Below are positions 1-36,691 of a DNA stretch of 36,691 nucleotides, in pieces. Positions within the stretch are counted from its first letter, which is position 1, and each line of letters opens with the position of its first letter. Under the pieces are notes generated by a model, which saw nothing but the letters and a program-made list of their open reading frames with translations, was not told the DNA's origin and did not search any database. A program made the position numbers and the translations under genes. This DNA comes from an uncultured Clostridia bacterium. GTDB lineage: Bacteria; Bacillota; Clostridia; Oscillospirales; Ruminococcaceae. The stretch is from assembly GCA_947628655.1 (NCBI GenBank), contig CANRAS010000020.1, forward strand, positions 1-36,691, in the 5' to 3' direction.

Positions 1-234
1 CAGCAGGAGGATTGGTTTGCCTGCTGTGACGATTACTGCGCGTTTGAGGGTTATGTGACTTGGGAGGATATAGAACGGCTCGGCATTGAAAAAGAAGTCG
101 AGGAAACATATCGTGACGACGTTTGTATGATACCCTTTGACGACGCAAAGGAAATGCTCCAAAACGGCGGAGAGGGCTATCTTTTCACCTGTTTGCACTG
201 CGGAAAGCATTACTTGAACATAGACGTTGACTGA
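1..234 (+). CDS. CbrC (UPF0167) family protein, 5' end missing
   Basis: The window opens inside this reading frame, so only the last 77 codons are seen. The fragment carries the run CDDYCAFEGYVTW followed by CLHCGKHY near the C-terminus. This matches the end of the CbrC/UPF0167 family, small cysteine-rich proteins linked to colicin E2 tolerance in E. coli and often found in immunity gene clusters. The CxxC and CC pairs suggest metal binding. The stop codon lies 8 nt before the next gene, whose Shine-Dalgarno sequence overlaps this end, so the two are probably co-transcribed. The family call rests on remembered motif similarity; the molecular role is unknown. Confidence 0.7.
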   Translation, partial: QQEDWFACCDDYCAFEGYVTWEDIERLGIEKEVEETYRDDVCMIPFDDAKEMLQNGGEGYLFTCLHCGKHYLNIDVD

Positions 235-242
235 GGTGTTAT

Positions 243-737
243 ATGGAACTTATATGCAAGGCAAGCGCGAAATACGCGCCGTTAATGAACGAAATCTGCG
301 ACCCGCTCTTTGAAATGCTGAAACAACATTCAGTGCTTGAAAAGGAAATATTCGAGCGCGACGAACAGCTTGAAAGCGAAAAAGAAAAGGCGGGAATACC
401 GTCTTATCAGACCGCTCCCGGCTGGAATGAACTGATGAAAGAATACCGCGAGAGAATGTATTCTCTGCTAAAGCCAAACTGCACCGACAAACTGTTGTCG
501 CGCGGTTATGCGGGGCAGTACGGAAATCCGCAGAAGTTCGGCTATCTGAACGGGGACTGCGTTGTTGAATTTAAAATGCGCTATGCGGATAAAGCGAGCG
601 TTGAAACGCATTACACAAAGGCAGGTCTTGCGCAAAAGCATAAATTCGTAATAAGACTAACAGACGGCAGATGGCTTGTTGACGAGTTATATTACGGTTT
701 TGAAAAAGAAAAAAGCTGGCATAGCAGTGGATTTTAA
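243..737 (+). CDS. Small hypothetical protein, possible NTF2-fold immunity protein
   Basis: This 164-aa soluble protein has no signal peptide or membrane segment. The N-terminal half is charged and helical. The C-terminal half (about residues 95-160) has alternating strands ending in KFVIRLTDGRWLVDELYYGF. That pattern, a VETHY strand then K-F-V-I and W-x-V-D-E, resembles the C-terminal strands of NTF2-fold immunity proteins from polymorphic toxin systems. It sits 8 nt after a CbrC-like gene, another family common in immunity clusters, and ends 10 bp before the purine gene start. The start ATG follows a GAGGTG ribosome site. The immunity role is inferred; I cannot exclude an unrelated cytosolic protein. 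Confidence 0.5.
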   Translation: MELICKASAKYAPLMNEICDPLFEMLKQHSVLEKEIFERDEQLESEKEKAGIPSYQTAPGWNELMKEYRERMYSLLKPNCTDKLLSRGYAGQYGNPQKFGYLNGDCVVEFKMRYADKASVETHYTKAGLAQKHKFVIRLTDGRWLVDELYYGFEKEKSWHSSGF

Positions 738-747
738 GGAGGACAAT

Positions 748-1926
748 ATGAACGAATTGGAACTGAAATACGGCTGCAATCCCAATCAAAAGCCGTCAAG
801 AATTTTTATGGAAAACGGCAAAGATTTGCCGATTGAAGTGCTGAACGGCAAACCGGGCTACATCAACTTTATGGACGCTTTCAACGGCTGGCAGCTTGTA
901 AAGGAACTTAAAGCCGCCACGGGAATGTCCGCCGCGACTTCTTTCAAGCACGTTTCGCCCGCGGGCGCGGCGATAGGACTTCCGCTTTCCGAAACGCTTG
1001 CTAAGATATATTGGGTTGACGATTTGGGCGAACTTTCACCGCTTGCGTGTGCGTATGCCAGAGCGCGCGGCGCGGACAGAATGTCCTCCTACGGCGACTT
1101 CATCGCGCTTTCCGATAAGGTGGACGCGTCCACCGCGCGGATAATTCAGCGCGAGGTTTCCGACGGCGTAATCGCGCCCGACTATGACGCTGACGCGCTT
1201 GAAATTCTCAAATCCAAGAGAAAAGGCACATACAACATAATTAAAATAGACGAGAACTATATCCCCGAAAAAATCGAGCGCAAACAGGTTTTCGGCATAA
1301 CATTCGAGCAGGGGAGAAACGAACTTGTAATAAACGACGAACTTTTCGCGAATATGCCGACAAAGAACAAAAATCTCCCGAAATCCGCCCGCGACGACCT
1401 AGCTGTCGCGCTGATTACTCTCAAATATACGCAGTCTAATTCGGTTGCATACGCGTGCGGAGGACAGGCTATAGGCGTAGGCGCGGGACAGCAGTCGAGA
1501 ATACATTGCACACGCCTTGCAGGCACGAAAGCGGACAATTGGTATCTGCGCCAGTCGCCGATGGTAATGAATTTGCAGTTCGTAGACGACATTCGCCGCG
1601 CCGACCGCGACAACGCTATTGACCTCTACATCGGCGAGGACTATATGGACGTTCTCGCGGAGGGGGAGTGGCAGAAGATATTCAAAGTAAAGCCCGAAGT
1701 GTTCACCCGCGAACAAAAGCGCGCGTGGCTTGACACGATGAAAGGCGTGTCGCTCGGCTCGGACGCGTTCTTCCCGTTCGGCGACAACATCGAACGCGCC
1801 CACAAGAGCGGTGTCGAGTACATCGCCCAGCCCGGCGGTTCTATCCGCGACGATAACGTTATTGAAGTATGCGATAAATACGGTATTGCAATGGCGTTTA
1901 CGGGTATAAGACTGTTCCACCATTAA
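748..1926 (+). CDS. purH: Phosphoribosylaminoimidazolecarboxamide (AICAR) formyltransferase, stand-alone
   Basis: The enzyme transfers a formyl group from 10-formyl-THF to AICAR, the penultimate step of IMP synthesis. The 392-aa protein matches only the transformylase half of bifunctional PurH. The Lys-His pair needed for catalysis is visible as ATSFKHVSPAG (K67-H68), with conserved runs ACGGQAIGVGAGQQSR and FFPFGDNIERAHKSGV later. The N-terminal IMP cyclohydrolase (MGS-like) domain is absent, so cyclisation needs another gene. The start at 748 follows a perfect AAGGAGG ribosome site; the frame is open upstream but those 24 codons overlap the previous gene. No promoter is evident before it, so it may be read with the two preceding small genes. 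A bidirectional terminator follows. Confidence 0.92.
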   Translation: MNELELKYGCNPNQKPSRIFMENGKDLPIEVLNGKPGYINFMDAFNGWQLVKELKAATGMSAATSFKHVSPAGAAIGLPLSETLAKIYWVDDLGELSPLACAYARARGADRMSSYGDFIALSDKVDASTARIIQREVSDGVIAPDYDADALEILKSKRKGTYNIIKIDENYIPEKIERKQVFGITFEQGRNELVINDELFANMPTKNKNLPKSARDDLAVALITLKYTQSNSVAYACGGQAIGVGAGQQSRIHCTRLAGTKADNWYLRQSPMVMNLQFVDDIRRADRDNAIDLYIGEDYMDVLAEGEWQKIFKVKPEVFTREQKRAWLDTMKGVSLGSDAFFPFGDNIERAHKSGVEYIAQPGGSIRDDNVIEVCDKYGIAMAFTGIRLFHH

Positions 1927-1943
1927 TTGATTTGCAAAAAAAC

Positions 1944-1973
1944 AAAAACCGCGCTCCGAAGAACGCGGTTTTT
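1944..1973. terminator. Bidirectional intrinsic terminator
   Basis: A perfect 10-bp stem (AAAAACCGCG / CGCGGTTTTT) has a 10-nt loop. T-rich sequence follows on both strands, with an especially long run on the minus strand. It ends purH on the plus strand and the membrane-protein operon on the minus strand. Confidence 0.88.
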
Positions 1974-2005
1974 GCTTTTATGGAATTTGATTTGTGGTAA
2001 TCCTT

Positions 2006-2452
2006 TTAAGTGTTGTTGCTTTTCGCGGCAAGGTTGATAATTCCCGTAATCAATGTGCCAAGACCTGCCACAACCAGCATTATAAAGCCGATTGACGCTG
2101 CAACGGCGCTGCCGGGATTAAATAACGAACTAGCCGCAGCCGCGGGACTTGTAGCGGGATTTATCATAATCTGAGCGACAAACCCAATCAGCGCAAAAAC
2201 GCCCGCCGTAACGCCCGAACCCTTATAAAGGTTCTTTGCGAAAATCACAATTACCAGAAAAAGCGCAGCGGTAAATGCGGTAATTGCGCCAACTCTTGCA
2301 ACTACTGCCATTTGCATAGCATCAAGAGCGTTCTCCAAATCAAGGCTTGTGGTCGAGCCGTTGACAAAAAAACCTATTGTACCGATTATCATAAGCAACC
2401 CGCCGATTAACAGCAAAGCGCCCGTGATTTTTCTAATTACTTTCGTGTTCAT
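2006..2452 (-). CDS. Small four-helix membrane protein, function unknown
   Basis: This 148-aa protein has about four predicted hydrophobic helices (roughly residues 8-28, 48-70, 78-97 and 115-140) with short polar loops and a basic, Asn-rich tail. I see no catalytic motif. It lies 14 bp after the lipoprotein gene in the same orientation, with its ribosome site GGGAGGATTTT in that gap, so the two form an operon. An envelope role beside the lipoprotein is likely from context only. Confidence 0.75.
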   Translation of the reverse strand: MNTKVIRKITGALLLIGGLLMIIGTIGFFVNGSTTSLDLENALDAMQMAVVARVGAITAFTAALFLVIVIFAKNLYKGSGVTAGVFALIGFVAQIMINPATSPAAAASSLFNPGSAVAASIGFIMLVVAGLGTLITGIINLAAKSNNT

Positions 2453-2466
2453 AAAATCCTCCCAAA

Positions 2467-3723
2467 TTATTCCGAAACCGTATCGCTCGAAGTGCTTTCC
2501 GTCGCGGAAGTATCGGAAGTATCAGAAGTATCTGATGTGTCAGAAGTGTCCGACTCCGCAGGAGCGGGAGCAGTATCCTTTACGGTGTTCTCGTATGAAT
2601 ACTTGTCAATGTTTTGTGTTACAGTATCATTCAGCATACTGTCAAGGTCAAGATAACCATACAAATCATAATATTCATAACCCCATAAAGCGTCGTAGCC
2701 TATTGTAGCATCTGACCTATAATCACAGAGTTTACCATTGGACAAGTCAACAGAGCAAGTGCCGTCGGGCAAAATTGTCGCGTTTGTAAATTGATACCAT
2801 GTATAGTAAACATCATCGTGAGTTTGTCCGCCGACCGCTTTGCCGTCTACGTTTGCAAAACCCGTCAAAGTTTGTGTGCATTTATAAACACAGTAAACCA
2901 TATTATTCGGATTTGCGTTAGTGCCGTCTTTGCCCGTAAGGAAATAATATCCTATAAAGTCAGCGCTCTTGAGTGAGCAACCCTCTGCGGTATACTTCTT
3001 TGCCGCATTTGCCTTTATAGCGTCGAGCGCCTGACTTTGCATCTTAGTCTGCATATCAGCGGGTATTTCGTCAATCTTAGTTACATACGCCGCCAGCCCG
3101 TCAACGGTAAATTCCTTTTTGTCGGGCGAGAAAACCTTGCCGTAATTCTCGATATAGTTTTCAATAGAACCGCGTGAGGGTTTAACCGTAACGGTAATCT
3201 TATCCCCGTTTTTCAGTCCGCTTTCCTTGTCAAGTTCGTAAGACAGCGAGCTGTTACCGCCCGTAATGTAAGCCGTGCCGTTCGGCGCGAAACCGTCGTA
3301 AACTATTTCAGCGCTCTGGAACGGGTCAAATGTTTCCGCTTCTTTCAGACCCTCAACCTTGACCTTGACAACATCGCCCTTGAATTTAATGTTAAGACCC
3401 TCAACTTCCTTGGTCTTAACCGTCACGGTAACTTCATCGCCGTTTGACAGGTGGTCTTTCTTGTCGAGTGTATAATCCACGGCGTCGCGAATTAATTCCT
3501 CGTTCTGTGCAAGCTGTAACTTGTTCTTGCCCGTGTTTACCTCGTCAATCCAGTCGTACTCATCGCTTAAAGTCGCCGTGCCGTAGCCGTTTACGCCGCT
3601 GAACTTTACCTTTAAGGTTTTCGTAACGTCAACGGATTTCCCGCTGCACCCCGTAAGGCACAGACGCAAAATCGCCGCGCCGACAACAGCAAGCAGTCCG
3701 ATTAGCTTTTTTGCTTTTCTCAT
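2467..3723 (-). CDS. Lipoprotein with two tandem extracellular modules and an SDT-repeat tail
   Basis: The protein (418 aa) has a type II signal peptide: a basic N-terminus, a hydrophobic core and the lipobox LTGC with C26 as the lipidated residue. The ectodomain holds two related modules, each with a strand of type G-x-G-T-A followed by a Y/D-rich strand and L-x-N-G-D-x-V/I-T-V-T-V-K (about residues 36-112 and 138-200). These look like duplicated Ig-like or Calx-type folds. A mixed alpha/beta region follows (about 205-375), with YxWYQF and Cys pairs. The C-terminus is a low-complexity Ser-Asp-Thr tail. I do not recognise a named family. It is driven from its own sigma-A promoter, which overlaps operator-like repeats shared with the divergent RHH gene. 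Confidence 0.8.
   Translation of the reverse strand: MRKAKKLIGLLAVVGAAILRLCLTGCSGKSVDVTKTLKVKFSGVNGYGTATLSDEYDWIDEVNTGKNKLQLAQNEELIRDAVDYTLDKKDHLSNGDEVTVTVKTKEVEGLNIKFKGDVVKVKVEGLKEAETFDPFQSAEIVYDGFAPNGTAYITGGNSSLSYELDKESGLKNGDKITVTVKPSRGSIENYIENYGKVFSPDKKEFTVDGLAAYVTKIDEIPADMQTKMQSQALDAIKANAAKKYTAEGCSLKSADFIGYYFLTGKDGTNANPNNMVYCVYKCTQTLTGFANVDGKAVGGQTHDDVYYTWYQFTNATILPDGTCSVDLSNGKLCDYRSDATIGYDALWGYEYYDLYGYLDLDSMLNDTVTQNIDKYSYENTVKDTAPAPAESDTSDTSDTSDTSDTSATESTSSDTVSE
2507..2551 (-). repeat. Tandem 9-bp repeat coding for the Ser-Asp-Thr tail
   Basis: Five near-identical 9-bp units (variants of GAAGTATCN on the plus strand) encode the SDT repeats at the C-terminus of the lipoprotein. Copy number could vary by slippage. 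Confidence 0.8.
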
Positions 3724-3788
3724 CGAATAATCTTCCTTTCATAATAATAAAATCCCCGTGTATAAGTTATATTTTCGGGGACAAGTAT

Positions 3789-3817
3789 ATTTTAGCACAA
3801 ATAGAGTATTATGTCAA
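3789..3817 (-). promoter_or_regulatory. Sigma-A promoter of the lipoprotein operon
   Basis: Read on the minus strand: -35 TTGACA (3817-3812), a 17-bp spacer, then -10 TAAAAT (3794-3789). The predicted start near 3782 gives a leader of about 58 nt. An AGTATT/AATACT inverted repeat overlaps the -35 and spacer, so a bound repressor would block it. Confidence 0.8.
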
Positions 3818-3879
3818 TACTGAAATAGTACCAAATTAAAGCTAGAATTTCTGCGCAGTTTTGTGTACTATTTTAGTAT
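3805..3879. promoter_or_regulatory. Operator-like array between the lipoprotein and RHH genes
   Basis: A 15-bp sequence ATACTGAAATAGTAC (3817-3831) recurs inverted at 3865-3879 with one mismatch (the complement reads ATACTAAAATAGTAC). A further inverted pair AGTATT/AATACT lies at 3805-3821. Repeated AGTAT half-sites in opposed orientation are what Arc/MetJ-type ribbon-helix-helix dimers bind. The gene for such a protein begins at 3894. The array covers the lipoprotein promoter and the region just before the RHH start, which suggests joint repression and autoregulation. Confidence 0.6.
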
Positions 3880-3893
3880 GGAGGTGGTATAAA

Positions 3894-4097
3894 TTGAGTA
3901 CAGTTTTCTTTAATTTGCGTATTGACGAAACGTTAAACGATATGCTGATTAAAATAGCGCAGGAAGAGGGCAGAAGTAAAAACAAGCAGATAGAGTATAT
4001 TCTTAAAGAATATGTAAAGCACTACGGGCAAACGAACGGCGATATTACAATCAACCAGAACTTCAACACAAACGCCGAAGTCAACTTCAAGAAATAA
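3894..4097 (+). CDS. Ribbon-helix-helix (Arc-type) DNA-binding protein
   Basis: This 67-aa protein starts with the strand VFFNLRID, followed by two helices (DETLNDMLIKIAQEEG and SKNKQIEYILKEYVKHYG). This is the classic Arc/CopG fold: strand residues enter the DNA major groove and the helices dimerise. The tail is Asn-rich. I place the start at the TTG at 3894 because GGAGGTGG precedes it at normal distance; an upstream in-frame TTG at 3861 would have no ribosome site and would overlap the operator. The divergent arrangement and the half-sites upstream suggest it represses itself and the lipoprotein operon. Confidence 0.78.
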   Translation: MSTVFFNLRIDETLNDMLIKIAQEEGRSKNKQIEYILKEYVKHYGQTNGDITINQNFNTNAEVNFKK

Positions 4098-4102
4098 AAA
4101 AA

Positions 4103-4124
4103 GCGGAGAGCCGAAACTCTCCGC
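4103..4124. terminator. Intrinsic terminator between converging RHH and gdhA genes
   Basis: An 8-bp stem GCGGAGAG/CTCTCCGC has a 6-nt loop. On the minus strand it is followed by TTTTTT, so it mainly ends gdhA; on the plus strand it may weakly end the RHH gene. Confidence 0.88.
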
Positions 4125-4146
4125 GATTTGTTATTACGGCGTAATC

Positions 4147-5523
<1,377 letters not shown>

Positions 5524-5552
5524 TTATAAGCAAAATATTACCTACGTTATAA

Positions 5553-5581
5553 ATTATACAATAATTGTATATAATTTGCAA
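5553..5581 (-). promoter_or_regulatory. Sigma-A promoter of gdhA with a spacer palindrome
   Basis: Minus strand: -35 TTGCAA (5581-5576), a 17-bp spacer, -10 TATAAT (5558-5553). The 17-nt perfect palindrome TATACAATAATTGTATA (5555-5571) spans the spacer and overlaps the -10. It could be an operator, or a by-product of AT-rich sequence. Confidence 0.82.
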
Positions 5582-5836
5582 GAAAATTTTTAATTATTTT
5601 CAAAAACTTCGCAAAATTTTGTATAACATTCATAAATCGCAATCGATATTTTGTATATATTAAACGAAATCCAATCAATTCATTTGCAGGACAATGAAAC
5701 AGGGGTTTCATTTTACGTCAATTTTCGGCGCGTTGGCAATTCCCGCCCTAAAGTTATTAAAGCGCGCCGAATGTGACTTCACCTACAAAATATTGTGATT
5801 TTCATATAATTTTCAGCAAAAATCTTGTTAAAACTC
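5582..5836. other. AT-rich gene-free stretch with two hairpins
   Basis: No gene is seen between the gdhA and M23 promoters. There is a perfect hairpin ATGAAAC/GTTTCAT (5694-5711) followed by TTTT, which resembles a terminator but has no upstream gene. A 9-bp inverted repeat TTCGGCGCG (5724-5732) / CGCGCCGAA (5763-5771) encloses 30 nt. A short untranslated RNA ending at 5714 is possible, but I find no good promoter for one. Confidence 0.5.
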
Positions 5837-5865
5837 TTGACAAGCGTTGTCAAATAAGTTATAAT
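5837..5865 (+). promoter_or_regulatory. Consensus sigma-A promoter of the M23 peptidase gene
   Basis: TTGACA (5837-5842), a 17-bp spacer, TATAAT (5860-5865). The -35 is one arm of an inverted repeat TTGACA/TGTCAA (5837-5853) that could bind a regulator. Transcription should start near 5872, leaving a leader of about 120 nt. Confidence 0.88.
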
Positions 5866-5871
5866 AATGTT

Positions 5872-5991
5872 GTATAGAGTAATGCGCCGTCGGGGAATTT
5901 TGTGCGGTGCAGGGATAGTGTTTATCCAAGTGCGGACTTGTTATATAGTATATATTCCGCATACGGGGAGCGAAAGGCGGTCTGACTGAAA
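5872..5991 (+). promoter_or_regulatory. Structured 5' leader of the M23 peptidase gene, unknown class
   Basis: The roughly 120-nt leader holds a GGATA/TATCC hairpin, then CAAGT-GCGG-ACTTG. Two GUGCGG-type segments compete for one complement, CCGCAU, further on, and GCGCC near the start can pair with GGCG just before the coding region. The ribosome site is weak. Mutually exclusive pairings before a cell-wall hydrolase suggest a cis-acting regulatory RNA. I compared it from memory with the ydaO (c-di-AMP) and GEMM (c-di-GMP) riboswitches and could not match either. Confidence 0.4.
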
Positions 5992-7371
5992 ATGGGGAAA
6001 GTTTCAAAACAAAAACGAGGCGTTCCGTTTTGGGGAAAATTGGGCGCGGGTCTTGTGTGCGCGGTGTTCGCAGTAGGTTTTGCGGGCGACTGCACCACGC
6101 AGATAAAGGCAATGGGCGCGTCAAGCATTGCAAGCCTTGAAGAAAAGGCGAAAGAGCTTGCCGAACAGAACGAAATTCGTCAGCAGCAGATTGACGAACT
6201 TGACGCGGACGTTGATAACAACAATAACACTATGGATTTGGTAAACTCGCAGATTGACGGCGTTATCGAGGAAATAGATACATACAGTGCCTTGATTACC
6301 GCAAAGCAGGCTGATATTGACCAAAAGCTGATTGATATTTCAAAGGTCGAAGAAACGATTGCGGATAAGGAAGATGAAATAGAGCAGAAGAAAGCGGAGA
6401 TTGCCGACCTTGAGGCTGAAAACCAACTGAACCTCGAAAAATTCGGCAAGCTGGCGAGATATATGTATATGAACAACTCGTCCTCCAACATTCCCATTCT
6501 GAGCGGTTCTAACGATTGGTACGATTATTTTGTGTATTCCGATGTCGCGAAAAATATCACGGGTCAGAATTATGACTTTATGAAGTCGCTCCAGTCGTCT
6601 ATAGAACTTCAAAAAGAAATGATAGACGACCTGGGCGCCGATATAGACGAACTTGAAACCGAAAAAGCAGACCTTGAGGCTCAGCGCGAACAGTACGAGG
6701 AAGAGGCTGAGTCGCTCGCGGGCGAAAAGGCGGATCTTCAGGCATACGCAGAAGAAAAGCGCGTATATCTCGGCGATTTGGCTGCCGAAAACGAAAGCCT
6801 TATGAATAAGATAGACGGACTTCAGGCGGATATTGAGGAGGCAAACAAAGAGCGTGAGGCGCTGAACTATCAGATAGAGGAACTTATCAGACAACAGCAG
6901 GCGGCGGCAAAGGACGATGAAAATTACGTCGATTACAGCGGCGACGGTCTGATGTGGCCTGTAAATCCGAGTTATCACCTTATCACGACGTATTTCGGCT
7001 ATGACGCATGGCGCGGCGGTATGCACCGCGGCATTGACATAGGAAACGGCGGAATAGCAGGCGCGAATATCTACGCGGCGCAGTCGGGAACGGTCATTTC
7101 CGTTATCAACTACTGTCCGCATAACTACGGCAAGAGTTGGAGCTGCGGCTGCGGCGGCGGCTACGGAAACTACATAATAATCGACCACGGCGGCGGACTT
7201 TCAACGGTTTACGCGCATTGTCAGTCGATTTACGTTTCCGAGGGACAGCACGTTTCAAAGGGCGACGTTATCGGCGCTGTCGGCACAACGGGCTGGTCTA
7301 CGGGATTTCATCTGCACTTTGAAACCCGTGAAAACGGCGTTGCCGTCAATCCGTTCTTGTATGTATCTTAA
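5992..7371 (+). CDS. Coiled-coil M23 family murein hydrolase (EnvC/NlpD-like)
   Basis: This 459-aa exported protein has a basic N-terminus and a hydrophobic segment (about residues 18-34) acting as signal peptide or anchor. A long Glu/Asp/Lys-rich coiled coil in two blocks (about 40-145 and 195-305) follows. The C-terminal M23 peptidase domain (about 325-455) has zinc-ligand motifs HRGIDIG and HLHFE with YAHC between them. An unusual Cys/Gly-rich loop (CGCGGGYG) interrupts the domain. The catalytic motifs look intact, so it likely cleaves peptidoglycan cross-links, with the coiled coil controlling access as in division-associated hydrolases. It is monocistronic: own promoter, structured leader and terminator. 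Its exact role (division, growth or sporulation) is not visible. Confidence 0.9.
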   Translation: MGKVSKQKRGVPFWGKLGAGLVCAVFAVGFAGDCTTQIKAMGASSIASLEEKAKELAEQNEIRQQQIDELDADVDNNNNTMDLVNSQIDGVIEEIDTYSALITAKQADIDQKLIDISKVEETIADKEDEIEQKKAEIADLEAENQLNLEKFGKLARYMYMNNSSSNIPILSGSNDWYDYFVYSDVAKNITGQNYDFMKSLQSSIELQKEMIDDLGADIDELETEKADLEAQREQYEEEAESLAGEKADLQAYAEEKRVYLGDLAAENESLMNKIDGLQADIEEANKEREALNYQIEELIRQQQAAAKDDENYVDYSGDGLMWPVNPSYHLITTYFGYDAWRGGMHRGIDIGNGGIAGANIYAAQSGTVISVINYCPHNYGKSWSCGCGGGYGNYIIIDHGGGLSTVYAHCQSIYVSEGQHVSKGDVIGAVGTTGWSTGFHLHFETRENGVAVNPFLYVS

Positions 7372-7395
7372 AAACAAATATGCAATACACCCACG

Positions 7396-7413
7396 GGGCG
7401 CGAAAACGCGCCC
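7396..7413 (+). terminator. Intrinsic terminator after the M23 gene
   Basis: GGGCGCG-AAAA-CGCGCCC followed by TTTGGTTTTG. Confidence 0.85.
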
Positions 7414-7462
7414 TTTGGTTTTGCGTTTTAATGAAATTTACTTAAAAATACATTAAATGGTG

Positions 7463-7491
7463 TTGACAATTGCGGAAGATTTTGTTATAAT
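7463..7491 (+). promoter_or_regulatory. Consensus sigma-A promoter of ilvBNC
   Basis: TTGACA (7463-7468), 17 bp, TATAAT (7486-7491). The predicted leader is only about 32 nt, too short for a T-box or leader-peptide attenuator, so amino-acid control would have to act at the promoter or elsewhere. Confidence 0.9.
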
Positions 7492-7529
7492 AAATAGTGG
7501 CGGTTAAATAAATTTAGGAGAATGTTTAG

Positions 7530-9167
7530 ATGGCAAGTGAACGAATGACGGTCGCCCGCGCTATGACTGAGTGTCTGAAAGCAGAGGGAATAAAGGATAT
7601 TTTCGGATACCCCGGCGCGGCAATCTGCCCGTTTTATGACGAGATATATAAAAGCAATATACGGCATATCCTTGTACGGCACGAGGTAAACGCGGGTCAC
7701 GCCGCAAGCGGTTACGCGCGCGTAACGGGAAAGCCCGCCGTGTGCGTAGCGACAAGCGGACCGGGCGCGCTTAATCTTATCACGGCGATAGCTACCGCGT
7801 ATATGGATTCCGTGCCTATGGTGATAATCACGGGACAGGTAAATTCCGACCAGATAGGGCGCGACGTGTTCCAGGAGGCGGATATTACGGGTTCGGCAGA
7901 GCCGTTTGTAAAACACAGCTACTTATTAAAAAAGCCCGAAGACACCGCAGACGTGTTTAAAAAGGCGTTTTATATCGCGGGTACGGGCAGGCGCGGTCCC
8001 GTGCTGATAGACGTGCCGTTTGACGTTCAGAAAGCCGAGATAGATTTCGAGTATCCCGAAACAGTAGATATTCGCTCCTACAGACCCAGCACAAAGGGCA
8101 ACGGCTTTCAGATAAAACGTGCGATAAACGCGCTTAAAGACGCGAAAAAACCGCTTATCTGCGCGGGCGGCGGGCTGTTCACGGGAAATGCCGTGGAACT
8201 TATGCGAAAGTTCGCCGAAGTGAACGATATTCCCGTCGTGTCAACTATGATGGGCTTAGGCGCTATGCAGTCCGACAGTCCGCTTTATTACGGAATGATA
8301 GGTATGCACGGCGCAAAGGCGGCGAACATTGCCGTAAATTCCTGCGATACGCTGTTTTTGCTCGGCGCGAGAGTGGGCGACAGAGCGATGTCCGCAATGG
8401 AAAACCGAAAGGATTTCACCGTTGTGCATATTGATATAGACCCCGCCGAGATTGGCAAGAATATAGAGGCGAACGTTCCGATTGTCGGAGATATTACGCT
8501 TGTTTTAGGTCAGCTTTTGGAGCAGGTGGACGGTTTTGAAGAACGTTTAAGTCACACGGCTTGGCGCGAGGAACTTGAAAAATATCGTACAGAAACCCAA
8601 CCCGCTCCCGCAGGCGACGGCTATGTAAACCCGAAGTGGTTTATAAGAACGCTTAACAAGTATCTTCCCGAACATTCCGTAGTTGTCGCGGACGTTGGAC
8701 AAAATCAGATCTGGACAGCGGCGAACATATCGCTTAAAGACGGGCGTTTTCTCACTTCGGGAGGTATGGGAACAATGGGCTATTCCGTTCCTGCGGCAAT
8801 CGGAGCGAAAACTGCCTGCCCGTCGGTTGAAGTTGTCGCAGTATGCGGCGACGGCTCTTTTCAAATGGAGTTTAATGAAATGGCAACAGCGGTTCAGCAC
8901 GGGATAAACATAAAGATAATTGTTATCCGCAACTGTTTTTTGGGAATGGTGCGCGAGGTGCAGGAAAGAACCTACGATAACCGCCTAATCGGCGTTTCGC
9001 TTGACGGCAGTCCCGATTTCTGTAAAATCGCCGAGGCATACGGCATAGAACATATGCTTGTGAACAGCGAACAAAGCGCCGTGGAGGGCATTGGGAAACT
9101 TATAAGTTCGGACAAGCCGTATCTTTTGGAAGTTGTTGTTCCCGAACACGAGAAAACGATACTGTAA
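7530..9167 (+). CDS. ilvB: Acetolactate synthase, large (catalytic) subunit
   Basis: This ThDP- and FAD-dependent enzyme condenses pyruvate with pyruvate or 2-oxobutyrate, the first common step of valine, leucine and isoleucine synthesis. The 545-aa protein has the N-terminal pyrimidine-binding domain with the activating glutamate in RHEVNAGHAA, the central FAD-type domain, and the C-terminal ThDP motif GDGSFQM. The small subunit gene follows 13 bp downstream, which marks it as a biosynthetic AHAS and not a catabolic AlsS. The start has an AGGAG site. The length is slightly below the usual 550-590. Confidence 0.95.
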   Translation: MASERMTVARAMTECLKAEGIKDIFGYPGAAICPFYDEIYKSNIRHILVRHEVNAGHAASGYARVTGKPAVCVATSGPGALNLITAIATAYMDSVPMVIITGQVNSDQIGRDVFQEADITGSAEPFVKHSYLLKKPEDTADVFKKAFYIAGTGRRGPVLIDVPFDVQKAEIDFEYPETVDIRSYRPSTKGNGFQIKRAINALKDAKKPLICAGGGLFTGNAVELMRKFAEVNDIPVVSTMMGLGAMQSDSPLYYGMIGMHGAKAANIAVNSCDTLFLLGARVGDRAMSAMENRKDFTVVHIDIDPAEIGKNIEANVPIVGDITLVLGQLLEQVDGFEERLSHTAWREELEKYRTETQPAPAGDGYVNPKWFIRTLNKYLPEHSVVVADVGQNQIWTAANISLKDGRFLTSGGMGTMGYSVPAAIGAKTACPSVEVVAVCGDGSFQMEFNEMATAVQHGINIKIIVIRNCFLGMVREVQERTYDNRLIGVSLDGSPDFCKIAEAYGIEHMLVNSEQSAVEGIGKLISSDKPYLLEVVVPEHEKTIL

Positions 9168-9180
9168 CGGAGGACTATAT

Positions 9181-9678
9181 ATGAAACATACGATTTCCGT
9201 TCTGGTAGAAAACCACGCAGGCGTTCTGGCGCGCGTTGCGGGACTGTTCGCGCGGCGCGGGTTCAATATTGACAGTCTGGCTGTCGGCATAACCGATGAC
9301 GAACACATATCGCGCATTACGATTGTTGCCGACGGGAGCAAATATACGCTTGAACAGATTGAAAAACAGCTTAATAAGCTGATAGACGTTATCAAGGTCA
9401 AGACGCTTTCTCCCGAAAGTATGGTCAGCCGTGAGCTTATCTTGATAAAAGTAAGCTGTACGCCGAAACAGCGCCCCGAAATAATAAGCATATGCGAACT
9501 GTCGCGCGGGAAAATCTCCGATATTTCGGCTAATTCCGTGACAATCGAGATTTCCGACAACGCGCAGAACCTCAACAATTTTGAGGAACTATTGCGCCCC
9601 TACGGTATCAAGGAGATAGTCCGCACGGGAACTATAGCTATTCAAAAAGGCGAACAGGCGGTATCTCTCAAGAATTAA
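9181..9678 (+). CDS. ilvN: Acetolactate synthase, small (regulatory) subunit
   Basis: The 165-aa protein has an N-terminal ACT domain (about residues 3-75; HTISVLVENHAGVLARVAGLFARRG) that binds valine for feedback inhibition. The C-terminal domain (80-160) activates the large subunit. I choose ATG 9181, preceded by CGGAGG, over the longer in-frame extension that overlaps ilvB. It is translated with ilvB and followed by ilvC after 67 bp. Confidence 0.95.
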   Translation: MKHTISVLVENHAGVLARVAGLFARRGFNIDSLAVGITDDEHISRITIVADGSKYTLEQIEKQLNKLIDVIKVKTLSPESMVSRELILIKVSCTPKQRPEIISICELSRGKISDISANSVTIEISDNAQNLNNFEELLRPYGIKEIVRTGTIAIQKGEQAVSLKN

Positions 9679-9727
9679 CCGCAAAATTTAAACCGAATAC
9701 CTCGCCGAAAGGCGTCGAATAAATTAA

Positions 9728-10735
<1,008 letters not shown>

Positions 10736-10766
10736 TCGGCACTTAATTTACGGTAATAGAAAACAG

Positions 10767-10785
10767 CCCCCGCCGACGGCGGGGG
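10767..10785 (+). terminator. Intrinsic terminator of ilvBNC
   Basis: CCCCCGCC-GAC-GGCGGGGG followed by TGATTTTTTT. Confidence 0.92.
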
Positions 10786-10813
10786 TGATTTTTTTGGTTA
10801 AGAGGGGAGTTTG

Positions 10814-11140
10814 GTACAGGCTGTACAGGTTATGTACAGGTTATGTACAGGTTTGTGTACAGGTTAAATCGCATAGCAATGCGGGTTCGTACAGGTTGAC
10901 GGGGATTTTCCCAAATTCCTATACGTTTTTTTGTTGACCCTTGTGCAGTTAATTGCATTATAAAAAATGTTCTTAGAATATATAAAAAATAGGCTCAACC
11001 TGTACGCGTGGCTCTGTTAAGCCAAATAACCTGTACGCAACCTGTACACAACCTGTACACAACCTGTACGCGCGGCGCTGTTAAGCCAAATAACCTGTAC
11101 AGACTTTCGTAACCTAAAACGCGCCCCGCCGTCAGCGGGG
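10814..11140. repeat. Repeat unit 1: six GTACAGG words facing six inverted copies
   Basis: GTACAGG occurs forward at 10814, 10823, 10834, 10845, 10857 and 10889. Its complement AACCTGTAC occurs at 10997, 11028, 11039, 11050, 11061 and 11092. Spacing is mostly 11 bp (one helical turn), with flanking intervals of 31-32 bp. The inner pair (10888-10899 with 10995-11006) and the outer pair (10821-10832 with 11091-11102) are perfect 12-bp complements. An AT-rich core (about 10940-10992) separates the arms. The unit closes with a 36-bp block (11105-11140) that ends in a CCCCGCC/GCGGGG hairpin. No gene is present: short frames here are repetitive translations of the word. Confidence 0.85.
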
Positions 11141-11506
11141 GATATATTGTTAAGAGCGTATACGGATTTTCAGACGATTTTTCTGCACGGAGAAAGCGCA
11201 TTGCAATGCGGGTTCAGCGAGTTATACGTTTTTCCAGACGTTTTTTTATACGTTTTTTGTTGTCGCAAATGGCGTTGTTAAGCCAAATATACGTTTTTTG
11301 TCGATTTTTCTCAATTCCTTAGCACTTTTTTATGTCCCGTGCAGTGTTTTGCATTATGAAAAATGTTCTTAAAATATATAAAAAATAGTAAAAAACGTAT
11401 AATTGGCTCTGTTGAGCCAAATATTGACCGAAAAAACGTATAAAAAACGTATAAAAAACGTATATAAAAACGTCTAAGCCCGTCAACTCGCGCTGTTAAG
11501 CCAAAT
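11010..11506. repeat. Five dispersed copies of GGCnnTGTTnAGCCAAAT
   Basis: Copies at 11010-11027, 11074-11091, 11271-11288, 11405-11422 and 11489-11506. Most can form a small GGCT/AGCC hairpin followed by AAAT; the last copy begins CGC. They occur in both repeat units and usually adjoin the unit's word, so they are part of the element's plan. Confidence 0.85.
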
Positions 11507-11555
11507 GTCATATACGTTTTTTCGTAACCTAAAACGCGCCCCGCCGTCAGCGGGG
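11160..11555. repeat. Repeat unit 2: ATACGTTTTTT words facing AAAAAACGTAT words
   Basis: It has the same plan as unit 1 with a different word. Forward ATACG/AGACG-T-tract words lie at 11160, 11172, 11224, 11236, 11248 and 11289 (about 12-bp steps). Inverted AAAAAACGTAT words lie at 11391, 11431, 11442, 11453 and, as a variant, 11466 (about 11-bp steps). It shares with unit 1 the GCAATGCGGGTTC segment (near 10876 and 11203), the AT-rich core containing AAAATGTTCTTA, the GGCnnTGTTnAGCCAAAT motif, and an exact 36-bp closing block (11520-11555). Confidence 0.82.
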
Positions 11556-11566
11556 CGTATTAACCT

Positions 11567-11674
11567 AAAGACAATCTTTCTGCGCGCGCAGCGCGCACCT
11601 AAACTAAATACTAACAACTATTCTCTAGCTACTCTCTTACCTCTTACCTCTTACCTCTAACCTCTTACTTCTAA
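11567..11674. repeat. AAAGACAATCT motif, palindrome and TTACCTC tandem repeat
   Basis: AAAGACAATCT (11567-11577) is followed by the hairpin TGCGCGC-GCA-GCGCGCA (11581-11597), then a run of about 7-bp TTACCTC/TTACTTC units (about 11631-11674) that just touches the end of the kinase gene. The same 11-nt motif followed by a GCGC palindrome occurs at 30115-30146. The 7-bp units, read on the other strand as GAAGTAA/GAGGTAA, recur at 24602-24705 and 25650-25747. Confidence 0.75.
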
Positions 11675-12501
11675 AAGCCTAGCGCCTTAATATACGAGGG
11701 TAATGCTATCTCAAACTTCACTCCGTACCAATGGGATTTATCGCCAAGAGTTTTCTCAATACATTCAAGAGTATAGTCGGCGGCGATAACTGCGGCGTCA
11801 TAGGTTGACTTGCCGTTTTCGAGTGCGCCGACAAACGCCGACGCATAAACATCGCCCGTACCGTGACAGCCGCCCTCGATTTTGCGATGCTCGTAATATT
11901 TCGACGCGCCGTTTTCCACGACGAGAACGCCCGTAGTTTCGGGCTTGTAGCTTATTCCCGTGAACACTATCGTCTTTGCGCCCATTTCGAGGAGTTTATT
12001 CGTAAGCATATCGGTATAAGCGCTGTCGTATGTTTCGCGGTATTCGCAGTCCGTCAGCAGAGCCGCCTCGGTGATGTTCGGCAGAATAATATCCGCCGAC
12101 GCGCAAAGCGTTTTCATTTCATTTACAAAAGCGTTGTCAAATCCCGCGTAAAGTTTGCCGTTGTCAGCCATAGCAGGGTCGGCGATGAAACGCCCGCCGT
12201 TTACGAGCCTGCTTTTTACGATGTCTTTGACATAGCCTATTTGACGAGTACTTCCCAAATACCCCGTGTAAACAGCGGAAAAGTCGATTTTTTCGGTTTC
12301 CCACCGCTCGCATATTTTCGGCATATCTTCGGTTAAATCCGTAAACGTCCAGCCCGAAAACCCGCCTGTATGGTTCGACAATACCGCGCTCGGCAGAATA
12401 GCCGTTTCCAGCCCCGCCGCGCTGAGAATAGGCAGAGCCACGGTAAGCGAGCATTGACCGACACAAGAAATATCTTGAATAGTAAGTATCCGTTTATACA
12501 T
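11671..12501 (-). CDS. Pyridoxal/pyridoxamine kinase (ribokinase-like)
   Basis: The kinase phosphorylates the 5'-hydroxyl of B6 vitamers in PLP salvage. The 276-aa protein has the N-terminal substrate region (QDISCVGQCSLTVALPILSAAG, then LSNHTGG) and the C-terminal anion-hole motif GGCHGTGDVYASAF with the catalytic Asp, typical of the PdxK/PdxY family. The ribosome site AAGGCGG is 8 nt before ATG. A promoter with an overlapping inverted repeat lies upstream, and an XRE regulator gene lies just beyond in the same direction. The exact vitamer preference cannot be read from sequence. Confidence 0.88.
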   Translation of the reverse strand: MYKRILTIQDISCVGQCSLTVALPILSAAGLETAILPSAVLSNHTGGFSGWTFTDLTEDMPKICERWETEKIDFSAVYTGYLGSTRQIGYVKDIVKSRLVNGGRFIADPAMADNGKLYAGFDNAFVNEMKTLCASADIILPNITEAALLTDCEYRETYDSAYTDMLTNKLLEMGAKTIVFTGISYKPETTGVLVVENGASKYYEHRKIEGGCHGTGDVYASAFVGALENGKSTYDAAVIAADYTLECIEKTLGDKSHWYGVKFEIALPSYIKALGF

Positions 12502-12554
12502 ATTGATTACCGCCTTTCAAATTATTGTTCTGCACATTGAGGGCAGACGGCGCG

Positions 12555-12629
12555 TTATGTTATACATTTGTTTAACGCGGGCAGTCCGACCCACGGTTAT
12601 AGTATAACATAATTTGACAAAAAAATCAA
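12555..12629 (-). promoter_or_regulatory. Promoter and operator-like inverted repeat of the B6 kinase gene
   Basis: Minus strand: -35 TTGATT (12629-12624), 17 bp, -10 TATACT (12606-12601). An 11-bp inverted repeat TTATGTTATAC (12555-12565) / GTATAACATAA (12602-12612) overlaps the -10 and the leader, and looks like a regulator site. The adjacent XRE protein is the obvious candidate ligand. Confidence 0.6.
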
Positions 12630-12686
12630 TAGTAATTTACAGATACAAACAAGTTTTTGTGTTTAAAACGGCATATGTAAGACGGT

Positions 12687-12992
12687 TTAACAGTATTGCT
12701 GTTTCAAGTCCATATTTCCGTGCTGTTTCATATTCTTTTGAGTTTCCTCTATTTCGGGAACAATATACTTTCTTTGAATTTCCAAAAGGTCAATATCCAG
12801 CACCGTGCATATTTTCAGGCAAATAATCCATGTCGCGGTATAACTCCCGCGCTCCAAATCGCGGAGGTAAACATCGGTTATCCCGACAAGTTCCGCGAGC
12901 TGCTCCTGAGTTATTTTCTTCTGCTTACGGTTTTCCTTAATAAGCATTCCGAATTCGGTTTGAATTTTACGTTCTTTAATTTTAGCGTCCAT
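12687..12992 (-). CDS. XRE-family transcriptional regulator
   Basis: This 101-aa protein has a Cro/C1-type helix-turn-helix near residues 13-68: FGMLIKENRKQKKITQEQLAELVGIT then a recognition helix YLRDLERGSYTATW. The C-terminal tail is polar and short, so no ligand-binding domain is present. GGAGGCGG precedes the ATG. Its own promoter has an 8-bp inverted repeat around the -10, consistent with autoregulation. The target beyond itself is unknown; the B6 kinase gene downstream is a candidate. Confidence 0.85.
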   Translation of the reverse strand: MDAKIKERKIQTEFGMLIKENRKQKKITQEQLAELVGITDVYLRDLERGSYTATWIICLKICTVLDIDLLEIQRKYIVPEIEETQKNMKQHGNMDLKQQYC

Positions 12993-13027
12993 TGTCCGCC
13001 TCCAAAAGTCAAAAATTTATAATTCAC

Positions 13028-13073
13028 TTTGAACAGAGCGCGGATAATTTATTATATCAGTACTATGTTCAAA
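13028..13073 (-). promoter_or_regulatory. Extended -10 promoter with inverted repeat for the XRE gene
   Basis: Minus strand: extended -10 TGATATAAT (TATAAT at 13056-13051). The -35 is poor (T-rich), as is usual for extended -10 promoters. TTTGAACA (13028-13035) and TGTTCAAA (13066-13073) form an 8-bp inverted repeat bracketing the -10, a likely autoregulatory operator. Confidence 0.6.
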
Positions 13074-13661
13074 AAAACTATACTGTTTTAAAAGCCACGG
13101 CTTTCAAACTTTCTGCCTTGGGAATGTTCCGCGGCTTTAATCAGAAAATTTGTTTCTGATTATATTTTGACACATTTAACTGAAAAATAAAAGAAAATAT
13201 ACTTTTCTTTAGAAAATATTTTTTTCCCTTTCCGGTTTAATTGTATCATTTTAGCGGGAAAATTGCAATATGCGGGGATTTAGAAATTAAATCGCGCCTT
13301 TAGGGTAGTTCATATGTAAACTTTTGCCGAGATTGTAAAAAATGCACAATCAAAAGTCTGTTTTTTATGAAATAATCGTCAAATTGGCAAAACCATAGTT
13401 AAGATAATTTCAGAAACCGCCGAAAACGACCAAATCAGCGCAAACATACACTCCTCGTAAACCCGTGCCATAACGTGCATTTATAGAAATTGAACAAATT
13501 CCCGACAAGCCGAAACGCACGTTTTAAAGCCGATTTACAAATTTTGTTTATAATTTACCTGATTTTCAGCTAAATTTTACTGCTTTAATTTGTTGAATTT
13601 GACAATAAAATTTGCAGTTTTACGCAAAACCCGCGAAAATGCGAAAGAAAATCGGATTTTC
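13074..13661. other. AT-rich gene-free stretch upstream of the PhzF gene
   Basis: No reading frame with a ribosome site is seen. It holds hairpins AAAGCC-AC-GGCTTT (13091-13104) and a perfect 10-bp TAATCAGAAA/TTTCTGATTA (13138-13162), an inverted GATTGT/ACAATC pair (about 13331-13351), and AAGAAAAT/ATTTTCTT (13645-13663) next to the PhzF promoter. I see no recognisable RNA gene. Confidence 0.5.
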
Positions 13662-13690
13662 TTGCTATTCCCAAAAAAACATGTTATAAT
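13662..13690 (+). promoter_or_regulatory. Sigma-A promoter of the PhzF gene
   Basis: TTGCTA (13662-13667), 17 bp, TATAAT (13685-13690). A short hairpin overlaps the -35. Confidence 0.78.
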
Positions 13691-13711
13691 AAACATCAGG
13701 GAGTTGATTAA

Positions 13712-14494
13712 ATGAAACAGTACATAGTAGACGCATTCACCGCCGAGCCGTTTGCGGGAAATCCCGCTGCTGTCTGCGTTATGGACGAATACCCGTCCGA
13801 AGAATTTATGATGAAACTTGCTATGGAAAATAATCTGTCGGAAACCGCGTTTGTTGTGAAAGAGGACGCGGGGTATCATCTGCGCTGGTTTACTCCGACA
13901 ACGGAAGTAGAACTTTGCGGTCACGCAACATTAGCGTCGGCGTTTGTGGTTTTGAATTTCTATGAACACGAGAGTAACGCGGTGAAGTTCAGCACGCTAA
14001 GCGGAGAACTTGCGATTACACGGTATGGCAATCTTTACGAGATGAATTTCCCTGCATATGAACTGAAAGAAATTCCCGTCACGGACGCTATGGAAAAGGC
14101 TTTCGGAGTACGTCCGATTAAAGCCGTGCTGGGTCTTGATTTGATATGTGTATTTGAAACCGAAGAAATCGTTCGGGAAATGAAACCCTCCGGGGCGCGT
14201 TTGTCGGAAATAGACGGACGAATACAAAACGCTACCGCTCTCGGAAAAGAAACCGACTGCGTATCCCGAAGTTTCTGCCCGAAACTCGGCATTGCCGAAG
14301 ACCCCGTCTGCGGTTCGGCGCATTGCCAAATCGCGGCGTATTGGGCAAGTGAACTCGGCAAAAACGAAATCCGCGCTTATCAAGCGTCGAAACGCGGCGG
14401 TTATCTTAATTGCCGAATAGAGCCGAACAACCGCATAACGATAAGCGGAGAGGCGGCTTTAGTGGCGGTGTCCGAAATTGTCGCAAAGCCGTAA
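13712..14494 (+). CDS. PhzF family isomerase-like protein
   Basis: The protein (260 aa) belongs to the PhzF/DapF-fold family. The N-terminal half has the hallmark run VDAFTAEPFAGNPAAV, the catalytic-type glutamate E44 in NNLSETAF, then WFTPTTEVELCGHATLA. The second half has GIAEDPVCGSAHC, which carries the second anion-binding element. Intact motifs argue for an active isomerase, but the substrate is unknown; no phenazine genes are nearby, so this is one of the many housekeeping-type PhzF homologues. GGGAG precedes the start. It is slightly shorter than the typical 270-300 aa. The next gene has its own promoter. Confidence 0.9.
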   Translation: MKQYIVDAFTAEPFAGNPAAVCVMDEYPSEEFMMKLAMENNLSETAFVVKEDAGYHLRWFTPTTEVELCGHATLASAFVVLNFYEHESNAVKFSTLSGELAITRYGNLYEMNFPAYELKEIPVTDAMEKAFGVRPIKAVLGLDLICVFETEEIVREMKPSGARLSEIDGRIQNATALGKETDCVSRSFCPKLGIAEDPVCGSAHCQIAAYWASELGKNEIRAYQASKRGGYLNCRIEPNNRITISGEAALVAVSEIVAKP

Positions 14495-14500
14495 CTTCAC

Positions 14501-14529
14501 TTGACAACACTTTGCAAATGTGCTATTAT
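14501..14529 (+). promoter_or_regulatory. Sigma-A promoter of the ASKHA gene
   Basis: TTGACA (14501-14506), 17 bp, TATTAT (14524-14529). It lies just after the PhzF stop codon. Confidence 0.82.
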
Positions 14530-14563
14530 ATATAGTATAAATATCTAACGGAGATAAACCGAA

Positions 14564-15640
14564 ATGATGACAAATTTTACGGTTCTGCACGAGAAATACC
14601 GTTCGGAACGCAGTGCCGAACTTGCTTTGGCGTGTGATATTACGCCGTGTTCCATATCCGCTGTGTTTTACGACTTAGCGCTGGAACGGCGGTATTCGCG
14701 CTCTGCTGCGTTTGGCAAAGAGTTTACGGTGCAGACGATTTTGGACGAACTAGCAAAGCTGATTATAACCGCTCTGCGGGAGTATTCGATAAAGCCTGCC
14801 GCCGTCAGACGCGCGGGCTTTGCCGCGCCCGTGTACATCGAAACGGCGCTTGAACATACTGTTTCATCTGAAAAGCTGGGGCTTTCCGCCGAGTGTGAAA
14901 TAATGTTTGTGCCGTATATTTCCGCGGGAATAAGCGGGCGTTTCACCGCGTCATTGCTTACGTTCCCCAATGCGGAAGAGTGGGCGTCGGCTGACTTTGG
15001 GAGAACGCTTTGTATTGCTCACAAAACGGCAAATGAAATTCGCCTTGCCTCGTTCCCGCTATTAGGCGCGTTCGACGGTTCTGCTCTGGAAAGCGGTATG
15101 CCCGCCGAAAAGGGCGCGATAGACAGCGTTCATACAGACGCGGACGGAACGCGCGTTTACGAGGTCGTCGGCGACTGCGACAGCGTAGGAATTTCCCCGT
15201 GCGGCGCTTTGATGTGCGCTGTAGAAATGAAACGCGCAGGTATTCTCGACAACGACGGCATTATGACCGACCGCGATTTGTACTTTATAGGAGAGGACTA
15301 TTTCATTTCACAAAGCGATATTCGCGCAATACAGGCGGATAAGGCGTTCGCCGCCGCGGCAGTCGGGCTTTTACCGCAGATGAACGGTAACGTGTTCTTT
15401 TCGGGAGAGCCTTTTTCGACGGCGGGCGGTTTCCGCGCTCTGCTCGAACTCGGAGGAATACCCGAACGGTTCGGCACGGCGGCGTTTTGCAGAAACTCAA
15501 CAGAGCAGGGGATAATCTCGTACCTTGAAAGCGAAGAAGTCCGCGCGCGGGCAAACGAACTAATCCGCAGTGCGATTGACATTTCCCCAAAGAAATTACC
15601 TAAATATGATAAAGATTACCTAAAAAATCTGCGCCTATGA
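14564..15640 (+). CDS. RACo-like ASKHA-domain protein without ferredoxin domain
   Basis: The protein (358 aa) is a divergent member of the ASKHA group that includes the reductive activator of corrinoid proteins (RACo, DUF4445 C-terminal region). Recognisable elements in order are ISAGISGRFTASLL, a G-x-x-D-G-S-ALESGMPAEKGAIDSV block, GISPCGALMCAVEMKRAGILD, and ISQSDIRAIQADKAFAAAA, which parallels the family's ITQ-DI-IQ-AK run. Typical RACo proteins begin with a 2Fe-2S ferredoxin domain; here there is none and no Cys cluster. Several family glycines and acidic residues differ, and the tail is short. No corrinoid methyltransferase lies nearby. An ATP-dependent activator role is possible; loss of activity is also possible. 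Confidence 0.65.
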   Translation: MMTNFTVLHEKYRSERSAELALACDITPCSISAVFYDLALERRYSRSAAFGKEFTVQTILDELAKLIITALREYSIKPAAVRRAGFAAPVYIETALEHTVSSEKLGLSAECEIMFVPYISAGISGRFTASLLTFPNAEEWASADFGRTLCIAHKTANEIRLASFPLLGAFDGSALESGMPAEKGAIDSVHTDADGTRVYEVVGDCDSVGISPCGALMCAVEMKRAGILDNDGIMTDRDLYFIGEDYFISQSDIRAIQADKAFAAAAVGLLPQMNGNVFFSGEPFSTAGGFRALLELGGIPERFGTAAFCRNSTEQGIISYLESEEVRARANELIRSAIDISPKKLPKYDKDYLKNLRL

Positions 15641-15692
15641 CTTAATTTCATCAAAAAGCAGAAATTTTTTGTAAATTTTTGATAAAAAGCAC

Positions 15693-15721
15693 TTGATTTT
15701 TTCTGCAAATAGTGCTATAAT
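15693..15721 (+). promoter_or_regulatory. Sigma-A promoter of rplS
   Basis: TTGATT (15693-15698), 17 bp, TATAAT (15716-15721). Transcription should start near 15728. Confidence 0.85.
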
Positions 15722-15727
15722 AATAAG

Positions 15728-15975
15728 GCATTTAGTATCCGTCGGTATATCTATGCCCAACATTCGGTGTCGAAAATACGTTCGGCGCTTTATCAAGGTA
15801 AAGAAATCGGCGTGTGTTAATGCGCGAATGTGCCGTAAGCTGAAAGTTTTAAAGGCGCGTTCAAACATTAAAAAAGGATAGTCCTCTGAGTTGGCGGGAA
15901 ACGACCCGCGGCGCGTTTTTGTTGCGCTCGGAAAAGCCGAACTTTAAGAATATCCGAAACGTACAGGAGGAAAAA
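15728..15975 (+). promoter_or_regulatory. Long rplS (L19) leader, probably autoregulatory
   Basis: About 248 nt separate the predicted start from the rplS ATG, with no credible gene. Hairpins are visible, for example GCGGG/CCCGC (about 15893-15910), then a GCGC-T-rich-GCGC element and TCGG/CCGA near 15928-15943. Firmicutes rplS often has a long structured leader (the L19 leader class), and this one occupies the right place, but I cannot confirm it matches that class. Confidence 0.5.
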
Positions 15976-16317
15976 ATGGACGCATTAAAGCTAATTGAGC
16001 AAAGCAGTATGAAAGAAACCGCACCTCAAATCGAAATCGGCGATTATGTCAAGGTGTATGTAAGCATCAAAGAGGGCGAAAAGAGCCGTATCCAGATGTT
16101 TGAGGGTACAGTTATCGCCAAAAAACACGGCGGTATAAACGAAACGTTTACAGTAAGACGCGTAGCGCACGGCTGCGGTGTGGAAAGAGTATTTCCGCTC
16201 CATTCGCCGTCTGTTGACCACATCGACGTGGTAAGAAACGGTAAGGTTCGCCGTGCGAAACTTTACTATCTGCGCGACAGAGTTGGCAAGGCTGCAAGAG
16301 TTAAGTCCAAGGTTTGA
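15976..16317 (+). CDS. rplS: 50S ribosomal protein L19
   Basis: L19 sits at the 30S-50S interface. The 113-aa protein carries the family core: [54 protein letters not shown] and the basic C-terminus [19 protein letters not shown]. The start is the ATG at 15976 after a perfect AGGAGG; an in-frame TTG-type extension upstream lies within the leader. A terminator follows, so lepB and later genes depend on readthrough or an unseen promoter. Confidence 0.97.
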
Positions 16318-16333
16318 TCCAAAATCCCCTAAT

Positions 16334-16357
16334 TCCTCGCTTTATGCGGGGAGTTTT
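16334..16357 (+). terminator. Intrinsic terminator or attenuator after rplS
   Basis: TCCTCGC/GCGGGGA stem (one G-T pair), 5-nt loop, then GTTTTTGG. The next gene starts 32 bp later, so it may reduce readthrough into lepB instead of ending the operon. Confidence 0.72.
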
Positions 16358-16388
16358 TGGGGATAATTTGTAAGAAAAGAGAATTGCT

Positions 16389-17057
16389 ATGAGCCAGTTC
16401 AAAGAGGAGAACGAAAATATTTCGGAGTACGAGGATAACGCCGCGCAAAGCGCTGTAAATTCGCCCGATGCCGATACCGACGAAGAAAAAGAACCGCACA
16501 ATATTTTTTCGGAAGTTCTCGATTGGGCGTTGTGCGTTATATATGCCGTAGTGGCTGTTCTGGCGCTGAATATGTTCTTCTTCCGCTCTATAACCGTTTC
16601 AGGCGATTCGATGAATGATACATTGACCGATAAGGACTTTGTCCTTACGACAAATTTTATGTATAAGCCGCAATACGGCGATATTGTTATCCTGCAGGCG
16701 GATAAACTGCGTGTGCAGGGTTCTCCTATTTTCGGCGAAACAATAATCAAGCGCGTTATTGCCACGGGCGGCGATACTATCCGCGTTGATTTTGAAAAGG
16801 GGATAGTATACCGCAACGGCGAGGCGCTCGAAGAGGACGATTATATAAAGGAACACGTCCGCGACCATTTTGTAGGGTGGATGGAGAGCAACAAGGAATA
16901 CACCGTCCCCGAAAACTGCGTGTTTGTAATGGGCGATAACCGCAACCATTCCAACGACAGCAGAAATCTGGCGGACGTCGGCTTTATAGACGTAAATTAC
17001 ATTATGGGCAAGGCTCTCGTGCGTTACGCGCCGTTCAGTAAATTTAAGTGGCTTTGA
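16389..17057 (+). CDS. lepB: Signal peptidase I
   Basis: The enzyme cleaves signal peptides at the outer face of the membrane. The 222-aa protein has an acidic cytosolic tail (1-40), one transmembrane segment (about 44-65), then box B with the catalytic serine S74 in SGDSMNDTL. The general-base lysine is K121 in ETIIKRVIATGGD, and box E is MGDNRNHSNDSR. It is a type I peptidase of the Gram-positive single-spanning class. It is followed after 1 bp by rbgA. Confidence 0.96.
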   Translation: MSQFKEENENISEYEDNAAQSAVNSPDADTDEEKEPHNIFSEVLDWALCVIYAVVAVLALNMFFFRSITVSGDSMNDTLTDKDFVLTTNFMYKPQYGDIVILQADKLRVQGSPIFGETIIKRVIATGGDTIRVDFEKGIVYRNGEALEEDDYIKEHVRDHFVGWMESNKEYTVPENCVFVMGDNRNHSNDSRNLADVGFIDVNYIMGKALVRYAPFSKFKWL

Positions 17058-17058
17058 T

Positions 17059-17913
17059 ATGGGAGAAATACAGAACATTCAGTGGTTTCCTGGTCATATG
17101 ACCAAAACGCGTCGGCTTATAGAGGCTGACCTGAAAATCGTCGACGCAGTCTGCGAAGTCACGGACGCAAGAATACCAGAAAGCAGCAGAAATCCGATTT
17201 TGGACGAGCTTTTGGGAAACAAACCGCGCATTATGATAATGAACAAATGCGATGTTGCCGATGAAAACGCGACGCAGGTGTGGAAAAAGTATTATGAAAA
17301 CCGCGGGATAAGCGTTATCGTCTGCGATTGCAGGAGCGGCAAAGGCGTTAATAAATTCCTGCCGTCCGTAAAGCGTATGCTGTCCGATGTTATTGAGCGC
17401 AGAAAGGCGCGCGGAATGATAGGCAAGGCGCTGAGACTAATGGTTGTCGGAATACCGAATGTCGGCAAATCGTCATTTATAAATCGTATGGCGAATTCCA
17501 AGAAAACCAAAGTCGGCGACCGCCCCGGCGTTACGCGCGGAAAACAATGGGTTTCCATTGATAAGGACGTAGAACTTTTGGATATGCCCGGCATTTTGTG
17601 GCCGAAATTCGATGATAAAGAGGCGGCGCAGAAACTTGCGTTTACGGGAGCGGTGAAAGACGAAGTTGTCGATACGTCCGCTCTTGCGAGAGCGCTCGGC
17701 GAGTTGCTTTTGAGGGATTACCCCGAACTTTTGACCGCGCGGTACAAAATCGCGGGCGATGGGGATATTCTCACGGAAATAGCGCAAAAACGCGGTATGC
17801 TTGTGTCGGGCGGCGAACCCGATACGGAACGCGCGGCGGCGGCTTTGCTTGACGAGTTTCGCGGCGGGAAAATCGGACGGATAACACTTGACGAACCGCC
17901 GAAAGGAGTTTAA
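17059..17913 (+). CDS. rbgA: Ribosome biogenesis GTPase RbgA/YlqF
   Basis: This GTPase assists late 50S subunit assembly. The 284-aa protein has the circularly permuted G-motif order: G4 (MNKCDVAD) comes before G1 (GIPNVGKSSF), with G3 as DMPGILWP. The N-terminus IQWFPGHMTKTRR is the family signature. The C-terminal ANTAR-like helical region follows after about residue 190. It begins 1 bp after lepB and abuts rnhB, so translation is coupled. Confidence 0.96.
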   Translation: MGEIQNIQWFPGHMTKTRRLIEADLKIVDAVCEVTDARIPESSRNPILDELLGNKPRIMIMNKCDVADENATQVWKKYYENRGISVIVCDCRSGKGVNKFLPSVKRMLSDVIERRKARGMIGKALRLMVVGIPNVGKSSFINRMANSKKTKVGDRPGVTRGKQWVSIDKDVELLDMPGILWPKFDDKEAAQKLAFTGAVKDEVVDTSALARALGELLLRDYPELLTARYKIAGDGDILTEIAQKRGMLVSGGEPDTERAAAALLDEFRGGKIGRITLDEPPKGV

Positions 17914-18627
17914 ATGGCATATCAGAGTAAGCATCACAAAAGCGTTGATACTCTTCTGAAACTTGACGGTGTTGTCTTGGACGGTCTGTCGCTCAGAGAA
18001 TTTGACAAGAAAGTTTTCGAGCAGTTCGGCGTCGTCTGCGGGATAGACGAGGCGGGGCGAGGTCCTATAGCGGGACCCGTGTATGCGGCGGCGGTTGTGC
18101 TTGACCCGAATAACCCGATAGAGGGTTTAAACGACAGCAAGAAACTCACCCCAAAACGGCGCGAGGCTCTTTATGAAGAAATATGGGATAAGGCGTTAGC
18201 CGCGTCTGTTTCTTGTGCGCTGGCTGAGGAAATAGACGGCACGGATATTTTGTCCGCAGATTTACTCGCGATGGCGAGAGCGTTTGACGGCGTTGCCTTT
18301 GAGCCGAAAATAGTTCTCGTGGACGGCGATGTTTTGCCGAAACTCAATAAACCGTTCGGAAACGGCGAGGAGTTCGGCGGGATAGTCAAAAACGTTATCG
18401 GCGGCGACGCAAAAAGCGAGGCTGTCGCGGCGGCGTCAATTCTCGCAAAGGTAGAACGTGACGAGGAAATGTGCAGGCTGGCCGAAAAATATCCCGGCTA
18501 CGGATTTGAAAAACACAAGGGATACGGCACAAAGGCGCATTACGAGGCTATCGGCAGATTAGGGCTTTGTCCGATACACCGCAGGTCGTTTTTAAAGAAG
18601 TATCTTGCCGAAAAGGAAAATGGATAA
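17914..18627 (+). CDS. rnhB: Ribonuclease HII
   Basis: The enzyme removes ribonucleotides from DNA and RNA from RNA/DNA hybrids. The 237-aa protein has the first two acidic active-site residues in GIDEAGRGPIAGPVYAAAV, then LNDSKKLTPKRRE, the third Asp in LVDGD, and the helix with KSEAVAAASILAKVERD. An N-terminal extension of about 45 residues precedes the catalytic fold. AAGGAG precedes the start. Its last 8 nt overlap yraN. Confidence 0.96.
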   Translation: MAYQSKHHKSVDTLLKLDGVVLDGLSLREFDKKVFEQFGVVCGIDEAGRGPIAGPVYAAAVVLDPNNPIEGLNDSKKLTPKRREALYEEIWDKALAASVSCALAEEIDGTDILSADLLAMARAFDGVAFEPKIVLVDGDVLPKLNKPFGNGEEFGGIVKNVIGGDAKSEAVAAASILAKVERDEEMCRLAEKYPGYGFEKHKGYGTKAHYEAIGRLGLCPIHRRSFLKKYLAEKENG

Positions 18628-19018
18628 ACAAGCAAAAGGGAAATTAGGCGAGGACGCGGTGTGCGGTGAACTCCAAAGGCGCGGTCACATGATAATCGCC
18701 CGCAATTATCACAAGCGCGCGGGGGAGATAGACATTATCTCCGCTGTCGGAAATTACATAGTCTTTACCGAAGTTAAAACGCGGGAAAACGGCGCAATGG
18801 TGTCGGGTCTTGAGGCGGTAAACTTCACTAAGAAAAAGAAAATCGTGCTTACGGCGGACGCTTTTCTCACGGAAAACAGTGAGATTTTGCGAAAATATCC
18901 GTTCGTGCGGTATGATATAGCCGAGGTGTGGATAACGCGCGGAAACACTCCGCAGATTACGCAGATCAACATCGTAGAAAACGCGTTTGACACAGAGGGC
19001 ATATACACAGCAAACTGA
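18620..19018 (+). CDS. yraN: YraN family (UPF0102) nuclease-like protein
   Basis: This 132-aa protein has an endonuclease-like fold with the signature GKLGEDAVCGELQRRGHMIIARNY, then GEIDIISAVGNYIVFTEVKTR. The D...ExK arrangement is the restriction-endonuclease-type metal site. The cellular role is not settled for the family. The start is ATG 18620, overlapping the rnhB stop (ATGGATAA); the TTG at 18605 is also in frame but has a poorer context. The rnhB-yraN pair is common in Firmicutes. Confidence 0.93.
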   Translation: MDKQAKGKLGEDAVCGELQRRGHMIIARNYHKRAGEIDIISAVGNYIVFTEVKTRENGAMVSGLEAVNFTKKKKIVLTADAFLTENSEILRKYPFVRYDIAEVWITRGNTPQITQINIVENAFDTEGIYTAN

Positions 19019-19033
19019 AAGGGAGCGTATTTT

Positions 19034-20527
19034 ATGAATTACGCAAGTACAAGAAATTCGGCGCTTAAAGTCACGAGCGCGCACGCGATAGTAAAAGGAC
19101 TGTCGGACGAGGGCGGGCTTTACGTCCCGACTAGCATACCGCAGTTTACAAAGGACGAGATACTCGCGTTTTGCGATAAATCTTATGTTGACAGGGCGTA
19201 TGACGTTTTTTCAAAGTTCTTGACGGATTTTACGCCCGCAGAACTTCGGCATTGCGTTGAAAGCGCTTACAATGACAAGAATTTCGATACGAATAATATA
19301 GCGGAAATCTCGAAACTTAGAAACGGAAGATATATCCTTGAACTTTGGCACGGACCTACTTGTGCGTTTAAGGATATGGCGTTGCAGATACTCCCGTATT
19401 TGCTTACGACCTCCGCGAAAAAAGAGGCGGGCGGCAAGCACATAGCGATACTTGTCGCGACTTCGGGCGATACGGGCAAAGCCGCGCTGGAGGGCTTTAA
19501 AGACGTTGCGGGAACTTCTATATCGGTGTTCTATCCCGAAGACGGCGTATCTCCGATGCAAAAGCGCCAGATGACGACGCAGGACGGCGCGAATGTAAAC
19601 GTCTGCGCCGTAAAAGGAAACTTCGACGACTGTCAGAACGGCGTTAAGGCTATATTCACGGATAAGAATATAGAAAGCGAGCTGTTAAAAAACAACATTC
19701 TGCTGTCAAGCGCAAACTCGATAAATTGGGGCAGACTTGCACCCCAGATCGTTTATTATGTATCCGTGTATGCACAGCTTGTCAAGGACGAGGAAATAGA
19801 ATACGGCGAGAAAATAAACATCTGCGTTCCGACGGGCAATTTCGGGAATATTCTCGCGGCGTATTACGCTAAGCTTATGGGAATACCCGTAAATAAGCTG
19901 ATTTGCGCGTCAAATTCAAACAACGTGCTGACGGATTTCATCAATACGGGCGTATATGACAGAAACAGAAAGTTCTACACTACTGTTTCTCCGTCAATGG
20001 ATATACTGATTTCTTCCAATCTGGAAAGACTGCTCTATCATCTTTCGGGCGAGAATGACGCGCTTATAAACGACTGGTTCGGCAAGCTGAAAACCGACGG
20101 CAGATACGAGGTAAGCGCCGATGTCAAGGCGAAAATCGGCGAACTGTTCTATGCGGGGTGCTGTTCCGACGAGGAAACGAAAGCGCAGATACACAGCACT
20201 TTCAGCGAAGAACATTACCTGCTCGATACTCACAGCGCGGTAGCTGTTAAAGTATATGATGATTACCGTAAAAAGACGGGCGACGAAACAAAGACGGTCA
20301 TAGCCTCCACGGCGAACCCTTATAAATTCGGCAGGGCGGTGTATGACGCTGTATGCGGCGGCGAACAGCCCGATGATGAATTTGAACTTATCGCAATGCT
20401 TGAAAAGGCTACAGATACGAAAATGCCCGCTCCGCTGGCGGCAACCAAGGACAAGGCGGTTCGCTTTACACGGGTTGTAAACTCCGCAGATATGGGACGG
20501 GTCGTTCTGGATTTTCTGAACAAATGA
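19034..20527 (+). CDS. thrC: Threonine synthase
   Basis: This PLP enzyme converts O-phosphohomoserine to threonine. The 497-aa protein belongs to the longer class: N-terminal NYASTRNSALKVTSAHAIVKGLSDEGGLYVP, PLP lysine K113 in HGPTCAFKDMALQ, then ATSGDTGKAALEGF and the phosphate-binding PTGNFGNILAAYYAK. GGGAG precedes the ATG. It lies in the long rplS-clpX run but no other threonine gene is near. Confidence 0.96.
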   Translation: MNYASTRNSALKVTSAHAIVKGLSDEGGLYVPTSIPQFTKDEILAFCDKSYVDRAYDVFSKFLTDFTPAELRHCVESAYNDKNFDTNNIAEISKLRNGRYILELWHGPTCAFKDMALQILPYLLTTSAKKEAGGKHIAILVATSGDTGKAALEGFKDVAGTSISVFYPEDGVSPMQKRQMTTQDGANVNVCAVKGNFDDCQNGVKAIFTDKNIESELLKNNILLSSANSINWGRLAPQIVYYVSVYAQLVKDEEIEYGEKINICVPTGNFGNILAAYYAKLMGIPVNKLICASNSNNVLTDFINTGVYDRNRKFYTTVSPSMDILISSNLERLLYHLSGENDALINDWFGKLKTDGRYEVSADVKAKIGELFYAGCCSDEETKAQIHSTFSEEHYLLDTHSAVAVKVYDDYRKKTGDETKTVIASTANPYKFGRAVYDAVCGGEQPDDEFELIAMLEKATDTKMPAPLAATKDKAVRFTRVVNSADMGRVVLDFLNK

Positions 20528-20549
20528 CATCTTGAGAGGGGAGAGCGCG

Positions 20550-21236
20550 GTGCTTTATACAATAGGCGACCTTCATCTCTCGTTTGGGTGTGATAAGCCT
20601 ATGGATATTTTTTCGGGCTGGACGAATTATATCGAACGGCTTAAAACAAACTGGAACAGGAAAATATCAAATTCCGATACGGTCGTACTCTTAGGCGACC
20701 ATTCGTGGGCGCTGAAACTTTCAGACTGTAAAAAGGATTTTGAGTTTATCGACAAGGAGCTTAACGGAAAGAAAATCCTTATAAAAGGAAACCACGATTT
20801 GTGGTGGTCTACGGCAAAGAAACTCGACGATTTCATTTCTGATAACGGTTTTTCTTCAATCAGCTTTTTGTTCAACAACGCGTATCTTGTTGAGGGAATT
20901 TCAATTTGCGGAACTCGCGGCTGGATAAGAGAAAACGGCGAACCTGCCGATTTGAAAGTGCTGAACCGCGAGGCGGGAAGAATTGAAATGTCACTTAAAG
21001 CGGGCGCAAAGCTCGGCGGGGAACTTGTGGCGTTTATCCACTACCCGCCGATATACGGCACGGAAGAAAACGCGCCGATAATTGAAATGCTCCACAAATA
21101 CGGCGTAAAACGCTGTTATTACGGTCATCTTCACGGGAGCAGCATAAACGGCGCACTCAACGGGGAGCGCAGCGGCATTAACTATAAGCTGGTATCTGCC
21201 GACGGTGTTGGCTTTGATCCGGTTAAAATCAATTAA
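20550..21236 (+). CDS. Calcineurin-like metallophosphoesterase
   Basis: This 228-aa protein has the full two-metal motif set: GDLHLS, LLGDHSWAL, KGNHDLWW, HYPP and GHLHG. It belongs to the family annotated as predicted phosphohydrolase or serine/threonine phosphatase; the substrate is unknown. I place the start at the GTG at 20550, 6 nt after GAGGGGAG; the TTG at 20532 is in frame but lies upstream of that site. It is 21 bp before tig, as in many clostridial genomes. Confidence 0.88.
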   Translation: MLYTIGDLHLSFGCDKPMDIFSGWTNYIERLKTNWNRKISNSDTVVLLGDHSWALKLSDCKKDFEFIDKELNGKKILIKGNHDLWWSTAKKLDDFISDNGFSSISFLFNNAYLVEGISICGTRGWIRENGEPADLKVLNREAGRIEMSLKAGAKLGGELVAFIHYPPIYGTEENAPIIEMLHKYGVKRCYYGHLHGSSINGALNGERSGINYKLVSADGVGFDPVKIN

Positions 21237-21257
21237 AATAGGGAAGGAAATATTGAA

Positions 21258-22541
21258 ATGGAAATTGTTTCTAAAAACAACACGGCGACAAATACTTACG
21301 CTATCGAGGTGAAGTTCAGCGCGGAGGAGTTCGATACTGCGATAAACGTTGTTTACAACAAGCAGAAGAACAGAATTACCGTCCCCGGCTTTCGCAAGGG
21401 AAAAGCAACGCGCAAGATGATTGAAACGCACTACGGCGCAAACGTTTTCTACGAAGAGGCTGTCAATACTCTTTATTCCGATAAAATCGAAGATCTTATC
21501 GAGCAGACGGGTCTTGAAGTCGTTAATATCGAGAACACGGAGGTCGTTGAAGTAAGCAAGGAGAACGGCGTTTCGATAAAAGCCGACATTATCACTAAGC
21601 CCGAAGTAGAGGTTTCCGATTATAAAGGTATAAGCGTAAAGAAAACCGTCAAGACTGTTACCGACGAGGCTGTAAACGAGGAAGTGGATAAACTGCGCGA
21701 CAGAGTATCGAGAATGGTAACAGTTGAGGACAGACCCGTTCAGAACGGCGACACCGCCGTTATCGACTTCGAGGGCTTTATTGACGGCGTGGCTTTCGAG
21801 GGAGGAAAAGGCGAGAAGTTCCCGCTGGAGATAGGCTCGCACACGTTTATTCCCGGCTTTGAAGAGCAGGTTATCGGCAAGAGCGTCGGCGAGGATTTCG
21901 ACGTAAATGTAAAATTCCCCGAAGATTATCAGGCTGATAATCTTAAAGGCAAGGACGCGACATTTAAGTGCAAACTGCACGAGATAAAAGCAAAGGAACT
22001 TCCCGAACTCGACGACGACCTTGTAAAGGACGTTTCGGATAAAGATACCGTTGACGAACTCAAAGCGGACATCAGAGAGAAACTTGCCGAAAGATACAAG
22101 AACGAGGCGAATGACAAGTGCGACTCCGAAATTCTCGATAATATCGTAGAAAATATGAAAGCGGAGATACCGCAGGTAATGTTCGAGCGCCGCATTGATG
22201 AAATCGCCCGCGAATGGTCGGCACGCAGCCGCATTTCCATTTCCGATTATCTGAAATATACGGGGCTTACCTCGGAGCAGTTCCGCGCTAATTTCAGAGA
22301 ACCCGCAGAGCGTCAGGTGAAACTTCGCCTTGCTCTTGAGAAAATCGCGGAACTTGAAAACCTTGAGGTTTCCGCCGATGACGTCAATAAGGAATACAGC
22401 AAGCTCGCTGAAGATTACAATATGGAAGTAGAGAACGTAAAGAACGCTATTCCCGAAAAAACTCTGACGCAGGATCTGAAAATCGAAAAGGCTATAGATT
22501 TTGTTAAAGAAAACGCAAACATCGAAGAGGTAACGGAATAA
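21258..22541 (+). CDS. tig: Trigger factor, ribosome-associated chaperone and PPIase
   Basis: Trigger factor binds L23 at the exit tunnel and shields nascent chains. The 427-aa protein has the ribosome-binding signature [18 protein letters not shown], the FKBP-type PPIase domain (about 150-240; [22 protein letters not shown]), and the helical C-terminal arms. GGAAGGAAA precedes the ATG. It forms the classic tig-clpP-clpX protein-quality operon. Confidence 0.97.
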
Positions 22542-22578
22542 ATACTTCTCCCGCGTTTTGAGAAGAAAGGAGCTTTTA

Positions 22579-23181
22579 ATGGCTTATATCCCTTATGTTG
22601 TAGAACAAAGCACACACGGAGAACGTTCGTATGACATTTTCTCCCGTTTGCTTAATGACAGAATAATTCTGCTCCATGACGAGGTTAATTCCGCGACGGC
22701 AAGCGTCGTAGTGGCACAGCTTCTGTATCTGGAGGGGCAGGACCCCGACAAGGACATTTTCCTTTATATCAACAGTCCGGGCGGTTCGGTATCTGACGGC
22801 ATGGCGATATATGACACTATGCAGTATATCAAGTGCGATGTTTCGACCATCTGTATGGGAATGGCGGCGTCTATGGGTGCTTTTCTGCTTTCAAGCGGTG
22901 CAAAGGGCAAGCGCATTGCGCTGCCTAACAGCGAGATTATGATACACCAGCCGTTGATTTCCGGAGGAGGAATTTCGGGGCAGGTAACCGATATTCAAAT
23001 CCGCAGCAATTATTTGCTCCGCACAAAGGAAAGACTTAACAGAATATTAAGTCAAAACACGGGCAAGGACTATGAAACCATTTGCCGCGATACAGAACGC
23101 GATAATTTTATGTCAGCACAGGAGGCTCTTGAATACGGGCTTATTGACAAGGTGTTTGACAGCCGTGAAGATAAAAAGTAG
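22579..23181 (+). CDS. clpP: ATP-dependent Clp protease, proteolytic subunit
   Basis: The serine peptidase forms the double-heptamer barrel used by ClpX and ClpC. The 200-aa protein has catalytic S98 (GMAASMGAF), H123 (MIHQPL) and an Asp near 172, and the N-terminal strand [25 protein letters not shown] 22579 is preferred because AAAGGAG precedes it; a TTG 21 nt upstream is in frame without such a site. Confidence 0.97.
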
Positions 23182-23201
23182 TTATGAAGGAGCATAATGA
23201 A

Positions 23202-24503
23202 ATGGTTTGTTCTTTTTGCGGAAAAAATGAATATCAGGTAACGCGGCTTTTGTATGGGGGCGTGGGGCAAAGCGCTGTTATTTGCAGCGAGTGTATCGCG
23301 ACTTCATATAATATGCTGTTGGAAAACGGCGATATAAAACCCGCAAAGCCGACTAAAGACAAGACGCTTTCAAGGAGTACGCAGTTTTTGTCAAACTCCG
23401 AAGATTTGCTTACTCCCGAAGAAATTAAAGAATATCTCGACGAGTATATAATCGGTCAGGAGGAAGCCAAAAAGGTGCTTTCTATTTCCGTTTACAATCA
23501 CTATAAGCGCACGTTTTTAAACAAAGACGCAATTGACGATGTTGAACTTCAAAAGTCGAATGTTCTTCTTTTAGGACCGACGGGCGTCGGCAAGACAATG
23601 TTAGCGCAGACGCTTGCAAAACTTCTGAATGTTCCGTTCGCGATAGCGGACGCTACAACGCTTACGCAGGCGGGCTATGTCGGCGAGGACGTTGAAAACG
23701 TTCTTCTAAGACTTGTTCAGGCTGCCGATTACGATATTGAGGCGGCAGAGCGCGGAATAATCTACATTGACGAGATAGATAAAATTTCCCGCCGCAGCGA
23801 GAATACTTCCATTACCCGCGACGTCAGCGGAGAGGGCGTTCAGCAGGCGCTGCTGAAGATAGTGGAGGGCACAGTATCCAACGTTCCTCCGCAGGGCGGA
23901 AGAAAACACCCGCATCAGGAATTTTTGCAGGTGGACACGAAAAACATACTGTTTATTTGCGGCGGCGCGTTTGAGGGCATTGAAAAGATGATAGCACAGC
24001 GCGTTTCAAGTTCCGCAATGGGATTTGGCGCGGACGTGAAATCGCCCAAGGACAAGGAAAGCAAGGACTTGCTGAAACTCGTTACATCGCAGGATTTAGT
24101 GAAGTTCGGCATTATCCCCGAACTTATCGGGCGTTTGCCTATCGTTACGCCGTTGGAGGCTCTTGACGAGGACGCGCTTGTGCGCATACTTGACGAGCCG
24201 AAAAACGCGCTTATCAAGCAGTATAAGGTGCTGTTCCAAGCGGACGGCATTGATTTGGAGTTTGAAAAACCCGCACTTCGCCGAATAGCGAAGAAAGCGA
24301 TAGAATCCAAAACAGGCGCGCGCGGACTGCGTTCTATTGTGGAAGATACTCTGCGCGACGTTATGTTTACTGCGCCCAGCGACAATACGATAACGAAAAT
24401 CACAATCACCGAGGAATGTGTAGACGGCAAAGGCGCACCTGTAATTTCCCGTGAGGACGCGTCTAAGGTTGCCAAACTGTCCAAGAAGAAAAAGATAGGG
24501 TAA
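23202..24503 (+). CDS. clpX: ATP-dependent Clp protease, ATP-binding subunit ClpX
   Basis: The AAA+ unfoldase feeds ClpP. It starts with the treble-clef zinc domain (CSFCGK and VICSEC), then Walker A GPTGVGKT, Walker [10 protein letters not shown], and the sensor and C-terminal small domain. The ClpP-docking loop lies near residue 255 and is only approximately placed. Two starts are possible: ATG 23184, 2 bp after clpP, or ATG 23202, which has AAGGAG 9 nt upstream. I use 23202 (433 aa); the alternative adds six residues. A terminator follows. Confidence 0.96.
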
Positions 24504-24509
24504 ATATTA

Positions 24510-24540
24510 AAGGCGGTGCTTGTTAGAGCATTGCCTTTTT
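24510..24540 (+). terminator. Intrinsic terminator of the tig-clpP-clpX operon
   Basis: An 11-bp stem AAGGCGGTGCT/AGCATTGCCTT (two G-T pairs) has a 6-nt loop and TTTTTT after it. Confidence 0.88.
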
Positions 24541-24601
24541 TAGATGCCAGAGGTTTAGAGGCTGGACGCTAGAGATTGTGGGGTTAGGGTAGATTTAAGA
24601 G

Positions 24602-24705
24602 AGGTTAGAAGTAAGAAGTAAGAGCGTAATCCGCCGTTGGCGGATTACCTTCAAACAGTTGGCTGTGCCTACTGTTTGTAAACGGGAAAGGTTAGAAGTA
24701 AGAGT
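24602..24705 (+). repeat. Left copy of a roughly 100-bp repeat flanking the next gene
   Basis: The order is tandem GAAGTAA units, hairpin GTAATCCGCC-GTT-GGCGGATTAC (24626-24648), TTC, hairpin AAACAGT...ACTGTTT with inner GGC-TGT-GCC (24653-24677), and another GAAGTAA block. The same order recurs at 25650-25747. The repeat arms have changed on both sides of each hairpin together, so pairing is preserved. Confidence 0.82.
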
Positions 24706-24735
24706 TAAGAGTTATGCGCATTGGTAGGTGAGATT

Positions 24736-25647
24736 ATGGGAAAAGTTTACAGAAGACAGCGTATCGAGGGCGTTACCGTGCCTGCGGTGATACATAACAG
24801 GCAGTATTTTTGGCTGGATATGGCGGTCTACGAGGACGGAACAATAAGCTGTTGGGAAAAGACCGATTTGTGCGATGTTATCCGTCAGCTTGAGCGCGGG
24901 TGGCTTACGTTCGGAGTACCCGCGGGGAGTGCGCTCAGCGTTCACGGCTTGTGTACGCTCGACATAATTTCGGCAAATTGGAATTTCGACAACGAAAGTT
25001 TTCGGCAGTTTATCGAAACCACCGTGCGCTCAATTAATCCCGAAATGGCGAATATCTATGAAACCACGCCGCGCGAAAAGGAAAAATGGAAAGGACAACC
25101 GGTTGGTTTTTCCGCAAGCCCCACGCCGTTCAAAGCAGGCGAGAAATTCTGCGGTCAGACGCTTGACGGCGAGCAGATGAATGTGTTTCTGCGTCACGAC
25201 GGGGAAATATTGCTTACATCTGTCACGGCTTACTCTGACGGGACGTTTTCTGTTGACAGTCTTGACGGGGAAGAATACATTTCAACAGAGAGAATACGCG
25301 AGTTGTTTAAGGAAGATACGCTCTGCGTTTCCCCAAACGATAACGAAGCCGTAAGTTTCGGGGCGCTGGGAACGGCGGTTTGCAAGGCAAATTACACGGT
25401 AAAGAAAGCCGAAAAAATCAAGGAAATCGAAAACGCGTCACTTCGTTTAATGAACAAACCCGACGCGTTCCAAAACGCCAAGAACGCGTACATCGCTTAC
25501 CTTATAGAACCGACCGAACCCAACAAAGAAAAACTTCGCCTAGCATACGAGAGCGTTCCCGAACATCAAAGAATGTATTTGGACATGGTTGCGCGGGACA
25601 GAGATTATATCCGTATTCTTTACACGAACGAGAAAAGGGAAGTCTGA
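24736..25647 (+). CDS. Unrecognised 303-aa protein with an internal duplication
   Basis: The protein is cytosolic, with no signal or membrane segment. Residues about 5-75 and 130-200 look like two copies of one module: each has a short strand pair, then a-x-YxDG-T-(I/F)-S, then a charged helix (YEDGTISCWEKTDLCDVIRQL and YSDGTFSVDSLDGEEYISTERIRELF are the matching parts). The C-terminal third (about 230-303) is helical and charged. I do not recognise a characterised family. The start ATG follows AGGTGA. The gene stands between two copies of an intergenic repeat, without a visible promoter or terminator of its own, and interrupts the clpX-MGMT interval. It could be a resident gene or a cassette carried by recombination between the repeats. 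Confidence 0.7.
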   Translation: MGKVYRRQRIEGVTVPAVIHNRQYFWLDMAVYEDGTISCWEKTDLCDVIRQLERGWLTFGVPAGSALSVHGLCTLDIISANWNFDNESFRQFIETTVRSINPEMANIYETTPREKEKWKGQPVGFSASPTPFKAGEKFCGQTLDGEQMNVFLRHDGEILLTSVTAYSDGTFSVDSLDGEEYISTERIRELFKEDTLCVSPNDNEAVSFGALGTAVCKANYTVKKAEKIKEIENASLRLMNKPDAFQNAKNAYIAYLIEPTEPNKEKLRLAYESVPEHQRMYLDMVARDRDYIRILYTNEKREV

Positions 25648-25649
25648 TA

Positions 25650-25747
25650 TAGAGGTAAGAAGTAAGAAGTAAGAGGTCGAGAAATCCGCATAGCGGATTG
25701 TCCTCAAACAGCAGGCTTTGCCTGCTGTTTGGCAAGAAGTAAGAAAA
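25650..25747 (+). repeat. Right copy of the roughly 100-bp repeat
   Basis: Tandem GAAGTAA units (25651-25676), hairpin AATCCGC-ATA-GCGGATT (25683-25699), hairpin AAACAGCAGGC-TTT-GCCTGCTGTTT (25706-25730), then GAAGTAAG. Same order and orientation as 24602-24705. Confidence 0.82.
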
Positions 25748-25759
25748 GGCGGTCGGTTG

Positions 25760-26068
25760 GTGAATACGTTTGAGAAAATCTATGAAGTCGTGAGGAGAAT
25801 ACCCCGCGGAAAGGTTGCCACCTATGGGCAAATCGCAATGATGGCGGGAAATCCGCGCTTAGCAAGGGTGGTGGGCTATGCGCTCCACTCTAATCCCGAC
25901 CCCGGCGGTATACCGTGTCATCGCGTTGTAAACCGTTTCGGCGGTCTTGCTCCGTCCTTTGCTTTCGGAGGAGCGGAAATTCAAGCGGAAAAACTGCGTT
26001 CGGAGGGTATTACGGTTCGCGGCGACAATACAGTCGATTTGGAAATTTACTTGTGGGACGGGCTTTAA
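25760..26068 (+). CDS. MGMT-family DNA alkyltransferase-like protein
   Basis: This 102-aa protein is the C-terminal DNA-binding/active-site domain of the O6-alkylguanine transferase family: IPRGKVATYGQIAMMAGNPRLARVVGYALH (helix-turn-helix with the Arg finger in ARVVG) and PCHRVV with the alkyl-acceptor Cys. The N-terminal domain of full Ogt is missing, as in ATL proteins, but ATLs have lost the cysteine and this one keeps it. It may repair or flag alkylated guanine. The start is the GTG at 25760, following AGGCGGT. The upstream extension runs into the repeat hairpin and is unlikely to be translated. Confidence 0.85.
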   Translation: MNTFEKIYEVVRRIPRGKVATYGQIAMMAGNPRLARVVGYALHSNPDPGGIPCHRVVNRFGGLAPSFAFGGAEIQAEKLRSEGITVRGDNTVDLEIYLWDGL

Positions 26069-26100
26069 CGAATGAATTTCAAGAAATTTTGTAAAAGTTC

Positions 26101-26147
26101 TTGATTTTTTGACGAAAATATGAGATAATATAATTGAACAGTGTTCA
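26101..26147 (+). promoter_or_regulatory. Promoter and palindromic operator before the pseudo-ATPase gene
   Basis: TTGATT (26101-26106), 17 bp, GATAAT (26124-26129). A perfect 13-nt palindrome TGAACAGTGTTCA (26135-26147) sits at the predicted transcription start, an ideal repressor site. Its half-site TGAACA also flanks the XRE promoter at 13028-13073. Confidence 0.62.
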
Positions 26148-26170
26148 TTAAATAGGAAAGAAGAATTGTT

Positions 26171-28636
26171 ATGGCGTATTTTTTTGATTTTAAACAAGAC
26201 TACACGGGTCTTAATCCGAATAAGATTGACAATATGATTTCCATGTACGGCTTGAATACATATACAAAAGCACCGAAAAAGCTGTTGAGTTCTAATTACG
26301 CGGACATCTTGCTGTCGCCGTCCGTTTTGCTGATGTTTATTGCGGCGGTATTGTGCTTTTTCGGCGCGGGAGTGGGCGCGGGGATTATAACGCTGATTAT
26401 TCTCCTGCTTTATGTTTTCGCGGAACTTTATTTCCGAAAAAAATCCGATGAACGTCTTGACGAGATTGAGGCGTCAACCGCTATGAAATTCCGCGTCATA
26501 CGCGGAGGAAAGCTGGAACTCGTCGAAAAGGAGTTTATAGTTCCCGATGATTTGATTGTCATTCAGGAGGGAGAGCGCGTTCCCGCTGACGCGTTTATTC
26601 TCGAATCGCGCGACCTTACGGTTGACGAGTGCATTTTTACGGGGAGCAAACAGCCGTCGCAAAAATATGCGGGAGCAATCTCCAAAAGCAATATCAAGCC
26701 GACTTTCGTCTACAGCGGAACTTCTGTTTTAAGCGGGATAGCCGTGTGCAAGGTGAGCGCGACGGGCGTTGACACGAAATTGTATCATCACCACGGCGAA
26801 ATAGAAGAACGCCACCCGTATTACACAAAACTCGAAAAGACCGTTCGGTTCTTAACGCCGATTTTCAGCGCCGTGGGCGTTGGAATTGCGCTTTTGTTTA
26901 CTATTCTTAAAATTGTCGGCAGCGGCGAAGTCGTGCCGTCGGCAATAAGCGGAATTACTTTGGGACTATGTTTTATTCCGACGGGCGCGGCGACTATTAT
27001 AAGGCTTTACTACACAAAAGGCGCGGTAACTCTTATCAAAAACGGCGCAATGATGAAATCGTTTGCGGATATAGAAAAGCTGAATTCTCTGTCCGTACTC
27101 TGCGTTGAAAAGGAGGGCGCTATTTCCAAAAACACCTCCGAGGTGCGCGGGATTTATACAAAAAGCGAGGAACTGCTCTATAAAGTCGCCGCGCTGTCTT
27201 TCGACCGCAGCACGACCGACCCGTCGGAACGCGCGCTTATGGTAAAGGCAACTTTCTTTGATGAAAATATAGCGAACGTCTATACGGAAAACGAGTTTAT
27301 TGAAAGAATACCCGATATGGGAAACTCGATAAGCGGAGCTATCTGGAACGTCGGCGGAGAAAACATCTGTTGTATCAAGGGAACGCCCGAACAGGTTCTT
27401 CCGATGTGTAAGCTGAGTACAGACAAGCTGTTTGAGATAAAAAACAAATATGAAGAATACTATTCCAAAGGCTGCAGCGTTCTCGCTGTTGCGTGTGTGG
27501 ACGCAGATATATACAAGACGGAAGTAACCGCGGGATTTTCCTATACGTTTGTCGGTCTAATCGCGTTTTCAGCGCCTTTGCGCGACGCTGTTTCGTCTGC
27601 GGTAAAGACCTGCCGCCGTGCGGGTGTGCGTATCGTTATGCTTACCGAAGATAATCCCGGCGCGGCTGCGTCAACGGGCGGTATGATAGGACTTTCGTCA
27701 AAGAATGTCGTAACGGGCGCGCAGATTGAAAATGCGTTGAAAACGGGCGATAGCCTTGACCTTGACGCGGATATTTTCGCAAAGGTCACTCCCGAACAGA
27801 AAATATATATTATAAATAAGCTGAAAAGCGAGGGCGAGGTCGTTGCGATGACGGGAACGCGCACAAGCGACGCTGACGCTCTTGAGGCGGCTGATGTGGG
27901 AATTACGATTTCACAGCATTCTTCGGGCAACACCTACGAGGCGGCGGATATAGTGATGAACGATGACAATTTCCTGTCGATAGCGGAGATGATAGCGCGG
28001 GCAAGGCAGATACACAGGAACATAAAACGCGCCGTATCCGTTTTGATTTCGGGATATATCGGGCTTGTTGTTCTGGCAATAGTAAGTATGATTTGCAAAG
28101 AAGAACTTATGTTATCGCCAGCCGTCATTGCCGTAATAACTCTGCTGTTTTTGCCCGTAGGCGCGGTGCTGTATATCAATTGCAATGCGGATTTGCGTTC
28201 TAATATGCCGCCGTCGGGTTTCGTTTCGGGACATAGAATAAACTTTCCTTATGTCGGAAAATCGGCGCTTTTCGGATTGTTTGTCGGAGCGGCTGCCGCC
28301 GCGTCATATTTGTTTAAATACTCTAATATGAATGTAACATCATCAAGGAGCTGTTCGTTTATATCGTTTATGATATGTACGGCGGCGCTTATAGTATTGC
28401 GCTTTTCGGATACCGAACCGCTGAGGACGTTTTGGAACACTTCGCTTTCGCAGAAAATTATGACAGCCGTGCTTGTTGTCGTGCCGATTTTGTTCATCTA
28501 CGTTCCGCCGTTCAATTTAGCGTTCGGCTTTGCGCCAATCGGTTTCCCAAGCCTGCTTATGAGTTTGCTTTGGGGTATTCTTCCCGCGGCGGTTTATTAT
28601 GTAGTAAAACGGTTTATTCTGACGGGTGACAAATAA
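26171..28636 (+). CDS. P-type ATPase homologue lacking catalytic motifs (pseudoenzyme)
   Basis: The protein (821 aa) has the full architecture of a calcium-type P-ATPase: N-terminal actuator region, M1-M2 near 50-85, M3-M4 near 230-285, P and N domains (about 300-610) and a C-terminal membrane bundle. Nearly every catalytic motif is altered. DKTGTLT reads EKEGAIS (Glu313 replaces the phosphorylated Asp), TGES reads TGSK (157-160), the M4 PEGL reads PTGA, TGD reads TED (492-494), and TGDGVND reads TGTRTSD (561-567). The N-domain KGTPEQ is kept. The frame is unbroken and the surrounding sequence well aligned, so this is a maintained protein, not a decayed gene. It cannot pump by the known mechanism. 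It lies 15 bp before popT, with its own promoter and palindromic operator. Confidence 0.85.
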   Translation: MAYFFDFKQDYTGLNPNKIDNMISMYGLNTYTKAPKKLLSSNYADILLSPSVLLMFIAAVLCFFGAGVGAGIITLIILLLYVFAELYFRKKSDERLDEIEASTAMKFRVIRGGKLELVEKEFIVPDDLIVIQEGERVPADAFILESRDLTVDECIFTGSKQPSQKYAGAISKSNIKPTFVYSGTSVLSGIAVCKVSATGVDTKLYHHHGEIEERHPYYTKLEKTVRFLTPIFSAVGVGIALLFTILKIVGSGEVVPSAISGITLGLCFIPTGAATIIRLYYTKGAVTLIKNGAMMKSFADIEKLNSLSVLCVEKEGAISKNTSEVRGIYTKSEELLYKVAALSFDRSTTDPSERALMVKATFFDENIANVYTENEFIERIPDMGNSISGAIWNVGGENICCIKGTPEQVLPMCKLSTDKLFEIKNKYEEYYSKGCSVLAVACVDADIYKTEVTAGFSYTFVGLIAFSAPLRDAVSSAVKTCRRAGVRIVMLTEDNPGAAASTGGMIGLSSKNVVTGAQIENALKTGDSLDLDADIFAKVTPEQKIYIINKLKSEGEVVAMTGTRTSDADALEAADVGITISQHSSGNTYEAADIVMNDDNFLSIAEMIARARQIHRNIKRAVSVLISGYIGLVVLAIVSMICKEELMLSPAVIAVITLLFLPVGAVLYINCNADLRSNMPPSGFVSGHRINFPYVGKSALFGLFVGAAAAASYLFKYSNMNVTSSRSCSFISFMICTAALIVLRFSDTEPLRTFWNTSLSQKIMTAVLVVVPILFIYVPPFNLAFGFAPIGFPSLLMSLLWGILPAAVYYVVKRFILTGDK

Positions 28637-28651
28637 CATTTCGGAGAGATT

Positions 28652-29497
28652 ATGAAGAAATTTCTAGGATATTTGAAGATTTTTATAGGCGGTGTGGTTT
28701 TCGGAACGGCAAACGTTATCCCCGGAGTCAGCGGGGGAACTATGCTTGTAGTGTTCGGACTTTTCGACAAACTGACCGAGGCAATATCGGGCATTAAAAA
28801 AATATTCAGCAACATCGCGTTTTTAATAACGTTCGCGTTGGGCGCGGGCGCGGGAATATTGCTTTCGGCGAAAGTTATCGGCTCTATGTTCCAAATGTAC
28901 GCTGTTCAGACGAATTTGTTCTTTATCGGCTTAATTCTGGGCGGCGTTCCGCTTATAATAAGACTGGGAACGGCTGAACACAAGATAAAACCGCTTTGTA
29001 TAGTGCCGTTTGTAATCTCTATGGCGGTCGTTATCGGTTTAACCGTGCTTGAAAAGAACGACGTTTTCACGATGACGGCGGAGAACGTGACGGGATTTGA
29101 CGCGGTTTTCTCGCTTAAAATGATAGCCTGCGCGGCGGTCGCGGCGGTGACGATGATTATTCCGGGAATATCGGGTTCGTTTATGATGCTGTTAATGGGC
29201 GTTTACGAAACGATAATCGGCGCGCTGAACGATATGAATTTTTACGTTATCATACCGTTTGCAATCGGCGCAATTATAGGAATAATCTTCGGCGCAAAGC
29301 TGATTTCAATGCTTATCAAAAAGAACAAACTTATGGTCTATTCCGCGATATTGGGAATGGTCATAGGTTCGGTTTACGCGATACTTCCCGATGGGTTCGG
29401 GTTCAATCTTCAAACGGGTTACGGGTTTGCGTTTATGCTTATTGGCGTTCTTGTATCGGTTTTGATTGATAAACTTGGGAACACCGAAAGTGAGTAG
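28652..29497 (+). CDS. popT: DUF368/PopT family polyprenyl-phosphate translocase
   Basis: This 281-aa polytopic membrane protein has about eight to nine hydrophobic segments. It carries the two internally related family motifs NVIPGVSGGT (near residue 21) and MIIPGISGS (near 168), the inverted-repeat re-entrant loops of DUF368. PopT members return undecaprenyl phosphate from the outer to the inner leaflet for cell-wall synthesis. It follows the pseudo-ATPase gene by 15 bp with GGAGAG in the gap, so the two are co-transcribed. No T-rich terminator follows, only long GC palindromes. Confidence 0.9.
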   Translation: MKKFLGYLKIFIGGVVFGTANVIPGVSGGTMLVVFGLFDKLTEAISGIKKIFSNIAFLITFALGAGAGILLSAKVIGSMFQMYAVQTNLFFIGLILGGVPLIIRLGTAEHKIKPLCIVPFVISMAVVIGLTVLEKNDVFTMTAENVTGFDAVFSLKMIACAAVAAVTMIIPGISGSFMMLLMGVYETIIGALNDMNFYVIIPFAIGAIIGIIFGAKLISMLIKKNKLMVYSAILGMVIGSVYAILPDGFGFNLQTGYGFAFMLIGVLVSVLIDKLGNTESE

Positions 29498-29518
29498 GCA
29501 ACAGCTATCGCCTTATTG

Positions 29519-29615
29519 GTTTGCCCCGCCTGCGGCGGGGCAAACGTTATTAAAACTCCTGCTTTAAAGAAATATACCCTTGCCCCGCTCCCCGCCTACG
29601 GCGGGGAGCGGGGCA
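29519..29615. repeat. Two long perfect GC palindromes after popT
   Basis: GTTTGCCCCGCC-TGC-GGCGGGGCAAAC (29519-29545, 12-bp stem) and a 16-bp stem (29581-29596 with 29600-29615; arm TGCCCCGCTCCCCGCC, loop TAC). Neither has a T-run. They may stop or protect the popT transcript, or belong to the palindrome island that follows. Confidence 0.85.
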
Positions 29616-29639
29616 TAATAAAATCACCGTAAACGTTTT

Positions 29640-29880
29640 AAACTATTCAATTGTAAAAGAACTGTTTACTGCGGTTTCACACTCACGTTACGCGTCGCCG
29701 TGTCATCCAAGTGCCGCACTGCTGTCTTTCGTCGGAATGAAACGCGTTTTCTCCGAACGATACCATGGTAACGGGTCGAGAAGTCAGGCGGGGAAACGAA
29801 CTCCGCTCCGTGCTAAGACGGCTCTTCTCGAATTGATGTAATTATAGAACGCTTGAAAGTGCATTTTACTGCATAAAGTT
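29640..29880. other. Gene-free stretch with a possible three-way-junction RNA
   Basis: No credible gene. At 29776-29831, TCGAGAAG pairs with CTTCTCGA and encloses two hairpins: GCGGGG/CTCCGC and CCGT/ACGG. The compact nesting is what a structured RNA would show. Just upstream is the palindrome TACCATGGTA (29761-29770) and a TCGTCGGA/TCCGAACGA stem. No promoter consensus was found on either strand and no known ncRNA was recognised. Confidence 0.4.
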
Positions 29881-29912
29881 TAAGGCGCGTTACGGCGCGG
29901 TGTGCAGCCCAC

Positions 29913-30230
29913 GTTTTGCGCAACGCGCAAAACAACGGCGCGTAAGCGCCGTTAAATTCGCCGAAGGCGAATTGCGGGCGGTCGGGCAACGGCGCGGTAC
30001 GGGCGGTAAGGGCGCGTTTGACGTAGGACGGCAAACTAACGCGGGATAAGGGAATGGGACGCGCGAATTGAGCCACGCCCTATACGCGCGATAACGCGAA
30101 CAACGCGCTGACCCAAAGACAATCTAATAAGCGCCCGCAAGGGCGCAACACTATTCATACTATGCGCTGTGCACTCTTAACTGTAAACGGTTGTAAGCCA
30201 CGACAACAGCGATGTTGCGCAAAGCGCAAC
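29913..30230. repeat. Array of short perfect palindromes
   Basis: GTTTTGCGC-AAC-GCGCAAAAC (29913-29933), AACGGCGC-GTAA-GCGCCGTT (29934-29953), AATTCGCC-GAA-GGCGAATT (29955-29973), GCGCCC-GCAA-GGGCGC (30131-30146) and GTTGCGC-AAA-GCGCAAC (30214-30230). Arms differ but loops are always 3-4 purine-rich bases. AAAGACAATCT (30115-30125) is shared with 11567-11577. Open frames here are short and repetitive, so I call no gene. Confidence 0.82.
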
Positions 30231-30279
30231 GAGCATACAAAAAACGACCAAAAGCAACGCTAAAGAGAACCGCAACCCC

Positions 30280-30406
30280 GCAATGTTCCGCAGTATTTCG
30301 CGTAGCGCAGCGGAGCGAAATCGAAAAGCCTTTAGGGCTTTTCGAGCGGAACATTGCAAGCAATGAGGTTCCGCAGACGCCGATAGGCGGCTGCGAAACC
30401 CATTGC
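30280..30406. repeat. Two large nested hairpin structures
   Basis: A 12-bp stem GCAATGTTCCGC (30280-30291) / GCGGAACATTGC (30346-30357) encloses ATTTCGC/GCGAAAT (30295-30321) and CGAAAAGCC/GGCTTTTCG (30322-30344), a three-way junction. Directly after, GCAATG/CATTGC, GGTT/AACC, CGCAG/CTGCG and GCC-GATA-GGC nest into one long hairpin (30360-30406). Both reuse a GCAATG edge. Confidence 0.8.
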
Positions 30407-30449
30407 GCGCAACAAAACCGCCCTGCAAAGCAGGGCGATTTTGTTGCGC
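30407..30449 (-). terminator. Terminator hairpin of the tRNA operon
   Basis: It lies immediately after the CCA end of tRNA-Arg on the minus strand: an inner stem CGCCCTGC/GCAGGGCG, then GTTTTGTT. An outer GCGCAACAAAA/TTTTGTTGCGC stem extends it. Confidence 0.78.
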
Positions 30450-30526
30450 TGGTACGCCCGGTGCGATTCGAACGCATGACACATAGCGTCGGAGGCTATT
30501 GCTCTATCCAGCTGAGCTACGGGCGC
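30450..30526 (-). tRNA. tRNA-Arg (anticodon CCG)
   Basis: The 77 nt on the minus strand fold as a cloverleaf: acceptor GCGCCCG/CGGGCGT (first pair G-T), D arm GCTC/GAGC, anticodon stem ATAGC/GCTAT with loop CTCCGAC (anticodon CCG, reads CGG), and TTCGAAT T-loop. The T-stem outer pair is an A-C mismatch. CCA is encoded. It is second in a two-tRNA operon. Confidence 0.95.
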
Positions 30527-30539
30527 GAATAAAAATTTA

Positions 30540-30592
30540 CAGTTGACAGTATTGAAAGCCGTGAAGGTACTAGCGACGTAAACTGTCAACTG
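30540..30592. repeat. 11-bp inverted repeat between the tRNA genes
   Basis: CAGTTGACAGT (30540-30550) and ACTGTCAACTG (30582-30592) enclose 31 nt. In the tRNA transcript it forms a hairpin between the two tRNAs. It could be a processing feature or a tiny palindromic insertion. Confidence 0.75.
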
Positions 30593-30603
30593 CAATGTTA
30601 TAA

Positions 30604-30679
30604 TGGTGACCCACCCGGGAATCGAACCCGGGACACCTTGATTAAAAGTCAAGTGCTCTACCACCTGAGCTAGTGGGTC
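30604..30679 (-). tRNA. tRNA-Lys (anticodon TTT)
   Basis: The 76 nt on the minus strand form acceptor GACCCAC/GTGGGTC, D arm GCTC/GAGC, anticodon stem CTTGA/TCAAG with loop CTTTTAA (anticodon TTT), T-arm CCGGG-TTCGATT-CCCGG, and encoded CCA. It is first in the operon, with a consensus promoter upstream. Confidence 0.97.
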
Positions 30680-30703
30680 GTTTTACAACCGTACAACATT
30701 AGT

Positions 30704-30732
30704 ATTATATCAGATTTTTTTCTTATTGTCAA
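30704..30732 (-). promoter_or_regulatory. Consensus promoter of the tRNA-Lys/tRNA-Arg operon
   Basis: Minus strand: TTGACA (30732-30727), 17 bp, TATAAT (30709-30704) with an extended TG. The start falls about 18 nt before tRNA-Lys. Confidence 0.92.
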
Positions 30733-30802
30733 GGGGTTTTTATAAATTTCTTCAAATTTTTTAAAAATTAAACTAAATTTATAGAAAAAAGCTGTTAAAA
30801 TA

Positions 30803-30831
30803 TTGCAAATCTTCATTAAATGTGATATAAT
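30803..30831 (+). promoter_or_regulatory. Sigma-A promoter of the DUF951-prfA operon
   Basis: TTGCAA (30803-30808), 17 bp, TATAAT (30826-30831) with an extended TG. It diverges from the tRNA promoter about 70 bp away. Confidence 0.85.
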
Positions 30832-30874
30832 AATTATATATGTGTATATTCTTAAATGGAAAGATGGAGATTTT

Positions 30875-31081
30875 ATGGATATATCTGTCGGCGATGTGCT
30901 TATTATGAAAAAACAACACCCCGGCTGTGGGAGCAACCGTATGAACGTTCTTCGCGTCGGCGCTGATTTTAAACTTAGCTGCGCGGGCTGCGGGCGCACT
31001 TTTATGATAGGTCGGTCTAAGTGTGAGAAAAGTATAAAGGCGGTTGAACACGGCGAAAACAAAACGGCGTTTCCGACTTGA
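30875..31081 (+). CDS. DUF951 family small protein
   Basis: The protein (68 aa) matches DUF951: VGDVLIMKKQHPGCGSNRMNVLRVGADFKLSCAGCGRTFMIGRSKCEKSI in order, with a CxGC pair and another Cys that suggest a small metal-binding fold. The function is unknown. The start is the ATG at 30875 after a GATGGAGA site; an in-frame extension upstream overlaps the promoter and is excluded. prfA begins 27 bp later, so they share a transcript. Confidence 0.9.
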   Translation: MDISVGDVLIMKKQHPGCGSNRMNVLRVGADFKLSCAGCGRTFMIGRSKCEKSIKAVEHGENKTAFPT

Positions 31082-31108
31082 GTTCGATTTGTTGGGAGGA
31101 ACGTTAAA

Positions 31109-32176
31109 ATGACCGAAAAACTTGAAATGGCGGTTGCCAGATATGATGAGATAAACGCAAAGCTGTCCGACCCGAATACTGTTGCCGACAGCAAACTGTA
31201 TGCGGAACTTATGAAAGAGTATAAACGGCTGACTCCATTGATTGACGCGTATAAACGATATAAAGCCGCTGAAAGAAGTCTTGAGGACGCAAAGACGGCT
31301 TGTGATGACGACGACCCCGAACTTCGGAAAATGGCGCTTGAAGAAATAGGTCTTGCGAAAGATGAACTCGAAAAGTGTTCCGAAGAACTTAAAATACTGC
31401 TCCTGCCGCACGACCCCGACGATGATAAAAGCGTTATTGTCGAGATACGCGCCTGCGCGGGCGGCGAGGAGGCGGCTCTGTTCGCAAACTCTATGTTCAG
31501 AATGTACTCTATGTACGCGGCAAGACAGGGCTGGAAAATAGATGTGATTAGCAGCAATGAAACAGAACTTGGCGGGTTTCGCGAGATAGTTTTCAGCGTT
31601 GAGGGAGAAAGCGTATACTCTAAACTGAAATACGAAAGCGGAGTTCACCGTGTTCAGCGAGTTCCCGAAACGGAATCACAGGGACGTATACAGACATCTA
31701 CGGTGTCCGTCGCGATACTTCCGCAAGTTGAGGACGTTGATGTGAACATAGACCCCGCCGACCTTACGGTTCAGACGTTCCGTTCAAGCGGAGCGGGCGG
31801 ACAGCATATCAACAAGACGGAATCCGCCGTCAGGATAATCCACAACCCGACGGGAATTGTCGTTGAATGTCAGGAAGAACGTTCGCAGATGAAAAATAAG
31901 GATAAGGCGATGAAAAGGCTTTATGCGATTTTGTATGAAACGGAGAAAAATGCCCGTGACAGCGCGATAGCAGAGGACAGGCGAATACAAGTCGGCACGG
32001 GCGACCGTTCCGAACGCATACGGACGTATAATTTCCCGCAGTCGCGCGTTACCGACCATAGAATTAACCTCACGCTCTATAAGCTGGACGAGATGATGAA
32101 CGGCGGGTGCGACGAGGTATTTGAGGCGCTTAGAGTTGCCGATATGACGGCAAAATTAGTAAAACAAGAGAAGTGA
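31109..32176 (+). CDS. prfA: Peptide chain release factor 1
   Basis: RF1 reads UAA and UAG stop codons. The 355-aa protein has the N-terminal helical domain, the PxT anticodon-mimic tripeptide as PET in HRVQRVPETESQGR (RF1-type, not the SPF of RF2), and the GGQ motif in SSGAGGQHINKTESAV that drives peptide release. GGGAGG precedes the ATG. The glutamine methyltransferase gene prmC, often adjacent, is not in this window: tsaC follows after 4 bp. Confidence 0.97.
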   Translation: MTEKLEMAVARYDEINAKLSDPNTVADSKLYAELMKEYKRLTPLIDAYKRYKAAERSLEDAKTACDDDDPELRKMALEEIGLAKDELEKCSEELKILLLPHDPDDDKSVIVEIRACAGGEEAALFANSMFRMYSMYAARQGWKIDVISSNETELGGFREIVFSVEGESVYSKLKYESGVHRVQRVPETESQGRIQTSTVSVAILPQVEDVDVNIDPADLTVQTFRSSGAGGQHINKTESAVRIIHNPTGIVVECQEERSQMKNKDKAMKRLYAILYETEKNARDSAIAEDRRIQVGTGDRSERIRTYNFPQSRVTDHRINLTLYKLDEMMNGGCDEVFEALRVADMTAKLVKQEK

Positions 32177-32180
32177 CAAA

Positions 32181-33194
32181 ATGACAACCGAAATAGCAGA
32201 CTGCGGCGCGGCGGGCGTATCAAAGGCGGTAGAACTCCTTAAAAAAGGCGCAGTAGCCGCGATACCGACAGAAACGGTTTACGGATTGGCGGCGAACGCT
32301 TTAAACGCAAACGCCGTGAGGGATATTTTCAAAGCAAAGGGCAGACCGCAGGATAATCCTTTGATAGTTCATATCGCAAGTATTAAAATGCTCCCGCCGC
32401 TTGTAAAGGAAATACCCGATATAGCGTATAAGTTAGCCGAGCGTTTTTGGGCGGGACCGCTTACGATGATATTCAAGAAGTCCGAAATAATACCCGATGT
32501 GACAAGCGGGGGACTTGATACAGTCGCGGTTCGTATGCCTGAATGTACTGCCGCGCGGGAAATAATCAAAAAATGCGGTTTTCCGCTCGCCGCGCCGTCA
32601 GCTAATCTTTCGGGCAGACCCAGCCCCACGACTGCTAAACACGTTTTTGATGATATGAACGGCAGAATACCGCTTATAATTGACGGCGGCGAATGTAAAG
32701 TCGGGGTTGAAAGCACGGTTATCTGCTTTAAAGAACAGAAAATACACATTCTGCGTCCCGGAGGAATAACCGCTGAAATGCTGTCGGAGTTCGGAGAAGT
32801 CGAGGTGGATAAGGCAGTTACTGCCGAGCCTGCTAAGAATGAACGTGTGCTTTCTCCCGGAATGAAGTACAAGCATTATTCGCCGAAAGCTGATGTGTTT
32901 ATCGTGAACGCTCACGGAAAACAGTTTTTAGAGTATTGCTTGAAACGTTCCCGATTTGAAAACGGGCTGATAGCGCTCGGCGCGGGCGTTGCCGAGGACG
33001 GCTGTTTTATGGACTACGGCACGACTTCGGAAATTCAAGCGCAAAGGCTTTTCGCCCTCCTGCGCAAAGCCGATGAAATGAACGCTAAGACAGTCCTTGT
33101 AGAAAAGCCGACAACCGATGGCGTGGGGCTTGCGGTTTACAATCGACTGCTCAGAGCCGCCGCCTTTCGGGAAATAGAACCCGCGCGGAAATAA
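32181..33194 (+). CDS. tsaC: L-threonylcarbamoyladenylate synthase (Sua5/TsaC)
   Basis: The enzyme makes threonylcarbamoyl-AMP for t6A37 in ANN-decoding tRNAs. The 337-aa protein has the YrdC domain (about 1-200): AIPTETVYGLAANALNANAVRDIFKAKGRPQDNPLIVHI, then PSANLSGRPSPTTAKHVFDDM and a GVESTVI strand. The Sua5-type C-terminal domain (about 215-337) follows the linker SPGMKYKHYSPKA. It belongs to the long Sua5 form. Confidence 0.95.
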   Translation: MTTEIADCGAAGVSKAVELLKKGAVAAIPTETVYGLAANALNANAVRDIFKAKGRPQDNPLIVHIASIKMLPPLVKEIPDIAYKLAERFWAGPLTMIFKKSEIIPDVTSGGLDTVAVRMPECTAAREIIKKCGFPLAAPSANLSGRPSPTTAKHVFDDMNGRIPLIIDGGECKVGVESTVICFKEQKIHILRPGGITAEMLSEFGEVEVDKAVTAEPAKNERVLSPGMKYKHYSPKADVFIVNAHGKQFLEYCLKRSRFENGLIALGAGVAEDGCFMDYGTTSEIQAQRLFALLRKADEMNAKTVLVEKPTTDGVGLAVYNRLLRAAAFREIEPARK

Positions 33195-33220
33195 GTATCG
33201 GGGCTTTCAGAGGAATAATA

Positions 33221-33823
33221 ATGATAAATTTACCTAATATTATGATAGTCGGTCTTACGGGAATAAGCGGCGCGGGGAAATCCACGGTCTGCGGGATACT
33301 CCGAAAAGGCGGATTTGAAATAATTGACTGCGATGGGATTGCAAGAGATGTAGCCGATAACCGCAGGTTTCTAAGCGAACTTCAAACGCGCTTTAACGCC
33401 GATGTTTTAAACGCCGACGGGACGCTGAACCGCGCGGAAACCGCAAGGCTGATTTTCAATGATAAAGGCAAACTGCATCTCTATAACAGCATTATTTTCC
33501 CGTATATAATATATGATATAATAGGGAGAATACGCTCCTCGGCGAAAGACACGGTGCTTGACGCGCCGACGCTTTTTGACTGCGGGATTGATATGATTTG
33601 CAATAAAATAATAGGGGTTATTTCAAACCGCGAAATATGCGCAAAACGCATAATGCTCCGCGACAGAATAACCGAAGAAAAAGCCCTCGAACGCTTGTCA
33701 ATACAGGAAAACGAGGATTTTTTCAAGACGAACTGCGACTATATAATCGAAAACAACGGAGAACTTTCGGAGCTTGTTTCAATCACCGAAAACACCGTAA
33801 ACAAACTGAAAGGCTTGACATAA
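33221..33823 (+). CDS. coaE: Dephospho-CoA kinase
   Basis: This is the last step of CoA synthesis. The 200-aa protein has the P-loop GISGAGKST, IIDCDGIARDV and the lid region with RDR near 145. Translation from ATG 33221 follows AGAGG; a later in-frame ATG is possible and would trim seven residues. The pair coaE-lytic transglycosylase is a recurrent clostridial arrangement, and here the next gene begins 1 bp after the stop. Confidence 0.95.
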   Translation: MINLPNIMIVGLTGISGAGKSTVCGILRKGGFEIIDCDGIARDVADNRRFLSELQTRFNADVLNADGTLNRAETARLIFNDKGKLHLYNSIIFPYIIYDIIGRIRSSAKDTVLDAPTLFDCGIDMICNKIIGVISNREICAKRIMLRDRITEEKALERLSIQENEDFFKTNCDYIIENNGELSELVSITENTVNKLKGLT

Positions 33824-33824
33824 A

Positions 33825-34415
33825 ATGATGACTTACAGACGACAAAAAAAGAAGAACAACACGCCGCTTGTCATTGTAATAGTGACAATCGCGATAATAT
33901 TGCTGGCATTGGCGGGATATTTCGGATATGACAGATACATCCGATACACCCACCCGATAAAATATCAGCAGTATGTTGAAAAATACGCCGCGCAGTATAA
34001 TCTCGACAGGTTCTTTGTCTATGCCGTTATACAGACAGAAAGCGGTTTTGACCCGAAAGCGGAATCGAACGTGGGTGCAAGGGGACTTATGCAGATTATG
34101 GAGGAAACATATGACTGGATAAAGTATAAAGCGGATTTTGACGATGACACCGTGTACAACGATATGTATGACGCGGGAACAAATATCCGTTACGGCTGTA
34201 TGCTCCTAGGGTATCTTATGGAGGAGTTCGGCGATATAGAAACTACTGCCGCCGCATATCACGCGGGGCGCGGGAACGTCAACAACTGGCTTGCGGATAA
34301 GAAATATTCAAGCGACGGCGTTCATTTGGACAATATCCCGATTTCCGACACGGCGCATTATGTCGATAAGATAAAAAAATCTATGGAAATATATCAAAGG
34401 CTTTACGGAGCCTGA
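33825..34415 (+). CDS. Membrane-anchored lytic transglycosylase (SLT domain)
   Basis: This 196-aa protein has a basic N-terminus, one transmembrane segment (about residues 14-35) and an extracytoplasmic SLT domain. The catalytic glutamate is E72 in YAVIQTESGFDPKAESNVGARGLMQI in order, with the later AYHAGRGNVNNWL motif. It cleaves the MurNAc-GlcNAc bond to form anhydro-muropeptides. Tandem ATG codons open it; either could initiate. Confidence 0.94.
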   Translation: MMTYRRQKKKNNTPLVIVIVTIAIILLALAGYFGYDRYIRYTHPIKYQQYVEKYAAQYNLDRFFVYAVIQTESGFDPKAESNVGARGLMQIMEETYDWIKYKADFDDDTVYNDMYDAGTNIRYGCMLLGYLMEEFGDIETTAAAYHAGRGNVNNWLADKKYSSDGVHLDNIPISDTAHYVDKIKKSMEIYQRLYGA

Positions 34416-34436
34416 ATTTGCAAAGGAGAAAATCTT

Positions 34437-35843
34437 ATGTCTAAGAAAAATGAAACAACAGCAAAGGAACTTAAAGAAAAGCTGTTTATGCAGAAGAAAA
34501 ACGCATATCTTCTTATGTCGGACGCCGATGTGAAAAAATGCGACAAATTCTGCGAGGGGTACAAGAACTTCATAAACGCTTGCAAAACCGAGCGCGAGGC
34601 AGCCGCGTTTGTTGAAAGCGAGGCAAAAAAAGCGGGCTTTACGGCGTTTGACAAATCCAAAAAGTATAAGGCGGGCGACAGAGTTTATTATGTCAACCGT
34701 GAAAAGGCGATTATACTTGCCGTTATCGGCAAAGAGCCTATCGAAAACGGCGTAAATATCGTGGCGGCGCATATTGATTCGCCGAGGCTCGATATGAAAC
34801 AGAACCCGCTTTTTGAAAAGGACGAGGTGGGGTATCTTAAAACGCACTACTACGGCGGTATCAAAAAATATCAATGGCCGACCGTTCCGCTGTCCTTGCA
34901 CGGGGTTATCGTTAAAGCGGACGGCAGTAAACTGACCGTAAACATCGGCGAGGACGAAAACGACCCTGTTTTCTGCGTTTCCGACCTGCTCCCGCATCTT
35001 GCGGCAACACAAATGAAACGCCCCGCCACGGAAATAGTACGCGGAGAGGAACTGAATATCATAGTAGGTTCGCGCCCGTTTAAAGACGACGAGGCAAGCG
35101 AGGCTGTAAAGCTGAATTTGATGATGATACTAAACGAAAAGTACGGTATCACCGAGGCGGATTTCCTGTCTGCCGAGCTGGAGGCAGTCCCCGCTTTCAA
35201 GGCAAGGGATATAGGCTTTGACAGAAGTCTTGTAGGCGGTTACGGTCAGGACGACAGAGTATGCGCATATCCCGAATTTATGGCGATTTTGAGCCAGAAA
35301 AACGTCCGCAGGACGGCTGTTTGCGTTCTTACGGATAAAGAGGAAATAGGTTCTGACGGCAACACGGGGCTTAATTCCGCTTATATGAAGTATTTTATAG
35401 CGGATTTGGCGGCGGTGTTCGGCGCGAAGTGCAGAGATGTGCTTTCAAATTCAAGGTGCTTGTCTGCGGACGTAAACGCGGCTTACGACCCGACTTTCCC
35501 TGATGTGTTTGAAAGAAATAACGTCAGCGTTCTTAACGGCGGTGTATGCGTTACAAAATACACGGGTTCGCGCGGGAAAAGCGGGACATCGGACGCGTCG
35601 GCGGAGTTCGTGGGCGAGATACGCGCCCTGTTCGACAAAAACGGCGTTCTCTGGCAGACAGGAGAACTCGGCAAGGTAGATAACGGCGGGGGAGGTACTG
35701 TCGCTATGTACGTCGCAAATCTCAATATAGACACGATTGACGTAGGCGTTCCTGTTATGAGTATGCACGCGCCGTTCGAGATAACCGCAAAGGCTGATAT
35801 TTACGCCGCGTATAGGGCGTTCGTTGCTTTCATTACAAACTGA
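34437..35843 (+). CDS. M18 family aminopeptidase
   Basis: This dizinc aminopeptidase removes N-terminal, often acidic, residues from peptides in the cytosol. The 468-aa protein has metal-ligand motifs AAHIDSPRLD, GYGQDDR, TDKEEIGSDGNTG, and the final MHAPFEI, in family order. A Gly-rich loop (DNGGGGT) lies near residue 425. AAAGGAG precedes the ATG. The following yunB promoter starts inside its last codons, so it ends the preceding transcript without a clear terminator. Confidence 0.94.
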   Translation: MSKKNETTAKELKEKLFMQKKNAYLLMSDADVKKCDKFCEGYKNFINACKTEREAAAFVESEAKKAGFTAFDKSKKYKAGDRVYYVNREKAIILAVIGKEPIENGVNIVAAHIDSPRLDMKQNPLFEKDEVGYLKTHYYGGIKKYQWPTVPLSLHGVIVKADGSKLTVNIGEDENDPVFCVSDLLPHLAATQMKRPATEIVRGEELNIIVGSRPFKDDEASEAVKLNLMMILNEKYGITEADFLSAELEAVPAFKARDIGFDRSLVGGYGQDDRVCAYPEFMAILSQKNVRRTAVCVLTDKEEIGSDGNTGLNSAYMKYFIADLAAVFGAKCRDVLSNSRCLSADVNAAYDPTFPDVFERNNVSVLNGGVCVTKYTGSRGKSGTSDASAEFVGEIRALFDKNGVLWQTGELGKVDNGGGGTVAMYVANLNIDTIDVGVPVMSMHAPFEITAKADIYAAYRAFVAFITN

Positions 35844-35861
35844 TTGTAATTTTATTATAAT
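35833..35861 (+). promoter_or_regulatory. Sigma-A-like promoter before yunB
   Basis: TTACAA (35833-35838), 17 bp, TATAAT (35856-35861), overlapping the end of the aminopeptidase gene. A sigma-E match expected for a sporulation gene was not clear. Confidence 0.7.
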
Positions 35862-35873
35862 TTACTCACCAAA

Positions 35874-35900
35874 TCCCTTGATTTTCATAAAATTAAGGGA
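35874..35900 (+). promoter_or_regulatory. Leader hairpin that covers part of the yunB ribosome site
   Basis: TCCCTT-G-ATTTT (35874-35885) pairs with AAAAT-T-AAGGGA (35889-35900), a 12-bp stem with one G-T pair and a CAT loop. The right arm AAGGGA runs directly into GAGGGTG, the Shine-Dalgarno region, so folding could limit translation. Confidence 0.55.
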
Positions 35901-35915
35901 GAGGGTGAAGTTGTG

Positions 35916-36605
35916 ATGAAAAAGAGAGCGCTCCTAAGGAAAATAGGCATAAAGCTGATTGCATTGGCGTTGATATTGATTGGACTGCTTGTTTTAGCCG
36001 ACGCCGCTTTTCGTCCTATGATTGAAAAAGTAAACTCGTATGAGTGCCACAAGGCGGTGTCGGGCATTATCAACAAGGTCGTCCTTGAAGAACTCGAACG
36101 TGCCGATACCGACTATTCGTCGCTTGTGACGCTTTGCACAAACGATGACGGCGAGGTTACTTCCGTCCAAAGCAATGTAAAGAATATCAACAGGCTTAAA
36201 ACAAGTGTTTCCGACCGTGTGGAACGTGAAATAGCTGATTTATCCGCTGTTGATATAAAGATACCTATTGGTACGCTTTTGGGAATTGATTTGTTCCACG
36301 GTATGGGTTTTGACGTTGGAATGAGCGTTGCGCCCATTGGATTTGCGAATACAACGATAGTAAGCGAGTTTACCGAGGCGGGGATAAATCAGACGCTCCA
36401 TAGAATTATTATAGAAATAAGCGCCGATGTGGACGCGATAATACCGGGACTTAAAACCCGTGTTTGCGTTAAAACTTCGATAGTCGCCGCCGAAACGGTA
36501 ATTGTCGGCAGAGTACCAAACGCGTATACGCATGTAATCACGGGGTCGGGCGACCTCGCGGGGACGCTGAACGATTATGACGCGGTGTTAAATCAAGACA
36601 AATAA
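35916..36605 (+). CDS. yunB: Sporulation protein YunB
   Basis: YunB is a spore-formation membrane protein made in the mother cell in Bacillus. The protein (229 aa from ATG 35916; a GTG one codon earlier also fits) has a basic N-terminus, one transmembrane helix (about 13-33), then an extracytoplasmic domain. This domain has the family's repeated pattern: AVSGIINKVVLEEL, DGEVTSVQSNVKNINRLK, IPIGTLLGIDLF, and VAPIGFANTTIVSEFTEAGINQTLHRI. It supports a spore-forming host. It stands after an aminopeptidase and before a probable DNA ligase gene. Confidence 0.93.
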   Translation: MKKRALLRKIGIKLIALALILIGLLVLADAAFRPMIEKVNSYECHKAVSGIINKVVLEELERADTDYSSLVTLCTNDDGEVTSVQSNVKNINRLKTSVSDRVEREIADLSAVDIKIPIGTLLGIDLFHGMGFDVGMSVAPIGFANTTIVSEFTEAGINQTLHRIIIEISADVDAIIPGLKTRVCVKTSIVAAETVIVGRVPNAYTHVITGSGDLAGTLNDYDAVLNQDK

Positions 36606-36634
36606 CGCTTGAATTTTTTAACAAGGAGAAGAAA

Positions 36635-36691
36635 TTGGAAATTACAGATGCGAAAAAGCGCCTTGACGAGTTAAAGGCGATTATTGAAAAA
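36635..36691 (+). CDS. Start of a gene, possibly NAD-dependent DNA ligase, cut by window end
   Basis: The TTG at 36635 lies 6 nt after AAGGAG and opens a frame to the end of the window. The 19 visible residues (EITDAKKRLDELKAIIEK after the start) resemble the amphipathic helix that opens LigA, which normally continues into a YYxxDxP motif beyond this window. The short length makes the identity uncertain. Confidence 0.45.
   Translation, partial: MEITDAKKRLDELKAIIEK

Follow-up and report, generated by a model that had tools for sequence, protein, structure and literature searches.

Why would a bacterium keep an intact P-type ATPase gene whose catalytic motifs have been replaced? The question is raised by a gene on the plus strand (26171..28636) of a 36,691-nucleotide stretch of DNA from an uncultured Clostridia bacterium, referred to here as the window. 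The gene is one intact frame of 821 codons, as the preliminary description of this DNA had proposed, and it encodes a catalytically degenerate pseudo-P-type ATPase of 821 aa with A, P, N and ten-helix M regions. The Pfam E1-E2_ATPase, HAD and C-terminal domains all score above their gathering cut-offs, and the fold matches the P-type ATPase superfamily over the full length of the protein, which places it within that superfamily. In the comparison with SERCA that had been suggested as a check, residues 9–821 of the predicted structure match with the same domain order. Domain order, fold and the helix break in M4, which the structure model indicates is retained at residues 267–272, are common to the window pump and the P2A group (SERCA, SPCA and Listeria LMCA1).

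Unlike the P2A group, the window pump is without the residues on which a working P-type ATPase depends: the acceptor Asp of DKTGT is replaced by Glu313, and both the Glu of TGES and the first Asp of GDGxND (GDGVND in that group) are absent. It also differs from the P2A pumps in having no acids at the M4/M6 ligand positions. It fits none of the more specific classes that were tried, with a best score of 228 bits against a cut-off of 798 for ion-specific equivalogs, no ligand acids at 271, 657 and 661 for an ion-specific subfamily, and 23 bits against a cut-off of 431 for the P4-ATPase lipid flippase model TIGR01652. The motif readings given earlier (EKEGAIS, TGSK, PTGA, TED and TGTRTSD) all held. 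TGSK replaces TGES at 26639..26650, with loss of the dephosphorylation Glu, EKEGAIS replaces DKTGT(L/I)T at 27107..27127, TED replaces TGD at 27644..27652, and TGTRTSD replaces TGDGVND at 27851..27871, where the first Asp is lost and the last is kept (all on the plus strand).

Loss of catalytic residues across a conserved bacterial family

The window's genome, a 2.09-Mb assembly in 34 contigs, contains a single copy of the pseudo-pump, other pumps giving a handful of weaker matches, and the nearest named records come from Ruminococcaceae bacterium UBA5579 (81% identity) and Oscillospiraceae bacterium SUG235 (74%). Within the window's genus (the first genus) the pseudo-pump was found in 41 of 43 genomes, including 27/27 of good quality. 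Another genus of this family (the second genus) gave matches in 70 of 71 genomes (41/41 of good quality), and a third genus contributed a single divergent degenerate member (genome G099, locus L011). From the 41 first-genus genomes 31 distinct proteins were read, and from the 70 second-genus matches 42 distinct sequences, the remainder in each genus being judged by score. In scans at order and class level, which scored two candidates per genome, the thresholds were passed by 32 genomes out of 394 and by 21 out of 391, respectively; two of the order-level matches, in G252 and G423, are known by score alone. Outside the family no degenerate intermediates were seen among the 20 class-level loci read, all of which have an intact DKTGT and none of which is paired with a DUF368 gene (see below). 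Apart from these 20 loci, the class-level matches include the window's genome and one second-genus genome. Among relatives whose catalytic set is intact, even the nearest are no more than 31% identical to the window pump.

Six catalytic acids were scored in each of 74 distinct degenerate sequences (31 from the first genus, 42 from the second and one from the third) and in a comparison set of 23 active pumps. All six are present in 23/23 active pumps and in 0/74 degenerate sequences, which keep four (one sequence), three (21), two (38), one (12) or none (two). The Glu of TGES, present in all 23 active pumps, is kept in a single degenerate sequence and lost in the other 73, the first Asp of GDGVND is lost in 71, and the Asp of DPPR is lost in all 74. 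At the acceptor position the first genus has Glu in 31/31, the third-genus member has Asn, and the second genus (n = 42) has Asp in 27 sequences, Glu in 13, Lys in one and Gly in one. Since no degenerate sequence keeps the full catalytic set, an acceptor Asp in part of the second genus is not in itself the mark of an active pump. In one second-genus genome (G618, locus L161) the pump is very degenerate and reads IDINSVIV at the DKTGT site.

The altered loop is fixed in the first genus, with E313, K314, G316 and A317 each in 31/31, E493 in 31/31 and R564 in 30/31, and to judge from these residues a charged lock may possibly stand in place of the Mg2+-phosphate site. An enzyme that still turns over by an unusual route, through phosphorylation of Glu313 or of some other acceptor, would account for the invariance of Glu313 in the first genus, for the retention of Lys314, Gly316, D567 and the K684 equivalent, and for the acceptor Asp in much of the second genus. 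Such an enzyme would, however, have to tolerate an acceptor that varies among E, D, N, K and G across the clade, as well as the near-complete loss of the TGES, GDGVND and DPPR acids and the absence of a full set in any of the 74 sequences, and we regard it as very unlikely.

The N-domain motif KGTPEQ (27377..27394, plus strand), which had been singled out as the surviving nucleotide-binding motif, is indeed kept across the family (Lys in 66/74, Gly in 74/74), and the K515 equivalent is retained in 30 of the 31 first-genus proteins. The adenine pocket behaves differently in the two genera. At positions 381 and 386, which we take to correspond to F487 and K492 of SERCA, the first genus has Phe/Tyr and Lys/Arg, respectively, in 0/31 proteins, whereas the second has Phe/Tyr at 381 in 36/42 and Lys/Arg at 386 in 33/42. 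Because the pocket is lost, a nucleotide sensor is unlikely in the window's genus and was rejected as the main role there; in the second genus, with its retained aromatic and basic residues, nucleotide sensing may still occur.

Purifying selection and phylogeny

In the three pairs with a whole-gene dS below 1, dN/dS is 0.044, 0.081 and 0.081 over the whole gene, 0.048, 0.053 and 0.024 over the P/N region, and 0.051, 0.121 and 0.154 over the membrane helices, the highest among regions. More diverged pairs, for which NG86 estimates of dS are saturated, gave 0.05–0.09 in the first genus (six pairs) and 0.09–0.23 in the second (four pairs). The value for one active pair is 0.038 by NG86 at a dS of 3.35, and no contrast between active and dead pumps is drawn because all active pairs are saturated. 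Along the family dN/dS thus lies well below 1, indicating purifying selection. Mean column identity in the first-genus protein is lowest in the membrane regions M3-4 (0.62) and M5-10 (0.60).

The phylogeny comes from quick LG+G4 trees, with L011, L092 and L160 flagged as long branches. The first unites 45 degenerate rows in one clade (SH-aLRT 100), whose stem measures 0.94 changes per column, and the other, built from a wider variety of rows, likewise groups its 36 degenerate rows together (SH-aLRT 100). In both trees the sister group consists of active bacterial ‘PEEFP’ P-type ATPases (L013–L019, L094–L106 and L181–L200), whose catalytic motifs, unlike those of the window pump, are intact. 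A single clade on a long stem, presence in nearly all genomes of two genera and purifying selection support the proposal that the pseudoenzyme is maintained because selection acts on a new role. The pattern that would have spoken against it, intact close relatives combined with relaxed selection, was not seen, the closest intact pumps being as distant as stated above.

The same evidence bears on the reading of the gene as a copy that died recently or as an artefact of assembly. A few drafts do contain split or short frames: in G589 the pump frame is split near residue 207–215 by a frame change, and in G582 it stops at residue 766, 44 bases from the contig end, either of which may be a draft error. 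Against this stand intact frames in two genera, dN/dS well below 1 and a single old clade, which leave that reading a negligible chance; a recent pseudogene was ruled out on the grounds of conservation and low dN/dS.

Association with DUF368 genes

Fifteen bases past the stop codon of the pump gene begins a gene (28652..29497, plus strand) for a 281-aa protein of the DUF368 (PF04018) polyprenyl-phosphate translocase family. It belongs to PF04018 with 139 bits (gathering cut-off 26) and reaches 128 bits with the PopT equivalog model NF052563 (cut-off 400); because this score is below the equivalog cut-off, the substrate of the linked DUF368 protein is given here as a presumptive one. The family includes PopT, and its members are candidate translocases of undecaprenyl phosphate (UndP) (PMC9876793). 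The window's DUF368 protein differs from PopT in scoring below the equivalog cut-off, and some of the linked DUF368 proteins carry an insert of ~80–110 residues. The insert occurs in many second-genus and four first-genus members, the others being without it, and in insert-bearing proteins (L041:11197-12357, L043:11571-12668, L125–L127 and L130) the PF04018 match is split mid-protein.

A DUF368 gene lies downstream of the pseudo-pump in 28/28 first-genus and 12/12 second-genus loci with enough sequence, two of the latter having gaps of 185 and 587 bases. By genome coordinates, DUF368 is found within 1 kb in 38 of the 41 first-genus genomes, the other three pumps being at a contig end, and within 1 kb in 58 of the 70 second-genus genomes, with three more within 1.6 kb (61/70). 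Of the nine remaining second-genus pumps, eight are truncated by a contig end or lie within 228 bases of one. The ninth, in G618, lies on a long contig in a genome in which no DUF368 was found, and is a true exception; in the good-quality genome G582 no DUF368 match was found either, and its pump is at a contig end. The single third-genus pseudo-pump (G099) has no DUF368 neighbour (0/1). In G645 the pump (L160) is highly diverged yet adjoins a DUF368 gene.

Within the fetched flanks, DUF368 was found beside none of 20 active ‘PEEFP’ relatives and none of 20 further ones from the class-level sample (two of these with one flank too short), and no P-type ATPase was found beside unlinked DUF368 genes at 30 loci of the family (flanks of up to ~1.5 kb). 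The DUF368 proteins linked to the pseudo-pump form one clade (46 rows, SH-aLRT 100), which stands apart from 34 unlinked proteins and from three beside active pumps. Sixteen first-genus DUF368 matches lie away from a pump, four of them in genomes whose pump either is absent or abuts a contig end, and some first-genus genomes have a second DUF368 elsewhere. When 14 loci (12 with DUF368) were compared, 79 of the 91 pairs of loci had no other flanking homologue in common, homologues being scored at 35% identity among ORFs of ≥100 aa within 6 kb. The pair of pump and DUF368 genes travels as a unit while its surroundings differ.

This last result weighs on the possibility that the pseudo-pump has a job of its own, as a membrane scaffold, chaperone or sensor, and that the two genes adjoin merely through an operon layout passed down by descent. 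Two observations fit such a job: in G099 and G618 the pump occurs with no DUF368 gene beside it, and many second-genus members keep the aromatic and basic residues of the adenine pocket. Inherited structure nevertheless accounts poorly for a pair that persists in 38/41 and 61/70 genomes when most locus pairs share no other neighbour, and we hold an unrelated job to be a minority possibility, though the strongest of the alternatives. Gene adjacency points at most to a functional association; an AlphaFold2 model in which the pump was fused to the DUF368 protein gave a pTM of 0.70, without interface scores, and speaks neither for nor against contact.

Three second-genus genomes (G626, G631 and G406) have an intact SERCA-like pump, with CSDKTGTLT, TGES and GDGVND, directly before a DUF368 gene (L167:3313-6813, L168:2667-6159 and L169:2653-6123), and in two more (G629 and G638) a P-type ATPase match precedes DUF368 as judged by coordinates alone. 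In G406 the DUF368 gene linked to the active pump is the only one found, and the degenerate pump lies where a contig ends. That two kinds of P-type ATPase adjoin DUF368 makes a functional link more likely. An active pump with DUF368 as direct ancestor of the degenerate pair was considered and is unsupported, since the L167–L169 pumps group with SERCA-type outgroup sequences and their DUF368 proteins belong to another lineage.

The M4/M6 ion site and the base of M5

The M4 segment PTGAATIIR (26978..27004, plus strand) has lost the acid of the PE motif (271) and gained Arg278. Across the 74 degenerate sequences the acid at 271 is lost in all, and the M6 acids are lost in 73 (657) and 74 (661). 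Arg278 is present in 74/74, where the 23 active pumps have Thr or Ala. Net charge over residues 265–282 is -2 or -1 in 23/23 active pumps, +1 or 0 in 31/31 first-genus proteins, and +1 (24), 0 (15) or -1 (3) in the 42 second-genus sequences. The second Glu of PEE (272) is kept in 12/42 second-genus sequences, and some acid is found within 271–277 in 33/42 of that genus and in 6/31 of the first. The charge change in M4 is complete in the first genus and partial in the second, and a description of the ion site as inverted from acidic to basic was rejected in view of these net charges. At the cytosolic base of M5, RQIHRNIKR (28004..28030, plus strand) forms a motif that is fixed in the degenerate clade and in part new, with Q613 in 70, H615 in 69, R616 in 59 and K619 in 73 of the 74 sequences; Q613, H615 and R616 occur in none of the 23 active pumps and K619 in two. 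The patch Q-x-H-R-N-x-K is largely new to this clade.

Loss of the acids at 271, 657 and 661, the fixed Arg278 and an M4 helix break that the structure model suggests is kept are what one might expect if the pseudo-pump were an independent lipid scramblase, an anion pathway or a passive conduit that uses the former ion site, with DUF368 acting in parallel. The membrane part is, however, the least conserved of the protein (M3-4 and M5-10) and has the highest dN/dS in the three pairs, which speaks against a pathway through it, and we consider this explanation improbable.

Possible role in undecaprenyl-phosphate translocation

The explanation we favour, with a probability of roughly 0.55, is that the pseudo-pump was recruited to serve the DUF368 translocase as a scaffold, a gate or a partner that binds lipid; an old pump would then have become a non-pumping participant in building the cell wall. 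A lipid-handling partner was among the roles first put forward, and it is preferred because the neighbour that is conserved is a gene of the DUF368 translocase family. The ancestor would have been a cation-pumping P-type ATPase, nearest to the ‘PEEFP’ subfamily, whose phosphorylation, dephosphorylation and ion-binding chemistry was presumably lost before at least two genera split, the folded pseudo-pump being kept after catalysis had gone. It would be made with, and most likely work with, the downstream DUF368 UndP translocase, its ten-helix body packing beside the DUF368 protein. The body may offer a basic site for an anionic lipid or gate the lipid's access, with Arg278, which adjoins the former ion site, and the basic patch at the cytosolic foot of M5 binding or steering the lipid carrier's phosphate head, or else holding a conformation. 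The dead P/N/A headpiece could then serve as a rigid cytosolic docking or gating module and not as a motor. We infer a physical complex, lipid binding, UndP as the cargo and the direction in which one partner would regulate the other. A narrower form of this proposal, in which the pseudo-pump is an obligate ATP-independent subunit of the machinery that recycles the cell-wall lipid carrier, and in which its former ion site, with the invariant Arg278, binds the UndP phosphate and hands it to, or gates, DUF368, is doubtful, and we lowered its odds slightly because the charge change in M4 is only partial.

DUF368 and DedA proteins are candidate UndP translocases according to PMC9876793 and PMC12826051, and the former names the energetics and direction of such translocases as a future topic. 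DedA-type domains over the cut-off were found in 1/43 first-genus and 0/71 second-genus genomes, compared with 145/197 in a sample of the family, and matches under the cut-off add one first-genus and five second-genus genomes. As the genera share ancestry, this near-absence represents no more than a few independent events. In most genomes of both genera these searches found DUF368 but not DedA, and the pump gene sits next to it. That the chief UndP translocase candidate of these genera has a catalytically dead yet conserved pump for a neighbour offers a handle on the return of UndP across the membrane.

Pseudokinases and other pseudoenzymes are well known, and the P-type fold is familiar. What did not turn up in the open-licence literature searched is a conserved free-standing bacterial family in which catalysis has been lost wholesale, or its pairing with DUF368; the family provides a natural case for asking what the P-type ATPase scaffold can do without ATP. 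In that literature we found no free-standing pseudo-P-type ATPase and no paper holding both DUF368 and a P-type ATPase, and the word ‘P-type’ is absent from the main text of PMC9876793. Two known systems invite comparison. The degenerate P4-ATPase-like domain of Plasmodium GC-beta (PMC6592433) also has the P-type fold minus signature residues, but in that protist it forms part of a guanylate cyclase fusion protein, whereas the present family is free-standing, bacterial and encoded beside a transporter gene. In KdpFABC (PMC9651954) a P-type ATPase subunit works with a channel-like transporter subunit, much as proposed for the pump and DUF368; KdpB, however, is active, while the window pump has lost catalysis and its pairing is so far a genetic one.

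Other features of the window

Between clpX and the pump gene lie genes for a DUF7638/DUF7639 protein (24736-25647) and for a 116-aa protein (25718-26068) whose sole Pfam match is the 6-O-methylguanine-DNA methyltransferase DNA-binding domain (alkyltransferase-like). A promoter-like site upstream of the pump gene (26101..26129, plus strand) is a consensus match only, and is one of 23 such sites in the region, where 8.4 are expected. Further downstream, two tRNA genes are encoded on the minus strand (30453-30526 and 30607-30679), and a perfect match to a sigma-70-type promoter (30732-30704) lies just upstream of them.
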